A stretch of DNA of 64,000 nt, from contig NC_080672.1 in NCBI RefSeq assembly GCF_030247195.1, forward strand, positions 70,721,771 through 70,785,770. The letters are read 5' to 3'. Position numbers and translations under genes: made by a program. The notes beneath the pieces were generated by a model. That model was given only the letters and a program-made list of their open reading frames with translations. It was not told the DNA's origin and searched no databases. This DNA is from Topomyia yanbarensis. Taxonomy: Eukaryota; Arthropoda; Insecta; Diptera; Culicidae. This document shows, one piece after another, positions 1-64,000 of the stretch (positions within the stretch are counted from its first letter, which is position 1; each line of letters starts with the position of its first letter).

Positions 1-1235
1 GAACAGAACGCACATCTTCGATTTTATATAATTTGTGTAAGATCTGAGGGTCGATATCATGGAAGGTTTTCTCTATTTACACTACCATTTCATTCAATTC
101 GACAAGATGATTATTTGGGTGTTTGCTGACTTCTAGGTTACTACAACATAAGGCCACACTATGTGGTGATTCACCTGATAAAGAGCTTCTATCTCTAACC
201 TCCCCTACGGTTCCAACTGGGATTAGAGCCACCTTGACGTTTTTGCTTGAACCCAGGACTGGGTCGGAAACAATCACTATCAGTTCATACATGTTGACAG
301 CGGTTAGGCTTGGAGTCTGACTCAGTTTCGCTTCGAATGGAAACGATCTAAATCAAGATTGGGTGGGATCAGTAGCGACTGGCTCAAATGGCACATTCCC
401 CATGCCAATCGGAGATTTGTGCCTTTCCTAGTGATAGATTGGGTGGGCGTATGCTGACCCGGAATGGGAGCAAACGCGTGATTGCTAGTGTATCCGTCAG
501 GTATAGTTAATAACTTTTAGGAGTACGGTATTTTAAATCCCATGGCGGGGAATGAGTCTCCACAAAAAATGATTTTTTATGAAGTGTAAACCAAACAGCG
601 TCTCAGGATTTTAAAACTCTCCACACAAAAAACCGACCGGGAACAATTCAACATAATTTGTTTCCGACGGGGAAATGGTATTTTTATTTAGTTTAAAATT
701 CGGTGCTAGTTTGATACTGTTGGTATTTTTAGTTTTTGGTTTGACAGTTTGAAGAGATTTCGGAGGAAAATTTTCCTGGCTAAATCCGGTGAGCCATTTC
801 CCGAACTGTAAACTAACCTCAAGGGACGCGGACGAAAATAGCTGATTACCGTCAGATCGTTGATAACATTAGTAGATCTAAAGAAGGATCTCCAAGGATT
901 TCTTTGATGACTGAACATTCATGGCATGTAATAATAATAATATGAGCCGTGATGAGTTTCTGTGGTACCCATAGTCTAACAAAGGCGCACCTTTTGACTG
1001 TAAATATAATAGGTTTGTTCCAGTACCAGGAGAAACTGGAAGTACTCCAGAGGAAAGAGGTAGAACACCGTTCGAGTATTTTCTTCTTCTGTAAGCAAAC
1101 CGGAGTAAAAAGGACCAATAATGTTTTGCTCCTATTTGCTACGGAGCATCTTCCGTGTACTGGAACAAACCTAATATCTGTACTCCAGGAAGTTCTGTGA
1201 TGAATTGAAATATCTGCAACATTGAATACACTCAG
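1..1235. other. noncoding, no gene recognised
   Basis: I see no supportable gene here. A minus-strand reading frame at 77-292 and an overlapping plus frame are open, but neither shows a motif I can name. The rest is AT-rich with many stops in all frames. It may be decayed transposon sequence. Confidence 0.5.
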
Positions 1236-1378
1236 GTTTTTTTTACGCGGAGATTTAGGCCGCGTAAATGAAAACCACGTAATTTGAAAAAAACCGCCTA
1301 AAATAAAACCGCGTAAATTAAAAAATCCACGTAAATGAAAACCGCGCAAATTAAAAAATCCGCTTAAAAAACTTGAGT
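1236..1378. repeat. short tandem repeat with CCGCGTAAAT core
   Basis: The segment is built from imperfect repeats of about 12-24 bp alternating CCGCGTAAAT-like and AAATTAAAAAATCC-like blocks, at least six units. On the minus strand this gives a repetitive reading (GFFNLRGF-like) that is a by-product of the repeat, not a protein. Confidence 0.75.
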
Positions 1379-1435
1379 GTACTTCAATAAACCTAATTCT
1401 GTGAGCCACTATAATTATGTACCTATATTCCGAGA

Positions 1436-1555
1436 GTGTTTTTTGCCTTTCTCATATAGAAAGGTTATGCAATCGGTCAGAATTTCGACATTTTAACCGA
1501 GGCCCGCAGGGCCGAATCTCCTATAGCATTCGACTCAGTTCTTGTTTTTTCCGTG
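1436..1555 (-). repeat. dispersed Aedes-type repeat, right half
   Basis: Read on the minus strand, this carries a block ending in GATTGCATAACCTTTCTATA and GAGAAAGGC, preceded by a CTGAGTCGAATG-like block and a GGCCCTGCGGGCC palindromic block. The same order occurs at 30875-30993 (plus), and the terminal block recurs near 63320. Here it lies directly downstream of the 3' end of the R1 remnant, as expected if that element inserted into the repeat. Confidence 0.7.
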
Positions 1556-3165
1556 TTCGTGTTTTTAGTAAGGTTTAAAAAGCTTCAAAAACCTGGCCTG
1601 TAGTGTATTGGCACTGTGTGGGACTCACGTTCGTGCTCAAGCACTAGAAACAATCCACTTTTCCTCCCCACGGAACTACGTCAAGGTATTACTTCATGGG
1701 GGATCGTTGTACTTTCGTCGCACCTTTTTCTGCCATTAAGCATCCCGCTTCGTCTACTCGGTCTAGTCCCCGGCGGTTGACCTAGCCAAATCAACGGGCC
1801 AACCAGTAGGTGCTGAGGTCCATCCAGCGATTCTGGGTGGAGTGTAGCTTCCGGTTCACTGGGGCCCCAACGACCCACTGCTAGTTATTCGACGCGGTCA
1901 AATCCCCGGCGGTAGATCTATCCTCCTCACGAGCTACCCGGAAGGGTGTCGAGGTCGGTCCGGCGATTCCGGTGAAGCTTGATGTCCGGTTCGCTGGCGC
2001 CCCGACGACACGAACCCGGTGCTACGTCGTGTACTACTCAACTGCTCTTCAGCGGTGGACCCAGGCATAGCCCTTCGGACTTCTTCGAACCTAGGGCATT
2101 CGAAGACAGTGTTCCGGTGGTTCTTGCACGCTCACACACTCCGGGCAAAGGGGTGACGAAGCGCGTCCAAACCGATGTGGGTACTTCCGGATGCATGCAC
2201 GAACTAAAACTGTGTCAAATAGGAGTTCACCTCTCCATGCTTCTTTTGTACCAAGGCAGACACATTTGGGAAGAGTCGGTGGGTCCACCTGCCTTCCTCC
2301 GCGTTGTCCCACTCTAGCTGCCACTTAGCCAACCAGTCCACTCGGACCAGTCTGCTTGCATTATGCGCATTTCTCCACTGGTAGCATTCCACGTCCTCAG
2401 CCAGAGTGATGGAGATGGGAATCATCCCGGAAATTACGCATAACGCCTCCGACGATATCGGTCTGTACACACTCGCGGCTCGCTGATCTCGATACGCTGG
2501 ATTTTTTTACAGCACTACCTCGGTCTTGTGAGTCAGCAGCAACTTAAATTCAGCCATCCAGGTTTCTACGATGCATATTGTCTCTGACAGCAACATCTCC
2601 ACCTCCTCAAGGGTCTCACTTGTTATCGTTAGGACAACATCAAGCCAACGATCTCAACTCTCCTGGGTAGTTCCAGTGTTAATACTCCGTTGTACATTAT
2701 AATCTAGAGCGTTGGGCTGAGTAGGATGCCCTGAGGTACTCCCGCCGTGACCCTATTCGACCTCTGCCCCACGTTCGTTTCGTAGACCTGTTCTGAAAGT
2801 AACTTTTCAGAACCTTACACAGCTAGTCCGTAACCCCCCAGCTAGCACTCTTGAACGTGTTCTTTACGTCTATCGTTACCACGGCGCAGTAGCGATTACC
2901 CTTCTCTTTTGCATCGATGCTTTCTGTGGGGATTGCGTCCACCGTCGATATCCCTTTCCGGAACCTGAACTGCCCCTGCGATAGTCCGTTCTCACGTTCA
3001 GCGTAGGTCGTCAGCCTGTTGACGATGATCCTTTCAAGGACCTTACCAAGAGTATCTAGCAGGCATATAGGCCGATACGATGCTGGATCTTCTTGTGGTT
3101 TCCCTTGTTTTGGCAGTAACGCCAGCTTCTGGATCTTCCATCTATCCGGGAAGTAGCCACCGTCG
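1556..3165 (-). mobile_element. R1-clade non-LTR retrotransposon, 5'-truncated (copy A)
   Basis: On the minus strand, the end of a reverse transcriptase gene is followed by a cysteine/histidine C-terminal region and a long GC-rich 3'UTR. The 3'UTR (about 1556-2040) contains the repeat units seen after every other R1 copy in the window. The 5' end is truncated in RT and abuts an ACAY microsatellite at 3166-3205. Frameshifts and stops make it a dead copy. The clade call rests on the C-terminal region and the RT motifs, plus sequence shared with the other copies here. Confidence 0.8.
2075..3165 (-). pseudogene. R1-clade ORF2 remnant: RT and C-terminal domain
   Basis: The upstream part (2823-3165, minus) reads GYFPDRWKIQKLALLPKQGK, then a SYRPICLLDTLGKVLERII block and GQFRFRKGISTVDAI, which are RT fingers/palm blocks of non-LTR elements. 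A further frame around 2690-2790 gives VTAGVPQGILLSP, another RT block, and 2540-2570 gives WMAEFKLLLTHKTE. The C-terminal part (2091-2470) reads GRWTHRLFPNVSALVQKKHG and continues, after a frameshift, into RKYPHRFGRASSPLCPEC, the zinc-binding tail of R1-type ORF2. Several frameshifts and stops break the frame. ORF2 would normally supply endonuclease and reverse transcriptase for target-primed integration; the endonuclease is absent here because of 5' truncation. Confidence 0.8.
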
Positions 3166-3205
3166 GTTTGCGTGTGTATGTATGTATGTATGTATGTATG
3201 TACAA
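3166..3205. repeat. (ACAT)n/(ACAC) microsatellite
   Basis: About 28 bp of GTAT/TATG repeats on the plus strand (ACAY repeats on the minus strand) lie exactly between the RTE remnant and the truncated 5' end of R1 copy A. ACAY repeats are a known target of some R1-clade elements (the Waldo type). Confidence 0.85.
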
Positions 3206-4095
3206 ACTTAGTCTCAAATGAAAGGTACAATCTTCCCATCGATCGCTATTGATTTTTTTACGAAGCCGTCTCCACTCCACTGGACTATTGCTACTTGTCG
3301 CCAGCCTCGCAGTTTTCGAAGGGTCCGCAGGTCGTCCTCTATCTGGTAGATCCACCATGCTCGCTGTGCGCCCCGTCTTCTTGTTCCTGTGGGGTCGTCC
3401 TCAAGAACCATCTCCACCGGGTCGTCGTCCGACATTCTTACGACGTGTCCAGCCCACTGCCAATGTCCTATTTTTGCGGTGTGCGTATCCGGTATCCAGC
3501 AGCTGATGAAACTCATGGTTCATTCGTCTGCGCCACGTTCCGTCTTCCATCTGCGCGACGCCAAATATGGTACGCAGCACCTTTCGTTCGAAAACTCCAA
3601 GGGCGCGTTGGTCCTTCACGAGCATAGTCCAGGTCTCATGGCCGTAGAAGACCACTGGTCTAATCTGCGTCTTGTAGATAATCAACTTCGTGCGGCGGCG
3701 TTTGTTTGACAGGAGCGTCCTCCGGAGTCCACAGTAGGCACGATTTCCCGCCAAGATCCGTCTCTGAATTTCTCTGCTGGTATCAATGTCGGCGGTTACC
3801 GGCCCAAATACACGAATTCGTCGACCATCTCGATTTCGCCACCGTCAATCCGAACTTGGGATGGGAGGTTCACATTATCGTCTCTAGAACCTTTTCCTCT
3901 AATGTATTTTGTCTTCGAAACGTTGATGGCAAGTTCAATCCTGCTGGCTCAGTTTTCAGTCTGATGTACGTTTCCGACATCACCTCAAAGTTCCGTGTCA
4001 TTATGTCAATGTCGTCGGCGAAGCCAAGAAGCTGGACGGACTTCCTGAAGATAAACTATCATAACCTGTGCCCGTTGATATCCTGGATGCCTGTG
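3206..4095 (-). pseudogene. RTE-clade (JAM1-like) retrotransposon ORF remnant
   Basis: On the minus strand the series runs from LGFADDIDIM (the catalytic FADD box, near 4010-4040) through KTQIRPVVFYGHETWTM and VFERKVLRTIFG to QWAGHVVRM and PTGTRRRGAQRAWW. That order is the RT thumb and C-terminal tail typical of RTE elements such as JAM1 of Aedes aegypti. The frame shifts several times between 4095 and 3260, so it is dead. The endonuclease and the front of RT are missing. About 45 bp at its 3' side (3206-3250) matches the dispersed repeat seen at 63830 and 26080, so the true RTE end is probably near 3250. Confidence 0.8.
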
Positions 4096-4756
4096 TAGTG
4101 CATCCGTAATCTTTCAAACGATTGCTAGTTGTTCTTGTAAATCTAAATACCTATGTTCTAATACAAATTTACATATTTGTATTTCGATCGTAAACAAAAA
4201 CTTCCACGAGATCATCGAATTCCCAAGACCCAATAGATCTTGCAGATCTCAATACCTCGACTGAAGGAAGTTCCTGGACTGCATAGAATCTCACAAAAAA
4301 TGATATACTGAACATAGAACATGAAACTCAAGGAATAAAAAAGAGACAAAATAGTGTGATCCAAGTCGGTCCTAAGGTTAACTTGCTTGAAAGTGTTTAT
4401 AATTAGTCTGGTAAAAGAAAAACCACCTGAGGATGAGCGCAGTTGATCGGCTCTTAGGAAGATATAGGCTTTGGAAAGTCGGATGTTTAATTCTACAACT
4501 CCTACATCTGCACTTTGTGCGAATTGCTCTAGATGCAAGTGATTTTATTTTAAATAATAAATTGCCGAATTTTGCACGGACGATATTGCACAACTGCTAA
4601 ACTAATGTGTTTCATAATGCTTGCATCGCCGAAATCCTTTAATCTCTCTAAGAACATTTCTGAAAATTCCTCATGCTCTTATAAAATTACGCGAATGCCA
4701 TATATTGGAGACGTGGTATACTCCCTTATGTCGCATTTTAGATGAGCTCTGAAGTT
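4096..4756. other. noncoding AT-rich DNA
   Basis: No gene or named repeat seen. Minus-strand frames at 4212-4593 are open by chance and show no motif. Confidence 0.5.
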
Positions 4757-6312
4757 AATCGGGAATTCATTAGTTTCTTTGGCTCAGGGTCAGGTCCGAG
4801 GGTCAGCAAGGCTATTTTTTAAAAAAATTTCAACGTCTAGCTTTAAGTCTGGCATTTTTATAGCTCGTATAGACTAAAACTTATATGCAAACCCTTCGAA
4901 GTCATTTTGGTATGGTAATGGCCATATCCGGGAATCTTGGAACCAGTTCCGGGGGACCTAGTAAATCCGAAATGCGCTATCTTTACCAAAAGACATCAAA
5001 TCTTACAAATTTTCATTAAAAATACACAACGATGTAAATTGGATGCTCATAGACTGGACCCTTTCTGAAGTATCTGGGACATCCAAGAACCGATTCCGAG
5101 CGATTTCCTAGAACCGATTTTCGGAAACAGCAAGCCTTATCTACGAAATAATTGAAAAAACACGTACCTGCCACGCGGCACATCCAATTATATCAGCTTG
5201 ATGATTCATGAACAATGCTGTCTGGTACTAGGTCATCTGGACATATGGGGACACTTTACGACCGGTTCCGGACTTTTCGGAATCCGGTTCTTCGACCCAA
5301 ACATTTTTGGTGAATATGCCTGTCATGTGGCACATCAAATCATCCGGCCACAAAGATACTTTTCGGATGTTCCTGAATCCGGTGCATCAGACCAATAAAA
5401 GTAATGTGAGATTATTCACCAAAAATGTTTTATCCGATGAACCGGACTCTGGAATAACTGGAACCGGTCGCAAAGTGTCCTGGTGTGCCCAGCTGAGCTA
5501 AACCGTGATTGAATTTCTCATAAATCGTCAAGCTGATGTAATTTGTTGTGCCGCATGACAAGTATATTCACCAAAAATGTTTGGTCCATTCCGGAATATC
5601 CGAAACCGGTCGTAAAGTGTACCCGTATGTCTAGATGACCTAAACCAGGATTGCATTGTTCATAGATTATTGAACTGATATAGTTTTCTGTGCCGCATGA
5701 CAGGCATATTCATTAAAAATGTTTGGTCCGGATAATCGGATTCCGAAACATCCGGAAACGGTCGTAAAGTGCCCCTGTATGTCCAGATGACCTGAAACAA
5801 GACGGCATTGTTCATACATCATCAAGCTGATATAATTTGATGTGCCGTATAACAGTTATATGTTCCTTCAGTTATTTCGTAGGTAAGGTTTGCTGTTTCT
5901 GGAAATCAGTTCCAGGAAATCTCTCGGAATCGGTTCTTGGATTCCTGGATGCTTCCGAAAGGGTCCAGTCTATGAGCATCCAATTTGCATCGTTGTGTAT
6001 TTTTCATGAAAATTTGAAATATTTTATATGCCTTTTGGTGAAGTTAGCGCATTTCGGATTTACTAGGTCCCCCGGAACCGGTTCCAAGATGCCCGGATAT
6101 GGCCATTAGCATCCCAAAATGATTTTGAAGGGTCTGCATATAAGTTTTGATCATGTACGGGCTCTAATACCAGGCTTAAAGCTAGACATTTCAAAATTAA
6201 ACAAAATAGCTTAAATGACCCTCGGACAGACCCTACAGAATTTCCGTATAAATCCGGAACCGGTTATCTGATCTATACAACCAAAGAAACTTGAATGAAT
6301 TCCCGGTCGTTT
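4757..6312. mobile_element. fold-back element with long inverted arms and ~185 bp internal repeats
   Basis: The left arm (about 4757-5155) and right arm (about 5865-6312) are inverted copies that I judge close to 90% identical over the best 230 bp (4926-5155 versus 5865-6110). Shared stretches include ACCTAGTAAATCCGAAATGC and TTGGATGCTCATAGACTGG. Between them are three direct ~185 bp units (about 5405-5865), each with AAAAATGTTTGGTCC-like, GGTCGTAAAGTG-like and GTCCAGATGACC-like blocks, and one inverted unit (about 5160-5345). Outer ends share CGGGAATTCATT. No transposase is present, so any movement would need an outside enzyme. The superfamily cannot be told from the ends. Confidence 0.75.
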
Positions 6313-6640
6313 GCAAGTGGTTTGGTTGAAATCCGTTGACAATTGTTAGAACTAGAGCAAATTGAGCACCTGAATTGGTGAGTGAAAAGTATCACGGGGA
6401 CGCAAAGGTTAATGTCTTCAATCACAGTACTTGAACTAATTTTTTCCTCATTTAAAGTTGTTAAAGCACACATTCCGCTTAAAGCAAAGCAACAATTGTT
6501 ATAAGTTACTAAAATACTACATTTTTTTTAAATAAACAAGCATCAGCTGTTTAATGACAGCTCGGCCAACTACACTCACACATTCAAGCCTGCACTCGAT
6601 CTGCATTGGAGTGTTCCATTGGCACCGTGCCAGTGCAAAA
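6313..6640. other. noncoding DNA
   Basis: No gene seen. Weak inverted similarity to 4600-4750 suggests the fold-back arms may extend into this stretch. Confidence 0.4.
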
Positions 6641-6689
6641 CACCGGCGCGGTGTCGGTGCCATCAATCGAAAAACCTATTTGATTTCAG

Positions 6690-7010
6690 GCGCTTCGATG
6701 CTTCTGCGAGCTCATCGTTAGTCACTTGCCGATCGTTCGTGTTCGTGTGTTCTTCGCTGTACGGAGTCGGTGGCCACATAGTTCATGTTTCGGGAAGAGA
6801 CCCTCAACGATTATCTTTAGCTTACATTTCGGCTGGCGTCAACGAGCCGTTTATGTTCTCCATCACGACTCGGTATGCGTCGCCCCAGGGATTGGTGTCT
6901 ACTTCTCGACACAGCAATCGTGTGGCAATCTGTTTTGCCAAGCCGGATCTCCCGTTTAAAAGCGGTCCTAGTTTCCCGAAACGCTGCCTTGCATTCCTCT
7001 GTATCTAGCT
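6690..7010 (-). pseudogene. R1-clade ORF2 linker region remnant
   Basis: Minus-strand translation gives NPWGDAYRVVMENINGSLTP-like text, then VTNDELAEASKRLKS just before the point where the RT domain would begin. The plus-strand copy at 28545-28745 has the equivalent segments. In R1-type ORF2 this is the spacer between the endonuclease and RT. Stops and at least one frameshift are present. The open plus-strand frames over it are shadows. Confidence 0.65.
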
Positions 7011-7139
7011 CAGATATTGCTCTCTGAGTCCGCCTTCTGTTATCAGGGGGAGTTAATCTGATACGGCTCTGCAGTTAAGGCGATGTCACACATAGTTTCT
7101 GTCGTTGACTGCCACAAGAGTTGCCGTGCGGTGTCATAG

Positions 7140-7860
7140 TGATTTAGATTTATCTGGGTTATCTCCATTACCATTGGCCTGTCATCGTAGGCGGGGCATT
7201 AAATCTGATGGATGGTGGCCATTTCCATCCACTGGAGTGCAAAGCAAGCACTTCGACCTCTGCATGCAGTCTCTCGCAAGATGTCCTGTCTCCTCCAATT
7301 TCTAGCACATCCGGAATTTATCCGGGCCTTTGCAAGTCACTGCAAAATGTCCAAAACCCGGGCATCTCGACTACCCAACCGTAACTTTGCCTAGCTCCAG
7401 CACCATATTGGCAGCGTTATCATCGCTGTCTGAGTTCCTACGTCATGTGCACCACGCCCATGTTACATTGCTGCTTCAGTACACCTATCAGCTCGTCGTC
7501 CGTGTCCTTAATCACCAACTTCTGCCAATTCAGCCATTTATTTGGCAACAGTTTCCTGCAAGATCGAGATGTTAATCGTGGGATCCTTCTTCAACTCGAA
7601 GAGCATCTCGCCTTTTTGAGTACGCCTGATTCTTAACACGACCATGGCTTCTCCCTTTGGATTTTGAGAACCATCTCTTTGATGTCTTTATGGACACTGT
7701 TTCTCACGTCTACAAACTTGTTGAGCTCCTTCACAACCACTTTGATGCCACTGCTTTTGGCTTCTGTGGAATGTAGCTCATCCCACACTGCTCTGGCTGT
7801 TGTTGCTACTGCTTCTCCACCTTCTGCTCTTGATGAATGATGTCAGCTGCTGCTAGTTTT
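7140..7860 (-). pseudogene. R1-clade ORF1 (gag-like) remnant
   Basis: On the minus strand the segment reads FVDVRNSVHKDIKEMVLKIQ (7700-7760), VVLRIRRTQKGEMLFELKKD (7590-7650), and then CPGFGHFAVTC and ETGHLARDC (7280-7370), which are CCHC zinc knuckles. The second block matches VRIRRTQKGEILFEL in copy D at 28250. ORF1 would be the RNA-binding protein of the particle. The frame is broken by frameshifts and a stop. Confidence 0.7.
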
Positions 7861-7869
7861 CACTCATGA

Positions 7870-8376
7870 GAGATTCCTTCAATCTTACTTCACTTCCGTG
7901 TATGCTCATCCTTCTTAAATTATTGGTCCGCTTGGCGTATTCTGGTAAGGCGTTGAACAAATTGTAGCCTTTGTAAAATAAGGCGTTCTGTGTACAAGAT
8001 TTCTTAGCGCTCAACAATCTCAGATTGCCGGCTTATCTGGTTTCATACCTGTGCAATCTCTTCCGTACACAACAGTGCTACACATGTACTGTGGCGTTAT
8101 TCCATTTAAAACTCTGAAGATGAAAACAAGTGTGTTATATTCAATACGTTGCTGAACTGCATCCATTGTAAAAATTGAGCATCAAATGTCGCTGAGTTAG
8201 TCTGTCACATCGTAGTAACAGTCGCATCACCTTGCTTTGTAAGATCTGCATTCGCTTACGCTGATTATTGGACGCTAAGAAAAAAAAAATAGAAGCAGAA
8301 TAATCAAACTGGGGAGCTATTATGGTCTTGTAAGCAGATATCTTTGAGTCAAATGTGAGAAACCTATTAATCCTAT
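7870..8376 (-). pseudogene. non-LTR RT C-terminal fragment nested in R1 copy B
   Basis: Minus-strand frames read LYRINRFLTFDSKISAYKTI, IIAPQFDYSASI, KRMQILQSKVMRLLLRCDRL and LRLLSAKKSCTQNALFYKGY in order. This is the thumb and C-terminal part of a non-LTR RT, of Jockey/CR1-like type by general appearance. It splits R1 copy B between its leader and ORF1, so it inserted after that copy. Frameshifts and stops are present. The clade is uncertain. Confidence 0.6.
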
Positions 8377-8614
8377 AAAGAACGCCATTGTTGATCCGAA
8401 TGTGCCGCTTGACACTCCGGTTGGGCTAGAGTGCTTTTATTGCTAAGAACTTTGATTACTGAAATCTTAGGGTAGAAGCGGCGTAGACTCGGTTTGTCGG
8501 AGCTACTCATAACTTTTTTTAGAAGTTCATCAGAGCTTAATCCAAGCCCCACCATATCCTAGCAAGACTCCCCAACTCGCAGTAGGTTCGAGGAGGGGGA
8601 AGGTCGTTAGGCTT

Positions 8615-8740
8615 CTGTCTGTCCTTCCTGTGTGTATGTGTGACTAAAAATGTCACTCAATGAATACGTAGTATTTTACGAGAAATTTCAATCATAATAG
8701 GCCTAACACTGGGAGTTTAGAGTAAAATTGCATTTTTTAA
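8615..8740 (-). repeat. dispersed repeat (left half) with ACAY tract
   Basis: On the minus strand, CATTGAGTGACATTTTTAG is followed by CACACATACACACA and then R1 copy B. The same order (a GAGTGAC-like block, an AC-rich tract, R1 sequence) is seen at 26130-26205 and 63890-63935. Confidence 0.6.
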
Positions 8741-8834
8741 TGTTGTGGCATACCCAAAAACGAGGGCGGCATAAAAACACAACTCAACTGTAACAAACAA
8801 AATATACCGCTGCCGAGAATAACGAACGACCGCC
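8741..8834 (+). repeat. LTR-like sequence, left piece, split by the gypsy insertion
   Basis: TGTTGTGGCATACCC opens a block that is interrupted at 8834 by the gypsy element and resumes at 14527. Rejoined, it would be about 500 bp, beginning TGTTGT and ending CTACAACG, with a TATA box and poly(A) signal in its second part. That suggests a solo LTR. I found no flanking duplication, so this stays tentative. Confidence 0.4.
8830..8834. repeat. target site duplication CCGCC (left)
   Basis: CCGCC immediately precedes the 5' LTR and recurs at 14522-14526 immediately after the 3' LTR, which fixes both element boundaries. Five-base duplications fit Ty3/gypsy integrases. Confidence 0.9.
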
Positions 8835-9064
8835 TGTAGAGTCCTCAAAATTCATACGCCCTTTGCATTCGTTAGGAGTGGTAGCTTGATAGGTTGGCAA
8901 CGCTGATGACAGGCCGGCTAGTAGAGATCCGTGTAGAGTTTTCGGTAGAGAGAAGACAAGCGAGAAGAGTGAGTGAACAGTGTGTTGAGCATCAGGAGGA
9001 ACATAAACGGACTTGTAAATAAGAAAACGATATTTTGATTTGGATTCCGAAACCAGACTTTACA
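8835..9064 (+). repeat. 5' LTR
   Basis: 230 bp, TG...CA ends, identical by eye to the 3' LTR. I see no good TATA box inside, so transcription may start from an initiator-type promoter. Confidence 0.95.
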
Positions 9065-9066
9065 TT

Positions 9067-9079
9067 TGGCGACGAGGAT
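9067..9079 (+). promoter_or_regulatory. primer-binding site, tRNA-Ser type
   Basis: TGGCGACGAGGAT starts three bases after the LTR. TGG pairs with the CCA tail, and the rest is complementary to the CCTCGTCG acceptor end of insect tRNA-Ser(GCU) as I recall it. Minus-strand DNA synthesis would start here. Confidence 0.8.
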
Positions 9080-9447
9080 CCAAATTAAAATGTTTTTATA
9101 GTTCGTGTTTTGAAGATCGGTCGGAAAAAAAATTAGGTTATAGCTGGCGGAAGCTTGGAAAAAGTGATTGTGAAAAGAAAAGGGGTACAGTTTCTGCCCT
9201 CGATTCACAGTGAAAGGTAAGCAGTGAGGTTATGTGTAAAATTGGAAGCTTTTGAAAAGCTTCGGAAATAGCATAAGTGGCTATCGTCGTTATTGTTGTT
9301 ATGTCGCTATCTATTCTGAAATGGCCTTCAAGCAATAGGCGGGTTGAAGTTGGAAAAAGAAAGAGGATTGATTTTGTTGAGTAGAGGAAGCAGCGTTTTT
9401 TAAATGTGTTGGTGCGGTTATCGATGTTTCTGGATTGATGTGCGATG

Positions 9448-9737
9448 GGTTGTGTACCAGAGTGAAGTAATGTGTTTTTTTCTCTATAAAGTAGACATAT
9501 ATGGTTGTGTACCACATGAAGGAATTTTGGTTATGTACCATGAAAGGCGAAAGAGGAGGTGGTTGTGTACCCGAAAAAACAGGTCCTGGTTGTGTACCAC
9601 AAGGCGGAAAGAAATAGAATCATTGGTTGTGTACCAAATATAATTGTCGAAAGTGTTGTGTATACTATTTAAGCAGCGAAGGCTGTGAACCAGGTTATAT
9701 AAAGACAATGGCTGCCGTTTGGAATGGTTGTGTACCA
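9448..9737 (+). repeat. eight interspersed copies of GGTTGTGTACCA in the leader
   Basis: Copies start at 9448, 9503, 9529, 9561, 9588, 9625, 9681 and 9726. Five are exact; 9529 has ATG for GTG, 9561 ends CCC, and 9681 is GGCTGTGAACCA. Most carry a T before the first G, giving TGGT...ACCA with short inverted arms. Spacing is irregular (26-56 bp) and the spacers are unrelated, so this is not a simple tandem duplication. It looks like an array of protein- or RNA-binding sites. Confidence 0.85.
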
Positions 9738-9852
9738 CTGAAGAAAACATTTTGATTATGCATTGTGACAGCGTACCAAATAATATAAACAGTGAAGTAC
9801 AACAACAGAGATGATTAGCACCTTTTATTTAGTATATGTTCAGAACTTCAAG

Positions 9853-10106
9853 GTAAGCAAAAAAAAAAATAAATGGAAAAAAATTCACAGTATTCCTATC
9901 ATGGATAAAAGCTTTTCTCCTGTGTAAGTCAAATTTTGGTTCGGAGGCGAAATACAATTTAAACAAATTCAAAACAATATAGTATCACATCAAAGATGGA
10001 AATGAATAACAACAATAATGACGATAAATGGATTTATGATAAATGTATATTACAAAAAAATAAATAAATTGCATAATATTTTGTTTATATAAAATTTCAA
10101 ATATAG
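9853..10106 (+). other. possible leader intron
   Basis: A consensus donor CAAG|GTAAGC at 9852/9853 and an acceptor-like AAATATAG at 10106 bracket 254 AT-rich bases. Splicing would put an ATG at 9836-9838 in frame six codons upstream of the gag ATG. There is no polypyrimidine tract of note before the acceptor. This is a prediction only. Confidence 0.35.
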
Positions 10107-10107
10107 G

Positions 10108-11828
10108 ATGAGTGTACCAAGTCGTATCAAACCCTTCGATGTAAATATCGAAACTAGTAAACTACCATCGGAATGGGAAGTATGGAAACTGGATCTGGAA
10201 TCGTTTTTCATGGCACAGCATATTGACACACAGTCGGAAAGGCGAGCACAGTTAGCATATTTAGGTGGGCCGGGGCTTCAGGAACTATTGCGTCATCTAC
10301 CAGGTGTCAACCAAGTTCCCCATGTAACATTGAATCCTCCTTTTTACGATGTTGCTATCAGATGTCTCGACGAATATTTCGAACCTTTTCGTCGTAAGAC
10401 ATATGAACGTCACGTGTTCCATCAGATTACGCAATTTTCGGGTGAGCGGTTTGCAGATTTTGTAATGCGACTCCGCAAACAGATAGCAAGATGCGGTTAT
10501 GATGTAAACGTGGTTGACGAACTTATCGCAGACAGAATTGCGCAAGGCTGTGCGTCAGATGATTTGCGTACTAAACTTCTCCAGAAAGATAGAAGTCTCG
10601 AGGAAATTGTTGTTTTGGGAACAAGCATGGCTGAATCAGCCGAGCATTCCAAAAAGTTTTTTCCGTCTGTTTCGGCCAAAAATGAGTCTCAAGAAATAAA
10701 CAAAATTTCAGAAGGGGGCTCAAATTGGAAACCTCTAAACCCCAAACGAGAAGGCATGTTTCAGACTCGTTTCGAGAAACGTGTAAATGATCGTCAAACA
10801 GATCGTTTCATTTGCTACAGTTGTGGTCGAAGAGGCCATATTCAAAATAGCAGTGAGTGCCCAGCAAAGCGCACTAAATGTGCCAGTTGTGGAAGACCTG
10901 GCCACTGGGCCAAGAGATGCTACTCTCGTGTTGACACCCAGAAACGACGCCAACAATCACCTGGAAGAGGACCACCCCCGAAACGCATTCGTGCGATTGC
11001 CGAAGAAGTGAATAAACAGGGAACTACGAACTACATTTTTTACGCCATGGGTCGAAACGTATTCATGTTTAAAGTGGGTGGAGTTGATATACCGATGACT
11101 ATAGACTCAGGGGCCGACGCGAACGTGATTACATACGACATTTGGGAACAGATGAAAGAAGCTGGAGTGGATGTTTTCGAGATGAAAAGAGAAGTTGACC
11201 GAACTCTTATTGCGTACGCATCAAACCAACCGATGAAGATAATGGGTATGTTCCATGCCGAGATCGAAGCAGGAGATCGACGAACTTGCTCGAAATTTTA
11301 CGTCGTGGAAAATGGTCAACAGTGTTTGTTAGGTGACAAAACTGCAAAAGAACTACAAGTATTGAAGATCGGTTTCAATGTGAATTCAGTACATGCTAAA
11401 CCAGTGCGTCCTTTTCCGAAAATTCGAGGCGTTACCGTCGAAATCCCGATTGACAACAACATTCAGCCTGTCCAGCAGCCCTACCGGCGCCCACCGATCG
11501 CTATGGGGGAAGGCATTGGAATGAAGCTTCGCACATTACTGGAACAAGATATTATTGAACGTGTTACAGAACCATCACCCTGGGTCTCACCAATGGTACC
11601 GGTGACAAAAGATTCAGGCGAAATACGCCTATGTATCGACATGCGCCAGGCAAACAAAGCAGTAGTACGCGAGACCCATCCTTTGCCGCTAATTGAAGAG
11701 CTTCTGGGGTCGGTAAATGGCGCCGTGCGATTTTCTAAGATAGACATAAAGGAAGCCTACCACCAGGTGGAAATTTCAGAGAGATCCCGTCCGATTACTA
11801 CATTTATTACCAAATACGGACTTTTCAG
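10108..11828 (+). CDS. gypsy gag-protease-RT (first exon of gag-pol)
   Basis: The frame opens at ATG 10108 and encodes Gag, then protease, then the front of RT. Residues 1-215 are a capsid-like region (SEWEVWKLDLESFF near the start). Two zinc knuckles follow: CX2CX4HX6C from Cys236 and CX2CX4HX4C from Cys258. The aspartic protease active site is IDSGADANVI (Asp333). RT starts around residue 440 with SPWVSPMVPVTK and reaches the first catalytic aspartate block FSKIDIKEAYHQ. The frame meets TAA at 11830, but AG|GT at 11828/11829 is a donor-like site and the RT homology resumes in phase at 11987. Unspliced RNA would give a 574-residue product lacking most of RT and all of integrase. Gag and Pol share one frame, so no ribosomal frameshift is needed. 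Confidence 0.9.
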
Positions 11829-11986
11829 GTAATATGGAACGGTTTATACAAGTTAAATTTTCACTTTTCAAAATGAATTGGATTTTGTTTTAGTTTTAAA
11901 TAGAAGAACTTTTACCAAACCACTTTCGCTTATTTTGTTCTGTTTTTCTTTCTTTTTTTAAATACTATTATAATTTATTATACCAG
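11829..11986 (+). other. GT-AG intron-like segment inside RT
   Basis: 158 bp beginning GTAATA and ending TTATACCAG, with pyrimidine-rich TTTTTCTTTCTTTTTTT before the acceptor. It begins just before an in-frame TAA, and its length is not a multiple of three, so it cannot be read through. Removing it joins the RT frame with no lost or extra codon: the Arg codon is split 2+1, and RT homology continues with Tyr-Lys-Arg. Base composition is markedly more AT-rich than the exons. It is either a spliced intron or a very precisely placed insertion. Confidence 0.75.
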
Positions 11987-14258
11987 ATACAAACGTCTTA
12001 TGTTTGGTGTAAGGTGCGCGCCAGAGCTATTCCAGAAAGTCATGGAATCAATTCTGGCAGGCCTAGAAGGAGTCGTTGTATATCTCGACGACGTGATGGT
12101 TTTTGGTACAAATCAAAACGAGCACGATAGAAGGTTGGCGGATACACTGAAAAGATTAACTGAATACGACATTATGCTAAACGATCAAAAGTGCGTCTAT
12201 AACGTTGAATCACTAGAATTTCTTGGACATGTGCTATCTGCCAACGGTGTTCGACCGAAGGAAAGCAGGCTGGTTGCTATTCAACAGTTCCGGGAACCTC
12301 AAAACATATCGGAGCTGCGTAGCTTTTTGGGACTGGTATGTTACGTAGGTAGATTCATACCACACCTAGCTACCAAAACGAATTGTTTGAGACAATTGCT
12401 TCGTTCAGTAGTACCCTTCAAGTGGACGGAGAAAGAAAGTATGGCGTTTCAGTCAATAAAGTCGGCTATTTGCAAGATTGAAAATCTGGGATTTTTTAAT
12501 CCAAAAGATCTCACGAAACCTGTAACAGATGCAAGTCCAACTGGTTTAGGAGCTGTGCTTCTACAAGTTGATAAGAACGGACATACAAGGGTAATTGCTC
12601 TTGCGAGTAAAGCCATGACGGACCTTGAAAGAAAGTACTTCCAGACCGAAAGGGAAGCGCTCTCTCTTGTATGGGGAGTCGAAAAGTTTCGACTATATCT
12701 ACAAGGCACAAAATTCGTATTAATGACTGATTGTAAGGCACTTAAGTTTCTATTTAGCACCAGATCGAAACCCTGCGCAAGAATTGAGCGATGGGTCCTC
12801 CGATTACAAGCTTACACTTATGACGTGGAACACATTCCTGGAAGTGCCAATATCGCAGATGCAATCTCGAGACTGTCTACGTCTTCTGCTCAAGCCTTTG
12901 ATCAGTCCACCGATATGTGCGTTCGACTTGTCGCTGAAAGTTCGGCACCAGTTGCAATAAAATATGACAAAATTATAGAGGAAACCAATAACGATGCGGT
13001 TATTCAAAAAGTTTTGACGAACTTACAATCAATGTCGATTGATGAGATCCCCAAAGAATTCAAACCATTTACAAATGAACTTTGTGGCCTTGATGGGGTT
13101 CTGCTTAGAGGAAATAAACTGGTGATTCCCTCATCTCTTCGAGAACGAGTTCTCGAATTAGCACACGAAGCACATCCTGGGATAGCTGCTATGAAACGAA
13201 GATTACGGCAAAAAGTGTGGTGGACAGGTATCGATAAAAATGCTGAAGATTTCGTGAAAAATTGCAAGCAATGTATATTGGTTGGTTCACTTGGAGTACC
13301 AGAGCCACTTCGTCGGACGAAAATGCCGGAAAAGCCGTGGACAGACATTGCAGTTGATTTTATGGGACCACTTACCTCCGGTCACTCAATATTTGTCATG
13401 GTCGACTACTACAGTAGGTTCACAGAGGCAGTAGTGATGAAGCAAACGACTACAAAACTAATGATTGAGGCACTACATGAAACCTTTTGTAGGTTCGGTA
13501 TACCGGAAACTATTCGGTCTGACAATGGTCCACAATTTATAAGCGAAGAACTAAAATCATTTTGCGACCAATACGGCATAGAATTATTAAAAACGACACC
13601 ATATTGGCCACAGGCAAATGGTGAGGTAGAGAGAGCGAACCGAACCATACTCAAACGTCTAAAAATCAGTAAATCTTCAGGATCTGCAGATTGGTTATGG
13701 GACTTGCGATCATTTCTTCTCATGTATAATTCGACTCCACATGCAACCACAGGCGTACCACCATCTCAACTGATGTTTGGCCGCATTTTGCGGGATAAGA
13801 TTCCAGTTTTTAGAGAAAAGGCGGGACGCGTTGATGAAGAGGAAATACGAGACCGCGACTGGTCAAATAAGATTAAAGGAGCGGAATATACGGACACACG
13901 ACGGAGAGCAAAACAATCTGTTTTCAAGGTAGGTGATATAGTTGTTTCAAAGCGCATGATAAAGGACAATAAGCTGTCCAGCACCTACGAACCTGAGGAA
14001 TATGAGATTGTGAGTTTGGACGGTTCAGAAGCATCTTTGCGAGCTCTGAAAACAGGTAGAACTGCTAAACGAAACGTCGCTCATTTGAAAATTTTCCCCC
14101 ACATTAAACAAGCAGAAGCAGCAATCACCAGTAACGGAAACGTTACGATAGAAAATATAACTCCTGGACAACTAGAGCAAACTGATCCAGATACTGTGCA
14201 GGACCGGCCAATACGCACTCACCGAAAGCCTATGTATCTAAACGAATATCGTACGTAA
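11987..14258 (+). CDS. gypsy RT-RNase H-integrase (second exon of gag-pol)
   Basis: The frame is in phase with the upstream gag-pol if the 158 bp segment is spliced out; the first internal ATG is at 12000. Numbering from that ATG, RT carries the catalytic YLDD box (Asp30-Asp31) followed by LEFLGHVLS. RNase H has TDASPTGLGAVLLQ near Asp177 and REALSLVWGVEKFRLYL. Integrase has an HHCC zinc region (HPGIAAMKRRL to CKQC, about 388-422) and the D,D-35-E core: AVDFMGP near 449, SDNGPQF near 507 and GEVERAN near 543. The C-terminus ends just before the polypurine run. All catalytic motifs are intact, so with the upstream exon it could encode a working Pol. Confidence 0.92.
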
Positions 14259-14282
14259 AAAGTGTTGTAGGATAGTAAAGTC

Positions 14283-14291
14283 AAGGGGGGA
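14283..14291 (+). promoter_or_regulatory. polypurine tract
   Basis: AAGGGGGGA abuts the 3' LTR and would prime plus-strand DNA synthesis. Confidence 0.85.
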
Positions 14292-14521
14292 TGTAGAGTC
14301 CTCAAAATTCATACGCCCTTTGCATTCGTTAGGAGTGGTAGCTTGATAGGTTGGCAACGCTGATGACAGGCCGGCTAGTAGAGATCCGTGTAGAGTTTTC
14401 GGTAGAGAGAAGACAAGCGAGAAGAGTGAGTGAACAGTGTGTTGAGCATCAGGAGGAACATAAACGGACTTGTAAATAAGAAAACGATATTTTGATTTGG
14501 ATTCCGAAACCAGACTTTACA
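14292..14521 (+). repeat. 3' LTR
   Basis: 230 bp, identical by eye to 8835-9064. It is followed directly by the CCGCC duplication. Confidence 0.95.
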
Positions 14522-14526
14522 CCGCC
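14522..14526. repeat. target site duplication CCGCC (right)
   Basis: This matches 8830-8834 and defines the right boundary of the gypsy insertion. Confidence 0.9.
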
Positions 14527-14933
14527 AAAGCGCATAGTCATGCAATTTCGAACAAAACATGAAATTCATTAACCGAGCGCATCGTTCTATCGACTCTCTC
14601 TCTCTACTTGTGGCGAGGTCCGAGTGCCGATAGCATGCAGCGCGAAAGGATCAAATTACAAGCCAAGCGCCTGGCTTAAAGTAAAACAACCCATAAGCTA
14701 TTTATCACTCCAGTTATCTCATCTAAATATTAGGTATATTTGTATTGAACCATTACTATTGTATTGAATTCTTGAAGTGTATAAAAGGGAACGATGTTCA
14801 ATGAATAAACATTTCTAATACTTCAGCCGATTAGATCACTCCTCTATTGGCTATCGACAAAGGTTGAAGACTCCCATATGTGATCCTAATGGTAATCTAC
14901 TAGTCAGGCTATCACTATAACTATAGCTACAAC
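14527..14933 (+). repeat. LTR-like sequence, right piece, with TATA box and poly(A) signal
   Basis: Continuation of the sequence that starts at 8741. TATAAAAG lies at 14780-14787 and AATAAA at 14804-14809, an arrangement common in retroelement LTRs. It ends near CTACAACG, roughly complementary to the TGTTGTGG start. I found no coding region next to it, so it would be a solo LTR. The class is not determined. Confidence 0.4.
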
Positions 14934-15955
14934 GTGCGAGTATAGTGAAGATCGGCGAAGATGGTTTAATGTTATAATTATAATATCTCGCAAAGTATTT
15001 TAATATCCACTCCAAAATTTTCATGCAATCTTTTAGCCTGATTCTTAATACTTACTGGAAAAAAAAATAAAGAAAAATTTTAGTCCTAACTTAAAAAAAT
15101 CAATTTGTTTATAAAAATGGCAGAATGCATAAGTTATATAACAAACAAAACTTCTTTCGTAGAGTTTTCCGGTAAAGTCAAGCAAAACGCAACTTTCTAT
15201 TTAAAAAATTTTCATGCATCGAATAGTTTCCGAGTTATCACTAATTGAGAAATGTTCATTTTTATAAACTTCATAAAGTTCAAAAACTCATCACTTGAGA
15301 AATATCACGTTCAGCCAAGACAAAACATACGTGTCTATTATTTTTAGCTAAAGAATGCAAGAAGGAATTAAAATTTTGGTTGTAAATTTGACGTGGAATG
15401 ACCCATTCATGATTGAGAAAGGCACAATTGCACCGCTAGGTGGATTAAAACAGATTTTTTAAGACTGCTCATACCGAGACGAAATTTTCGCCACTCTAAC
15501 ACGTGTTTTTTCAAAGCAAATCGCTATCACAAAATCCCCAATCCAAATACTAGATGTGCAGATACACAATAAAGAATGTGACGGTTAAAACCCCGAACAG
15601 ACTATATAATTTTTTTGGTAAAAAAGCTTGTTAATAACTTTGCTGACACTGGAAGGAAATGATCAATTAAAATGATTGAAAAGTTACTTTCTCTCGGAAT
15701 AAACTCGATCAGCAAAATGTTGAAAACTGTCTAGGTTTGAGACTAAAATGAAAGAAATTTGAGCTTAACTAAAGGACGCTTCCCTGAATCGTCGAAATTA
15801 AGCAGAGTGCGAAACATACCGTGAAGTGGTCTAGTAATTCCATATTTACTTTAGAAGCATAGGCCCGTACGCAAGGGGAGGGTTTTAGGAGTTCAAACCC
15901 CTCCCATGGGGTTTTGAATTACTTTCAAAATATTATAAACTTCCTGTTCAGGGAT
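14934..15955. other. noncoding, one dispersed repeat motif
   Basis: AT-rich with no gene. At about 15416-15450 a GAGAAAGGCACAATTGCACC block followed by GCTAGGTGGATTAAA is present. The inverted form (AATCCACCTAGTGGTGC) is at 62874-62890. I associate this motif with Aedes repeats. Confidence 0.5.
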
Positions 15956-16560
15956 GAAATTATACAGCGAGCCGTGTCATTCAAGTTCGGTCACTCTAGA
16001 AACAAGTCGTTGAAAAAACCAAGGAAGAAACCTCGCGAAGCTGGCTGGTAAGGGGTGTAAGTTATGTTGGTCGGCATCTCTGGATCGGCTCATGTTTCGG
16101 CATGTTTCGATATTAGCACTAGTTGTGAGTAGATCAGCTTCACAGCAAAGGTCGGTCAGCGAACTAGCAAAGTGATCTACGGAAAAAGCATGATGTCAGA
16201 GAAAATCAAGATATCGTTATTATTATTTATTGCCGATGATCTCTCCATTGGAGTGACTGACAGCTAAATGGCCCGCGAAAATGGTCTTCGGTGTCGGGAG
16301 GAATACCGCCGCCGAAAAATTCTCAGCAGCAGCTAGCAAATAAATAGGAACGACTAACGCCAATAAGGATAAGAAACCCTGCGAAGGTGGTTGTAAAGAG
16401 ATGTAAATCATTATGGTCGACATCTCTAGATCGGTTCATATCTTAACAGATGACGACATTTGCAGCAGATCTGAGCAGGGCAGATATACCGAGAAGGTTG
16501 GACAGCAAACAAGAAAAACCATCAATGGAAAAAAACATGAACGATTAACACAAAATTAAA
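15956..16560 (+). repeat. R1 3'UTR-type repeat debris
   Basis: The block at 16260-16340 (AGCTAAATGGCCCGCGAAAA, GTGTCGGGAGGAATACCGCC) matches the short-class unit of the R1 3'UTR at 26843-27190. A ~345 bp direct repeat is visible: GGTCGGCATCTCTGGATCGG near 16071 and GGTCGACATCTCTAGATCGG near 16413. No R1 coding sequence is attached. Confidence 0.55.
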
Positions 16561-17140
16561 AGAGCATGAGTACAACCCGAGCAAATATTCATGGGTTCAA
16601 AAACCACACAGCCCCTTCAAAAGACCTTAAACATGGTCCGTACAAAAATTTCCAACCATCAAGACACCATAAAATGGTCTCAATAACTCATAAATACACC
16701 GACATATGGTATTTTATATTGGATCTACCGGACCATGGTAATGGTGTTTTCATGGGTTGAACCCATTTCAAACACCCATGTCAAGCCCCATGAGCATGGG
16801 GGTATTATGAACTTTCCGTTTGCTTGAGAATCCCCACTGAAGTAGTGCCTACACGGAAAAAAATCCGATCATAAATCCATAAAAAAATTATCGCTATTCC
16901 GTGAACTGAACGATTTACGGAAACCGTGACCAAGTGCCTGAAATTTGGGGTAATAAACCTCGTATCCATGAAACAATTTGTGTTTCCACAAAACTAGATC
17001 GTCCCGACTATATACATGGCGTTACATTCAAATGTTTGGTTGGTTTACTGTTGTTCGCTGGACATGTTTAGATTATGTTATGAGTCTTGTTCATAATTTG
17101 GGAATACACATCCGATAGTCAAGCGATTTTGATGATTTGC
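16561..17140. other. noncoding DNA
   Basis: No gene seen. ACACGGAAAAAAATCC at about 16853 may be the left end of the repeat-rich element that follows. Confidence 0.4.
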
Positions 17141-17149
17141 GGAGCTAAT

Positions 17150-17690
17150 CCCCGATTTTTGTGATTTCGTATGACGTTACCGTGCTATTTTATTCATGAG
17201 TTTACTATCCGATTTTTATGCCAGGGTAGCGAGATCTATGTCCATGATTTCATGTTCTTTGTCGCGATTTTTGTAATTTCTATTCACGTTATCGTGAGAT
17301 TTCAGTCATGAGTAAAGTGATTCATGCTGATAATTTCAGGATCCTAGTAATGATTTTGAATATTTCATTAGCGAGTAATGGATTGATGTCCATGACTGCA
17401 GGAACTTTGTCATGGTTTTCATAATTTCTGTTCATATTGTCGTAATATTTTAGTCACGAGAAGGGATTCATTTGTATTTATGTTCATGATTTCAGGATCT
17501 TAGTGACAATATTTTTGTCACGAGTTGTGTGATTTATGGTTATAATTTCAAGACCTTAGTCACAATTTTTGTAATTTCTGTTTATCTTATCGTGATATTT
17601 TATTCTAGAGCTTACTTTCAAATTTGACACGTGGAGTAATGTGACATGATATCAGCAGTTTCATCGTGGTATTCGTAATTTCTTTTCGCT
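17150..17690. repeat. diverged tandem repeat, ~105-150 bp period
   Basis: A block like TTTTTGTAATTTCTGTTYAT plus TATCGTGATATTTTATTC recurs at about 17157, 17266, 17413, 17560 and 17666. Copies are diverged and unequal in length. Confidence 0.6.
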
Positions 17691-17984
17691 TTGTCTCGAT
17701 CTGTTATTTTTTGGTTACTACCGGTTTTTTTACTCGTTGTAACGTGATACGGTGAACTGGATCATAAAAGTGTGACTGGCTCGCGGTATCTTGTTCTGTC
17801 ATATATATTACGAACACGATTTGTGCGCTCAGCGCAGTTTTTGCTTTCTCTCCAGACATCAAACTGAACCGTATCAAATGAATAACGATGTTCGAGGTCC
17901 TAATATTTTTTGTATCTACAGCTTGTATCTATTCTTGGTCGCTAGCAGCTAGATATTTCATGAAAAGTGTGCGGAACAAGAATA

Positions 17985-18440
17985 ATTCCACGACTAATAC
18001 TCCAAATTTTGTGAAATTAGTTCACGTAAAAATTTCATTATACTAGAAAGCATGAACCAGTTCACTTATACATGAGTAATATGTAATGAACTTGGGACCC
18101 ATTTCACGAGCACGGATATTGGATCGTGAGCAATATATTAGGAATCATGAACCTGTTTCCGATTACATGAATAATATTTGATGGATTTGTGAACTATTTC
18201 ACAAGCACGAATGGTAACTTGTGACTATTATACTAGATAAAATGAACTAGTTCACGACATGAATAACATTTTATAATTTTGTGATTTATTTCACGGGTAC
18301 ACATGGTCAGTCGTAACTATTATACCAAGAATCACGAAAGAGTTCTCGAATACATGAATCATATTTCATGGTATTTTGAACTGTTTCAGGAGCACGAATG
18401 GTAAGTCTTGACTAATATATTAGGCACCACGAATTAGTAG
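17985..18440. repeat. diverged ~95 bp tandem array
   Basis: Four to five units begin at about 18060, 18155, 18250, 18342 and 18436. Each carries an ACATGAATAA-like block, GTGAACTATTTCAC, GCACGAATGGTAA and GACTATTATACTA. Some blocks look like inverted forms of the 17150-17690 units, so both arrays may be arms of one fold-back element. Confidence 0.65.
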
Positions 18441-18878
18441 ACGAGGATTGAATGGATTCATGAATAAAATTCCGAGTTCCGCGAAATAGATCACGAGAAA
18501 ATGTTCACAATGTTTTGATTTTTCGAACTAATGTGCCTAAATCTATGAATAACATCTTGAGTCAACTGAGTTTAATGATCATAATGTTGTGGACTAGCTC
18601 ACGTACGGAAAATCGATTTGGTAATGACAAGGAAACCGTGACTGAATTTCACGAAACAAAAGCAAATATTTCCACTATTTCCGCGTTATGAGGGCATGAT
18701 TTTTGGTTATAGTAGAAAAGTAAACGTAAAAACGTGAATATTACAGAATTCATGGTACTTTATTCACGATTTTAGGAACAATGTTTATACGGTTTAGCGG
18801 TGGCCCCGGATGGATGAGGATGGCAAGATACAGGAGGTTGTTTAATCGGTAGGATTAACTACTTCAAACCAATCAGAC

Positions 18879-18892
18879 ACTACCGCTAACCA
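18879..18892. repeat. target site duplication (left) of the I-type element
   Basis: ACTACCGCTAACCA here and again at 22258-22271 flank the non-LTR insertion. Confidence 0.9.
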
Positions 18893-21800
18893 GATAGCGA
18901 TCATTTGCCAATCGTTGTTTCAATTAACAGTGAATTAGGCCTTACGAATTCAATCAATGTTCCTTATGACTTAACACGAAATATTGATTGGAAAACATAC
19001 GAAACATTAATTTCCACTTCTCTTGCTTCGACAGAAGAGCTACCCCCTACCGAAGAATATGAATTCTTAGTGGGTTTAATTATTGAAGCAGCAGAACAAG
19101 CCCAAACGAAATGCAATCCTGGAATGACAATAAATAGACGACCCCCTAACCCTTGGTGGGACAAAGAGTGCTCTGATGCATATGAAGCTAAACAAGTTGC
19201 CTACAAAGAAATTATGAAACAGAAAGGGGGTATACGTGAGAACTTTGAAAATTATTTCATTTTGCAAAACAAATTTGACAGTATACGTCGTGCCAAAAAA
19301 TCTAGTTATTGGAGACACTTCGTTAATGGCTTGTCAAGAGAAACATCAATGAGTACTCTTTGGAACACAGCCAGAAGAATGAGGAATCGAAACGTGACTA
19401 ATGAAAGCGAAGATTTTTCGAATCGTTGGATATTTAATTTTGCCAAGAAAATTTGTCCCGATTCTGCTCCTGCGCAGAAAATCACTCGCGATGCTCCCAC
19501 AAGTAACGATTTCATAGATTCGCCTTTGACAATGATGGAATTCTCAATTGCACTCCTCTCATGCAACAATAATGCTCCGGGACTAGACAGAATTAAATTC
19601 AACTTGGTGAAGAATCTGCCTGACCTAGCAAAAAGACGCTTGTTGAATTTATTCAATAAGCTTCTTGAGCAGAACATTGTCCCGCACGACTGGAAACAAG
19701 TGAGAGTTATCGCAATTCCAAAACCGGGAAAACCAGCCTCCGATCATAACTCGTATCGACCGATTGCAATGCTATCCTGCATCAGGAAATTGTTTGAAAA
19801 AATTATCCTACGACGTCTCGACAATTGGGTTGAGGCGAACGGCTTGCTATCAGATACCCAGTTTGGTTTTCGGAAGAGAAAGGGAACGAATGATTGTCTG
19901 GCGCTACTTTCGTCAGAAATCCAACTCGCTTACGCAAAAAAAGAACAAATGGCGTCTGTGTTCTTCGACATAAAAGGAGCATTCGACTCAGTCTCCATTG
20001 ATGTTCTCTCGGAGAAGCTACATCAATGTGGTCTTTCACCGATATTAAATAATTATTTATACAATTTATTGTCAGAAAAGCACATGCATTTTTCATATGG
20101 CGATTTGGCGACACTCAGAATAAGTTACATGGGCCTCCCACAAGGCTCTTGTCTAAGCCCCCTTCTCTATAATTTTTACGTGAATGACATTGATAATTGT
20201 ATTGTCAGCCCATGCACTTTAAGACAACTTGCAGATGATGGCGTGGTTTCTGTTACAGGACCAAAAGCTATAAATTTACAACAACCATTGCAAGATAGCT
20301 TGGATAATTTATCAATTTGGGCTTTAAAGCTGGGCATCGATTTCTCTACGGAGAAAACAGAGTTGGTCGTTTTCTCAAGGAAGCGTGATCCAGCTCAGCT
20401 TCAGCTTCAGTTGGTTGGTAGAACGATAGCCCAAGTCATGACCTTTAAATATCTCGGAATTTGGTTCGATTCTAAAGGTACATGGGGAGGCCACATTAGG
20501 TATCTGATAAAGAAGTGCCAACAAAGGATAAATTTTCTGCGAACAATAACTGGATCATGGTGGGGTTCTCATCCAAGTGACATGATAAGATTGTATCAAA
20601 CAACAATACTTTCAGTAATGGAATATGGGTGCATCTGTTTCCGTTCAGCTGCGAACACTCACATTATTAAACTGGAACGGATACAGTATCGTTGTTTACG
20701 AATCGCCTTAGGTTGCATGCAGTCGACCCATACGATGAGTCTTGAAGTACTAGCGGGAGTTCTTCCTTTAAAAGACCGACTCTGGGATCTCTCCTCTCGT
20801 TTACTTATTCGATGTGAGGTTATGAACCCACTGGTAATTGAAAATTTTGAAAGACTTGTCGAGCTTCAACCCCAAACCAGATTCATGACAGTGTATTTCA
20901 ATCACATGTCACAAGAAATAACGCCTGCTAGGTATGTTCCCACATACGTCAATATACTAGATATTCCTGAATCCACTTTATTCTTCGACACGTCCATGCA
21001 AGCAGAGATTCGTGGAATTCCGGATCAACTACGCTCGCGGGAGATCCCTAAAATATTCACAAGTAAATATCAACACATAGACTGCCTTAAAATGTTTTAC
21101 ACTGATGGGTCACGAATCAGTGAGGCCACTGGTTTCGGTATTTTCAACAATAATTTTTCAATTTCTCTCAAACTTGCAGAACCCGCCTCTGTTTATATAG
21201 CGGAACTAGCAGCAGTTCACTATAGTTTTCAAATAATTAATACTTTACCCCCGAACCATTACTTTATCCTCACTGATAGTCTCAGCACAATTGCAGCTCT
21301 ACGCTCAAAGAGGATTGATAACCACGATCCATTCTTTTTGGGGAAGATACGAGAATCTCCGAGTAACCTGACAAGAAAATGTTATAAATTTACCCTAGTG
21401 TGGCTCCCCGCCCATTGCTCTATTGCGGGCAATGAGAAAGCTGATAATTTAGCCAAGATTGGTGCACTAGATGGTGAAATATATGAAAGACCCATCGCTT
21501 ACAATGAATTTTATAGCGCTTCTCGACAGAGGACACTTGCTAGTTGGCAAACATCTTGGGACAATGGAGATATGGGACGATGGCTACACTCAATTATCCC
21601 TAAAGTATCAACGAAGGCATGGTTCAAAGAATTGGATGTAAGTCGGGACTTCATCCGTGTGATGTCTAGGCTCATGTCCAATCATTATACTTTAGATGCG
21701 CATCTCCGTCGTATTGGGCTCGCTGAGGGTAATCATTGTGCTTGTGGAGAAGGTTACCATGACATTGAGCATGTTGTTTGGTCCTGCACTGAATATCGTG

Positions 21801-22257
21801 AAGCCAGATCACAATTAGTAGATTCTTTACAAGTCCGAGGAAGACCAATCCATGTTCCTGTTAGAGACATCCTGGCGTATCGCGATCCTCTATACATGGA
21901 ACTTATCTATCATTTTCTAAAAACAGCATCTGTCAAAATTTAATTAAATTCATCTCCTCATACTCTCATCCATGGCTAATCATTCACCAATTAAAGTGTC
22001 CTAGAATATTTAGTTTTTAAATTTAGACAATAACAGAAAAAAAGTAAATAAATACACCCGAAAATACTAGATCATTATGAAATACAACAATGTAAGGAAA
22101 AAAGCAAACAATAAAGTGATTTCAGTGTTAGTTTTAGACAAAGTACTAGTATAGTTAAAATTAGTCTTAAGGATTTTTGTAACGTGCTATGTAAAAAAAG
22201 AAACTGGCGTAAAAAGCTTTTGCAAATGCCGTGTCAAATAAACGTATGGAAAAAAAA
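18893..22257 (+). mobile_element. 5'-truncated I-superfamily non-LTR retrotransposon with target duplication
   Basis: The 3365 bp insertion is bounded by the 14 bp duplication ACTACCGCTAACCA. It starts inside the endonuclease domain (its second to fourth codons are the end of an SDHLP motif), contains an intact ORF for RT and RNase H, and ends with an AATAAA signal and a short A run. 5' truncation with a poly(A) end and a variable duplication is the usual product of target-primed reverse transcription. The intact ORF suggests fairly recent insertion. Confidence 0.9.
18896..21943 (+). CDS. I-superfamily ORF2 C-terminal part: endonuclease end, RT, RNase H
   Basis: The reading frame opens in the truncated element with SDHLPIV, the last conserved block of an APE-type endonuclease. 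TTG at 18905 is not a real start. RT follows with SYRPIAMLSCIRKLFEKII, FGFRKRKGT, the catalytic FFDIKGAFDS (about residue 353), GLPQGSCLSPLLYN and LADD (about 441). An RNase H domain begins at YTDGS (about 733), continues with ILTDSLSTIAAL and VWLPAHCSIAGNEKADNLA, and places the gene in the I superfamily (Loner/Kiri-like). A cysteine-histidine tail, CACGEGYHDIEHVVWSC, ends the protein. There is no stop or frameshift over 1012 codons, but the truncated copy has no promoter or start codon of its own. Confidence 0.92.
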   Translation, partial: SDHLPIVVSINSELGLTNSINVPYDLTRNIDWKTYETLISTSLASTEELPPTEEYEFLVGLIIEAAEQAQTKCNPGMTINRRPPNPWWDKECSDAYEAKQVAYKEIMKQKGGIRENFENYFILQNKFDSIRRAKKSSYWRHFVNGLSRETSMSTLWNTARRMRNRNVTNESEDFSNRWIFNFAKKICPDSAPAQKITRDAPTSNDFIDSPLTMMEFSIALLSCNNNAPGLDRIKFNLVKNLPDLAKRRLLNLFNKLLEQNIVPHDWKQVRVIAIPKPGKPASDHNSYRPIAMLSCIRKLFEKIILRRLDNWVEANGLLSDTQFGFRKRKGTNDCLALLSSEIQLAYAKKEQMASVFFDIKGAFDSVSIDVLSEKLHQCGLSPILNNYLYNLLSEKHMHFSYGDLATLRISYMGLPQGSCLSPLLYNFYVNDIDNCIVSPCTLRQLADDGVVSVTGPKAINLQQPLQDSLDNLSIWALKLGIDFSTEKTELVVFSRKRDPAQLQLQLVGRTIAQVMTFKYLGIWFDSKGTWGGHIRYLIKKCQQRINFLRTITGSWWGSHPSDMIRLYQTTILSVMEYGCICFRSAANTHIIKLERIQYRCLRIALGCMQSTHTMSLEVLAGVLPLKDRLWDLSSRLLIRCEVMNPLVIENFERLVELQPQTRFMTVYFNHMSQEITPARYVPTYVNILDIPESTLFFDTSMQAEIRGIPDQLRSREIPKIFTSKYQHIDCLKMFYTDGSRISEATGFGIFNNNFSISLKLAEPASVYIAELAAVHYSFQIINTLPPNHYFILTDSLSTIAALRSKRIDNHDPFFLGKIRESPSNLTRKCYKFTLVWLPAHCSIAGNEKADNLAKIGALDGEIYERPIAYNEFYSASRQRTLASWQTSWDNGDMGRWLHSIIPKVSTKAWFKELDVSRDFIRVMSRLMSNHYTLDAHLRRIGLAEGNHCACGEGYHDIEHVVWSCTEYREARSQLVDSLQVRGRPIHVPVRDILAYRDPLYMELIYHFLKTASVKI

Positions 22258-22271
22258 ACTACCGCTAACCA
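22258..22271. repeat. target site duplication (right) of the I-type element
   Basis: Second copy of ACTACCGCTAACCA, directly after the A run. Confidence 0.9.
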
Positions 22272-22279
22272 AATCCATT

Positions 22280-22400
22280 CCTTCTCGTTAATAGACATTT
22301 ACCCAATTTGTTGAGTTGAGTCGATTGGTACACAATACTCGCCTTTCCAGGTCTCATTAAAAATCGTCATAGTTTACCCTTTCTTTTATAGGAAACGTAG
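22280..22400 (+). repeat. weak copy of the dispersed repeat right half
   Basis: GACATTTACCCAATTTGTTG is followed by GAGTTGAGTCGATTGGT, similar to the CTGAGTCGAATGGTATATGAC block at 30888-30912. It is diverged. Confidence 0.4.
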
Positions 22401-25400
22401 AAAAATCAAAACCCTCCCCATGAGCATTTTCTGCGCAAGGGCCTGTGTCGCAATAACGGATATCCTGCATGCTACTACCTACACCTCTGACTTTAACACT
22501 ACTACACAAAATTTACTTTACCTTCTTTTTATAGCGAAGATGCTACTTCAGAGTTTGGTTATCGAACTACGTCAAAAAAAATTTTTTTCACGATGAACCA
22601 AAATCAGAAACTTGACAATTGCATGCGCTCGATGATTTTTGTCTAATTTATCACATTTGCATTTCATAATACATGGTTATTCGTAATTTTAATTTTAGAG
22701 TGCATACACATAAATTTTCTTGATACGTTAATAGTTATATGTCTAAAATAACCATGCGTCCGTCTCCCAACTCCCGTCTTATCTACATATGCTCGCATTA
22801 ATAAGGACCCTTCACTTTATTCCACTCCAGGGTCCTTGTGAAAGATGGCCTCGAAACAAATTTGAAAGCTGTCAATCTTAGACCTTTTTTGCCTCAATGA
22901 TACCAACAGTGGCAAATTAGTTTAGTGAACGTCACAGCTCTCCAGGATTGAACATCATTCTCCACCATACAAACCACCAACGGTTTTTTCTTTGTCCCTC
23001 AGCAGGAATCATTCGGGAATCTCGAGCGGAACCAAACGCTTCCAGGCATCGCCAGCTAACCAACGACACAGGGTCTTCTCATTGCTTCATCAAAATTCAT
23101 TAGCCTCCAGGAAGCGGCAATCGTCCCATTAGTCAACTATTTGTTTTGGTCGCCATCGCCGGTGACCTTTTCCATTGATTTGTACTTTTTTGTGTCTTCT
23201 TTCACGGAAGGGTCCCAAATCAAACACAAACTTTTAATTAAAAATCAACTTCTGTGTTAACCATCAGAAGCAACAACAGGCCGAACAACCAAAATCCGTT
23301 GCATGTTTTCCTACCTGATGCCGGCTAGGTAGATCTCTGGACATGGTTTTTTCACTCCATTCTGGCCGGACAAGACACAAGGGTCCTTTTCGGGGTCTCC
23401 GCACTGTATTTGCATTGCTGCGGCTGTCAAAAATTATTCCTGACATTGTCTTGTCACTCTGTCTTCAATGGTTTTTCCTTCCGCTCCGGTTGATAAATGA
23501 ATCCACTGACTGACTGACTGACTGCGGAGAAACTGGAAGCGAGTCTTACCGGTCTCAGGTAACAAGGTGACCAAGTCACAGAGGACATGGCGACTCATTT
23601 GCATCCCAACCACTTCATGGATCATGTCCCGGGGAGGAATGATGTTTATTTGTTTGCTTAACTTTTGTGTGCACGCATGCAAACCAGCAGCGCTGGGAAA
23701 TCAATCCGGTTCCGGGGCACACATCTGCGGACTTCAATGAAAACAAGAAATTAATCAAGTCGTTAGGCAGAATAATGGACACCGAAGTGTATTAGTTTCA
23801 ATTCGGATGCCGAGGTCATCTATTCTTTTTTACGCGCCGGTAAAAAAGGGCTACGGGTCAAACGAGGTCCATTCATGGACGAAGGATCAGAGCAGATTAT
23901 TGGTAATGGAGAAGGAGCGTGTGTGGATTTGTGGGAAATTGCGCCTCGTCATGGCTAATAAATTCCGTTGAATTTAGTATGAAATTTAAAAGGTTGTAAT
24001 GCTCCCGTTAATGAATCATTAGGCAGTTCGTAAATAAGGTACGGCAGTCACATAAATTGCGATTCCTAAAAGGATGCGCTTCTTTGCAATAAGCCTTTCG
24101 CCTTCTTTGCACGATCGTTACTTTCTCGGAACCGGGTGATGCCCGTATCCTAATAAATTAGAAACAAAACAACTACCATTCAATTTGTGAGAATACGGAA
24201 CTTCCTAGGAACCGAATGTGAAATAGTTATTATTTACGACGCACCTAAATTACACGCTAGGATGGAGAAAGCATCTGACTGCGCAAGCGAGAGTAATGTA
24301 GAGCAAACGAAAAAAAAAATCAGAGCCTGACCTGATCCTCGGCTATAATTAAATTAGGCTCAAACAAAGTACTAAAACAGTGAAGCTGTGAAAAAAATCT
24401 ATTTTACACAAGGGTTGCAGCTCACACTTTAAAAACGAGGGATTGAGGGAAAACAAAAAAAAAATATAAAAACGACGCGTTCAAGTTTTTGATCCTCATC
24501 ATCCTGATTTGCTACGGGTGTCTTAATGCATGCAACTATTACCTAGATTTCGCATTTGATGTGTTGTGTTTTTTTCGCGTCGAGGAAAATGTGAATTAGA
24601 AACACACCCAACTGTTTATTTGGCCATTATAGGGGATTTAGGAAATTGATTTGTTTTTTCTTGCGTTTACTGTGAGCTTCAGGTTGGTTTGGATACGGTT
24701 ATATTGAGTATTAATCTGCTTTCTACCTTACTCGCTCTCATTCTGTAGATGCTATGAACTTCTCGCAGAATTATATTTGATGTCAAAAATATGCGAACTT
24801 CTGTGTTTGCCTTTCGGTCAAGCCAGTAGTTTAGGTTCTTGTGAGACAAATGAACTTTTGGATTTAGCGTCTAACTAGCACATATTTTTGCGATAGTTTA
24901 AATTTAGCATCTAACTGGTACCAAGAAGGTCCTAATTACTGATTAAGAGAATCTGAAACGCTAAATAGTAATGTCAAGGACGGGCTTAGGAGTAATTCAA
25001 TTACAGCAAATTTTTCATAATAAAAATGAGTTTATCGGTGACGCGTGAAATGTGTGCTCACTTAATTTAAAAAATAATATATCGTAAGTCATCCTGAGGT
25101 TAAAACTGACTTCCAGCAAAAAAGGACAGAAGTTTGACATGAAAAAATATAAGTTTAAATGATGACGTTTTCAAAAAAAGAAAACTTCGAAATTCGCACA
25201 GGAATATACCATTTAGCAGGCAATCTGCACCTGTAGAAAGCAAAGGGATTTTTCATCACAACAGGCTCTTATGAATACTGATAACTGCGTACCAATCCAT
25301 AATTGATCCAATATATTTTGAATGTTTTAATTTAATTTAGTGTATCAAAATACCTTGAACATTTGGTTTTCAGCCAACACAGGCCTAGTTTCTTTGTAGG
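22401..25400. other. noncoding, no gene recognised
   Basis: No supportable ORF. Small features only: a (GACT)n run near 23508-23524 and several A runs. The 22900-23700 part is less AT-rich and shows no obvious transposon similarity, so it may be unique intronic or intergenic DNA. Confidence 0.5.
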
Positions 25401-26205
25401 TACGTGAATCTTTCACGTTTGCTAACAGTCAGTGAGTGAGGGGTCTGCTCTAAAGTCGCCGATTACTTCTAGGTTCTCTGCTGAACTTTACTGTAGCTGG
25501 TCCTTTTCCGGGTTTCGCGCTTCATGGCCAACCTATTTGGTTTGAGAAAATCGGTTCAGTCGTCGAAGAATCGATGTGACCGTAACTGGAGAATATGCCC
25601 GAAAACTTCCGGAATTGTAGACAGAGGGAAATATAATCAAAGAGTGAATGATTGGCAATCAGTGATCTAAACCTGCGAATCGATGTGATTTGGTAACCAT
25701 TCCAATAGACTCTGACGTATTACGATTGTATCGTAAGTCAAAACCGAATGAAATTCAATAGCAGTTAATGAGATGTATCTTTCATTTAAAATAAAGTTTG
25801 TGAAAATCGATCTAGAACTCGCTGGGAAATAGGTGTGACATTAGTTTAGAAACTTGGCGAGTTCTTCGGGGGCATCAAGAACCGTTATAGGTGACCAATG
25901 TGTTCAAAGCTACTTTGATTGGTTATAAGTGATATGAATCTGTAAATCCAAGTAATGTTGCACCCGTTTTAATATGTATTACATCATTTAGGCATCACGA
26001 TGTTACCAGTTCATATGGGAATTTGCTGCGTGACCGCGCTCTTCAACCCGTAACTCCAAAACTGGATCAACTAACAATTCAATAGCAGCATTTGAAACTA
26101 AGTTTGTGCAAATCGGTTCAGCCATCTCTGAGAAAAGTGTGTGAGTTTAAATGACACATACGCATACACATACACGCACACCCACACACATACACACTTT
26201 TTGGG
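25400..26205 (+). repeat. dispersed repeat, left half, ending in an ACAY microsatellite
   Basis: The segment contains AAATCCAAGTAATGTTGCACC (a 19-20 base block) near 25945 and AAATCGGTTCAGCCATCTCT near 26110, then an AC-rich tract (CACATACGCATACACATACA and onward) to about 26201. A second copy with the same block order is at 63660-63930. R1 sequence begins directly after the microsatellite, and the right half of the repeat resumes at about 30845. Confidence 0.7.
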
Positions 26206-26214
26206 GGCAGCAGG

Positions 26215-26445
26215 GGTAGGAAAGCAGTGTGTGGACGTGCAAGAGACACTGGAACACGTTGTATTTGAATGCTCTAGGTTCAAAGAAGTTCGTAGGAGTA
26301 TGTCTGGAGTGACAGTGGACAATATCGTCGAAGAGATGTGCCACGACGAGCATATCTGGGACACTGTCAACAGAGGGATTAGAAATATACTCTCCGAGCT
26401 GCAGAGGCAGTGGCGAAGAGACCAACAAAGTAGCGCCATTTGCTA
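26215..26445 (+). pseudogene. R1-clade ORF2 C-terminal fragment (copy C)
   Basis: The frame reads CVDVQETLEHVVFECSRFKE then NILSELQRQWRRDQQS and stops, matching the end of R1-type ORF2. The end of the same domain reappears at 63935-64000 as SIISELQRRWRRDQQSR. The first codons of the open frame come from the AC-rich microsatellite and are not protein. Confidence 0.75.
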
Positions 26446-26449
26446 GAAT

Positions 26450-27490
26450 GCCGCCGGGAAACCACAAATCGGGTTTCGGGAGAAATTCCGCCGCCAGGGA
26501 ACTCTCCGATGGTGTAGACTAGGTCCATCGCCGGGGACCAGTTGAGTAGTACGCGACATAGCACCAGACTTGGGTCGTCGGGGCGCCAGTGAACCGGACG
26601 TCAGGCTTCACCGGAATCGTTGGATCGACCTCGAAACCCTACCGGGTAGCTCGTGAGTAGGCTAGATCTACCGCCGGGGATTGGACCGATTAGACCGTGT
26701 CGAAAAGCTAGCAGTGGGTCGTTGGGGCACCAGTGAACCAGAAGCTACCCTCCAATCGCTGGACGGACCTCAGCACATACTGGCTGGCCCGTTGAGTAGG
26801 CTAGGTCCACCTCCAGGGACTAGACCGTGTAGACGGAGCGGGGAGCTAAATGGCGCACAGAAAGATACATCGGTATCGGGAGCAATCTACCACCTGGGAA
26901 CGCACGGTAGGGTAGATTCGCCGCCGTTGACTACCCGACAGAATCGTGATAAAAAGGGGAGCTAATTGGCTCACGAAACAAACATCGGTACCGAGAGAAA
27001 CCCCGTTTGCCGGGGAACTCTCAGTCAGAGTAGGATAATATCCGAGTTGATCTCGATAAAGCTGTGAGCTAAATGGCTCAAGGAAGCGGGCATCGGTGTC
27101 AGGCGAAATTCCTCCGTCGGGGAACTATCGGTCGGAGTAGGGTGAGTTCGCCGTTAGGGACTATCCATGCAGATCGTGATAAAGCCGGGAGCTGAATGAC
27201 TCACGGAAACATAAGCTAAATGTCTCAAGGAATTGGTACCTAATGGATGAAGACAAGAAGCGAGACAGGAGTCGAGAGTTGAATCAAAGCTCATAGGTCG
27301 AGCCACTCCATGAACCAAGTGAGGCTCCGAGATAGAGCAGAAGAAAGAAATGCGACGAAAGCACAACGATCCCCCCACGAAGTAATACCTTGTCGTAGTT
27401 CCGTGGAGAAGAAGTGCGTAAAAAGTAAGGATTGGGAGTCCCACACAGTGCCAATACATTACAGGCCAGGCTTTTGAAGCTTTTATAAGA
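26450..27490 (+). repeat. R1 3'UTR with two classes of internal repeat
   Basis: Class 1 units of about 144 bp start at TGGGTCGTCGGGGCGCCAGT (26571) and TGGGTCGTTGGGGCACCAGT (26715). Class 2 units of about 107-123 bp start with GAGCTAAATGGC-like blocks at 26843, 26959, 27066 and 27189. Each contains a TATCGGGAGAAATTCCGCC-like stretch. The open frame at 26681-26965 is a by-product of GC-rich repeats. Confidence 0.75.
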
Positions 27491-27786
27491 AAAGGGTAGG
27501 AAGAACAGGGTCTAGGGGCTTAACTAACCCCCCCCCCCCCGGCTCTACTGCGCGTTGGGGAGTCTTGCTAGGATATGGTGGGGTTTGGATGAGCTCTGCT
27601 AAACCTCTGAAAAAGCCATAACTCCGAAAGCAGTTGCGATGAAGCGGGTCTGTGCTGCTTCTGCTAAGAACCTAAGATTCCAGTAATCTAAGATCTTAGC
27701 AATCAAAGCACCCTAGCCGAACCGGAGTACCAACCGGCACATCAGGATTGACAGCAGTAACATCCTGATAACGGCATACTGGCCAT

Positions 27787-28580
27787 GGCAAACGTCAACG
27801 GACAGGACTCTGATTACGAATTGGACGACGGACTTTGGGCTGACAGGTGTGCTGTTCTACTCCCTGAGTAAGGAAGGATGATAACTACTTGAAATGACAA
27901 GTGGGCCACGCCAGTTTTCGTGACTCCTAAGTGGACAAGAACTTCGCCAGGAGACGGAAAGCCAGGCGGGCCCAAGAGGCAGACGCTTGTTGCCAAAGGA
28001 AAGGTCGTCACCCAACAGGGAGAAAGCTGGAGTACCGTTGTAGGTCGGAAGAAGAAACACGGGAAATAGCAAAAGCAGAAGGAAGAGCAAAAAGTACAAC
28101 AGATGAGAAAAGTAAAACCTTCGGCTCGTCAGAAGGCGACAATAAGAGAAGCCGTGCTCGTCAAAGCCATTGGCCATTGACTCGACGACGTATGCAGCAC
28201 TACTAGAGAAGGTTAGAGAGAACCCGGAACTGAAAGATTTAGAGGAACACGTGGTAAGAATCAGGCGTACCCAAAAAGGCGAGATACTCTTCGAGTTGAT
28301 GAAGGATCCCACAACTATAGCTAGACCTTTCAGGAGACTATTACCAAATCGATGAGTGAAAAGGCAGAAGTTAAAGCCCTAAACCCGGAGATGGTGAGAT
28401 GCCCATTGAGAGCCGCCCACGAGTAAATTAACAAGCGAAGAAATGTTTCAAGTGGTTGGGCTTTGGACATCTTGCAGGGGCGTGCAAGGGCCCGGATAGA
28501 TCCGGGACATGCTGGAAATGCGGGGAGACGGGTGCGAGAGACTGCACGAGAGGGCCGATAATCCCTGGGGTGACGCGTAT
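27787..28580 (+). pseudogene. R1-clade ORF1 remnant (copy D)
   Basis: ORF1 begins near 27787 with a MANVNGQDSDYELDDG-like start, homologous to 50279-50330. It continues with VRIRRTQKGEILFELMKDPT (28255-28315) and a zinc-knuckle region reading KCFKWLGFGHLAGACKGP then CWKCGETGARDCT (28440-28545). ORF1 is the nucleic-acid-binding protein of the element. Several frameshifts break it. Minus-strand open frames over this stretch are shadows. Confidence 0.7.
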
Positions 28581-29330
28581 CGAGTCGTGAAGGCGAAAAT
28601 GAAGGGCTCGCGACGCCAGCCGAAATGTGCCCGATTAAGCTGAAGATATTCGTCGAGGGTCGCTTCCCGAAGAACAAACACAGACGATGGGTAAGTGACT
28701 AAGGATGAGCTCGCGGAAAAGTCGAAGCGCCTGAAATCATAAAAAGCCCCCGGTCCGGATGGAATACCAAACAGGCAGACGAAATGCACGGAGGCGGAGC
28801 GCGGATTGTCCAAGATGTAGTTCGGATTTCGCAAATGAGTGTCAACAGTGGAGGCAATTCAGACAGGTAGACGCGAAGAGGAGATACTGCGCTGTGGTCA
28901 CGATAGATGTGAAGAATGTATTTTACAGCTGGAACCCATCGCTGCGGTGCTGCAAAGAATCAGGGTTTTCGCCAATCTATGCCAGATCCTGAAGAGTTAC
29001 TTCCAGAGCAGAGTGCTGCTGTTCGAGACGAGCGAAGGGTCAAAGCCATTGCGAGACACAGTAAGTGTTCTTTAGGGCTTCATTCTCGGTCTAACTCTTT
29101 GGAACGGGATGTACGATGGGGTCTTAACATTGCGGCTGTCCTGGAAAGTGAAAATCGTGGGTTTCGCGGACGGCGTGTCACTAACGGTGATGGGTGAGAC
29201 ACTTCAAGAAGTGGAGGTGTCGGTGACGGAGACAACAGACGCGATCGAGAGCTGGATGGGTGGGGTCAAGCTTGAAAAAGCTTACCACAAGACGGAGCTG
29301 TTTCTGGTCAGTACCATGTGATTGCATCGA
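28581..29330 (+). pseudogene. R1-clade ORF2 remnant: linker and RT (copy D)
   Basis: SRRQPKCARLS and a KSRSA*NHKKPPVRME-like stretch (28610-28760, matching 6690-7010 inverted) lead into RT blocks broken across frames: YCAVVTIDVKNVF (28887-28925), ILKSYFQSRVLLFETSEGSK (28990-29050) and WMGGVKLEKAYHKTELFLVS (29253-29310). The YCAVVTIDVKN block equals the one in copy A. The endonuclease and much of RT are deleted. Confidence 0.7.
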
Positions 29331-29379
29331 AGCGTGAACTGAAGCAACTGGGTGTGATAATCGACGAAGACAACCAACG

Positions 29380-29900
29380 CAATAGCGAGAATCATGCCAA
29401 ACATCGGCGTTCCGAGAAGCAGCATGAGCAGCATGGGGTGCGGCACTGAAACCAAGCGGAACCGCGAAAAGCTGTACAGAACGTTCCAGCTGGTGGTCGT
29501 ACGATTGCGGACAAAATAATATCTTCGGAGGCAGTATGTGTTATCGCCGGTATGATCCCCATTTGCATCACCCCGGCGGAGTATATCGAGTGCTACAATC
29601 GGAGAAATACGAAAAGCGTGAGGAAGATGGTGATCGATTCGATGGCTAAGGAGCAGCAGAAATGGGACAGAACAGAAAATAGAAGAAAGACCAATGTTCA
29701 TCCCAAATCTGTCGATGTGGGTCAATAGAAAGCACGAAAAGGTGAACTTTCACTTGACACAGCTCCTGTCGGGCCACGGCTGCTTCAGGAAGTATCTTCA
29801 CCGGTTTGGGCACGCAGACATGCAGAGAGATGCTCGAAACATCAACCCGAATAATATTGTTTACAAAATGACAAGCGACCTGAACAAGTGAAACGCGGTC
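29380..29900 (+). pseudogene. R1-clade ORF2 C-terminal remnant (copy D)
   Basis: Frames read VIAGMIPICITPAEYIECYN (29540-29600), then NLSMWVNRKHEKVNFHLTQL and LSGHGCFRKYLHRFGHAD (29703-29820). The same run in copy A is ISGMIPISITLAEDVECY and HGEVNSYLTQF. At least two frameshifts are present. Confidence 0.75.
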
Positions 29901-29989
29901 AACAGGGTGGTGGCGCAGATAATTACTGTCTTAGAGCAGAAAGTACGCGATGAGCAGCGAGTAACGGTTTCAGTAGAGCAATCACCAAC

Positions 29990-30843
29990 GGGAAACTTTC
30001 CGCCAGAGTAGGCTAAATTCACTGCCGAAAAATAGTCGAGTAGACCGCGATAAAGCGTCGTGTATGTGTCGTCAGGGTGCCAGTGAACCGAACGCCACGC
30101 TCTACCCAGAATCGCTGGATCGACCACGTCACCCTACTGGTTGACCCGAGCGAAATATAACCTAAACCCAGAAGAATCAGATCGGGAGAACTTCTTTTGT
30201 CGAGAAACTCTCCGTCGGCGTAAGCTAGATTCACCGCAGGAGACTAGACTGAGAAGATCGCGACGGGACACCACCAGTATCGGGTACTAGCAAACCGGAC
30301 GCTCTGCTCCACAGGAATCGCCGAACTGACCTCGACACCTGGTTGATTGGCTCGGTTTCAGGAGAACTTCTCTCGCCGGGGAATTCCCAGTCGAAGTAGG
30401 CTAGGTCCATCGTCGGGGACTAGACTGAGTAGTTCTCGAACAGGTCGGGGCACAAGAACTCCGTTAATTCGACAATCTGAAGTATACCGCCCAGATTGTC
30501 TTCCTAGGGGAAGAGTACTAAGTCTCATCCCAAAGCTAACTTTTCGACTACCATGTAGAAACTGCCAGTCTGTTTGGATGGTCGAGAACTGGTGGTGTGC
30601 CGAGGAATGGTGCTGTAACCCTACTGAAGGAGCTAACTATCAAGTAGTTGGATTAGTTGCTATGCACATAAAAATATCCCTCCTCGAAGTAATGCCGTAA
30701 GATAGTGCCAGGGAGGAAACAGGTTCTGGCCAAGATCAGTTGTTTTAGCAGATCGGGTGGCAACCCAAATCCGTTCCCTGAGACATTGCTTTTTAAACAT
30801 TTTTTCCTGCTCAGGGCATTTTTGAAAGTTTTTCTGCTCTTAA
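29990..30843 (+). repeat. R1 3'UTR repeats (copy D)
   Basis: Class 1 units are visible at about 30075 (GTCAGGGTGCCAGTGAACCG) and again near 30260-30300, with GTAGGCTAGGTCCATCGTC near 30395. A 3' terminal block with CGAAGTAATGCCGTAAGATA lies at 30675-30700, matching the block near 27385 and the inverted one near 1690. Confidence 0.7.
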
Positions 30844-30993
30844 AAACATACACACCTACTAATATACACAAACATTTTCCGATCTCGATGAACTGAGTCG
30901 AATGGTATATGACAATCCGCCCTCCGGGCCGGGATTACGTTAGCGATGTTCTGAGTGATTGCATAACCTTTCTAGATGAGAAAGGCAAAAGGT
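30844..30993 (+). repeat. dispersed repeat, right half
   Basis: An AC-rich remnant (30847-30872) is followed by CGATCTCGATGAACTGAGTC, GAATGGTATATGAC, a CCCTCCGGGCC palindrome and GATTGCATAACCTTTCTAGA with GAGAAAGGCAAAA. This is the continuation of the repeat interrupted at 26205, so the intervening 4.6 kb (copies C and D) lies within its microsatellite. Confidence 0.75.
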
Positions 30994-31910
30994 GAGTATT
31001 TTCGGAACAGAATTGACGAGTAGATGACGATAATCGTTATCTGAAGCCATTTTGTAATCCAAGATGGAGACATCCGGTTTAGATAAATTGTCTATAACCT
31101 CAACAACATGGGTATTTTCGGAATGGGGTTGACGAGTTGATGACGCAAATCGATGTCTGGAGTTATTTTCAAATTCAAAATGGCGACTTCCGGTTTGGAA
31201 AAATTTTCTGTAACCTCAACAAAGTGGATATTTTCGGAATGGGGTTGACAAGTAGATGACAAAAATGAATCTTTGAAGCCATTTTGAAGTCTAAGATTTG
31301 GTACTTCGGTTAAGATATCTCTATAATCTAAAAAATATTGGCATTTTCGAAATAAGATGATAATAGAGATAGGTATAATGATTAGTGGTGCGGATGACAT
31401 GGTTAAAGAAAAATTTTCTCAACCGGAAGACGTTTTCTTGGCCTTTAAAATGGTGTCACTCATCGGTTTCTGTTATCTACTCGTCAAGCCTATTTCAAAA
31501 TACGCTTATGGTTAGTGTTCTACAGAAATTGTCCGAAAAAAGTGCCAAGCTACCATTTCTATCATCTACTCGTCAAGTCAGTTCCAAAATTACTCATATT
31601 GTTAGTTATCGAGAATATTTTTCAACCGAAAGTCGCCATCTTGGATTTCGATATGTCACCAATCATCCATTTTTTATCCGCTCCTCATGAAGCTCGTTCC
31701 AAAGATACCCATATTTTTAGGGTTATCAAGAATATTGTTTACCTGGAAGTCACGTCTAACAAGTTATCGAGAATATTGTTCAATCGGAAGTCGCCAACGG
31801 ATTTCGAAAAGGCGTCTAACATCCATTTTTATCTCCTACTCGTCAAATCCGTTCCAAAGATGCCCATATTGTTAGGGTTGTCGAGAATATTACTCAATAA
31901 AATGTAAAGC
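30994..31910. repeat. ~110 bp repeats in direct then inverted orientation
   Basis: Three direct units start with TATTTTCGGAATGGGGTTGA-like blocks at about 30998, 31111 and 31220. Each contains AAAATGGCGACTTCCGGTTT-like text. From about 31440 to 31900, four inverted units carry CTACTCGTCAAGTCAGTTCC-like blocks (31476, 31566, 31680, 31835). The arrangement is a fold-back. Plus-strand frames at 31385-31907 are by-products. Confidence 0.7.
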
Positions 31911-32835
31911 GAAGTGTATGTACTACTTCAAAGTATATGAAAGTACTTAATCCAATTAGAACAATTATTGTATTTGATTGATCATTTAATGAACTACAAT
32001 AAACCAATGAATATTACAATAATACATTTGTTCTTCATGCTGATATGACTGCCGTGATTTCGTAACTGGTTGTCGATTCTTCTCGCGAATTGCCTATTCT
32101 CAATCCTCATACATGATTAATAAGTCATCATTCCACTCAGACAAGACCATGCGTATTCCCTATACAAACTAAATACCCAGTGGATTGGATTAATTCCCTA
32201 GTTGGCCAAATAAACACTAAACAAACAAAGAAATCAGTTTGCTCAGTCCAAAGAAATGTCTGCTCGATTTGCATAACCGGCAGATATGTGTTTTCTTACA
32301 GTGCCATCAAATCAATGAACATTTAAAATTACATAAGATATGTGCAATTCTGAATATAATAAATTGAAGGCTACTTAGTTATTAACAATAACAAAAGATC
32401 GGAAAACAGTTGCTTAACTAAAGATGACACTGTTGTTGCACTTAATAAAATTAGGTAATAAGGGACGGAGAAGAGAATGTGTCCACCACCAACACCAAAT
32501 TGGCTTCGGAAATAGTTCGACTGAAAAATTCAAAATTTGCGAAATTACTTACAGGCCTGAATCTGTTTGGTTTATGGATGTAGTCATGTATCGGATTTCA
32601 TAATCCTTCTAAATATTCCATTGCTGTGCAATGCTGTAGACTGAAGCAGTTTTGCAGCAAGATAGCATTTCCTCTTGCAATAAAAAGTATTTCCCAGCTT
32701 TGACCATAAAACACATTTATTTTCTGTAATACAACAATTAGGTATAGCATTGTGTCATAAATCTTATGGTTTGTAACATTTCAAAATAATGCTGAAAGCT
32801 AGGAATGTTTTAAAGAAACATGATAGGATTCGTTT
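31911..32835. other. noncoding AT-rich DNA
   Basis: No gene or named repeat seen. Confidence 0.5.
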
Positions 32836-33022
32836 ATTTCTTTTATTTGTTTGTATTTTTTCTATTTTGATTATAGAGGTTTTTAACCTGAAGGTCATTC
32901 GCCTCTTCGAGTTAGAAAAATTTCTTAAGAAAAATCAATAACCCTATGTGCGAGGTTCGGACTCGAACCCAGGTGAGCTGTGTACTAGGCAATCGATTTA
33001 CCAACTACGCTATGCCGACCCC
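32836..33022 (-). mobile_element. tRNA-derived SINE
   Basis: On the minus strand, a tRNA-like head starts GGGGTCGGCATAGC near 33022. It has a box A (TAGCGTAGTTGG, 33001-33012) and a box B (GGTTCGAGTCC, 32959-32969), both RNA polymerase III promoter elements. A non-tRNA body (GAGGCGAATGACC and AACCTCTATAAT) and an A-rich tail follow. The body and tail rule out a functional tRNA gene. It would be transcribed by Pol III and moved by a partner LINE. I do not commit to a family name. Confidence 0.8.
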
Positions 33023-34153
33023 ATTATCTGTATTTGTATTTATATACTTATGAAGTTGAGATAAATCATTTTTAATTTCCACAACTGTGTGACTTATAAT
33101 ATTAAAATGTAAATTCTAATTCCCTCTGTTAATGCAGTCCATGCATTTTTCACGATAAATATGTAAAGTGCGAATACTTTTTATACCGACAGGTAGCTTA
33201 TTTGTTTAAACGATTAATAAAAAATTAATATAGAACTTCCATTGAAAATTTTGAAGACGTATAGGCAGTATTATTTTAATTTGAGAAACGCACTAGAGTG
33301 CGCGTGAGTTTGACGAGATTTCATATTGTCGTTTTCCGTATAAACCATGCAAATAATTTTGTATGAGCTTAATTATTCAAAATTTATGGAACTTGGCCAC
33401 AAATCCGATTTTTTCCCGATTTTGGAAATCGGTTGACATGTTTCAATTCTGTAGTTCATAAACCTTAGCTCCTAATTGAATAAAACCTCCTTACCATTAT
33501 TATATATGAAAAGTATTTTTTCTGGCAAACGATACGTGACAGTTTCGAACTGTTAAACTTGAACAGGTAAAACATGACATCGTTCACCTCCAAAACAGTA
33601 CGATCTAAACCCGTTACCGGGGTTGTTTGCATCAGAGAGTTACAAAAGCAATTCTCTGACATGGTTTACAACAAGCACACAACTATCCGAAACGGAGTAA
33701 CAATAAAGTAATAATGAAATGAAACAATGATTCATGGATTCCCGCTGATCCTGCATTCTTATGCATCTCTTCCTCGTAAGACCATAAAATCAGCAAAAGA
33801 ATCGAACCAAAATCAATTTTGTGGGAAAATATATATTTTTTTAGAAGTTCTTCTTGTTTCCATCAAGCAATCCCTTTTTTAAGCAAAAGAAAAAAAAACT
33901 TTATTGCTGTACAAATTTTGGTTCCCTTTCATGCTCGGCTCACGGACTCTTTATCTTTAATGGTGCAGTATTTATTTTTGGAAGTCCATCATTCCGAACA
34001 CTGAAGAGGATATTTCATTCCTTCTGTTTAAACAAAGGGATCCGTTTCGGGAGGAAATGCATTTTTTCCGTTTCTATACCTTGAAACTTTGACCCTAAGT
34101 CCGAGGCTGAGGTGTTGTTTGACCATTCACAAGTTTTTTTACGCTCATACTAG
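33023..34153. other. noncoding DNA
   Basis: No gene recognised. Several short open frames (33465-33662, 33819-34084) are AT-rich and without motifs. Confidence 0.5.
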
Positions 34154-34235
34154 ACTACCTGACCAGAACGGACCCCGAAGGTGATCCCTCACCCGACAAC
34201 TATGACGACGACTACGGCAACGAAGAGGTTAAACG
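34154..34235 (+). CDS. candidate internal host exon, unidentified acidic protein segment
   Basis: An 82 bp open segment lies between an acceptor-like site (GTTTTTTTACGCTCATACTAG, a 20-21 base tract ending at 34153) and a consensus donor ACG|GTAAGT at 34235/34236. It encodes about 27 residues rich in Asp, Glu and Tyr, including TDPEGDPSPDNYDDDYG. Third codon positions are mostly G or C, unlike the AT-rich surroundings and in line with mosquito coding bias. Phase is 2 at the start and 2 at the end. I do not recognise the protein. If real, the neighbouring noncoding DNA is intron and the gene runs on the plus strand. Confidence 0.45.
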
Positions 34236-36285
34236 GTAAGTTTCCTGCTGCTATCTCACTCGCTCCAGTGTACAGTGAGTGGGATCGTTTCACGTCAGGG
34301 TTTAGCCACAGCGGAGACGACACTTTGCATGTCTACGGGCTAGACATTGTGTCTGGACCGGGCCAGACTGCTTGTCGCCGATATCCCGCTGGGAGCCGAA
34401 AACCCATTTTCTCCAAATTCTCTTCGAGTGTTGGTCTTCGGGTCCAGTGTAGTGCTTTGTATTGGACAAAATAGATAGATTTCTCGCTTCATGGTATCGC
34501 CATTATTTAGGGCTGTTGTGGGTCCGTATATGGATGTCCAGTACTAAAGTGACTGGATAGTGGGATATGTGATGGAACGTGGTGGTCATGATTCTCATGG
34601 ATTGCTAGCCTAGGTCTGAGAATTTTAAAATTGGAAAAACAATTCGTCGAATGAGTCGAAAAATAATCAAACAACAGAAACCAAACCATATCATTTTCTT
34701 TCACTGTGCAAAAATCGAAAAACATTTTTTCAACAGAATAGCTTTGTTTCCAGTCTACGCACTCAATAAAACGATTAGAAAGGAAGATTAAAAAAAACGA
34801 CTTCAGATCAATACCTAGTACATACACACATACCTGAGCGTGAAAAAAGAGCGAACCTTTATGATTCGGCCAGCAGAAGAATGAGCAAAGGAATTTAATC
34901 GTCTTTAGTCCGGAACACAGGGCCAGGGTGACATACTCGCAGGCAGACAGCCGACGACTCACGCACGGCCAAAAAATCGATAGAAAGAGAAAGGCATTTG
35001 ATCTTTGGAACTTTGAACAGAGATCAAAATCGTTTTTGTCATTTCCTACATAATCTAATGCCTCCATTCAGGGCCAAGATATCATCTATTATGGTGAGAT
35101 TGTCATCCGATTGTTCCGATGGGGGTCCGCCTGTTGAGGGTGAGATGAAAAGCAGCACAAAGGCGGACTTATTTCACGGTTCATTTTCTTCGGGTAAGCT
35201 TTCGAACCAATTTATGCAAATCGCTGCAAACTGTTTTGTTAGATTTTTTTTTGGTTTTGAAAAAAGTTTCTGGAAACAGATTTTGCATTAGCAGTGTGTA
35301 ACCATAGCAATCAATAATCTTATTGAAGTTCCGAACCGTTCGAACAATTCTGAAATATTAATCATGCTCGGTACATGCACCTAACCTCAATTTGGTGACA
35401 GCACAACCGATCCTCTCCCAGGGGAATCTTTTGCATGTCACCATTGATGAACGCAAATTTAATTTAAACTTAATCTACCGTGTAACTCAATTAAAATGTA
35501 AAACATGCTTCTTAAGAACGGTTCCGGGAAAGGGTCCCGCAAAGAAAAGCATCCTTCGCAAGAAAGCCTCAAACAATAATGTCACATAATCGGATCCCAT
35601 TTTTTAACTGCTGCCGTCGCAAAAAAAACTGCAACTAACCCTTTGCCAATCACTGTGCTGGCATCCGAGAGCAAACAAATTGATTGATTTCCGAGATTAG
35701 CTGCGTCGTGAAGATCGGATCGATTGATCCTTGCTTGGGAGAAAAGTTCGCAACCCAGCTCGACTCGATTGAGCATAACGGATGAGTTTCACATTTTTTG
35801 TTGTTGTCGGCTGCCGTCGATACATCTTGAGATATGCAAAAATAATGAAAGGCGGGAGAAAGTGTTGTCGCCGAATTGCGGGTTCATGGAAATTAAATTT
35901 AATTAAGTTACATGTCAAGTCGATCCCCTGGTTGTTGAAATTTAAGATGTTTGTTCGAGAAATTGCATTTGCATTTGTCATTTTCCCCCTTCAGGATTGG
36001 CACTAGGTTGCATTCTATGGGATTGAAATCTAACCCTGTGAAAGGAATTTGACAAAGATAGCTAGGAAAATGGCGATTTACTACATGAGAAAATCATTGT
36101 ACTGAAGAAGCAATTGTTATGTAACGCACTCTGTATGATGATAAATATTTTTGGAGCAAATAGATTAACTTGTTACGAATTATGAATGAGCATTTTTTTT
36201 TGTAATTTTACATATTTAGTGAACATGCATGAAAGTTATCATCGATGACGAAACTATTTTTCGTGAATGAAACGTACACACCAAA
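34236..36285. other. noncoding DNA
   Basis: No gene or transposon recognised. The 186-codon minus-strand frame at 34507-35067 is phenylalanine- and cysteine-rich with no domain and looks spurious. Possibly intron of the candidate gene at 34154. Confidence 0.45.
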
Positions 36286-36620
36286 ATATGGTTGTCGTTT
36301 TCAGCAATATTTTGCCGAATTTTCATCAGCTGAAAGTTTCAGTAATTTAATATGCTGAAACTTCAGCAATTTGAATTTAATCTTTGCTGAAAATTCAGAA
36401 ATTCAAATTGTCAACTTGATAGCGCTAGTACCGAATTTGCAGTAATCCAGCCTGAAATACTGAGAAGTTGGTGATTGTGCTGCCAATTTGACAATCTCAC
36501 TTGCTGATATTCGGGAAAGTGAATCTGTCAAATGGATTCAATACAAATCGCTGAACTTTCGACATCTCAGATTACCGAATCATTCAGCTGATGAAAATTC
36601 AACAAAAATCAAATGAAGCT
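36286..36620. repeat. cluster of GCTGAAA/TTCAGC short inverted motifs
   Basis: CAGCTGAAAGTTTCAG, ATGCTGAAACTTCAGC, TGCTGAAAATTCAG and similar words occur many times over about 330 bp in both orientations, giving many small hairpins. It may be a decayed short inverted-repeat element. Confidence 0.5.
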
Positions 36621-37964
36621 TTTGAGGTTTTCAATTCCGGATTTGATATGAGTTTTACTGTTCATATTTATAGTTTGGAGTATTTTTGATCTGTCACTAT
36701 AAAAGCAATTTCAAACTACAGGTCAGATTCAATTATTCACGAATATCCGGGTGTTTCGAAAACTTTTTTAACTTGAATCAGAGTTAACAGAAACTTTAAC
36801 AGATATGTGACATCACTACCCAAGCAACAGATTTCGCATTGAAAAAAAAAAAAAATAACAACTAATTATAAAACCAAATTTTGAATTTGTTTGAATTTTT
36901 CATTTTTACGCTTATATTTTCAATGCGCCCTCAAATAAAATCAGAAATGGATGAAAATAGAACAATTAGATAGATGACGCAGTTTTCGATTTCGCCTACC
37001 AATATGCAATTCGAATATGGTGCAAAAATTTATGAAAGCATCATGGCTGCCTTCTCGTTGTGGCTGATTCGTTGATAGAAGCAAAACAACGAATACAGAT
37101 GCATCGATGATGCCTTCTCGTTGTTGCAAATTTGTTTTGTTAAAGTGTCGGCAAGTATTTCACAAGTTTGCAAGTATTTTGTTCTTTATATGATACTTAT
37201 TGCAAACAAAAACTGACAGCTGCTATTCACTATTGAGTTACTTTCCACCAAATACAAATTATTTGTATTAACATATTTGTATTTGCTTTCCACTAACAGT
37301 TATCAAACATAATAGGCTCCGCCTACTAATTATCATTTAGAGTCGGTGTTGTTAATTCGGAAATAATCCTTTTAGTCAACAAAACCACGTTTTACGGTTC
37401 GAGAAGCAGCAAAAAATTTGTTTGTGGTCTATTAGCAACAAACCATGGTCTGAAAAATGCTTTTATGCTTTGCTACAACTAATATTCAACCAAATAGGTA
37501 GAACAGTTTTCTTAGACTTGTTACATATGTTGCTTGGGATACTTAAATCAAACGGAAGCCAAGGAAAAGATGACCCCCAGCTTACTTACTTACATTTACT
37601 TATTTTTTCTAGAATAAGAATATGTAATCGAATCATTTACCCTGGAAAATTGAAGTTCCGCCTAATCTAGTTTGACCTAGTTAGCTCACAAAAATTATAT
37701 TAATGATTATGTGCGCCTAGGTGCATCGCGAAGTACCGAAAGTTTTCAGAATCGCATTAAAATATAGTTTTTTTTAATTGCTCGATTTTTTTGGTAAAGC
37801 ATGTATTGGTTGAATAGTTGGGACCTTTTAGAAGGCATTCTGATCATGAACACGGTCATCTCTAATTTCTAGAAATGGGAGTACCCCCTTAAGAAAAGTT
37901 AAAGTTCTAGCCGATTTATGAGCGGAATCAAGTTTCATGAAACTCAGCTGACGACACTTAATCA
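36621..37964. other. noncoding AT-rich DNA
   Basis: No gene. A short direct repeat with TGCCTTCTCGTTGT occurs near 37049 and 37111. Confidence 0.5.
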
Positions 37965-40120
37965 CGAAAACATCAGAGGGATTAGATTCGAACGAAACTT
38001 TGCAGGTGTGTTCGGTGTATGAATCTCCATGATATGCTCTGGCAATTGGAATATTTTGATACAAGAGCAATTTTTCAAAAGGACGTAGACGTTTCTACGT
38101 GTACAAATTTCAATTTTTTTTTGTTCGTTCACTGTATTTTATACAGCAAAAGTTTCTGAGAACGAGTTACAGGGTATAAACACTTCTATCCAAAAAAAAT
38201 ATACACTGAAAAAAATGTTGTGTCATTTTCCAAAAAAACTAAAATTTATGTTAAAAATTTAAATTGCGAAAAAACCCATTTTTTAAATTTTTATATTTTG
38301 TTTGCGAAAACCTAAAGAGAAAAGAAACATTTTGAATGTGCTGCATGATGGAGAACTTATCGGTAAAAAAGTTTTTCTAACAATAACTTCATACATGTTT
38401 TAAAATTTCATACTAATTGACATACAAAATTGTAATTTTATCACAGAATATAATTCTAAGAATCATTTAAAATCAAAATGTATTTAACAAAAATCTTCCA
38501 AAATCCGATAGTTTTCGAGATATTTGGAATTTTGCCCCATCAAAAACAATTAACAATGTAATTATGCTCTTTTCAAAAGTTATTCGCGTTACCCCATCAT
38601 AAAATGTCAAAAATCTAATGTTTATCGTTTTAAAGACGTAAAAGCAAATTTTTTAGTGTATTTGGAGCATGGAGAAGCTTTCAATAAAAAAGTTTTCTTA
38701 ACAACAACTTTTGACATATTTTTATGATTCATACTATTTGCAGTCAAAAATACAATTTTCTTGTTGAATATGATTCTAAACGCCTTTTTAAATCGAAATG
38801 CTAATAACAAAAATTTTCTGTAATGTATTTCTCACGATATTTTAACTTTTGTTTTAACAACACAATTATTTTGTTTTATTACGACCTTTTCATAAGTTAT
38901 TCGCGTTTCTCCATCAACAATATTAGGTTTTTCAAAAGGCCCATAAACTTTCCTATAACTTTTCCTTTGACATCAAGGCGATATTGTAAACCATTTGAAA
39001 GCTACATGAAAGTAACCAAAATATTATTTAACCATAGGGTCTGATGATTAAACTATATAGTTGAATCATATTTTGGTTGCTTTCATGTAACCTTCAAAAG
39101 ATTTAAAATATCGCCTTGATGTCAAAGAAAAAATTGCATGAAAGTTTATGGGCCTTTTTAAAAACCTATTATTGTCGATGGAGAAACGCGAATAACTTAT
39201 GAAAAGGTCGTAATAAAACAAAATAATTGTGTTGTTAGAACAAAAGTTAAAATATCTCGAGAACTACTACATTTCAGAAATTTTTTGTTATGAGCATTTA
39301 GATTTAAAATGGCGTATAGAACCATATTCAAAAAGAAAATTGTATTTTTGACTGCAAATAGTATAAATTATAAAAATATGTCAAAAGTTGTTGTTAGGAA
39401 ATCCATGATCCAAATACACTGAAAAAGTTGCATTTACGTTTTTAAAACGGTAAACATTAGATTGTTGAGATTTTATGATTGGGTAACGCGTATAACTTTT
39501 AAAAAGAGCATAATTACACGAATTAATTGTTTTTGATGGAGCAAAATTCCAAATATCTCGAAAAATATCACATTTTGGAAGATTTTTGTTAAATTCACTT
39601 TGATTTTAAATTATGCTTATAATTATATTCTGTAATAAAATTACAGTTTTGTATGTCAATTAGTAGGAAATGTAAAAACATGTTTGAAGTTATTGTTAGA
39701 AAAACTTTTTTATCGATAAGTTCTCCATCATGCAATCACCTTCGAAATGTTTCCTTTCTCTTTAGGTTTTTGTTGACAAAATATAAAAATTTAAAAAATG
39801 GTTTTTTTCGCAATTTAATTTTTTAACAGAAATTTTTATTTTGTTGAAAAATGACACAACATTTTTTTCAGTATATATTTTTTTCGGACAGAAGTATTCA
39901 TTCCCTGTAACTCGTTCTCAGATAGTTTTGCTGTATAAAATACGGTAATCGAACAAAAAAATTGAAATTCATACACGTGGGAACGTTTACGCCCTTTTGA
40001 AAAGATGCTCTTGAGTCAAAATAATCTTATTACCTGTAGAAAATGTTTAGTCTTCCATGCCGGTGAAATGTGTAAAGTTTCATCGGAATCTAAGATGGTC
40101 GGTCACGATTTTAAAGATTT
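37965..40120. repeat. ~2.1 kb imperfect palindrome with internal ~320 bp direct duplication
   Basis: The left arm (about 37965-39030) and right arm (about 39061-40120) are inverted copies around a ~30 bp centre (39031-39060). Matching pairs run from the centre (ACCAAAATATTATTTA versus TGAATCATATTTTGGT inverted) through GAGAAACGCGAATAACTTAT versus ATAAGTTATTCGCGTTTCTC to the outer GATTAGATTCGAACGAAACT-like ends. Each arm also holds two diverged direct units about 320 bp apart (AAAAAAGTTTTTCTAAC near 38365 and AAAAAAGTTTTCTTAAC near 38686). No ORF beyond chance. RNA across it would fold into a hairpin about 1 kb long. Confidence 0.85.
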
Positions 40121-42645
40121 TCGAACGGGTCTTCGTGGAATTCCTCATCAATGAGAACTAAAACATATTTTTGTTCATCATGTTTCAGTTTGGGAACACG
40201 GTGCGGCGTTTCACTCACACATGCGGCATCTCTTCAATGACCTTTTTTTGAAATGTTCGTGGAAATTTGATGATTTTTTTCATGTCAAAAACATTTCAGT
40301 GTATTTTAGATACTTGTCGTAATAGATTAAAACGATTGTATCAATTATTGTAGGGTTTACTTTGATGTAGGATTGTTTTTTAGAAATGTGTGGCATCTCT
40401 CCCCAAATTACCGTCCCGTAGGAAAACAAAGCGGGAGTAGGATTCGAGCGAACCACATTCATCTGAAAAATCGACCTGTCGTGATGCAGAATAATAATGT
40501 ACATTTAAACTTTCTAACCAGTTTCAAAATATCGGCCAGCAAGGTAGCGTTAAAAATTTAACGTTAGTAAACCCCATTGTACAGAAAATAGTTCAAAATA
40601 ATACTATGATTGGTTTCCGTTTTTTAATGTGTTTCAACAATGGTAACTTGTGGCAATAGTTAGGTCTATGTTTTATTTTTATGTTATATCTTTATCTATA
40701 AAAGAACGAACACCGACTTGAGTAGCTCTCCATTTTGGATTTGGAAGGTGAACGAATCGCATCGAATGAAGTGACATCGTCATGTGCTGTTAAGCGGGAA
40801 AGGTAAGAGCCACCAAAAAACTAAGATATATACAAAAATATAATGGAAAAATAAAATCGAAAAATCGCGAAGGAGCCGAGCAGGCAAGCTGTGCTCCTAC
40901 ATAAAACCGCTATAATAATTGCGCTATATTTAAATGTATTCGATTGGTGGTATAAGTGAAGCCCTAATTTATAACAAAGAATTTGTATCTAAAGTAACTG
41001 CGTTTTACTGACATACTTATATTTGTTATATACAGTAGGCTTTCGTGCATCTAGCAGCTCTCGTAAGTCACGGCGCTAAAAAAGGTGTATGATTCGAAGA
41101 TATCTACTGAAAGGTGAGATCCAACATGGTTCGTTGACCAGAAAAGGGTTTGGGCATAATTTTGAAACTTCTTTTCCACTACAACGAGTTTCTTACTATT
41201 TGGAGAAAATATCTTCGTGTATTAGTACTTTACCGATATTATTGGTACTGAGGGGCTCAGTACCGCTGTACTGGTTCTCGCTAGAAAGAGGCGGTACTAA
41301 TAACCCTAACTTACCCTTACTGGGGGCCAGTTAATCGCTTAATCCAAACAATCACAGGACTTGCGAGTGAATTCGGTGGTTTCAAGATGTTCTAAGTGTG
41401 TGATCTCATGCAAAATTTATCCCCTATAGGAAGTAAGTTGTGTATAGTGCTGGGTGCTTGATAACCAAGCTACTAACTAGAGTTTTTTTGCTTTCTCATC
41501 AGCTAATTGCTTTAGGCGTTCACATAAATTGTGTGAACTGTTTGTATTTAGTGTCTAACTGCTAGGTGCTTATCTGGCATGGTTGATGAACATGACTTTA
41601 AACACATTATAGAACACGAAGAATTATTTGGTATTTTGAGCAATGAAGCTCGAATAGTAAATTTTTATTTATTTAGTTACCCTTTGAACTACGCCTGGAA
41701 GTTGTCATTATTTGAGAGATAAGTTAGTACCATTCGAAGTACATATACAGGACATATACTGCTTCCAATGCTACCTGACGGAGTAACGCTGCATGCTGAT
41801 GGAATAACGCAAGATACTTGATGATCAAACAGATTTGAAATCGTGTCGAAGCTTTGATGCAAACGTGTCGAAGCTTTCATGCAGTAGGTGTTGAAGTTGT
41901 AGAGATTGATAACATGTTCTCCACACCGGGTTTGAAGTGCGAAGACCTGTTGAAGTACGGGATTGACTGTTACAAGGTGAAGATTTTTGAATGCAAACAA
42001 TTGTATTCAGCGAAAACTTCGGGGAATAAGACTAAAGGGTGCACCGAATCAAATCGCTGTAATTTTTTTTCAGTAGGCATTTTTATTGAAATTCAGGTTG
42101 TAATTAGTTCAATGTTTAATGTTTCCATTGCATATGAAATTGTGTAACCGTACAATGGCCGGAGGCCGGACAAAACATTTATTTCAAGTATTGATATTTT
42201 TTTATTTTTCCTAACTTTCTTATGTATTGAATAACATTTTCTCCAAATTTTGTGACCACTGAATGAGAATTAGATTTTGAATAGCAATTTAAACATTGTT
42301 GTGTCAGACAACTCTAATGAAATTCATTTTCAAAATCACAGTATCGAGCTTCACTTCAAAAACATGTTGCTCTGTCACTATCGATCCGATTTGAGCACAA
42401 ATAGTTTCATTTTACATGGCATTTAAAGAACATTGTTGATCATTTCAACATGTTTGCCAAATTTGAATCTAACTATGTTTAATTATTACAAATATATCAA
42501 TCTACTGCAAGCTGCATTTTTAAATGGTACGTTTGACCGTCGATAGGAAGGAAAAAACAGGCCAAAATAGATCCTGTATAGAGTAAACGATCAAAAGTAG
42601 TTTGTCAATGCTTTCAAGTTGAATCCCAATAGTTCGGTGAGAGAA
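40121..42645. other. noncoding; possible TATA promoter near 40.7 kb
   Basis: No gene recognised. TATAAAAG at 40697-40704 is followed about 100 bp on by a consensus donor (AAAG|GTAAGAG at 40802/40803), which could be a promoter with a short noncoding first exon or an old LTR. Evidence is weak. Confidence 0.3.
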
Positions 42646-42649
42646 GTTG

Positions 42650-43023
42650 CGAAAAAACTACATTTAAGCAACACTTTAGAAAAGCTAGTGAAAAGCTTGA
42701 TAAAAGCCCAAAAGGCAGTTATTGGCACCGGTTCGTTGAAAGGTTAAAGTAAGAAATATTGATTAGCATTCTTTAAGGCGCGGTTTGACATATGAGAAAT
42801 CGAGTCCTAACGAGAGCATGGAATATTCAAACCGCCAAGACGGTTTTCCCGGATTCCGCTCCGGACCAGAAGATCCACCGCACCGCGTCTCCTCACGACA
42901 CCGCGAACGACCTACCGTTTCCTTCCTTTTTTAATGGTGAAGTGCTCACCTGCTCTGTTATCATGCACTCCAGGGTTGGACAGTATAAAGTTCAACTTGT
43001 TGAGGAATCTGCCTGACTCTGCG
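42650..43023 (+). pseudogene. I-superfamily ORF2 fragment, part 1
   Basis: Frames read SPKGSYWHRFVERL (about 42705-42745), then MRNRVLTRAWNIQTAK and VFPDSAPDQKI, then GLDSIKFNLLRNLPDSA. These match the intact element at 19285-19620 (KKSSYWRHFVNGL, CPDSAPAQKI, GLDRIKFNLVKNLPD). Frameshifts are present. The fragment stops at 43023 exactly where the inserted DNA begins and continues at 46333. Confidence 0.75.
43019..43023. repeat. target site duplication CTGCG (left)
   Basis: CTGCG here and at 46333-46337 flank the 3.3 kb insertion. Taking out one copy and the insert restores the alignment of the I-type fragment. Confidence 0.7.
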
Positions 43024-46000
43024 CACGGTGGACAAAACCTCAAAATTAGTTTAAAATGGCTGAAAATATCATCTAAGGGTAATTTTGGTGCGCTGAACTT
43101 GATTTTGATTAAATTAGGTTGCTAAAATGAAAATTTGACAGGCTAAGGTGTTTTAATTTCGCAAAATTTAACTTTATAAACTTTTCAAAACACCTTCTTC
43201 GTAAGTGAACAGAAACATTTTGATTTCCTAGGGTAGTCCTTAGTAATGATTTAGCTAGGGTGGTTCCTATTTATCGAAATCCGGTGAATAAAAATGTTGT
43301 ACTTTTATACATTTGTTTGTAGATCTTCAGTCCGGTCTGAATACCATCGTTAAAAAAAATCATTTCTTCATAGCTCTTTAAGAGATAATCCTCATGTACT
43401 ATTTTATGAACGTATGCGTTCAGAATATTTATTAAAGATAGCATATCTTAAGGTGTTTGATAGAATGCCTTAAATTCATGTTTTATTGGTTTATTTATTT
43501 ACAGTTATTGATGACAGGTTTATTTTATTTTGATCACGGTAAGATATAATAATAGTTCCAGTTAGTTTGCATCGTTGGCTTCTATTTATTTGAATTTTTC
43601 TATACTGCAGATAACTGTGAAAATGTGGAAACACGTGCCATAGTTGCAAGGGGATAAGGCATACTTATATTTGAAACAAGTAAATCGCCCCAAACCCTGA
43701 ATTTACAGGCAGCGTTCAGAAGAAGAAATCCACCAGTGAATAAAAATGCAAAACTTCATGAAACAAAAAAAACCATGCGTCTCCATGACTAGTTTTACCA
43801 ATGATCAAATATCAACCTTCGGCGCAAAACGGCGCAAAATGAAACTATGATTTTTGAAAAATCGATATAATTCTACGTCAGTTGTACTAGATGGGGTCCT
43901 TCAACACGCTTTTACCGATAAAGAGATGACACTCTGAATGTAAATAAGTCCGCGTCAAACAACTTAGTTATATTGATTTCTGTTGGATTTTCGTCGGAGG
44001 AATAAGAACTTTCCAAGTATTTAAAGCCTTTATTGCAGTTGAATGGAAAGGTTTAGAAACTTCCTAAAACGGTCGAAAATTCATAGTATAGATTTAAGTT
44101 TTAGGTTATGTTCAATTTCACTTACGTTTAGTTTTCTTATTCCTTAATTCTTTTAACTTTGATCCAACTAAATGTTCCTTTTAGATTTACCATGTCTCTA
44201 CAATTAGTCAAATAAGAATTCAGTTAGCCTTTTTTAGGCATTTTACGTTAGTCTTACCGGTAGGCGGAGATTAGCGTAAGCCACAACGAAACCTACACGT
44301 TCAGCAATCGCCTATCTTCCTAACCTGACTTTGCTGTAAACTATGGGTCGAATTCAGTATTTGTACAGCTAGTTACATTACATACATATACATTTACAGT
44401 ATACTTTGTATTTCAAATACTTTAGGTTCACTGGGAAGGTGAGAAAATTTCGCATTGAGTGATGCCCTCACATGATTCAGCTAATGAGTTTAAGTAGCCT
44501 TTTCAAAGTAATTTAGTGAAAATTAAACAATTTTTATCGATTTTTCGTTCATTTCTTGAAAATCCTAATAGTTAACCTCATCATTTTTATAATCCAGATT
44601 GTTAGTCTTGAAGAGCTGCATAATTCGTTCTTTGACATGATACAGTTACCTTTTCTTATTTTCATGAGTTCAGGTTATTCAACTTGGATATTTTTATCTC
44701 ATTTTCACTAATACCAGCTCTAATTGAAAAAGTATGGCACTTATTGTACTTTTTTTTCTTTTTATTCGAAAGCCAGGAAAATTTTAAAGAGAAAAATGTA
44801 TTAATACCTTTCAGTTAAGTGAATTTAGTATTCTTTTAGAAGTAAATTAGTTTAGAGTTAGTGCTATTATTAGCACTTTCGTTAATTTTCTTAAAATAGT
44901 AAATAATAAACATCACCATTATTATCATGGAAATAGTGCATCTCAGCATGTTCTCCAGTTCTTTCTTTGACTCCATCCAATTATCTCTTTTGGTTTCGAC
45001 GCAAAATCGTTTTTATCACATCGTTTCATATGCAAAAATAACGATTTCGAACCCACTAAATTTGTGGCGAACTCATGCTGTGTTAACTATTAAATAGCAG
45101 CAAAATGAAAAGAGATATAGACAAAGTGTCAAATAAAAAGATATAGAGAACGTTAAGGGGCATCAAATGAACAATAGTAACGAAAAATTTTGTTGATTAA
45201 TAATTAGAATAATTAAAAAACTCTCCAAATAACACAAATTTTGAGTTATTTCGTTAGTAAAAAATCATTTAGTACACTTAACTAAAAGATATTTGTACAT
45301 TCACTTATAAGACATTTTATCAGCTTTCCAATAAAATCTTGTAAATAACGATATAAAGCATATTTTCAGATTAGAGCCTTTTAAGCACTTGCAAGCCGGT
45401 TACAGGAAAAGTATAGTAATGAAATTACAAAGAATTGGGAAGAGATAGGAATATGTCGTTCAAGAACAAATTATGAATCGTCCTAAAACCCAAATTTTGG
45501 ATAATGAACATTGCTATAATCATACTTCATTATTTCGAGAAAATTAGCAGAAAACTCCTCAAAAACACTAACTTTTAACTACAGCCTAAAGGTAATTAAA
45601 ACTAATTAACTAAAAGATATGAGAACACCATTGAATAGGAAATTTTCTCACCTTTCGAATTGAACTAAAAGATTTAAAATACAAAGTATACTTTTAAAGT
45701 TAGAGGTATTTTAAGACAAATAAGTTTTTTACGCAAAAAGTTCAATAACTCTGTATCGGTTGAGATTTGATGGTATGTGTAGAACGATTTTTTTCTCCAA
45801 ATAGGACAGTCTATCACCCCCCGAGAGGTTCTTAACCATGAACCAAACACCCTATATATACGCCAATATGGAAAATCGATGATGTTAAATGGGAAATATT
45901 TCTAGCCTAGCCTTGTCTGTTCTCCTTCAGTAACGATTGCTGTCATCAAATCGGGTTACCTACCAGTAACTGTTCTTTCAGTCTGTGGGGCCTCGCAAGG

Positions 46001-46332
46001 CGCGCGACCAAGGGGTCGCAACAATTTCATTGGTAACTTTTTTAAATATCATTATTTCTCAAATCAAAATACACCATGAATTCCTGAGATGATTTTCTAT
46101 TAGAAACGCCTATATGTGTTGTTAAATTATCATTGTAGTACCTATTAGAGCGAGATGAATTAGAATGAACAAAATCTTTTCATCACAAATTTCCAAAACC
46201 TTGAACGGTTTAAAATATGTAGCACTTATATTTTTCAATCGATTGACTCAAAAATTTGGCGAATACAGCTTTAGGTATGGTACATTAAGGGAAAAAAATA
46301 TAAAAGGTTCTGTTCGGCCTGGCCCCACTGTG
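43024..46332. mobile_element. Transib-like DNA transposon insertion, no transposase
   Basis: The 3309 bp insertion begins CACGGTGGACAAAACC and ends CCCCACTGTG (inverted: CACAGTGGGG). It is flanked by the 5 bp duplication CTGCG and splits an I-type fragment cleanly. Ends starting CAC(A/G)GTG with a 5 bp GC-rich duplication are characteristic of Transib, the superfamily related to RAG1 and its signal sequences. Terminal matching beyond the first eight bases is poor. I find no ORF of useful length, so it is non-autonomous or badly decayed. Confidence 0.6.
44396..45700. repeat. long diverged inverted repeat inside the Transib-like insertion
   Basis: Left block AGTATACTTTGTATTTCAAA with GGTGAGAAAATTTC (44399-44454) pairs with the inverted AAATACAAAGTATACTTTT with GAAATTTTCTCACC (45641-45695). 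Weaker pairing continues inward (TAATGAGTTTAAGTAGCCTTT against AAAGGTAATTAAAACTAATTA, each about 20 bases). Arms are about 400 bp and clearly diverged. Confidence 0.6.
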
Positions 46333-46520
46333 CTGCGAAGAGGCGTTTATTAAATTTATTTAACAAGTTCCTTGAGGGCTATTGGCGACAAGTGAAGGTC
46401 ATCACCCTCTCAAAACTATGGAAACCAGTCTCCGATCACAACTCGTATCGGCCGATAGTATGCTGTTCTGTATCCGGAAGTTATTCGAGGAAATGATCCA
46501 ATTCATTACCTCTTGGGACG
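46333..46520 (+). pseudogene. I-superfamily ORF2 fragment, part 2
   Basis: KRRLLNLFNKFLE (46339-46380) and VSDHNSYRPI (46430-46456) followed by CIRKLFEEMI-like text match the intact element at 19630-19805 (KRRLLNLFNKLLEQ, ASDHNSYRPIAMLSCIRKLF). A short deletion and frameshifts are present. It continues the fragment that stops at 43023. Confidence 0.75.
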
Positions 46521-46894
46521 CGAACCGATCCGGAGATACAGACCATTATGACTTATGTCTTTACAAGATGGACTTCTATTATATTTGCAGGATTTCTTAT
46601 CCTATTAATCTGCTAGTTGGTGCTGAGTTCCCAGGCACCAGAATATCTCCCGACACGGATGTCCGTTTTTAGCTCTAAGCCACTCTGACGGGGATCACCG
46701 GCGGTCAAATTTCTCTAGACAATTTTATCACGATTGTGTCCGACTGTATGTTGTTCTTTTTTATTTTTTAAAGATATTCAATCAGCTAGAGATTACTGGA
46801 TAGGGAAAGTTCTGAAAATTTAGATCCACAGTAATCAAGTGAGAGCAAGGATGTGATGTATGCAGATCGGAAAACTAGAAGGCTTCATATCCTA
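46521..46894. other. noncoding DNA
   Basis: No gene recognised. Confidence 0.45.
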
Positions 46895-46935
46895 CAGGCT
46901 AGTCTTTTGTCTTCTGTTGGCAGGGGTCGAGCTTA
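46895..46935 (+). repeat. 41 bp inverted repeat, left arm
   Basis: The 41 bases starting CAGGCTAGTCTTTTGTCTTC and ending GGGGTCGAGCTTA occur in perfect inverted form at 47211-47251. Confidence 0.9.
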
Positions 46936-47210
46936 GGCTGGGTAGTCGCTGTAGACACAACCACCACCTTACACAATGTAGCAAACCACCTACGACTGTA
47001 AGCGAAATGGCAATAGTCTAATAAAAATCTATCCCGGCATTCGAAAGGCAAACAAAGGTGAACAGTAGCAGTTTCATTGATGCTAATCGTCGACAGGTGT
47101 TCAGTAGTGATCTTACGTGTCTTTTCTTTTGCTGGTCCTCACGGTAAATAGGACCAAGTTTGTCTTTACCAGGAGGTATGTAGACTTGAGTGATTCATAG
47201 TTACGCTGCG

Positions 47211-47251
47211 TAAGCTCGACCCCTGCCAACAGAAGACAAAAGACTAGCCTG
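47211..47251 (-). repeat. 41 bp inverted repeat, right arm
   Basis: Perfect inverted partner of 46895-46935, with a 275 bp spacer showing no gene. Confidence 0.9.
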
Positions 47252-50040
47252 CAGTCTTTCTCTCCAGAAATTTCTTTCTGGATCCGCTTCTGGTAATAAA
47301 CTTTGAAAATATTTCCCCAGTCGATCTTCTTCTAGGTTTATGGTGAACAAACCACCGAGAGAATATCGATGTGAGTTTCGGTACCAGAAGGGAATGAACG
47401 CATAATGCGGTCTCGAGTTCATAACTTTGCCAAGCTTTGATTAGTACTAAATAGATATAATAATAAATTCCGACAGGTGTCCAACAAAAGGTAGATGAAT
47501 ATGTTGAAATGAAAGGAAGTAATCATCTCATAATAACGATAACAATCAGCTCTCATGCACAAACCCGAAAAACAACTTGTTCCACATACGGTACGGACAC
47601 ACCTAATTAAGAGAGTGTTTCCTCCACCTAGCATACATACGATTTTAGATTGTTCGCCGTCATTGTGCACCGTCCAACTATCGGAGCAAATATGTGTAAT
47701 TGTAGTGCACTTTACCGGAGCAAACCAATGCGTGCAGACAATGGTAGAATTATAAAACTGAAAAATAGACCCATATTGTTGCAAACAAAACAAAAAATAA
47801 ACGCCGCTTCACGCCCACGCTGACCGGGAACTGAAAGGAACGGTAGGCTACTGCTGAATTGACTGATTCGGTCATCATCTGGTCGAACAATCCAAATTAC
47901 ATAGGCACAGGAGGCAAACATATTTAATTTTCTGTTGTTTGCGCATAGACATAAAAGTATCGAAATGCCGACAATAGAAGCAACAATAGGCACCGAACAA
48001 TGACCGGCAAATTTATCGGATGAAACCGTTCATAATATTGTATAGGAAGAATCGGATGAATAAATGTTCTGGCAGCTCATGATGTGGAATTAGAGCTGTT
48101 GTAGAAGTGCTGGCGCAAACATGCGTGGCAAGCAGAATAAAAAATCGTTCCGCTACAGTAACAAAATATCACAATTTGGTTCTCTGCGTTGGTTGCATTA
48201 ATCGCAAATAAAAAATGAGCCAATTCCCGACTTCCGGTATTAGATCAATTTCCGCTGTGGACGATTCAACACAACACAGATTCGCCAAAATTGTTTACGT
48301 TTACCTTGAAATAGAAAATTTAACCTGGAACTGAAAACCATGCCAAGAGGTGACCTCGAACAAAGACCGCTCGTCACTTGAGCTAAATTAAAAACACTTC
48401 ACAAACTGCTCTCGAAGTAATCAGCCCTGCAGCGGCTAATTTCCAAAAAGTCCTCTCGAAAACCGAACTTATCCTTTATAGTTCCCGCCGAGGCAAACAG
48501 ATTGGCCCACTGCTGGAACCCGACCGGTCTGAAGCTGCGCTCTACACCTAAATCAGACGAGAACAATACAGATCAGACTCATCCGGGGTGAAATTGTTCG
48601 AATCGGTTTCCTCCGTTGCTGAGGCTGCCGATAGGAAAAGGGTTTGGGATGAGCATTCTTGTACAATCGCAAAAAAAAATCGCATCTAATCAAAATCACT
48701 CCAGAAAAAGATACTCTCCCGGGTTCTGTCAGGATCACGACAGCGACGGCAGGGGCAAGACGACGCAACAGACAGAAATAATCATAGAACAATGGGAAAA
48801 CTAGAACACTCGCTTTGCGAGGAGGGAAAATCAACCCTACTGCACCCGGACTGAATCGGGATCGGAATCTCTCGAACAATTGAACCCCTTTTGTGACCTC
48901 TTTTGTGGCGTATGGTGGCGCGCGGGGAAACTGCTAGCCAGGCAGGGGTTCCGAAGATTGTGCGTCAAATACACACAACACATTTTGGCTTGTTGTTGTT
49001 ATTATTTGCTTGCGGATGATCGCTTTTGATGAGTTTTTTCTCTTTTCATTCGTTGTTTTCTGTCCCTCTTACTCCAAATCGGCGATTCGCATTATATGAT
49101 CTGTTTAATAGATTATTACCTCCGAGTTCAATTTTTGCACTGGTGAAACTGTGCTTCGTCGTGCAGTGAACTGAACTTGATTACCTGTCGATTGGGAAAA
49201 CGACGGGATTCGATTGATGTTTAGGGTGGTTGTATGTCCAATAAAGAATGTTTCAACCGTGGTTTAGTATTATTTAGAAAATTTATAATTTTTCTCGCGC
49301 ATCTATCTATTACTGACTGGTAATGCGTTCATGAAAAAAGTTTGGACTTATTTATTGAAATATTTGTTTTTGATTATAGATCTAAACATTTTAGCTCTGG
49401 AGATGAGAGGTGTTAGCTCTACAGTGTATGAAATGACCCATTTCAAGAATGCCTTTTTAGAATCGTAAATTCTGAGGTAGCCTTCTTGTTTTTTTTGTGA
49501 TGTATGGTAACAGTTCCCTAACTTAGTACCTCTGTTCATCCTACCTACCACTATTCAGCGTATTAGCTTGAATGGATGAATAAGAGTGCGTTGTATTCGA
49601 CTTTTCACTTCGCTCAAGCGCGAGAATTTACATTTTCTAGGCCTGCTTAGTCATTGTATTGCTTGTTAGGAACGAAGCCTAGATGTTTAAACCTTTTTAA
49701 GCGCAATCTAGTGATAGTTGGCCGAGTTATCATCGAAATAGTGTGACATCTTGACTAATGTGATGAATGAGGGCTACCCTATATACTGGGTATTGAAATT
49801 TGGCCCAACACGGGCGATTGATTTCGGTTGGAAATACTTCGTTCGTAATATCCTTCTATTTATTTTTTTTGTATTCCGAGCAAATAGACTTCTGGAATTT
49901 TAGACCTTGAAGCTTCTTACATCGCAGTTCTTGCAAAAGAGTACCATTGCTGACTATTACTGGACAAAAAAGTTGTATAAATACCCCAAAATTTATTTTC
50001 AGATTGAAATAAAATGAATCATATATTTAAAATTAATCAA
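47252..50040. other. noncoding, no gene recognised
   Basis: No transposon similarity seen in most of it. 48430-48960 is less AT-rich and could hold regulatory or untranslated sequence, but no exon can be supported. Confidence 0.45.
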
Positions 50041-50279
50041 AGATTTACACATACTCACACACATACACGGGGTCAGCAGGGACAGAACTTCAGGGACTCC
50101 CTCTTCTGAGCTTACGGGAGTTGGGGAGTTTTGCTAGGATATAGTGAGGTATTGGCAGCATTGGGCTCTGTTAAACCACTATTCCGAACGCAGTCACAGA
50201 AGCTACCTAGCCTACCCGAAATGCCAACCGGTACATTAGGATCGACGCTAGTAACATTTCGATATGCCGGCATATTGGT

Positions 50280-52040
50280 CATAGCGAATGGACAGGACAC
50301 CTATCACGAATTGGACGGCGACTTTGGGCTGACAGACGTGCTTTTCTACTTTCTGAAGGATGACACCGACTTGAAACGGTAAGTGACCTAACATCACGGC
50401 TACCTCTGTCCCCTTAAACCCTCGGCAGGTCTTCGAGTACGTTGAAAACTCGTTACCAATAGTTGGTGGTACTAGGTTCCGATGGATCATTCCTGATTTT
50501 ACGTTGATCCGGATCTGAACGCTACTGGATAGTGTCAACTCTAGCATGACTTCCGTGCTTTCATCGATAACCATGGGTTCACAAGAGGCGACTACGTACA
50601 ACGAGTGGAGAGAGCGGCCCAGAGTTGGTACCCAATAAAATGGAGAAAGAGCAAGAAACCCTCACATATGAGTAGGGGCGGCGAATTCCTTAGCCAAAAG
50701 TGGTTTAACACGGTCGCCACCTCGGCAAAGCCAACCAGTGTAACAACACGATTACGAGAAACAGAAGCAGCAGCTTCAACAACAGGAGCAGCCTCAACAG
50801 TAGTAGTGGCCGCACCTGCAGTTTCAACAGATGCAACTTCAACAGCAGAAGCTTCAACACAAGCTACCAAAGCAGGCGGACAGCGCCTAGTTGAAAGTAC
50901 CGAGTTTGCCCACTAAAATAGCACTAAAAAACTGGAGGACTAACTGCGCAACTTTGTCGACAAAAAGAGTAATGTGTACAAGGACATCAAGACACTGGTC
51001 CTGAAGATGCAAGGAAACCTCGGATTGGCCGTTAAGGAGTGGAGGACCCTGGAGTAGACAGCGGAGTTATCCGAAAAGGAGTCGTCGGTGGCCATGAAGT
51101 CTTTGGAAATGGAAATTTACGTAGCGATAGATAAACCTCAGGCAACGGAAACCACGTCCTCCTCTACGCCGAACAGGCCAAGAGATGTGAGACCAGAAGG
51201 TTCCAAGAAACACAGGGAGGCACCGTGGTATGCGTTGCGAACGAAGTAGCCACTAACGTGGGTAAATGCACCCAATGGGAAGTCATTGGCAGCACTAAAC
51301 TGAAGGCGAACAACAAGTATAGGTCCGAAAAGCGAAATCTCTTCAAGGGACAAAACAACGCAACCATAGTTAAAGCTGTGCGGATAAACCCGACACTCAA
51401 GGAGCTGGGCTCAGATATTCAAAAACCAGGCGCACCTGCACCGAAATCCAACAGCTCTGTTAATAAAGAGCTCACCGATAAAGCTATGGGCGACGCGGTG
51501 GAAGTGAGAGCCTTGTGCCCGGAGGTAGCCATCCAATGTAAGGACCTAAATGAAGTATCCTCGGAAGAAGAGTTAAGAGAAGCTCTGAAAGAACAGTGCA
51601 AGCTTGGAGAAGTGCAGAAGACGATCCAAATGAGCAAGGGACCTATCGGCATGCAAACGACTTCGGTTAGGCTTCCAGTCGAAGCAGTAAACAATTCGCT
51701 AGAAATCGGGAAGATCAAAGTAGGCTGGTCGGTATATCCACTGAGTGTCTCTCAACGACCGGAAGTGTGCTTCAATTGTTAAGAGCTCGGCCACCTGGCT
51801 AGAAACTGCAGTGGACATGACAGGAGCAAATTATGCAGAAGGGGCAGGGAAGAAGACCACAAGGCAAAAGACTGCCGACAGATGCCAAGATGTCTGCTCT
51901 GTGTAAATAAGGAAGATAACAACCACGTTGCGAGAGGCTCACGATGTCCAGCATTCAAACAAGCGACTGCAATGAAGTCACAATGCAAATCAAGTTTAAC
52001 CACTGCCAAAGAGCACACGACGGGAAGTTATCCATTCCAG
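50280..52040 (+). pseudogene. R1-clade ORF1 remnant with CCHC knuckles (copy E)
   Basis: The start region (50279-50382) encodes a NGQDTYHELDGDFGLTD-like acidic N-terminus. A low-complexity Ala/Thr/Ser stretch follows (50760-50875). From 51225 a 185-codon frame reads through VEVRALCPEVAIQCKDLNEV, an EELREALKEQCKLGEVQ block and IKVGWSVYPLSVSQRPEVCF. A TAA at 51780 lies inside the first zinc knuckle (CFNC-stop-ELGHLARNC). Two more knuckles follow, around RGREEDHKAKDC and CLLCVNKEDNNHVARGSRC. Three CCHC knuckles in ORF1 fit the R1 clade. Frameshifts upstream of 51225 also break it. Confidence 0.8.
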
Positions 52041-52079
52041 GATGTGGTTTATCGCGTAGATGAAGGTTTTGTAATCAAT

Positions 52080-52430
52080 AGAGTTTTCTTCTGCAGCTAT
52101 TACCAGTCCAGTCGCCGGGAATTTTAACGCTTGGGTAGTAGAATGGGCCAGCCACTCCATCAACTCAAGGGAGAGCAGTCTACTCGAGGCATTTGCAAAG
52201 CTGAATTTAGATGTTACAAATTATGGTACAACCAGTACTTACCACCACGAAGTTCGAGAATCAGTTATTGACGTTACCTTCAGCAGCCCCGCGCTTGCAG
52301 GAAGTTTGAATTGGAGAGTGTGCGAGGAGTACACCCACAGCGTCCACCAAGTGATCCGCTCCACTATCGAAAGCAATAAACAGTCGGAGGCGCATGTGGC
52401 TCAATCAAACGAGCGGACGTGGAACACAAC
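52080..52430 (+). pseudogene. R1-clade endonuclease fragment (copy E)
   Basis: Frames give AGNFNAWVVEWASHSINSR (52113-52170), SSLLEAFAKLNLDVTNYGTT, and SVIDVTFSSPALAGSLNWRV (52262-52320). These resemble the middle and end of an APE-type endonuclease of the R1 clade (the GDFNA and DVTF blocks). A frameshift and missing N-terminus make it nonfunctional. About 50 bp at 52430-52500 is directly duplicated (GTTGAAGCGAAGTTTGACAA). Confidence 0.65.
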
Positions 52431-52899
52431 GAAGTTTGACAAGAGAGTTTTTGTTGAAGCGTTGAAGCGAAGTTTGACAAGAGAGTCTTCGTTGAAGCGT
52501 TGCAATTACCTGTACATCAGTGCTGAAGAGTAAAATGCAGAGAGTTCACCACATCGCTGAAAGTGCAGCTCTAAGACCAGCGTATAAGGCGGCAAGAGCC
52601 GCACTTAACAGGGAAATGAAACTCAGTAAGAAAGCCTGTCTAGGGGAGCTTTACCGCAACGTCTGAAAGGAGAGAATCGAAAGCCTACTTGGAGTCAAGA
52701 AAACGAGACGTAGCTCTCTTATATCTTATGCCGTGAAAGCGAACGCATCGTTTTACCAACCAAGTCAAAGTTTTGCGCTAAGTACTTATTAGGGACGGCT
52801 AGATAGGCTGAGTGCCCCCTTCACCCTGCACTGGTAATCGTGGAGTTTAGTGAACACCGGATAAAGAGACTTCTCGCCATAATCGTGCTTTGTGTCGGA

Positions 52900-53300
52900 A
52901 CGGCTAATACGAAAAGGAGACCGTCGTCGCAGGTCCCGGTGGTCAATTCCGCCACAACTTCCGCCTGCTAATCGCCAAGGACGAGGCGGTCTGCGGACCG
53001 CGGTAGACTGTGTCCCGGAAGTCGTTCAGAGCTCCGGAGGCCTACGAAGAAGAAGCTCGAGTAACCAACGAGGAGCTGATAGTGGTGGCAAAGCCTTGAG
53101 AACCAACATATCCCCGGGACCAGATGGTATCCCCAATCTGGCAATCCTAACGAGCTCTGATATGTTAAGGATATCGTTGGGAAAGTGTATCGACGATGGT
53201 AACTTCCCCGATATCTGAAAGCGACAAAAGCCCGGCAAGCCCCGTGGAGATCCTTCAGCACGCAGGTCGATATGCCTGTTGGATACAGTCGACTAAAAAG
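52900..53300 (+). pseudogene. R1-clade RT start fragment (copy E)
   Basis: ISPGPDGIPNLAIL (53110-53150) is the opening RT block and is followed by LRISLGKCIDDGNFPDI, then KPGKPRGDPSARRSICLLDT in a broken frame. The rest of RT is deleted up to 53370. Confidence 0.7.
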
Positions 53301-53369
53301 AGTAATCCTTCACAGGTTTCCAACATACACTTGACGAGTCCATAAGCGAACCCGATTTAATACCTTAAG

Positions 53370-53800
53370 CAAGTGGCAACATCAGTGGCTAACTCTGTAA
53401 ACGGTACATGGATCAATCGACTAATTCCATGCCTATTGGTGTGGGCGAACAGAGTTTACGGCGAACTGAACTTCCACATGACGCATTTCTTGTGTGGTCG
53501 TGTATGTTTACAGAAGTATCTGAACAGGTTCGGTCAGGCGAGATCACCGTTCTGCATCGCGTGCGGTGATGCAAAGCGAACGCCCGAACACGTGGTCTTC
53601 GAATGTTCACGATTCGAGCACGAGCGAAACAAAATGAGAACCATTATCGGTAGGAGGTAAACATGAACAATAGCATTCCTAAAATGTGTACCGCTGAAGA
53701 AAAATGGAACGAGGTGAACAAAACAGTCGTCTGGATCATGTCAGCGTTACAACGAAGATGGCGAGAGGAGCAACGACTAGCAACGTTTCAGTACAGGGCT
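53370..53800 (+). pseudogene. R1-clade ORF2 C-terminal fragment (copy E)
   Basis: The open frame reads TWINRLIPCLLVWANRVYGE, LNFHMTHFLCGRVCLQKYLN, RFGQARSPFCIACGDAKRTP and EHVVFECSRFEHER. The Cys-X2-Cys and His/Cys residues of the C-terminal zinc region are present. The matching segments are in copies A, C, D and F. Confidence 0.8.
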
Positions 53801-53809
53801 TTTGGGTCG

Positions 53810-54790
53810 TTGAAGTACCGATGAACCGGTAGTCACACTTCATCCGGAATCGACCGAGACACTCGACAACTCAGTCTACTGAAAAGAAATAAACCACCAC
53901 CGGAGACTAAACTAAGCGTCACGAATCATCGACGATTGGTGGACGAATGAGAAATTGAAGTCATCCTCCACCTGGAATCACAGGTCTGACCTCGGCATCT
54001 GACCGACTAGCATCGAGATACCGATTTTGAGAGAACTTTCGAAGTCAGAAAATTTCTCCGTCGGGGTTTGCCCATAACCGAGGACTCCTTTGAGTAGATC
54101 GTGAAGTAGCGCCGGAAAATGGTCGTCGGAGCGCCTGTGAACTGGAAGTCACCGTCCACTCAAAATTGCTGTTCGATCTCAACATCTACACGGGTAGCAT
54201 CGGTTTCGGAAAATCTTCCACTGCCGGGGAACAATTCGTCGGAGCAGGAAAGATGCACCGTCGTAGACTTTTCCGAGTATTTCGCAGTAAATCGCCGGCT
54301 TGAATCGTCGTGGTATATGAGAACCACAAGTCATTCTCGGCACTCTGTCGGAAGTATCTATGCAAGAATAACACGTCCGTCAACGTCAACGGATTCGAGA
54401 GACATTCTTTGTTCGGGGAACTCTCTGCCGAGGCAAGCTAGCTTCACCGTCTGAGACTGTGCCGAATAGCACCGAACATTGCCGTTGCAGATCCAGCGAT
54501 TCCAGTTGGAGGGTGACTTTCGATTCACTGGTGTCCCGTTGGCCCAATACTGGTAGTTTGTCGTAAACTACCTGTATAGGGTAGTCGGGCCATCAGTGAT
54601 GCGGAAGTCACCCTTCAATCGGGATCGCAAGATCACCAACGACATCCAATTAGTCAACGCAGAAAGGAGTGCATGTACAATATCATTCCGAATCAGCAGT
54701 GCAGCAGTAGTACTGATGGGGCGGTGAAAAGACCAGCAAACTAGTATGTCCAGCTAGATCTGGAATCAAGCAAAGTGCATTAACACCACA
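53810..54790 (+). repeat. R1 3'UTR repeats (copy E), ending at poly-C
   Basis: Class 1-type units appear at about 53800-54010, 54120-54200 and 54480-54610 (with GGTGTCCCGTTGGCCCAATA). GGAGAACTTTCGAAG/GGAAAATCTTCCACTGCCGG blocks are class 2. The array is more diverged than at 26.5 kb. A run of 18 or more C residues follows at about 54798. Confidence 0.6.
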
Positions 54791-55066
54791 CCGCCCCTCC
54801 CCCCCCCCCCCCCCCCCCGAAGCAGCCACTTCAAATGGAATGATGCAAATGTACGACTCTTGGTGGAGAAGTAGGGTTCAGAGTTATCTACTTTCTTCAG
54901 AATCCCTCACTATGGCACACTGTGAACGAAATCGGTAGTACGATCTATCTACTGAACTGTTGGAGCAGCCGTTCGTCGACAAGGCTGCATCGAGTCTGTG
55001 GCTCGAGCGAGGTGAACTCTCTTCAGTGATCGAGGTCGACATGATAGCCACCTAGGACCCAGGGTA

Positions 55067-55321
55067 ATGCCGAACAAGGAATTGCAGGATGTATGTTTGG
55101 CACCGATACGTCCAGGATATATACCGGGTGTATCAATAGCCACACGAGCCACCTACCTTATGGCAATCTGCCGCGTTATAGCTAACGCAGCCTACATCGA
55201 GTGCCATAACAGCGTTGCTAAGATTTTGAACCAGCAAGAGTCGCTACAACGTGGTCTTTTTGAGGAGATTGTGGCGAACTACCGTTACCTTCCTGTAACT
55301 GGTCAAAAAATGCCCGCCTAG
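55067..55321 (+). other. open frame of unknown nature
   Basis: An 84-codon frame with mixed composition (VSIATRATYLMAICRVIANA in the middle). I do not recognise it. It sits between the copy E poly-C tract and copy F and is most likely repeat-derived, but it has no counterpart elsewhere in the window. Confidence 0.25.
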
Positions 55322-55944
55322 ATATATTGGTATATGACAGGGGTCGACGCCAAGTCCCCATAATAGACGTCGCCGTTTCACTGGATTACAATTTAGTAAA
55401 TACTCACGGTGTGCCAGATATCGTCCAATGATCGTAGAATTTAAATAAACGTGAAGATTGGACGAGGTTCCGAGAATTGCTCCTGTTGTGCATTCGACGA
55501 CTGAAGTCGTTCTGAAGAAGCTATTAGAAGTATTGAAGGAGCTGAAGTCGGTGAAGGAGCTTGCTGCTGTCAGTGATACTCAGCACCTTCGCGATCGGCC
55601 GATTGAAGCTAGCATCGTTCTAATTACGGCATACTGGTAATGGCGAACGTCAACGGACGGGACACGGATCACGAATTGGACAGTGAATGAATAAGAAACG
55701 ATGACACCAACTTGAAACGGCGAGTGGGCCAAAGGTGCGATTGCCTCCGTCCCGGTAAAACCCTGGCAGGTATTTAGGTATCTTCGAAGCTCTCCACCAG
55801 ACCCAGTAGTAGTAGGATCAGCTCTAATATTCCAGATCTGGCTTTGGTCCCGATCCCCAATAAGGACCGTGTCCAACCCTCGACTGACTTCAATGCTTCT
55901 ATAGACAACCAATGGATCACAATGGATAACTTACAACGGAGTGT

Positions 55945-56560
55945 TAACACTGGAACTCCCCAGAGGATCATGTCGAACATTGGAAGAACGAGATGCTGCA
56001 AGGGACGTACTCTAGCGGGTGTCTCATCCGCAATACTGAGGTATGGCGTTCCGGTCTGGCTTACTGCGTTAAATTCAAAGTGGAGCCGGGCGAAGCTAAC
56101 GAGTATGTTTCGCCTAATGGTTGTTTGTGAAGAGAGTGCGTCCAGCACAATATCGTCGGAGTCAGTTTGCGTCGTTGCCAGGATGATTCCTATCTGCATA
56201 ACTCTGTTGGAGGTGGAGTGCTACCAGCGGAGAAGTACACGGAGACTGGTCAGAACGTACTCGTTGGCTACGTGGCAGTACAATTGGGACAACGCGGTGA
56301 AAGGAAGGAACCGACTCATCCCAAATGAGTCATCGTGGGTGTATAAGAAGCATGGAGACGCAGTTTTGTCCACGTATGGATGCTTTCGAAAGTACTTGCA
56401 ACAGTTTGGACATGCTTCGTCACTTCGTCAGAATAGTCACGCGGATACTCTCCAAACTACAGAGGAAATGATGAAGGAATCAGCAAAGTTGCGTCGACGG
56501 CTGGAAAGTCGCCGTGAAGCAACAAATTTGGTTGCGGAGCAATTTCATCGCTGGTGAATT
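55945..56560 (+). pseudogene. R1-clade ORF2 C-terminal half (copy F)
   Basis: The frame reads GRTLAGVSSAILRYGVPVWL, then SKWSRAKLTSMFRLMVV, VCVVARMIPICITLLEVECY, WDNAVKGRNRLIPNESSWVY and GCFRKYLQQFGHAS, the region between the RT thumb and the C-terminal zinc region of R1-type ORF2. The frame is unusually long for a decayed copy but lacks the zinc cysteines and all of RT upstream. Confidence 0.75.
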
Positions 56561-56800
56561 CTCCGTCGGCGTAGACTAGATCCTCCGCCTGGAACCAGTT
56601 GAGCACTATGCGAGGTAGCACCGGTTTCGAATCGTCGAGGCGCCAGCAAACCGGAGGCCAGGCTCCACGAGAATCATCTGGCCTTCTTCGACAATCTACC
56701 GGTCGGCTCTTAGAGGATTCTACAGAGCAGCGAGGTATCGGTTTTGAGAGAACTTCCACCGCCAGTGAGCTCTTCGTCAGTGTAATCTAAGTCCATCGCC
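56540..56800 (+). repeat. R1 3'UTR repeats (copy F)
   Basis: GTCGAGGCGCCAGCAAACCG (56634) and CGGTTTTGAGAGAACTTCCA (56737) represent class 1 and class 2 blocks. Confidence 0.65.
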
Positions 56801-57850
56801 GGGAACTTGTTCGGTGGTTGCGTTGCGTTACGTTGTGACGATGATTTTGGCGGATTGCACACTGACTTCATCATGTATGACTGCTGATTATCTAATAAGA
56901 GTTGCTTAGGAAGTGATAAGTGGGAATTCATACCAATCCGACCCATATTAAAACCTCAACACATGATAGCCATCATTGCCGGCCGCCGCGGAGTTGGTGG
57001 TTTGGAAGGGTATAAGGTCTAGGATTCGCTCCAAGCTAGCGATGCGACCTGTAAAGAATATTTTATTATGTACTTGTTTAGTTAGTCTTCGAGTAAATGA
57101 TCACTCGAAAAAGTAAAGATCTTGTTTAGTTTTTGGTTCTTTTTAAACTCTGGGCAGCCGGCTACCGAGAATATCCTTTGTTTCCTAAACAAAAGCAATT
57201 TGTACTCCACACAGCAAACCGTGGGAGTATTACCTAGAAAAGCTAATCTTATCTGCGTAATGGGCCAGATCACTATCTATTGTTACAGTATTTAGACGGA
57301 ATTTGCTAGCGCGAGATGTTATAAATCAAGGTATGTATTTCCTATTTTACGTATCGGATGATTTGTAAAATACACGTATACGAGTGATAATAACGACCAT
57401 TGAAGAGAAATACAAAAAAATTCCTGAAACACGGGCTGGTCAGCAATAACGGAACTTGAAATTAGATTCATAAAAAACAGACGCGGCGAATTTTCAGTAC
57501 GTATTGACCCGCGATCATCGTTACTAGTCAGATTAAAGTTTTGTTGCGGCTGATTTCGATCAGATATTCATTTTTACGGTAGTGTTTCCTTGATTAGATC
57601 TGTTCGCACCCTCTCATTCTGCTACTATCGGCAGAAGGCTGATAGCACCCAGTCGTCGCCGGTCTAAGGACCAAATGTCATCAATAGACATAGACTCGCG
57701 TGGCGGCATGAGATAGGAGACTTGTGAGATCTAAAGAGATTAAAAAAAAAAACAAAGAAACGACGAATCCAAACTCAGCTATAAGCGGAACATGGCGTCT
57801 CCTTGCCATTCTAATCCCTTTAGTGAAGACTATGTTATCTCCACCGTTTG
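56801..57850. other. noncoding DNA
   Basis: No gene seen. GGAACTTGTTCGGTGGT occurs both at 56802 and at 57859, so R1-type debris brackets this stretch and it may be an insertion into it. Confidence 0.4.
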
Positions 57851-58925
57851 ACGACCTCGGGGAACTTGTTCGGTGGTGTGAGAAGAAGTAGTGGTTTCGG
57901 ATCGTCGGGATGCCGCAAGTTACGCTCCACATGGCATCGCCGTACTTACCTCGGCATCCTACCGGGAAGAGCGGAGTTTCAGGATAACAACGGACATCGT
58001 GCTGCAAGGACGAATGCGTTGGAGTTCTAGCAGGGCCCCGGTGAATAGAGTTACTCGCCTCAAGCGGTACAATGAGATGCCTTCAGGATGCTGTCTCCGT
58101 CGAGGTGAGTACAGCGAATGAGCGGCATTCGCTAGAGATTAGTACAAACGATGTGCAGGAGCACAGTACAGTTACGAGCTGGAAGGAAATCAGTGAGCTA
58201 GCAGCGATAGCTCGAGACTGAGTGTTGTCTCGGATGCTTCAGGAAGTATCCTTATCGCTCGCACCCTCACTCTGCTGTCTCTGCAGTGCAATGATGTGAA
58301 GGAATCGCTAGAGCACGTGGTCATTACCCCAAATTCGAGGAAGTGCGGAGCGAGTTGCCGGATCTATGCGCAGAGAATGTCGAGACAAGAGATATGTACA
58401 GAAGGACGGTCGTGGAATACCGTAAGTAGAGTGGTCATGCAGATATAAGTAGAGCTACAGGGAAACTGAAGAAGAGTGGTCTAGTCCAGTGTACCCTACC
58501 GATCGCCGTAACATAGGCTAGATCCAACTCCAACTTCAATTAGTTCACGTCGAAGCACCAGTTGTCAGTTGCCGCGGAGCCCGTGTACCAGACGCCACGA
58601 TCAATCCGGAATCGCTGGACAGACCTCGACGCAGTACCGGGTAGCTCGTGATTAGGCTAGATTCACAGCTGGAAACTATAGCGAGTAGATCGCATCGAAC
58701 AGCGAACGACGGGTCGTTGGAGCATCAGTTAGCCGGAGGCCACACTCCATCCGGGATCTCCGGGCAGCTCTTGGCCTGTACCGGTTGGCCCGTTGAGGAG
58801 ACTAGGTTAATTGCCGAGGACTAGATCGAATAGATCGTGCCGAAGCAGGGAACTAATTAGTTCACGAAACAGACGTCGGTAGCGATTTACCGCTGGGGAA
58901 TATTGGAGGGGAGTTCGGAGCTAAA
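57851..58925 (+). mobile_element. R1-clade copy G: 3'UTR unit, C-terminal fragment, 3'UTR
   Basis: A class 1-like unit at about 57890-57970 (GATCGTCGGGATGCCGCAAG) precedes a broken ORF2 C-terminus at 58205-58450. Its frames read SRMLQEVSLSLAPSLCCLCS and KESLEHVV. Class 1 and 2 units follow at 58500-58920 (GGGTCGTTGGAGCATCAGTT at 58710, GAACTAATTAGTTCACGAAA at 58849). No RT or ORF1 is present. Confidence 0.6.
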
Positions 58926-60540
58926 TGGGGAGGTATGCAGAGAATCTAAGCGGCGTAATAGATGGAGAGAATGTCGGAAAGCATAATGCGTACAAAATTT
59001 ATTCACGCGTTTCCAATGAGTGTGACCAATACTTCCATCTTTGCCGCAACCAAACACACAACAAGGTCTACACTTTGAGGAGAAACTGTATAAAATTTGG
59101 TTAACTGTTATCCACTGAAGGAAAAAAAATTCTTTTAAAGTGCTAATCTTCAAACCAATCGATGCAATATACAACAACTAAATTCATGTTTTCCGATTCT
59201 ATAAAACGTGGATAACACAACTAGTGCAACCATCTGAAAAACAATTTGCCGACCACCCTAGGTCCCAGTCACAATTTGCAATCAACAAACGCGCCAGCCA
59301 CCGAAATAAATGCCTCTCTTTAGGGTCGTTTTAAAGGTTAGTTTAATTTTAAAACACCGCACGATCAGCCGTACCGGAAGGGAATGTCATCGTACTAACA
59401 CATAAACGGACATACACATACACACCTAACGTTGGCACACCCATACTGGCGCGTAACCTGTATGACATCTCGCACAAAAAAGGTATTGAATACATTAGAA
59501 TTGTTGGGTTGAACTCTTCCACCTTTTATTCAGGTTCCCACTTTCTGGCGTTGTTTTTGTACATTTTCTGTTTTTAGTTTTTTTTGTTGTTGCTGCAAGG
59601 TAGGTATTTCCTCTGTCAGTTCGTTCGTCGGCGAAATCAACTCATGTTGGCACGTAAACATAATTGCGAAATTCATTCATCAAAGCGGTCCCTTTCAGAA
59701 CGACACAAAGAAAGGGGGAAATGATTTATATACTTTCAACTCTTTTCGATTCTGTTTTTTTTCATGCACAATATCTGTCGTAATTCCGCAAAAATAAAAG
59801 TCCACGGGCAGGTGAGACACGGTTCTGGCGTAAATTGCATGTGACATACGGCGTAGAAGCTAGCAATGATCGACCCAGTTTCGAATGTTTATAGCTAATA
59901 CAGTATGGCGCTTGGCTTTTCTTCTTCGGGTGCGAGATGCTTCCGTTTTTTCAAGGTGATCAACTTCATTCTTTCTTTTTAGTGTTCTGCGTTTCGTTTT
60001 GCACGAAAAGCTTTTGTTACGCATTGGACAATCCTTTTCAATCGAGATGGTTTATTGTTTGAACACAATTGGTTGCACGATTAGTTATATAGTGGAAATA
60101 TGGTTTGAAAATTTGTTTCAGCTGGAATTCGCCAGATTTAAAACGGGGCCACCATGAATATCACACTGTACCAACATTGGAAAAATTATTGCTCATTTTA
60201 ATTAGATGGTTAAAAGGACAGGGAAGTTTAATTAATCCGTCAATGAAAATTTACGGTTTCTCATGATACCCTCCGAAAATCGCCTAGTGCATATCGTAAT
60301 GAAATTCAGGCGAGCTCGTCATTAGAGTTTTAGGCGATCGCCTAAATGTAGAGACAACGTTCAACAGGTGGTTCCCCAGATAAATAATAACATAATATTT
60401 TCCACATCGCCAAAGTTTGTCTGTTATTTGGCGTTCATAGCATAGAATGTAAATCAAGTCCATAACACTGTATTCGACAAAGATTGACATTTTATTTTCG
60501 CTATTATGCGAGACTCACGTATGTGAAAATGTTTATGCAT
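58926..60540. other. noncoding, no gene recognised
   Basis: AT-rich with short chance frames. A small AC-rich stretch (ACATACACATACACACC, 59411-59427) is present. Confidence 0.45.
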
Positions 60541-60561
60541 GAATATTGTCAGTGGCGGCGC
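60541..60561. repeat. 21 bp target site duplication (left)
   Basis: GAATATTGTC...GGCGGCGC, exact match to 60948-60968. Confidence 0.85.
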
Positions 60562-60947
60562 CAGGGCAGGGCTAAATACTTCTGTCCCATCCCAGAAACC
60601 TAGGACCATATGAGTGACATTAACCCTCTTAGCAAAGTCACTCCCAACGATTTATCAAACCCCCATCAAATTGAAACGGTTGTGTAAGGTTGTCCACGTT
60701 TCTTCCTTATTCAAGGTTCAAAATAATCCGTTGATTAAATTATTCATTGAATGAATAATTTGATTGCCGTATTATTTTGAATCATCTTTATTTTGTACGC
60801 TGCACAGTTGGCCTGGCCGCTTTAATGCTTGTGTCATATTCAATATGTGCCACAAACATTAATAATGACAAGAAAAATTGTGGACGAACGTCTGCAATTT
60901 TCCAGGATTCCTACATGTATTGGCTGTGTGTAGACTAGACTAGACTA
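60562..60947 (+). mobile_element. short insertion with (GACTA)n tail, probably truncated non-LTR element
   Basis: A 386 bp segment between two perfect 21 bp direct repeats ends TAGACTAGACTAGACTA. A long duplication plus a short tandem tail at one end is the signature of target-primed reverse transcription of a severely 5'-truncated element. No coding sequence remains, so the family is unknown. Confidence 0.65.
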
Positions 60948-60968
60948 GAATATTGTCAGTGGCGGCGC
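60948..60968. repeat. 21 bp target site duplication (right)
   Basis: Perfect copy of 60541-60561. Confidence 0.85.
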
Positions 60969-62850
60969 GAGGTATTTTGCCGCCCGAGAAAGACTATTTA
61001 ATTTGCTACGAACGCATTCAAAGAGTTTGATTATTTCTCACCTATTCATGTGTAACAAATATAAAGAACGGGTGCCTTTTAGCCAAATGCCGATTGACCG
61101 ATTGCTGATTGACCAAACGCCATTTTGATGAATGAGTAATTAGGCTGAATACTATATAATTTATTCTTGTATTTTCAATATTTGTAGCTGTTGAATGCTA
61201 GGTGGATATTTTCCTTCCTTTCAACATGAGCTGTTCTTTTCATATATTCCTATAATACATGTCTAAAAGAAAATTGTGAAAATAGAGCTCGATAAAGCCT
61301 AATTTTGGCCACATTGTAGCGATTACATAACTTTTCTACACGAGAACGGCAAATTAAAAATAAAAAAACATCAATTTTTCGACAGCCGGGTCCACGCAGT
61401 TTGACAACTCACGCAATAAACATTTATCCCGGTTCGCTTCGGTTCCACGCGGAATCATGAAACCAGGTGAAATGAAAAAATAATACGACCCCACCACGCT
61501 AATATGCTGCATTATTATAGGTGTCAGAGTAGGGCATTCCAGTTTCGGAAATCGAAAAACATCAGAACCGCTGTTCAAGCTCATAAAGACTGTCCGAATT
61601 ATGTATGGGCCAATCAACGCTGTTGCAAGGAAGCGCAAGGTAGAACTTGAACAATAGCCCACAGTCACTCGGGAGGAAATGAACGAAAGCATTCCGAAAG
61701 CCGCCTGGTCATGATAGTCTCTGAGGCCTCGTGGCGAGAGAGAAAAAAAAGAAAAGTTCAAAATCACGCTGTCCATTAGACAACAACATTCCTAATCGAG
61801 AGGTACCGCCTTGTAGTGTTTTTGGGCGGTTTCTTTCACACTCTCTCTCCGGACGGACGAACGGACGAAATGGACACCGGGTGGCTCCGTGCTGTCTGAT
61901 AGATCTGGACGATCAGGAATTCCTCCCGGTTCGGAATTTACGTTTCATTCAGATTGAATTGAATTAGGGATAAAAAAGAGAGTTCTTATAATGTAAATAA
62001 TATTGACAGCTTTTCTTTTGACCTGCTAAGTGCCCGTGAGTCATGATTTGAATGATTGTGGGCATTCTTCTATGACATGTGATTGTTGAGGGGGACCATT
62101 TCCGAGGATGTTGTATTTGAAACTTGTAACATGTTGCAGCTGGACAGTGTATTGAATCAGTTTTAGCAAGTTAATAATTTATGGTTTAATTTAGTGTGAA
62201 CTTTTTTAGACGCTCACCTCTTTCATCTGAGTGACGTGACATCGTCCTAGTAACGTTACCCTTTCCGACTGCAACCTCTATTGTTGGCTGTTCGAGAACG
62301 GCAAAGTTTCTACATAATAAGTTCCCGTCCTCTCCGTATTGTCTCATCATCTCCGGCACCGACTGGTTCTGCATTTATGTTCATAATAGGCAAAAGGAGC
62401 ACATTTTTGCACGCATAAAGCAGCATGGTGTAGAGTAGCACTTTTCCCTTGTCACATTGTGTCTTCCTGCTGAAACTATGCGGACCTTTTGCCGTTGTTT
62501 CCCACATTGTTTTGCGTTCAAGGTAAAAGTTCTGAACTTCTTTCATGGTGTCACGATACAAAGTTGCTCTGCTTTTGTTCGACACCGGTTCCGCGTGTCA
62601 CTTTTTAAAAAGAACTAGTTCCAACTGCAATCTATGTTTTCGAGGAAAAAAGAAGATAAAGAAGTGTATGAGATACGCGTTTTGGAAAAGAAGGCAAACT
62701 GTCGTTATCATTTTGTCAGTACAGGGTAAGGAAGGACACGAGTACGATAACCCCATTTATTGACCATTGTCCGTAAATATTGCGTAAATTCTAAAGATGA
62801 CACCAAACCAGGCTACTTTGTATAATATTTATTTATGGGGAACCTCAGCA
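60969..62850. other. noncoding, no gene recognised
   Basis: A diverged GATTACATAACTTTTCTACA block near 61320 is the end motif of the dispersed repeat. Minus-strand frames at 61354-61776 and 62186-62585 are open but without recognisable motifs. Confidence 0.45.
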
Positions 62851-62859
62851 ATGCACTTT

Positions 62860-62935
62860 TAAAACGTGTTTTAATCCACCTAGTGGTGCAATCGTGCCTT
62901 TCACATTTCTCCGAATTATGATTCCATGGCTGGTT
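62860..62935 (-). repeat. dispersed CACCTAGTGGTGC motif
   Basis: AATCCACCTAGTGGTGCAAT and GTGCCTTTCAC match, inverted, the block at 15416-15450. Confidence 0.6.
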
Positions 62936-63289
62936 AAGTTCAATATAATTGTGGAAATGTCTATTACATTCTTAATTACATACTTCCCGCTAATTTATTT
63001 ACGCATGCGGGGATGGGTGTGAGGAGGGTGAAAAACTCACGAACGAACCACTCAATAGCTGGATTTGGTATGCCTTGTGATGTAGTGGCGGTATAATGAA
63101 GATGGGGTTAGTAAAAACATGATGAGGGGGGGGGGGTATGAGAGATGGATGGGGTGGTGGTTTGTGGAGCTGTGTAAAGAGGGGTGATCTAAGGGAGGTT
63201 TAAAGAGGAGGAGGGTACCTCCTTTCCGTCCACCCTTAGCTACGCCCTTATCAAAATTCAGAAAACCTATGCCAGTTGTAAAAATTAGG

Positions 63290-63360
63290 GGGTTAGGATT
63301 AAGTTGACGATTTTCAGAGTGATTGCATAACCTTTCTATATGAGAAAGGCAAGAAGGTGC
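63290..63360 (+). repeat. dispersed repeat, terminal block
   Basis: GAGTGATTGCATAACCTTTC followed by TATATGAGAAAGGCAAGAAG, the same end as at 30950-30993 and, inverted, at 1440-1480. Confidence 0.75.
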
Positions 63361-63429
63361 CAGAATCTAAAATTCGTTGTATTATTTTCGAGATTGCATG
63401 AAATCTCGACGTTCCACGCATTATTGGCG

Positions 63430-63625
63430 TCAAAAATAAAAATTAGTTGTGGGATACTATCGGCTAAATCAGTCATAAAAATCATCGAAAACGACAGTTT
63501 CGGTGACTTTATTTCACCTTTATGATATAAAGTCACTGAAACTGTCGGATAAAGAGACAACAAGTCGTTTTTGTTTATTTTTATAACAGATTTAGCCGAT
63601 AACATCCCAAAATTAAAGTTCTACA
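63430..63625. repeat. imperfect hairpin, ~85 bp arms
   Basis: ACAGTTTCGGTGACTTTAT (63493-63511) pairs with ATAAAGTCACTGAAACTGT (63526-63544). Outward, ATACTATCGGCTAAATCAGT pairs with the inverted TTTAGCCGATAACATCCC region. One arm carries an extra ~18 bp. No coding content. Confidence 0.8.
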
Positions 63626-63659
63626 GTCGTCAAATAGCTAAAAATAAAAATTAGGTTTG

Positions 63660-63934
63660 AACATTATTTAGTTCCTGGTTCCTAGGTGGCCCATGCGCTC
63701 AAAGCAACTTGGTTTGTCATTATTGATCTAGACTGACAAATCCAAGTGATTTTGCACCCTTTTTAAACATTTTGCCTCATGTTGATATCATAGTGGTTAT
63801 AGATCGACACAAAATTCAATAGCAGCCGAGATGGGAAGGTTGTACCTTTAATTTAAGATTAAGTATGGGCAAATCGGTCCTGTCATCTATGAGAAAAATG
63901 AATGACCTTTTTGACAAAAATACACAGTCACGTG
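63660..63934 (+). repeat. dispersed repeat, left half
   Basis: AAATCCAAGTGATTTTGCACC-like and GATGGGAAGGTTGTACC blocks, then CAAATCGGTCCTGTCATC and a short AC-rich stretch. Same order as 25945-26205. Confidence 0.65.
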
Positions 63935-64000
63935 TGGTTACGAGTATAATTTCCGAGCTGCAAAGGAGGTGGCGAAGGGACCAACAAAGTAGAGTCATTT
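63935..64000 (+). pseudogene. R1-clade ORF2 C-terminal fragment, cut by window end (copy H)
   Basis: The frame reads SIISELQRRWRRDQQSR, nearly the same as NILSELQRQWRRDQQS in copy C at 26388-26435. It directly follows the AC-rich end of the dispersed repeat, and the sequence runs off the window. Confidence 0.65.

What the first reader, a model, noticed from the sequence alone, without database searches (positions are those of the whole stretch)
11829..11986. Spliceosomal-type intron inside the reverse transcriptase domain of an otherwise intact gypsy element
A 158 bp AT-rich segment with GT...AG ends and a pyrimidine-rich acceptor splits the RT domain between the first catalytic aspartate block and the YLDD box. 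Excision restores the frame exactly; retention stops translation at once. Unspliced RNA would make Gag, protease and a stub of RT; spliced RNA would make full Gag-Pol. Splicing could therefore set the Gag to Pol ratio, replacing a frameshift. Because the genomic copy keeps the segment, unspliced RNA must be what is packaged. The identical LTRs argue against slow decay.
Basis: partly seen in the sequence, partly recalled or inferred. Interest (0 to 1): 0.88.

Follow-up and report, generated by a model that had tools for sequence, protein, structure and literature searches.

The report
Ancient intron splitting mosquito retrotransposon polymerase
A mobile genetic element in a mosquito carries a small removable segment inside its copying enzyme gene, kept at the same spot in many related mosquito elements, which probably lets splicing decide how much enzyme is made relative to shell protein.

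Summary
Four have their own TSDs and LTRs with 0-1 of 230 differences, so unspliced RNA was the template. Of 45 assessable clade loci in the genome, 41 (13 of 15 families) have a GT donor at the same codon, although synonymous sites between families are saturated. Of 102 listed protein relatives at >=57% identity, 84 end one residue past the junction. The donor itself makes the stop (AG|G TAA). Partial splicing setting Gag:Gag-Pol is known from plant Ogre elements; my open-access searches showed no report in insects. No RNA data were available, so splicing itself and its role in the ratio are inferred.

The parts
8830..8834 (.). target-site duplication CCGCC, left copy
   Evidence: sequence
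8835..9064 (+). 5' LTR, 230 bp, TG...CA
9067..9079 (+). primer-binding site, 13 nt that fit the 3' end of tRNA-Ser (tRNA sequence recalled, not tested)
   Evidence: sequence; tRNA match from recall
9065..10107 (+). leader, 1043 bp with 26 upstream ATGs; donor-like AAAG|GTAAGC at 9217 and acceptor-like ATATAG ending near 10106 suggest a possible leader intron (not tested)
10108..11832 (+). ORF1: Gag with CCHC knuckle, protease, N-half of RT including the first catalytic Asp (codon 11743-11745); stop TAA 11830-11832 lies in the donor
   Evidence: sequence
11829..11986 (+). phase-2 spliceosomal-type intron, CAG|GTAATA...ATACCAG|A, weak donor (T at +5)
11987..14258 (+). exon 2: C-half of RT (YLDD 12081-12092), RNase H, integrase
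14283..14291 (+). polypurine tract AAGGGGGGA next to the 3' LTR
   Evidence: sequence
14292..14521 (+). 3' LTR, identical to the 5' LTR
14522..14526 (.). target-site duplication CCGCC, right copy

Best explanation
The 158-bp segment is a genuine, old spliceosomal intron of a mosquito Ty3/gypsy lineage, gained once in the ancestor of this clade and kept as the families diverged. Its donor doubles as the stop codon of the unspliced message. Unspliced RNA serves as genome and as mRNA for Gag-protease with an RT stub. The part of the RNA spliced at a weak donor makes full Gag-Pol. Partial splicing thus sets the Gag to Pol ratio. Shown: position, frame, conservation across families, constraint on both exons, unspliced template, weak donors, separate intron sites in sister clades. 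Inferred: that splicing occurs in cells, that it is partial, and that the ratio is what selection keeps.
For: Exon-1 and exon-2 searches each found 5 copies at >=99%, all with the segment (intron search 4 at 100%, 1 at 99%). All 4 copies in which both LTRs were found have own TSDs and 0 or 1 of 230 LTR differences. Of 143 exon-1 protein matches, 93 were examined: 45 assessable clade members in 15 clusters, 41 loci in 13 clusters with CAG|GTA[AG] donors, 38 of them with segments of 63-172 bp. The segment-bearing loci form one clade (1 change; support 99); in the wider protein tree the interrupted state needs 3 changes on 205 counted of 235 rows. Window versus L011, L013 and L014: pS 0.84-0.88 (saturated), pN 0.19-0.26 on both exons, no stops. 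Of 102 listed relatives >=57% identical, 84 end one residue after the junction, 13 read on (all NCBI-named records) and 5 are other. Of 13 exon-2 relatives >=60% identical, none spans the junction. G at donor +5: 1 of 13 families here and 0 of 7 kinds at site D, against 11 of 13 host myosin introns (Fisher p 2e-4 and 5e-4). P0203 is named 'isoform X2' and ends at the donor stop.
Against: No RNA, junction read or protein measurement was available. Families share ancestry, so the donor statistics are not independent trials; the host control is 13 introns of one gene family, from pairs that I picked. Site B has G at +5 in 2 of 2 kinds, so weak donors are not general. A stop at the donor follows partly from the normal GTAA donor. 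Two clade loci lack the segment cleanly (L034, L066), but both are decayed, L034 has other deletions and ACAG sits at both ends of its missing segment, so they need not be spliced retrocopies. Two more lack a recognisable donor (L049, L075) and two could not be assessed (L067, L083). 50 of the 143 matches were not examined. The family of L017 (L053) shows 3 stops in its exon 2 and L034 shows 6. Many more distant relatives have one open Gag-Pol frame, so such elements do not need the intron in general. P0246 is an unnamed single 1260-aa frame inside the clade; its source could be RNA or an intronless copy.
Confidence: 0.8

Rival explanations
1. A real intron, but a passenger: splicing is efficient and constitutive, and the Gag to Pol ratio is set otherwise (for example by degrading Pol). 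The genomic copies keep it only because some unspliced RNA is packaged.
For: Many more distant relatives use a single uninterrupted frame (108 of 111 new records are continuous at the site). A stop in the donor is partly a by-product of GTAA. Site B donors look strong.
Against: Donors at sites A and D lack G at +5 in 19 of 20 kinds while 11 of 13 host introns have it. Introns arose at separate sites in the same stretch of RT. An element that replicates through RNA should lose a useless intron easily, yet only 2 of 45 assessable clade loci lack it cleanly and both are decayed.
Confidence: 0.14
2. The segment is a dead insertion: the copies are defective and moved by enzymes supplied in trans.
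For: Taken alone, an unspliced message stops inside RT. Identical young copies could be trans-mobilised.
Against: The same codon is interrupted in 13 families with GT donors and segments of different length, and in L011, L013 and L014 the exons on both sides stay constrained at synonymous saturation. A dead insertion would be neither positioned nor bounded so.
Confidence: 0.02
3. Two-part polymerase: the downstream frame is translated on its own from the ATG of the LMFG motif and RT works as two chains.
For: Eleven of 13 exon-2 relatives >=60% identical start at that Met, but that is how an ORF caller treats any intron.
Against: Does not explain GT...AG ends, lengths of 63-172 bp, or P0003, which starts in intron-like sequence and reads into YKRLMFG. 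The start would cut RT inside the palm.
Confidence: 0.02
4. Stop-codon read-through or frameshifting across the segment.
For: The stop lies directly after a conserved frame, as in recoding sites.
Against: Stops lie in all three frames of the segment, and its length varies between families without regard to frame.
Confidence: 0.01

Closest known systems
Ogre (plant Ty3/gypsy, legumes)
   Same: [quoted passage not shown] also passages in PMC12786077, and PMC3735527; the primary paper I asked for was not held)
   Different: Ogre's intron lies between protease and RT, on average 274 bp between ORFs. Here it lies inside the RT domain, 63-172 bp, its donor is the stop codon, and the host is an insect. 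No Ogre sequence was compared.
copia of Drosophila
   Same: An animal LTR retrotransposon that uses splicing to shift Gag against Pol (PMC3735527 passage)
   Different: In copia the spliced RNA makes only Gag by removing about 2.9 kb of pol; here splicing is required for Pol. Opposite direction, Ty1/copia superfamily.
BARE1 and EVADE (plant Ty1/copia)
   Same: Alternative introns regulate Gag and Gag-Pol (passages)
   Different: Splicing makes the short Gag message; the intron is in gag (BARE1) or takes out the protease (EVADE), not RT.
Mag lineage of Ty3/gypsy in insects (including Culex families cqgypsy_8 and others)
   Same: tRNA-Ser or tRNA-Leu PBS, some families listed with 2 ORFs (PMC3286476 passages)
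   Different: In the passages I saw, that paper mentions introns only of host genes. Lineage assignment of the window element is a guess from features, not a reference tree.
Retroviruses and Cer1-type elements that splice and export unspliced genomic RNA
   Same: Need to export intron-containing genomic RNA (start of the PMC10309623 abstract); suboptimal splice sites of retroviruses are general knowledge
   Different: There splicing makes downstream mRNAs such as env (general knowledge); here it completes Pol.

Membership tests
spliceosomal (U2-type) intron | GT...AG ends with exon frame kept by removal | tested here: met
   window; donor in 41 of 45 clade loci; acceptors seen in most of the listing and in one locus each of 13 families
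spliceosomal (U2-type) intron | position conserved while length and sequence drift | tested here: met
   63-172 bp; the window intron had no match in the 8 more distant exon-1 loci; saturated synonymous sites
spliceosomal (U2-type) intron | splicing observed in RNA | not testable with these tools
   no reads held; only annotated gene models that read across
Ty3/gypsy LTR retrotransposon | LTRs, TSD, PBS, PPT, order protease-RT-RNase H-integrase | tested here: met
   PBS and PPT read from sequence; protease match weak (E 0.006, under Pfam's cut-off)
Mag lineage | placement with Mag in a reference RT/RH/IN tree | not tested
   only tRNA-Ser-like PBS; no Mag reference sequence used
Ogre-type splicing-regulated element | Gag-protease frame and rest-of-Pol frame separated by an intron | tested here: met
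   with the difference that the break is inside RT
Ogre-type splicing-regulated element | partial splicing measured in RNA | not testable with these tools
   weak donors are indirect evidence
Ogre lineage (Tat) by descent | close relationship of RT to plant Ogre/Tat | not tested
   no Ogre sequence compared; the named records in the listings are mostly insects

The most novel reading that the evidence does not exclude
Mosquito Ty3/gypsy elements have separately evolved, at two sites in RT in one genome and perhaps at a third, a splice switch: a weak intron, whose first codons stop translation of the unspliced RNA, divides one transcript into a Gag-protease message and genome (unspliced) and a Gag-Pol message (spliced). 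This would be an animal counterpart of the Ogre strategy and a case of convergent evolution of introns as regulators rather than relics.
Probability: 0.65. Interest if true: 0.85.

Novelty: new variant of a known kind. Interest (0 to 1): 0.74.

Why it matters
Retroelements copy themselves through RNA and should shed introns; a clade that keeps one at the same codon through synonymous saturation implies that the intron is useful. It offers a natural, testable case of splicing efficiency as the control of the Gag to Pol ratio in animals. Separate intron sites in related clades of one genome give a comparative system for how introns are gained and kept. It also warns that annotation pipelines may split or discard such elements as broken, and that full proteins may be called host genes.

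Tried and rejected
Viral-contig scan with the exon-1 piece: 2 pattern matches, none a relative. I first took L034, a copy 95-97% like L035 but without the segment, as a natural spliced retrocopy. It also lacks stretches of about 66 and 70 bp that are not GT...AG and has the same four letters at both ends of the missing segment, so I use it only as suggestive. L066 also lacks the segment but is decayed and its nearest relatives are only 75% alike, so its history is open. Frameshift, read-through and two-chain RT were rejected for the stops in all frames and the positional conservation. Protein searches 1 and 2 could not return full single-frame Gag-Pol proteins because of their length limits; the third (7995 candidates scored, 120 of 1162 listed) was run for that reason. 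It gave one unnamed uninterrupted clade member, P0246; two others, P0251 and P0294, start behind the junction. Intron position C (FHQ|VEIS) is seen only in protein starts of unnamed records and was not confirmed in DNA. My scripted 'reads on' class wrongly holds P0228, which by its tail is type B, and the 'A' class wrongly holds P0226, also type B. Structure prediction was not used because it would not bear on the question. Paper searches: answered, 13 failed on a character; passages read; no paper was read whole.

Full report
WHAT IS THERE. The window holds a Ty3/gypsy element at 8835-14521. Its 230-bp LTRs are identical and flanked by CCGCC. A polypurine run AAGGGGGGA abuts the 3' LTR, and a 13-base stretch after the 5' LTR fits the end of tRNA-Ser as I recall it (one search shows the sequence). 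ORF1 from ATG 10108 encodes Gag with a CCHC knuckle, a protease (weak Pfam match) and the N-half of RT. ORF2 encodes the rest of RT, RNase H and integrase. Between them lie exactly the 158 bases reported, 11829-11986, GTAATA...ATACCAG. The frame stops at TAA 11830-11832, so the donor itself is the stop codon, and it resumes in phase 2 at 11987 so that GLF-R-YKRL reads as in relatives. Stops lie in all three frames of the segment.

THE GENOME. The window is C3:70721771-70785770 of a 1.17-Gb assembly. Its contig lengths equal those printed for Topomyia yanbarensis proteins P0136, P0214, P0218 and P0219, so the host is very probably this sabethine mosquito. A search with the segment found 5 places, 4 at 100% and 1 at 99%. 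The exon-1 end gave 13 places and the exon-2 start 7; in each the same 5 family copies are at 99-100% and all 5 carry the segment. In four copies both LTRs were found: window CCGCC 0/230 different, C3:78.07 Mb ATACA 0/230, C3:198.5 Mb GGACC 0/230, C1:25.0 Mb GAAAG 1/230. The fifth copy's 5' LTR and leader were not in the stretch fetched. So four separate recent insertions each copied the segment: the template was unspliced. One copy (C3:78.07 Mb) has about 96 extra bases just inside exon 2, and L024, 93% alike in exon 2, is an older, internally deleted relative that keeps only the intron's last 25 bases.

OTHER FAMILIES AT THE SAME CODON. A protein search with the protease-RT piece gave 143 scored matches of 4441 candidates. 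Rows with RT-tail identity >=64% are 47, of which 2 (L067, L083) could not be assessed. The 45 others fall in 15 clusters at 85% DNA identity. In 41 loci of 13 clusters the reading frame ends in AG|GTAA or AG|GTAG. In 38 of the 41 the frame of exon 2 resumes 63-172 bp later; L037, L070 and L096 have extra or lost sequence there (intron sequences). The four exceptions are L049 (donor lost), L075 (donor not seen), and L034 and L066 (segment cleanly absent). The 43 loci with segment or clean absence form one clade with L049 and L075 only, support 99. Of the 46 rows below 64%, 36 are continuous at this site. Against L011, L013 and L014 the window's exons show pS 0.84-0.88 and pN 0.19-0.26 on both sides of the segment, without stops; L017 and L034 show 3 and 6 stops in exon 2. 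So the segment has stayed while synonymous sites saturated, and in three of five comparisons the exon behind it is as constrained as the exon before it.

OTHER SPECIES. The exon-1 search listed 120 of 225 matches. Of the 102 at >=57% identity, 84 end exactly one residue past the junction, 13 read on and 5 are otherwise truncated. All 13 that read on are NCBI-named records; of the other NCBI-named ones 7 end at the donor stop and 4 are otherwise truncated. The 13 are from Armigeres, Aedes albopictus, Wyeomyia, Topomyia and Toxorhynchites (names). P0203 is named isoform X2 and ends at the donor stop; that its X1 partner is spliced is my inference. The exon-2 search listed 120 of 674. Of 13 at >=60%, 11 start at the first Met behind the junction, P0003 starts in intron-like read-through (MFVNI-R-YKRLMFG) and P0004 starts later; none spans. 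All 52 rows that reach at least 45 residues upstream are below 60%. The third search listed 120 of 1162. Of 111 new ones, 108 are continuous at the junction; P0251 and P0294 start behind it and P0252 did not align in order. P0246 is the only unnamed continuous record that fell in the clade. On a tree of 235 rows, with 24 mosquito gene models and 6 unclear rows left out of the count, the interrupted state needs 3 changes on 205 rows, which I read as one for the clade, P0226 (type B) and P0246.

SEPARATE INTRON SITES. In the same genome two sister groups are interrupted elsewhere in RT. Type B: AAAG|GTAAG..., phase 1, ten bases upstream of the present site, in L077-L079 and L085 (L085's acceptor is not recognisable). 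Type D: phase 0...K|VL..., behind the YxDD box, in 13 loci of 7 kinds by donor and length (donors GTACTG, GTAAAA, GTAAAT, GTAGAG, GTAGCT, GTACAA, GTATAT; about 82-156 bp; the acceptors of L107 and L122 are not clean). The smallest split that holds them, support 98, also holds L072 and L073, which lack the intron, and 5 loci that could not be assessed. On the tree A and B each need one change and D two (gain and loss, or two gains). So these are separate events, unless introns slid. Protein records P0230, P0233, P0234, P0238 and P0240 end at the D site too. A further site, FHQ|VEIS, is suggested only by protein starts.

WEAK DONORS. At the present site G stands at donor +5 in 1 of 13 families, at D in 0 of 7 kinds; B has it in 2 of 2. 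As a control I took introns of myosin genes in the same genome: from 75 matches I picked 16 neighbouring pairs, mostly with short gaps. Thirteen of the 16 gave exactly one GT...AG pair that kept the profile frame without gap, and 11 of these 13 have G at +5. Fisher p = 2e-4 (A) and 5e-4 (D), with the caution that families share ancestry and the control is small. In 5 of 7 D kinds the unspliced frame stops at the third intron codon, against about 9% per codon expected at 75% A+T. At A the stop is in the donor in 13 of 13.

HOW IT PROBABLY WORKS. Unspliced RNA is packaged (from the insertions) and would be translated to Gag-protease plus an RT stub (from sequence). Spliced RNA would give Gag-Pol (inferred). 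Weak donors would keep much RNA unspliced, so Gag would exceed Pol. Copies from spliced RNA would lose the switch, which may be why clean losses are rare and decayed. The element would need export of intron-containing RNA; nothing found here bears on that. The 1-kb leader with 26 ATGs, a strong donor-like site at 9217 and an acceptor-like site just before the gag ATG hints at a second, leader intron, untested.

WHAT IS KNOWN. Partial splicing of an intron between Gag-protease and the rest of Pol is reported for Ogre in legumes (passage in PMC6317226; also passages in PMC3735527 and PMC12786077; the original paper I tried was not held). The animal case described in what I read is copia, where splicing makes the Gag message instead. 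A Culex survey lists Mag-lineage families with one or two ORFs and mentions no intron inside them in the passages seen (PMC3286476). Searches of an open-access library listed no paper on such introns in insect elements, as far as titles and abstract starts show; subscription papers and repeat databases were not searched. Hence: new variant of a known kind, with convergent gain as the novel part.

Noticed in passing
window 9065-10107: The 1043-bp leader has 26 upstream ATGs, a strong donor-like AAAG|GTAAGC at 9217 and an acceptor-like ATATAG directly before the gag ATG; a leader intron is plausible but untested.
   Followed up: partly
window 9448-9736: Six exact copies of GGTTGTGTACC, all on the + strand within 290 bp of the leader, plus two near copies; purpose unknown. 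Over the whole window with up to 2 mismatches the count (17) is not far above chance (11.5).
   Followed up: partly
L076, L081, L082, L084, L086, L087, L092, L093, L100, L101, L107, L110, L122: A second intron site (phase 0, behind YxDD) in a sister group of elements, donors without +5 G, early in-frame stop in 5 of 7 kinds.
   Followed up: yes
L077, L078, L079, L085: A third intron site (phase 1, ten bases upstream of the window's), donors with +5 G.
   Followed up: partly
P0010, P0015, P0023, P0025, P0034: Protein starts that look like intron read-through before QVEIS, suggesting a fourth intron site in unnamed relatives.
   Followed up: no
L034 1788-6251 and L035 3065-7890: Two copies sharing both ends, mostly 95-98% alike, one with and one without the intron; the shared unit ends in what looks like a fragment of another repeat.
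   Followed up: partly
window 5000-6022: Large nested inverted repeats (5 pairs, arms of 44-259 bp, 75-91% complementary).
   Followed up: no
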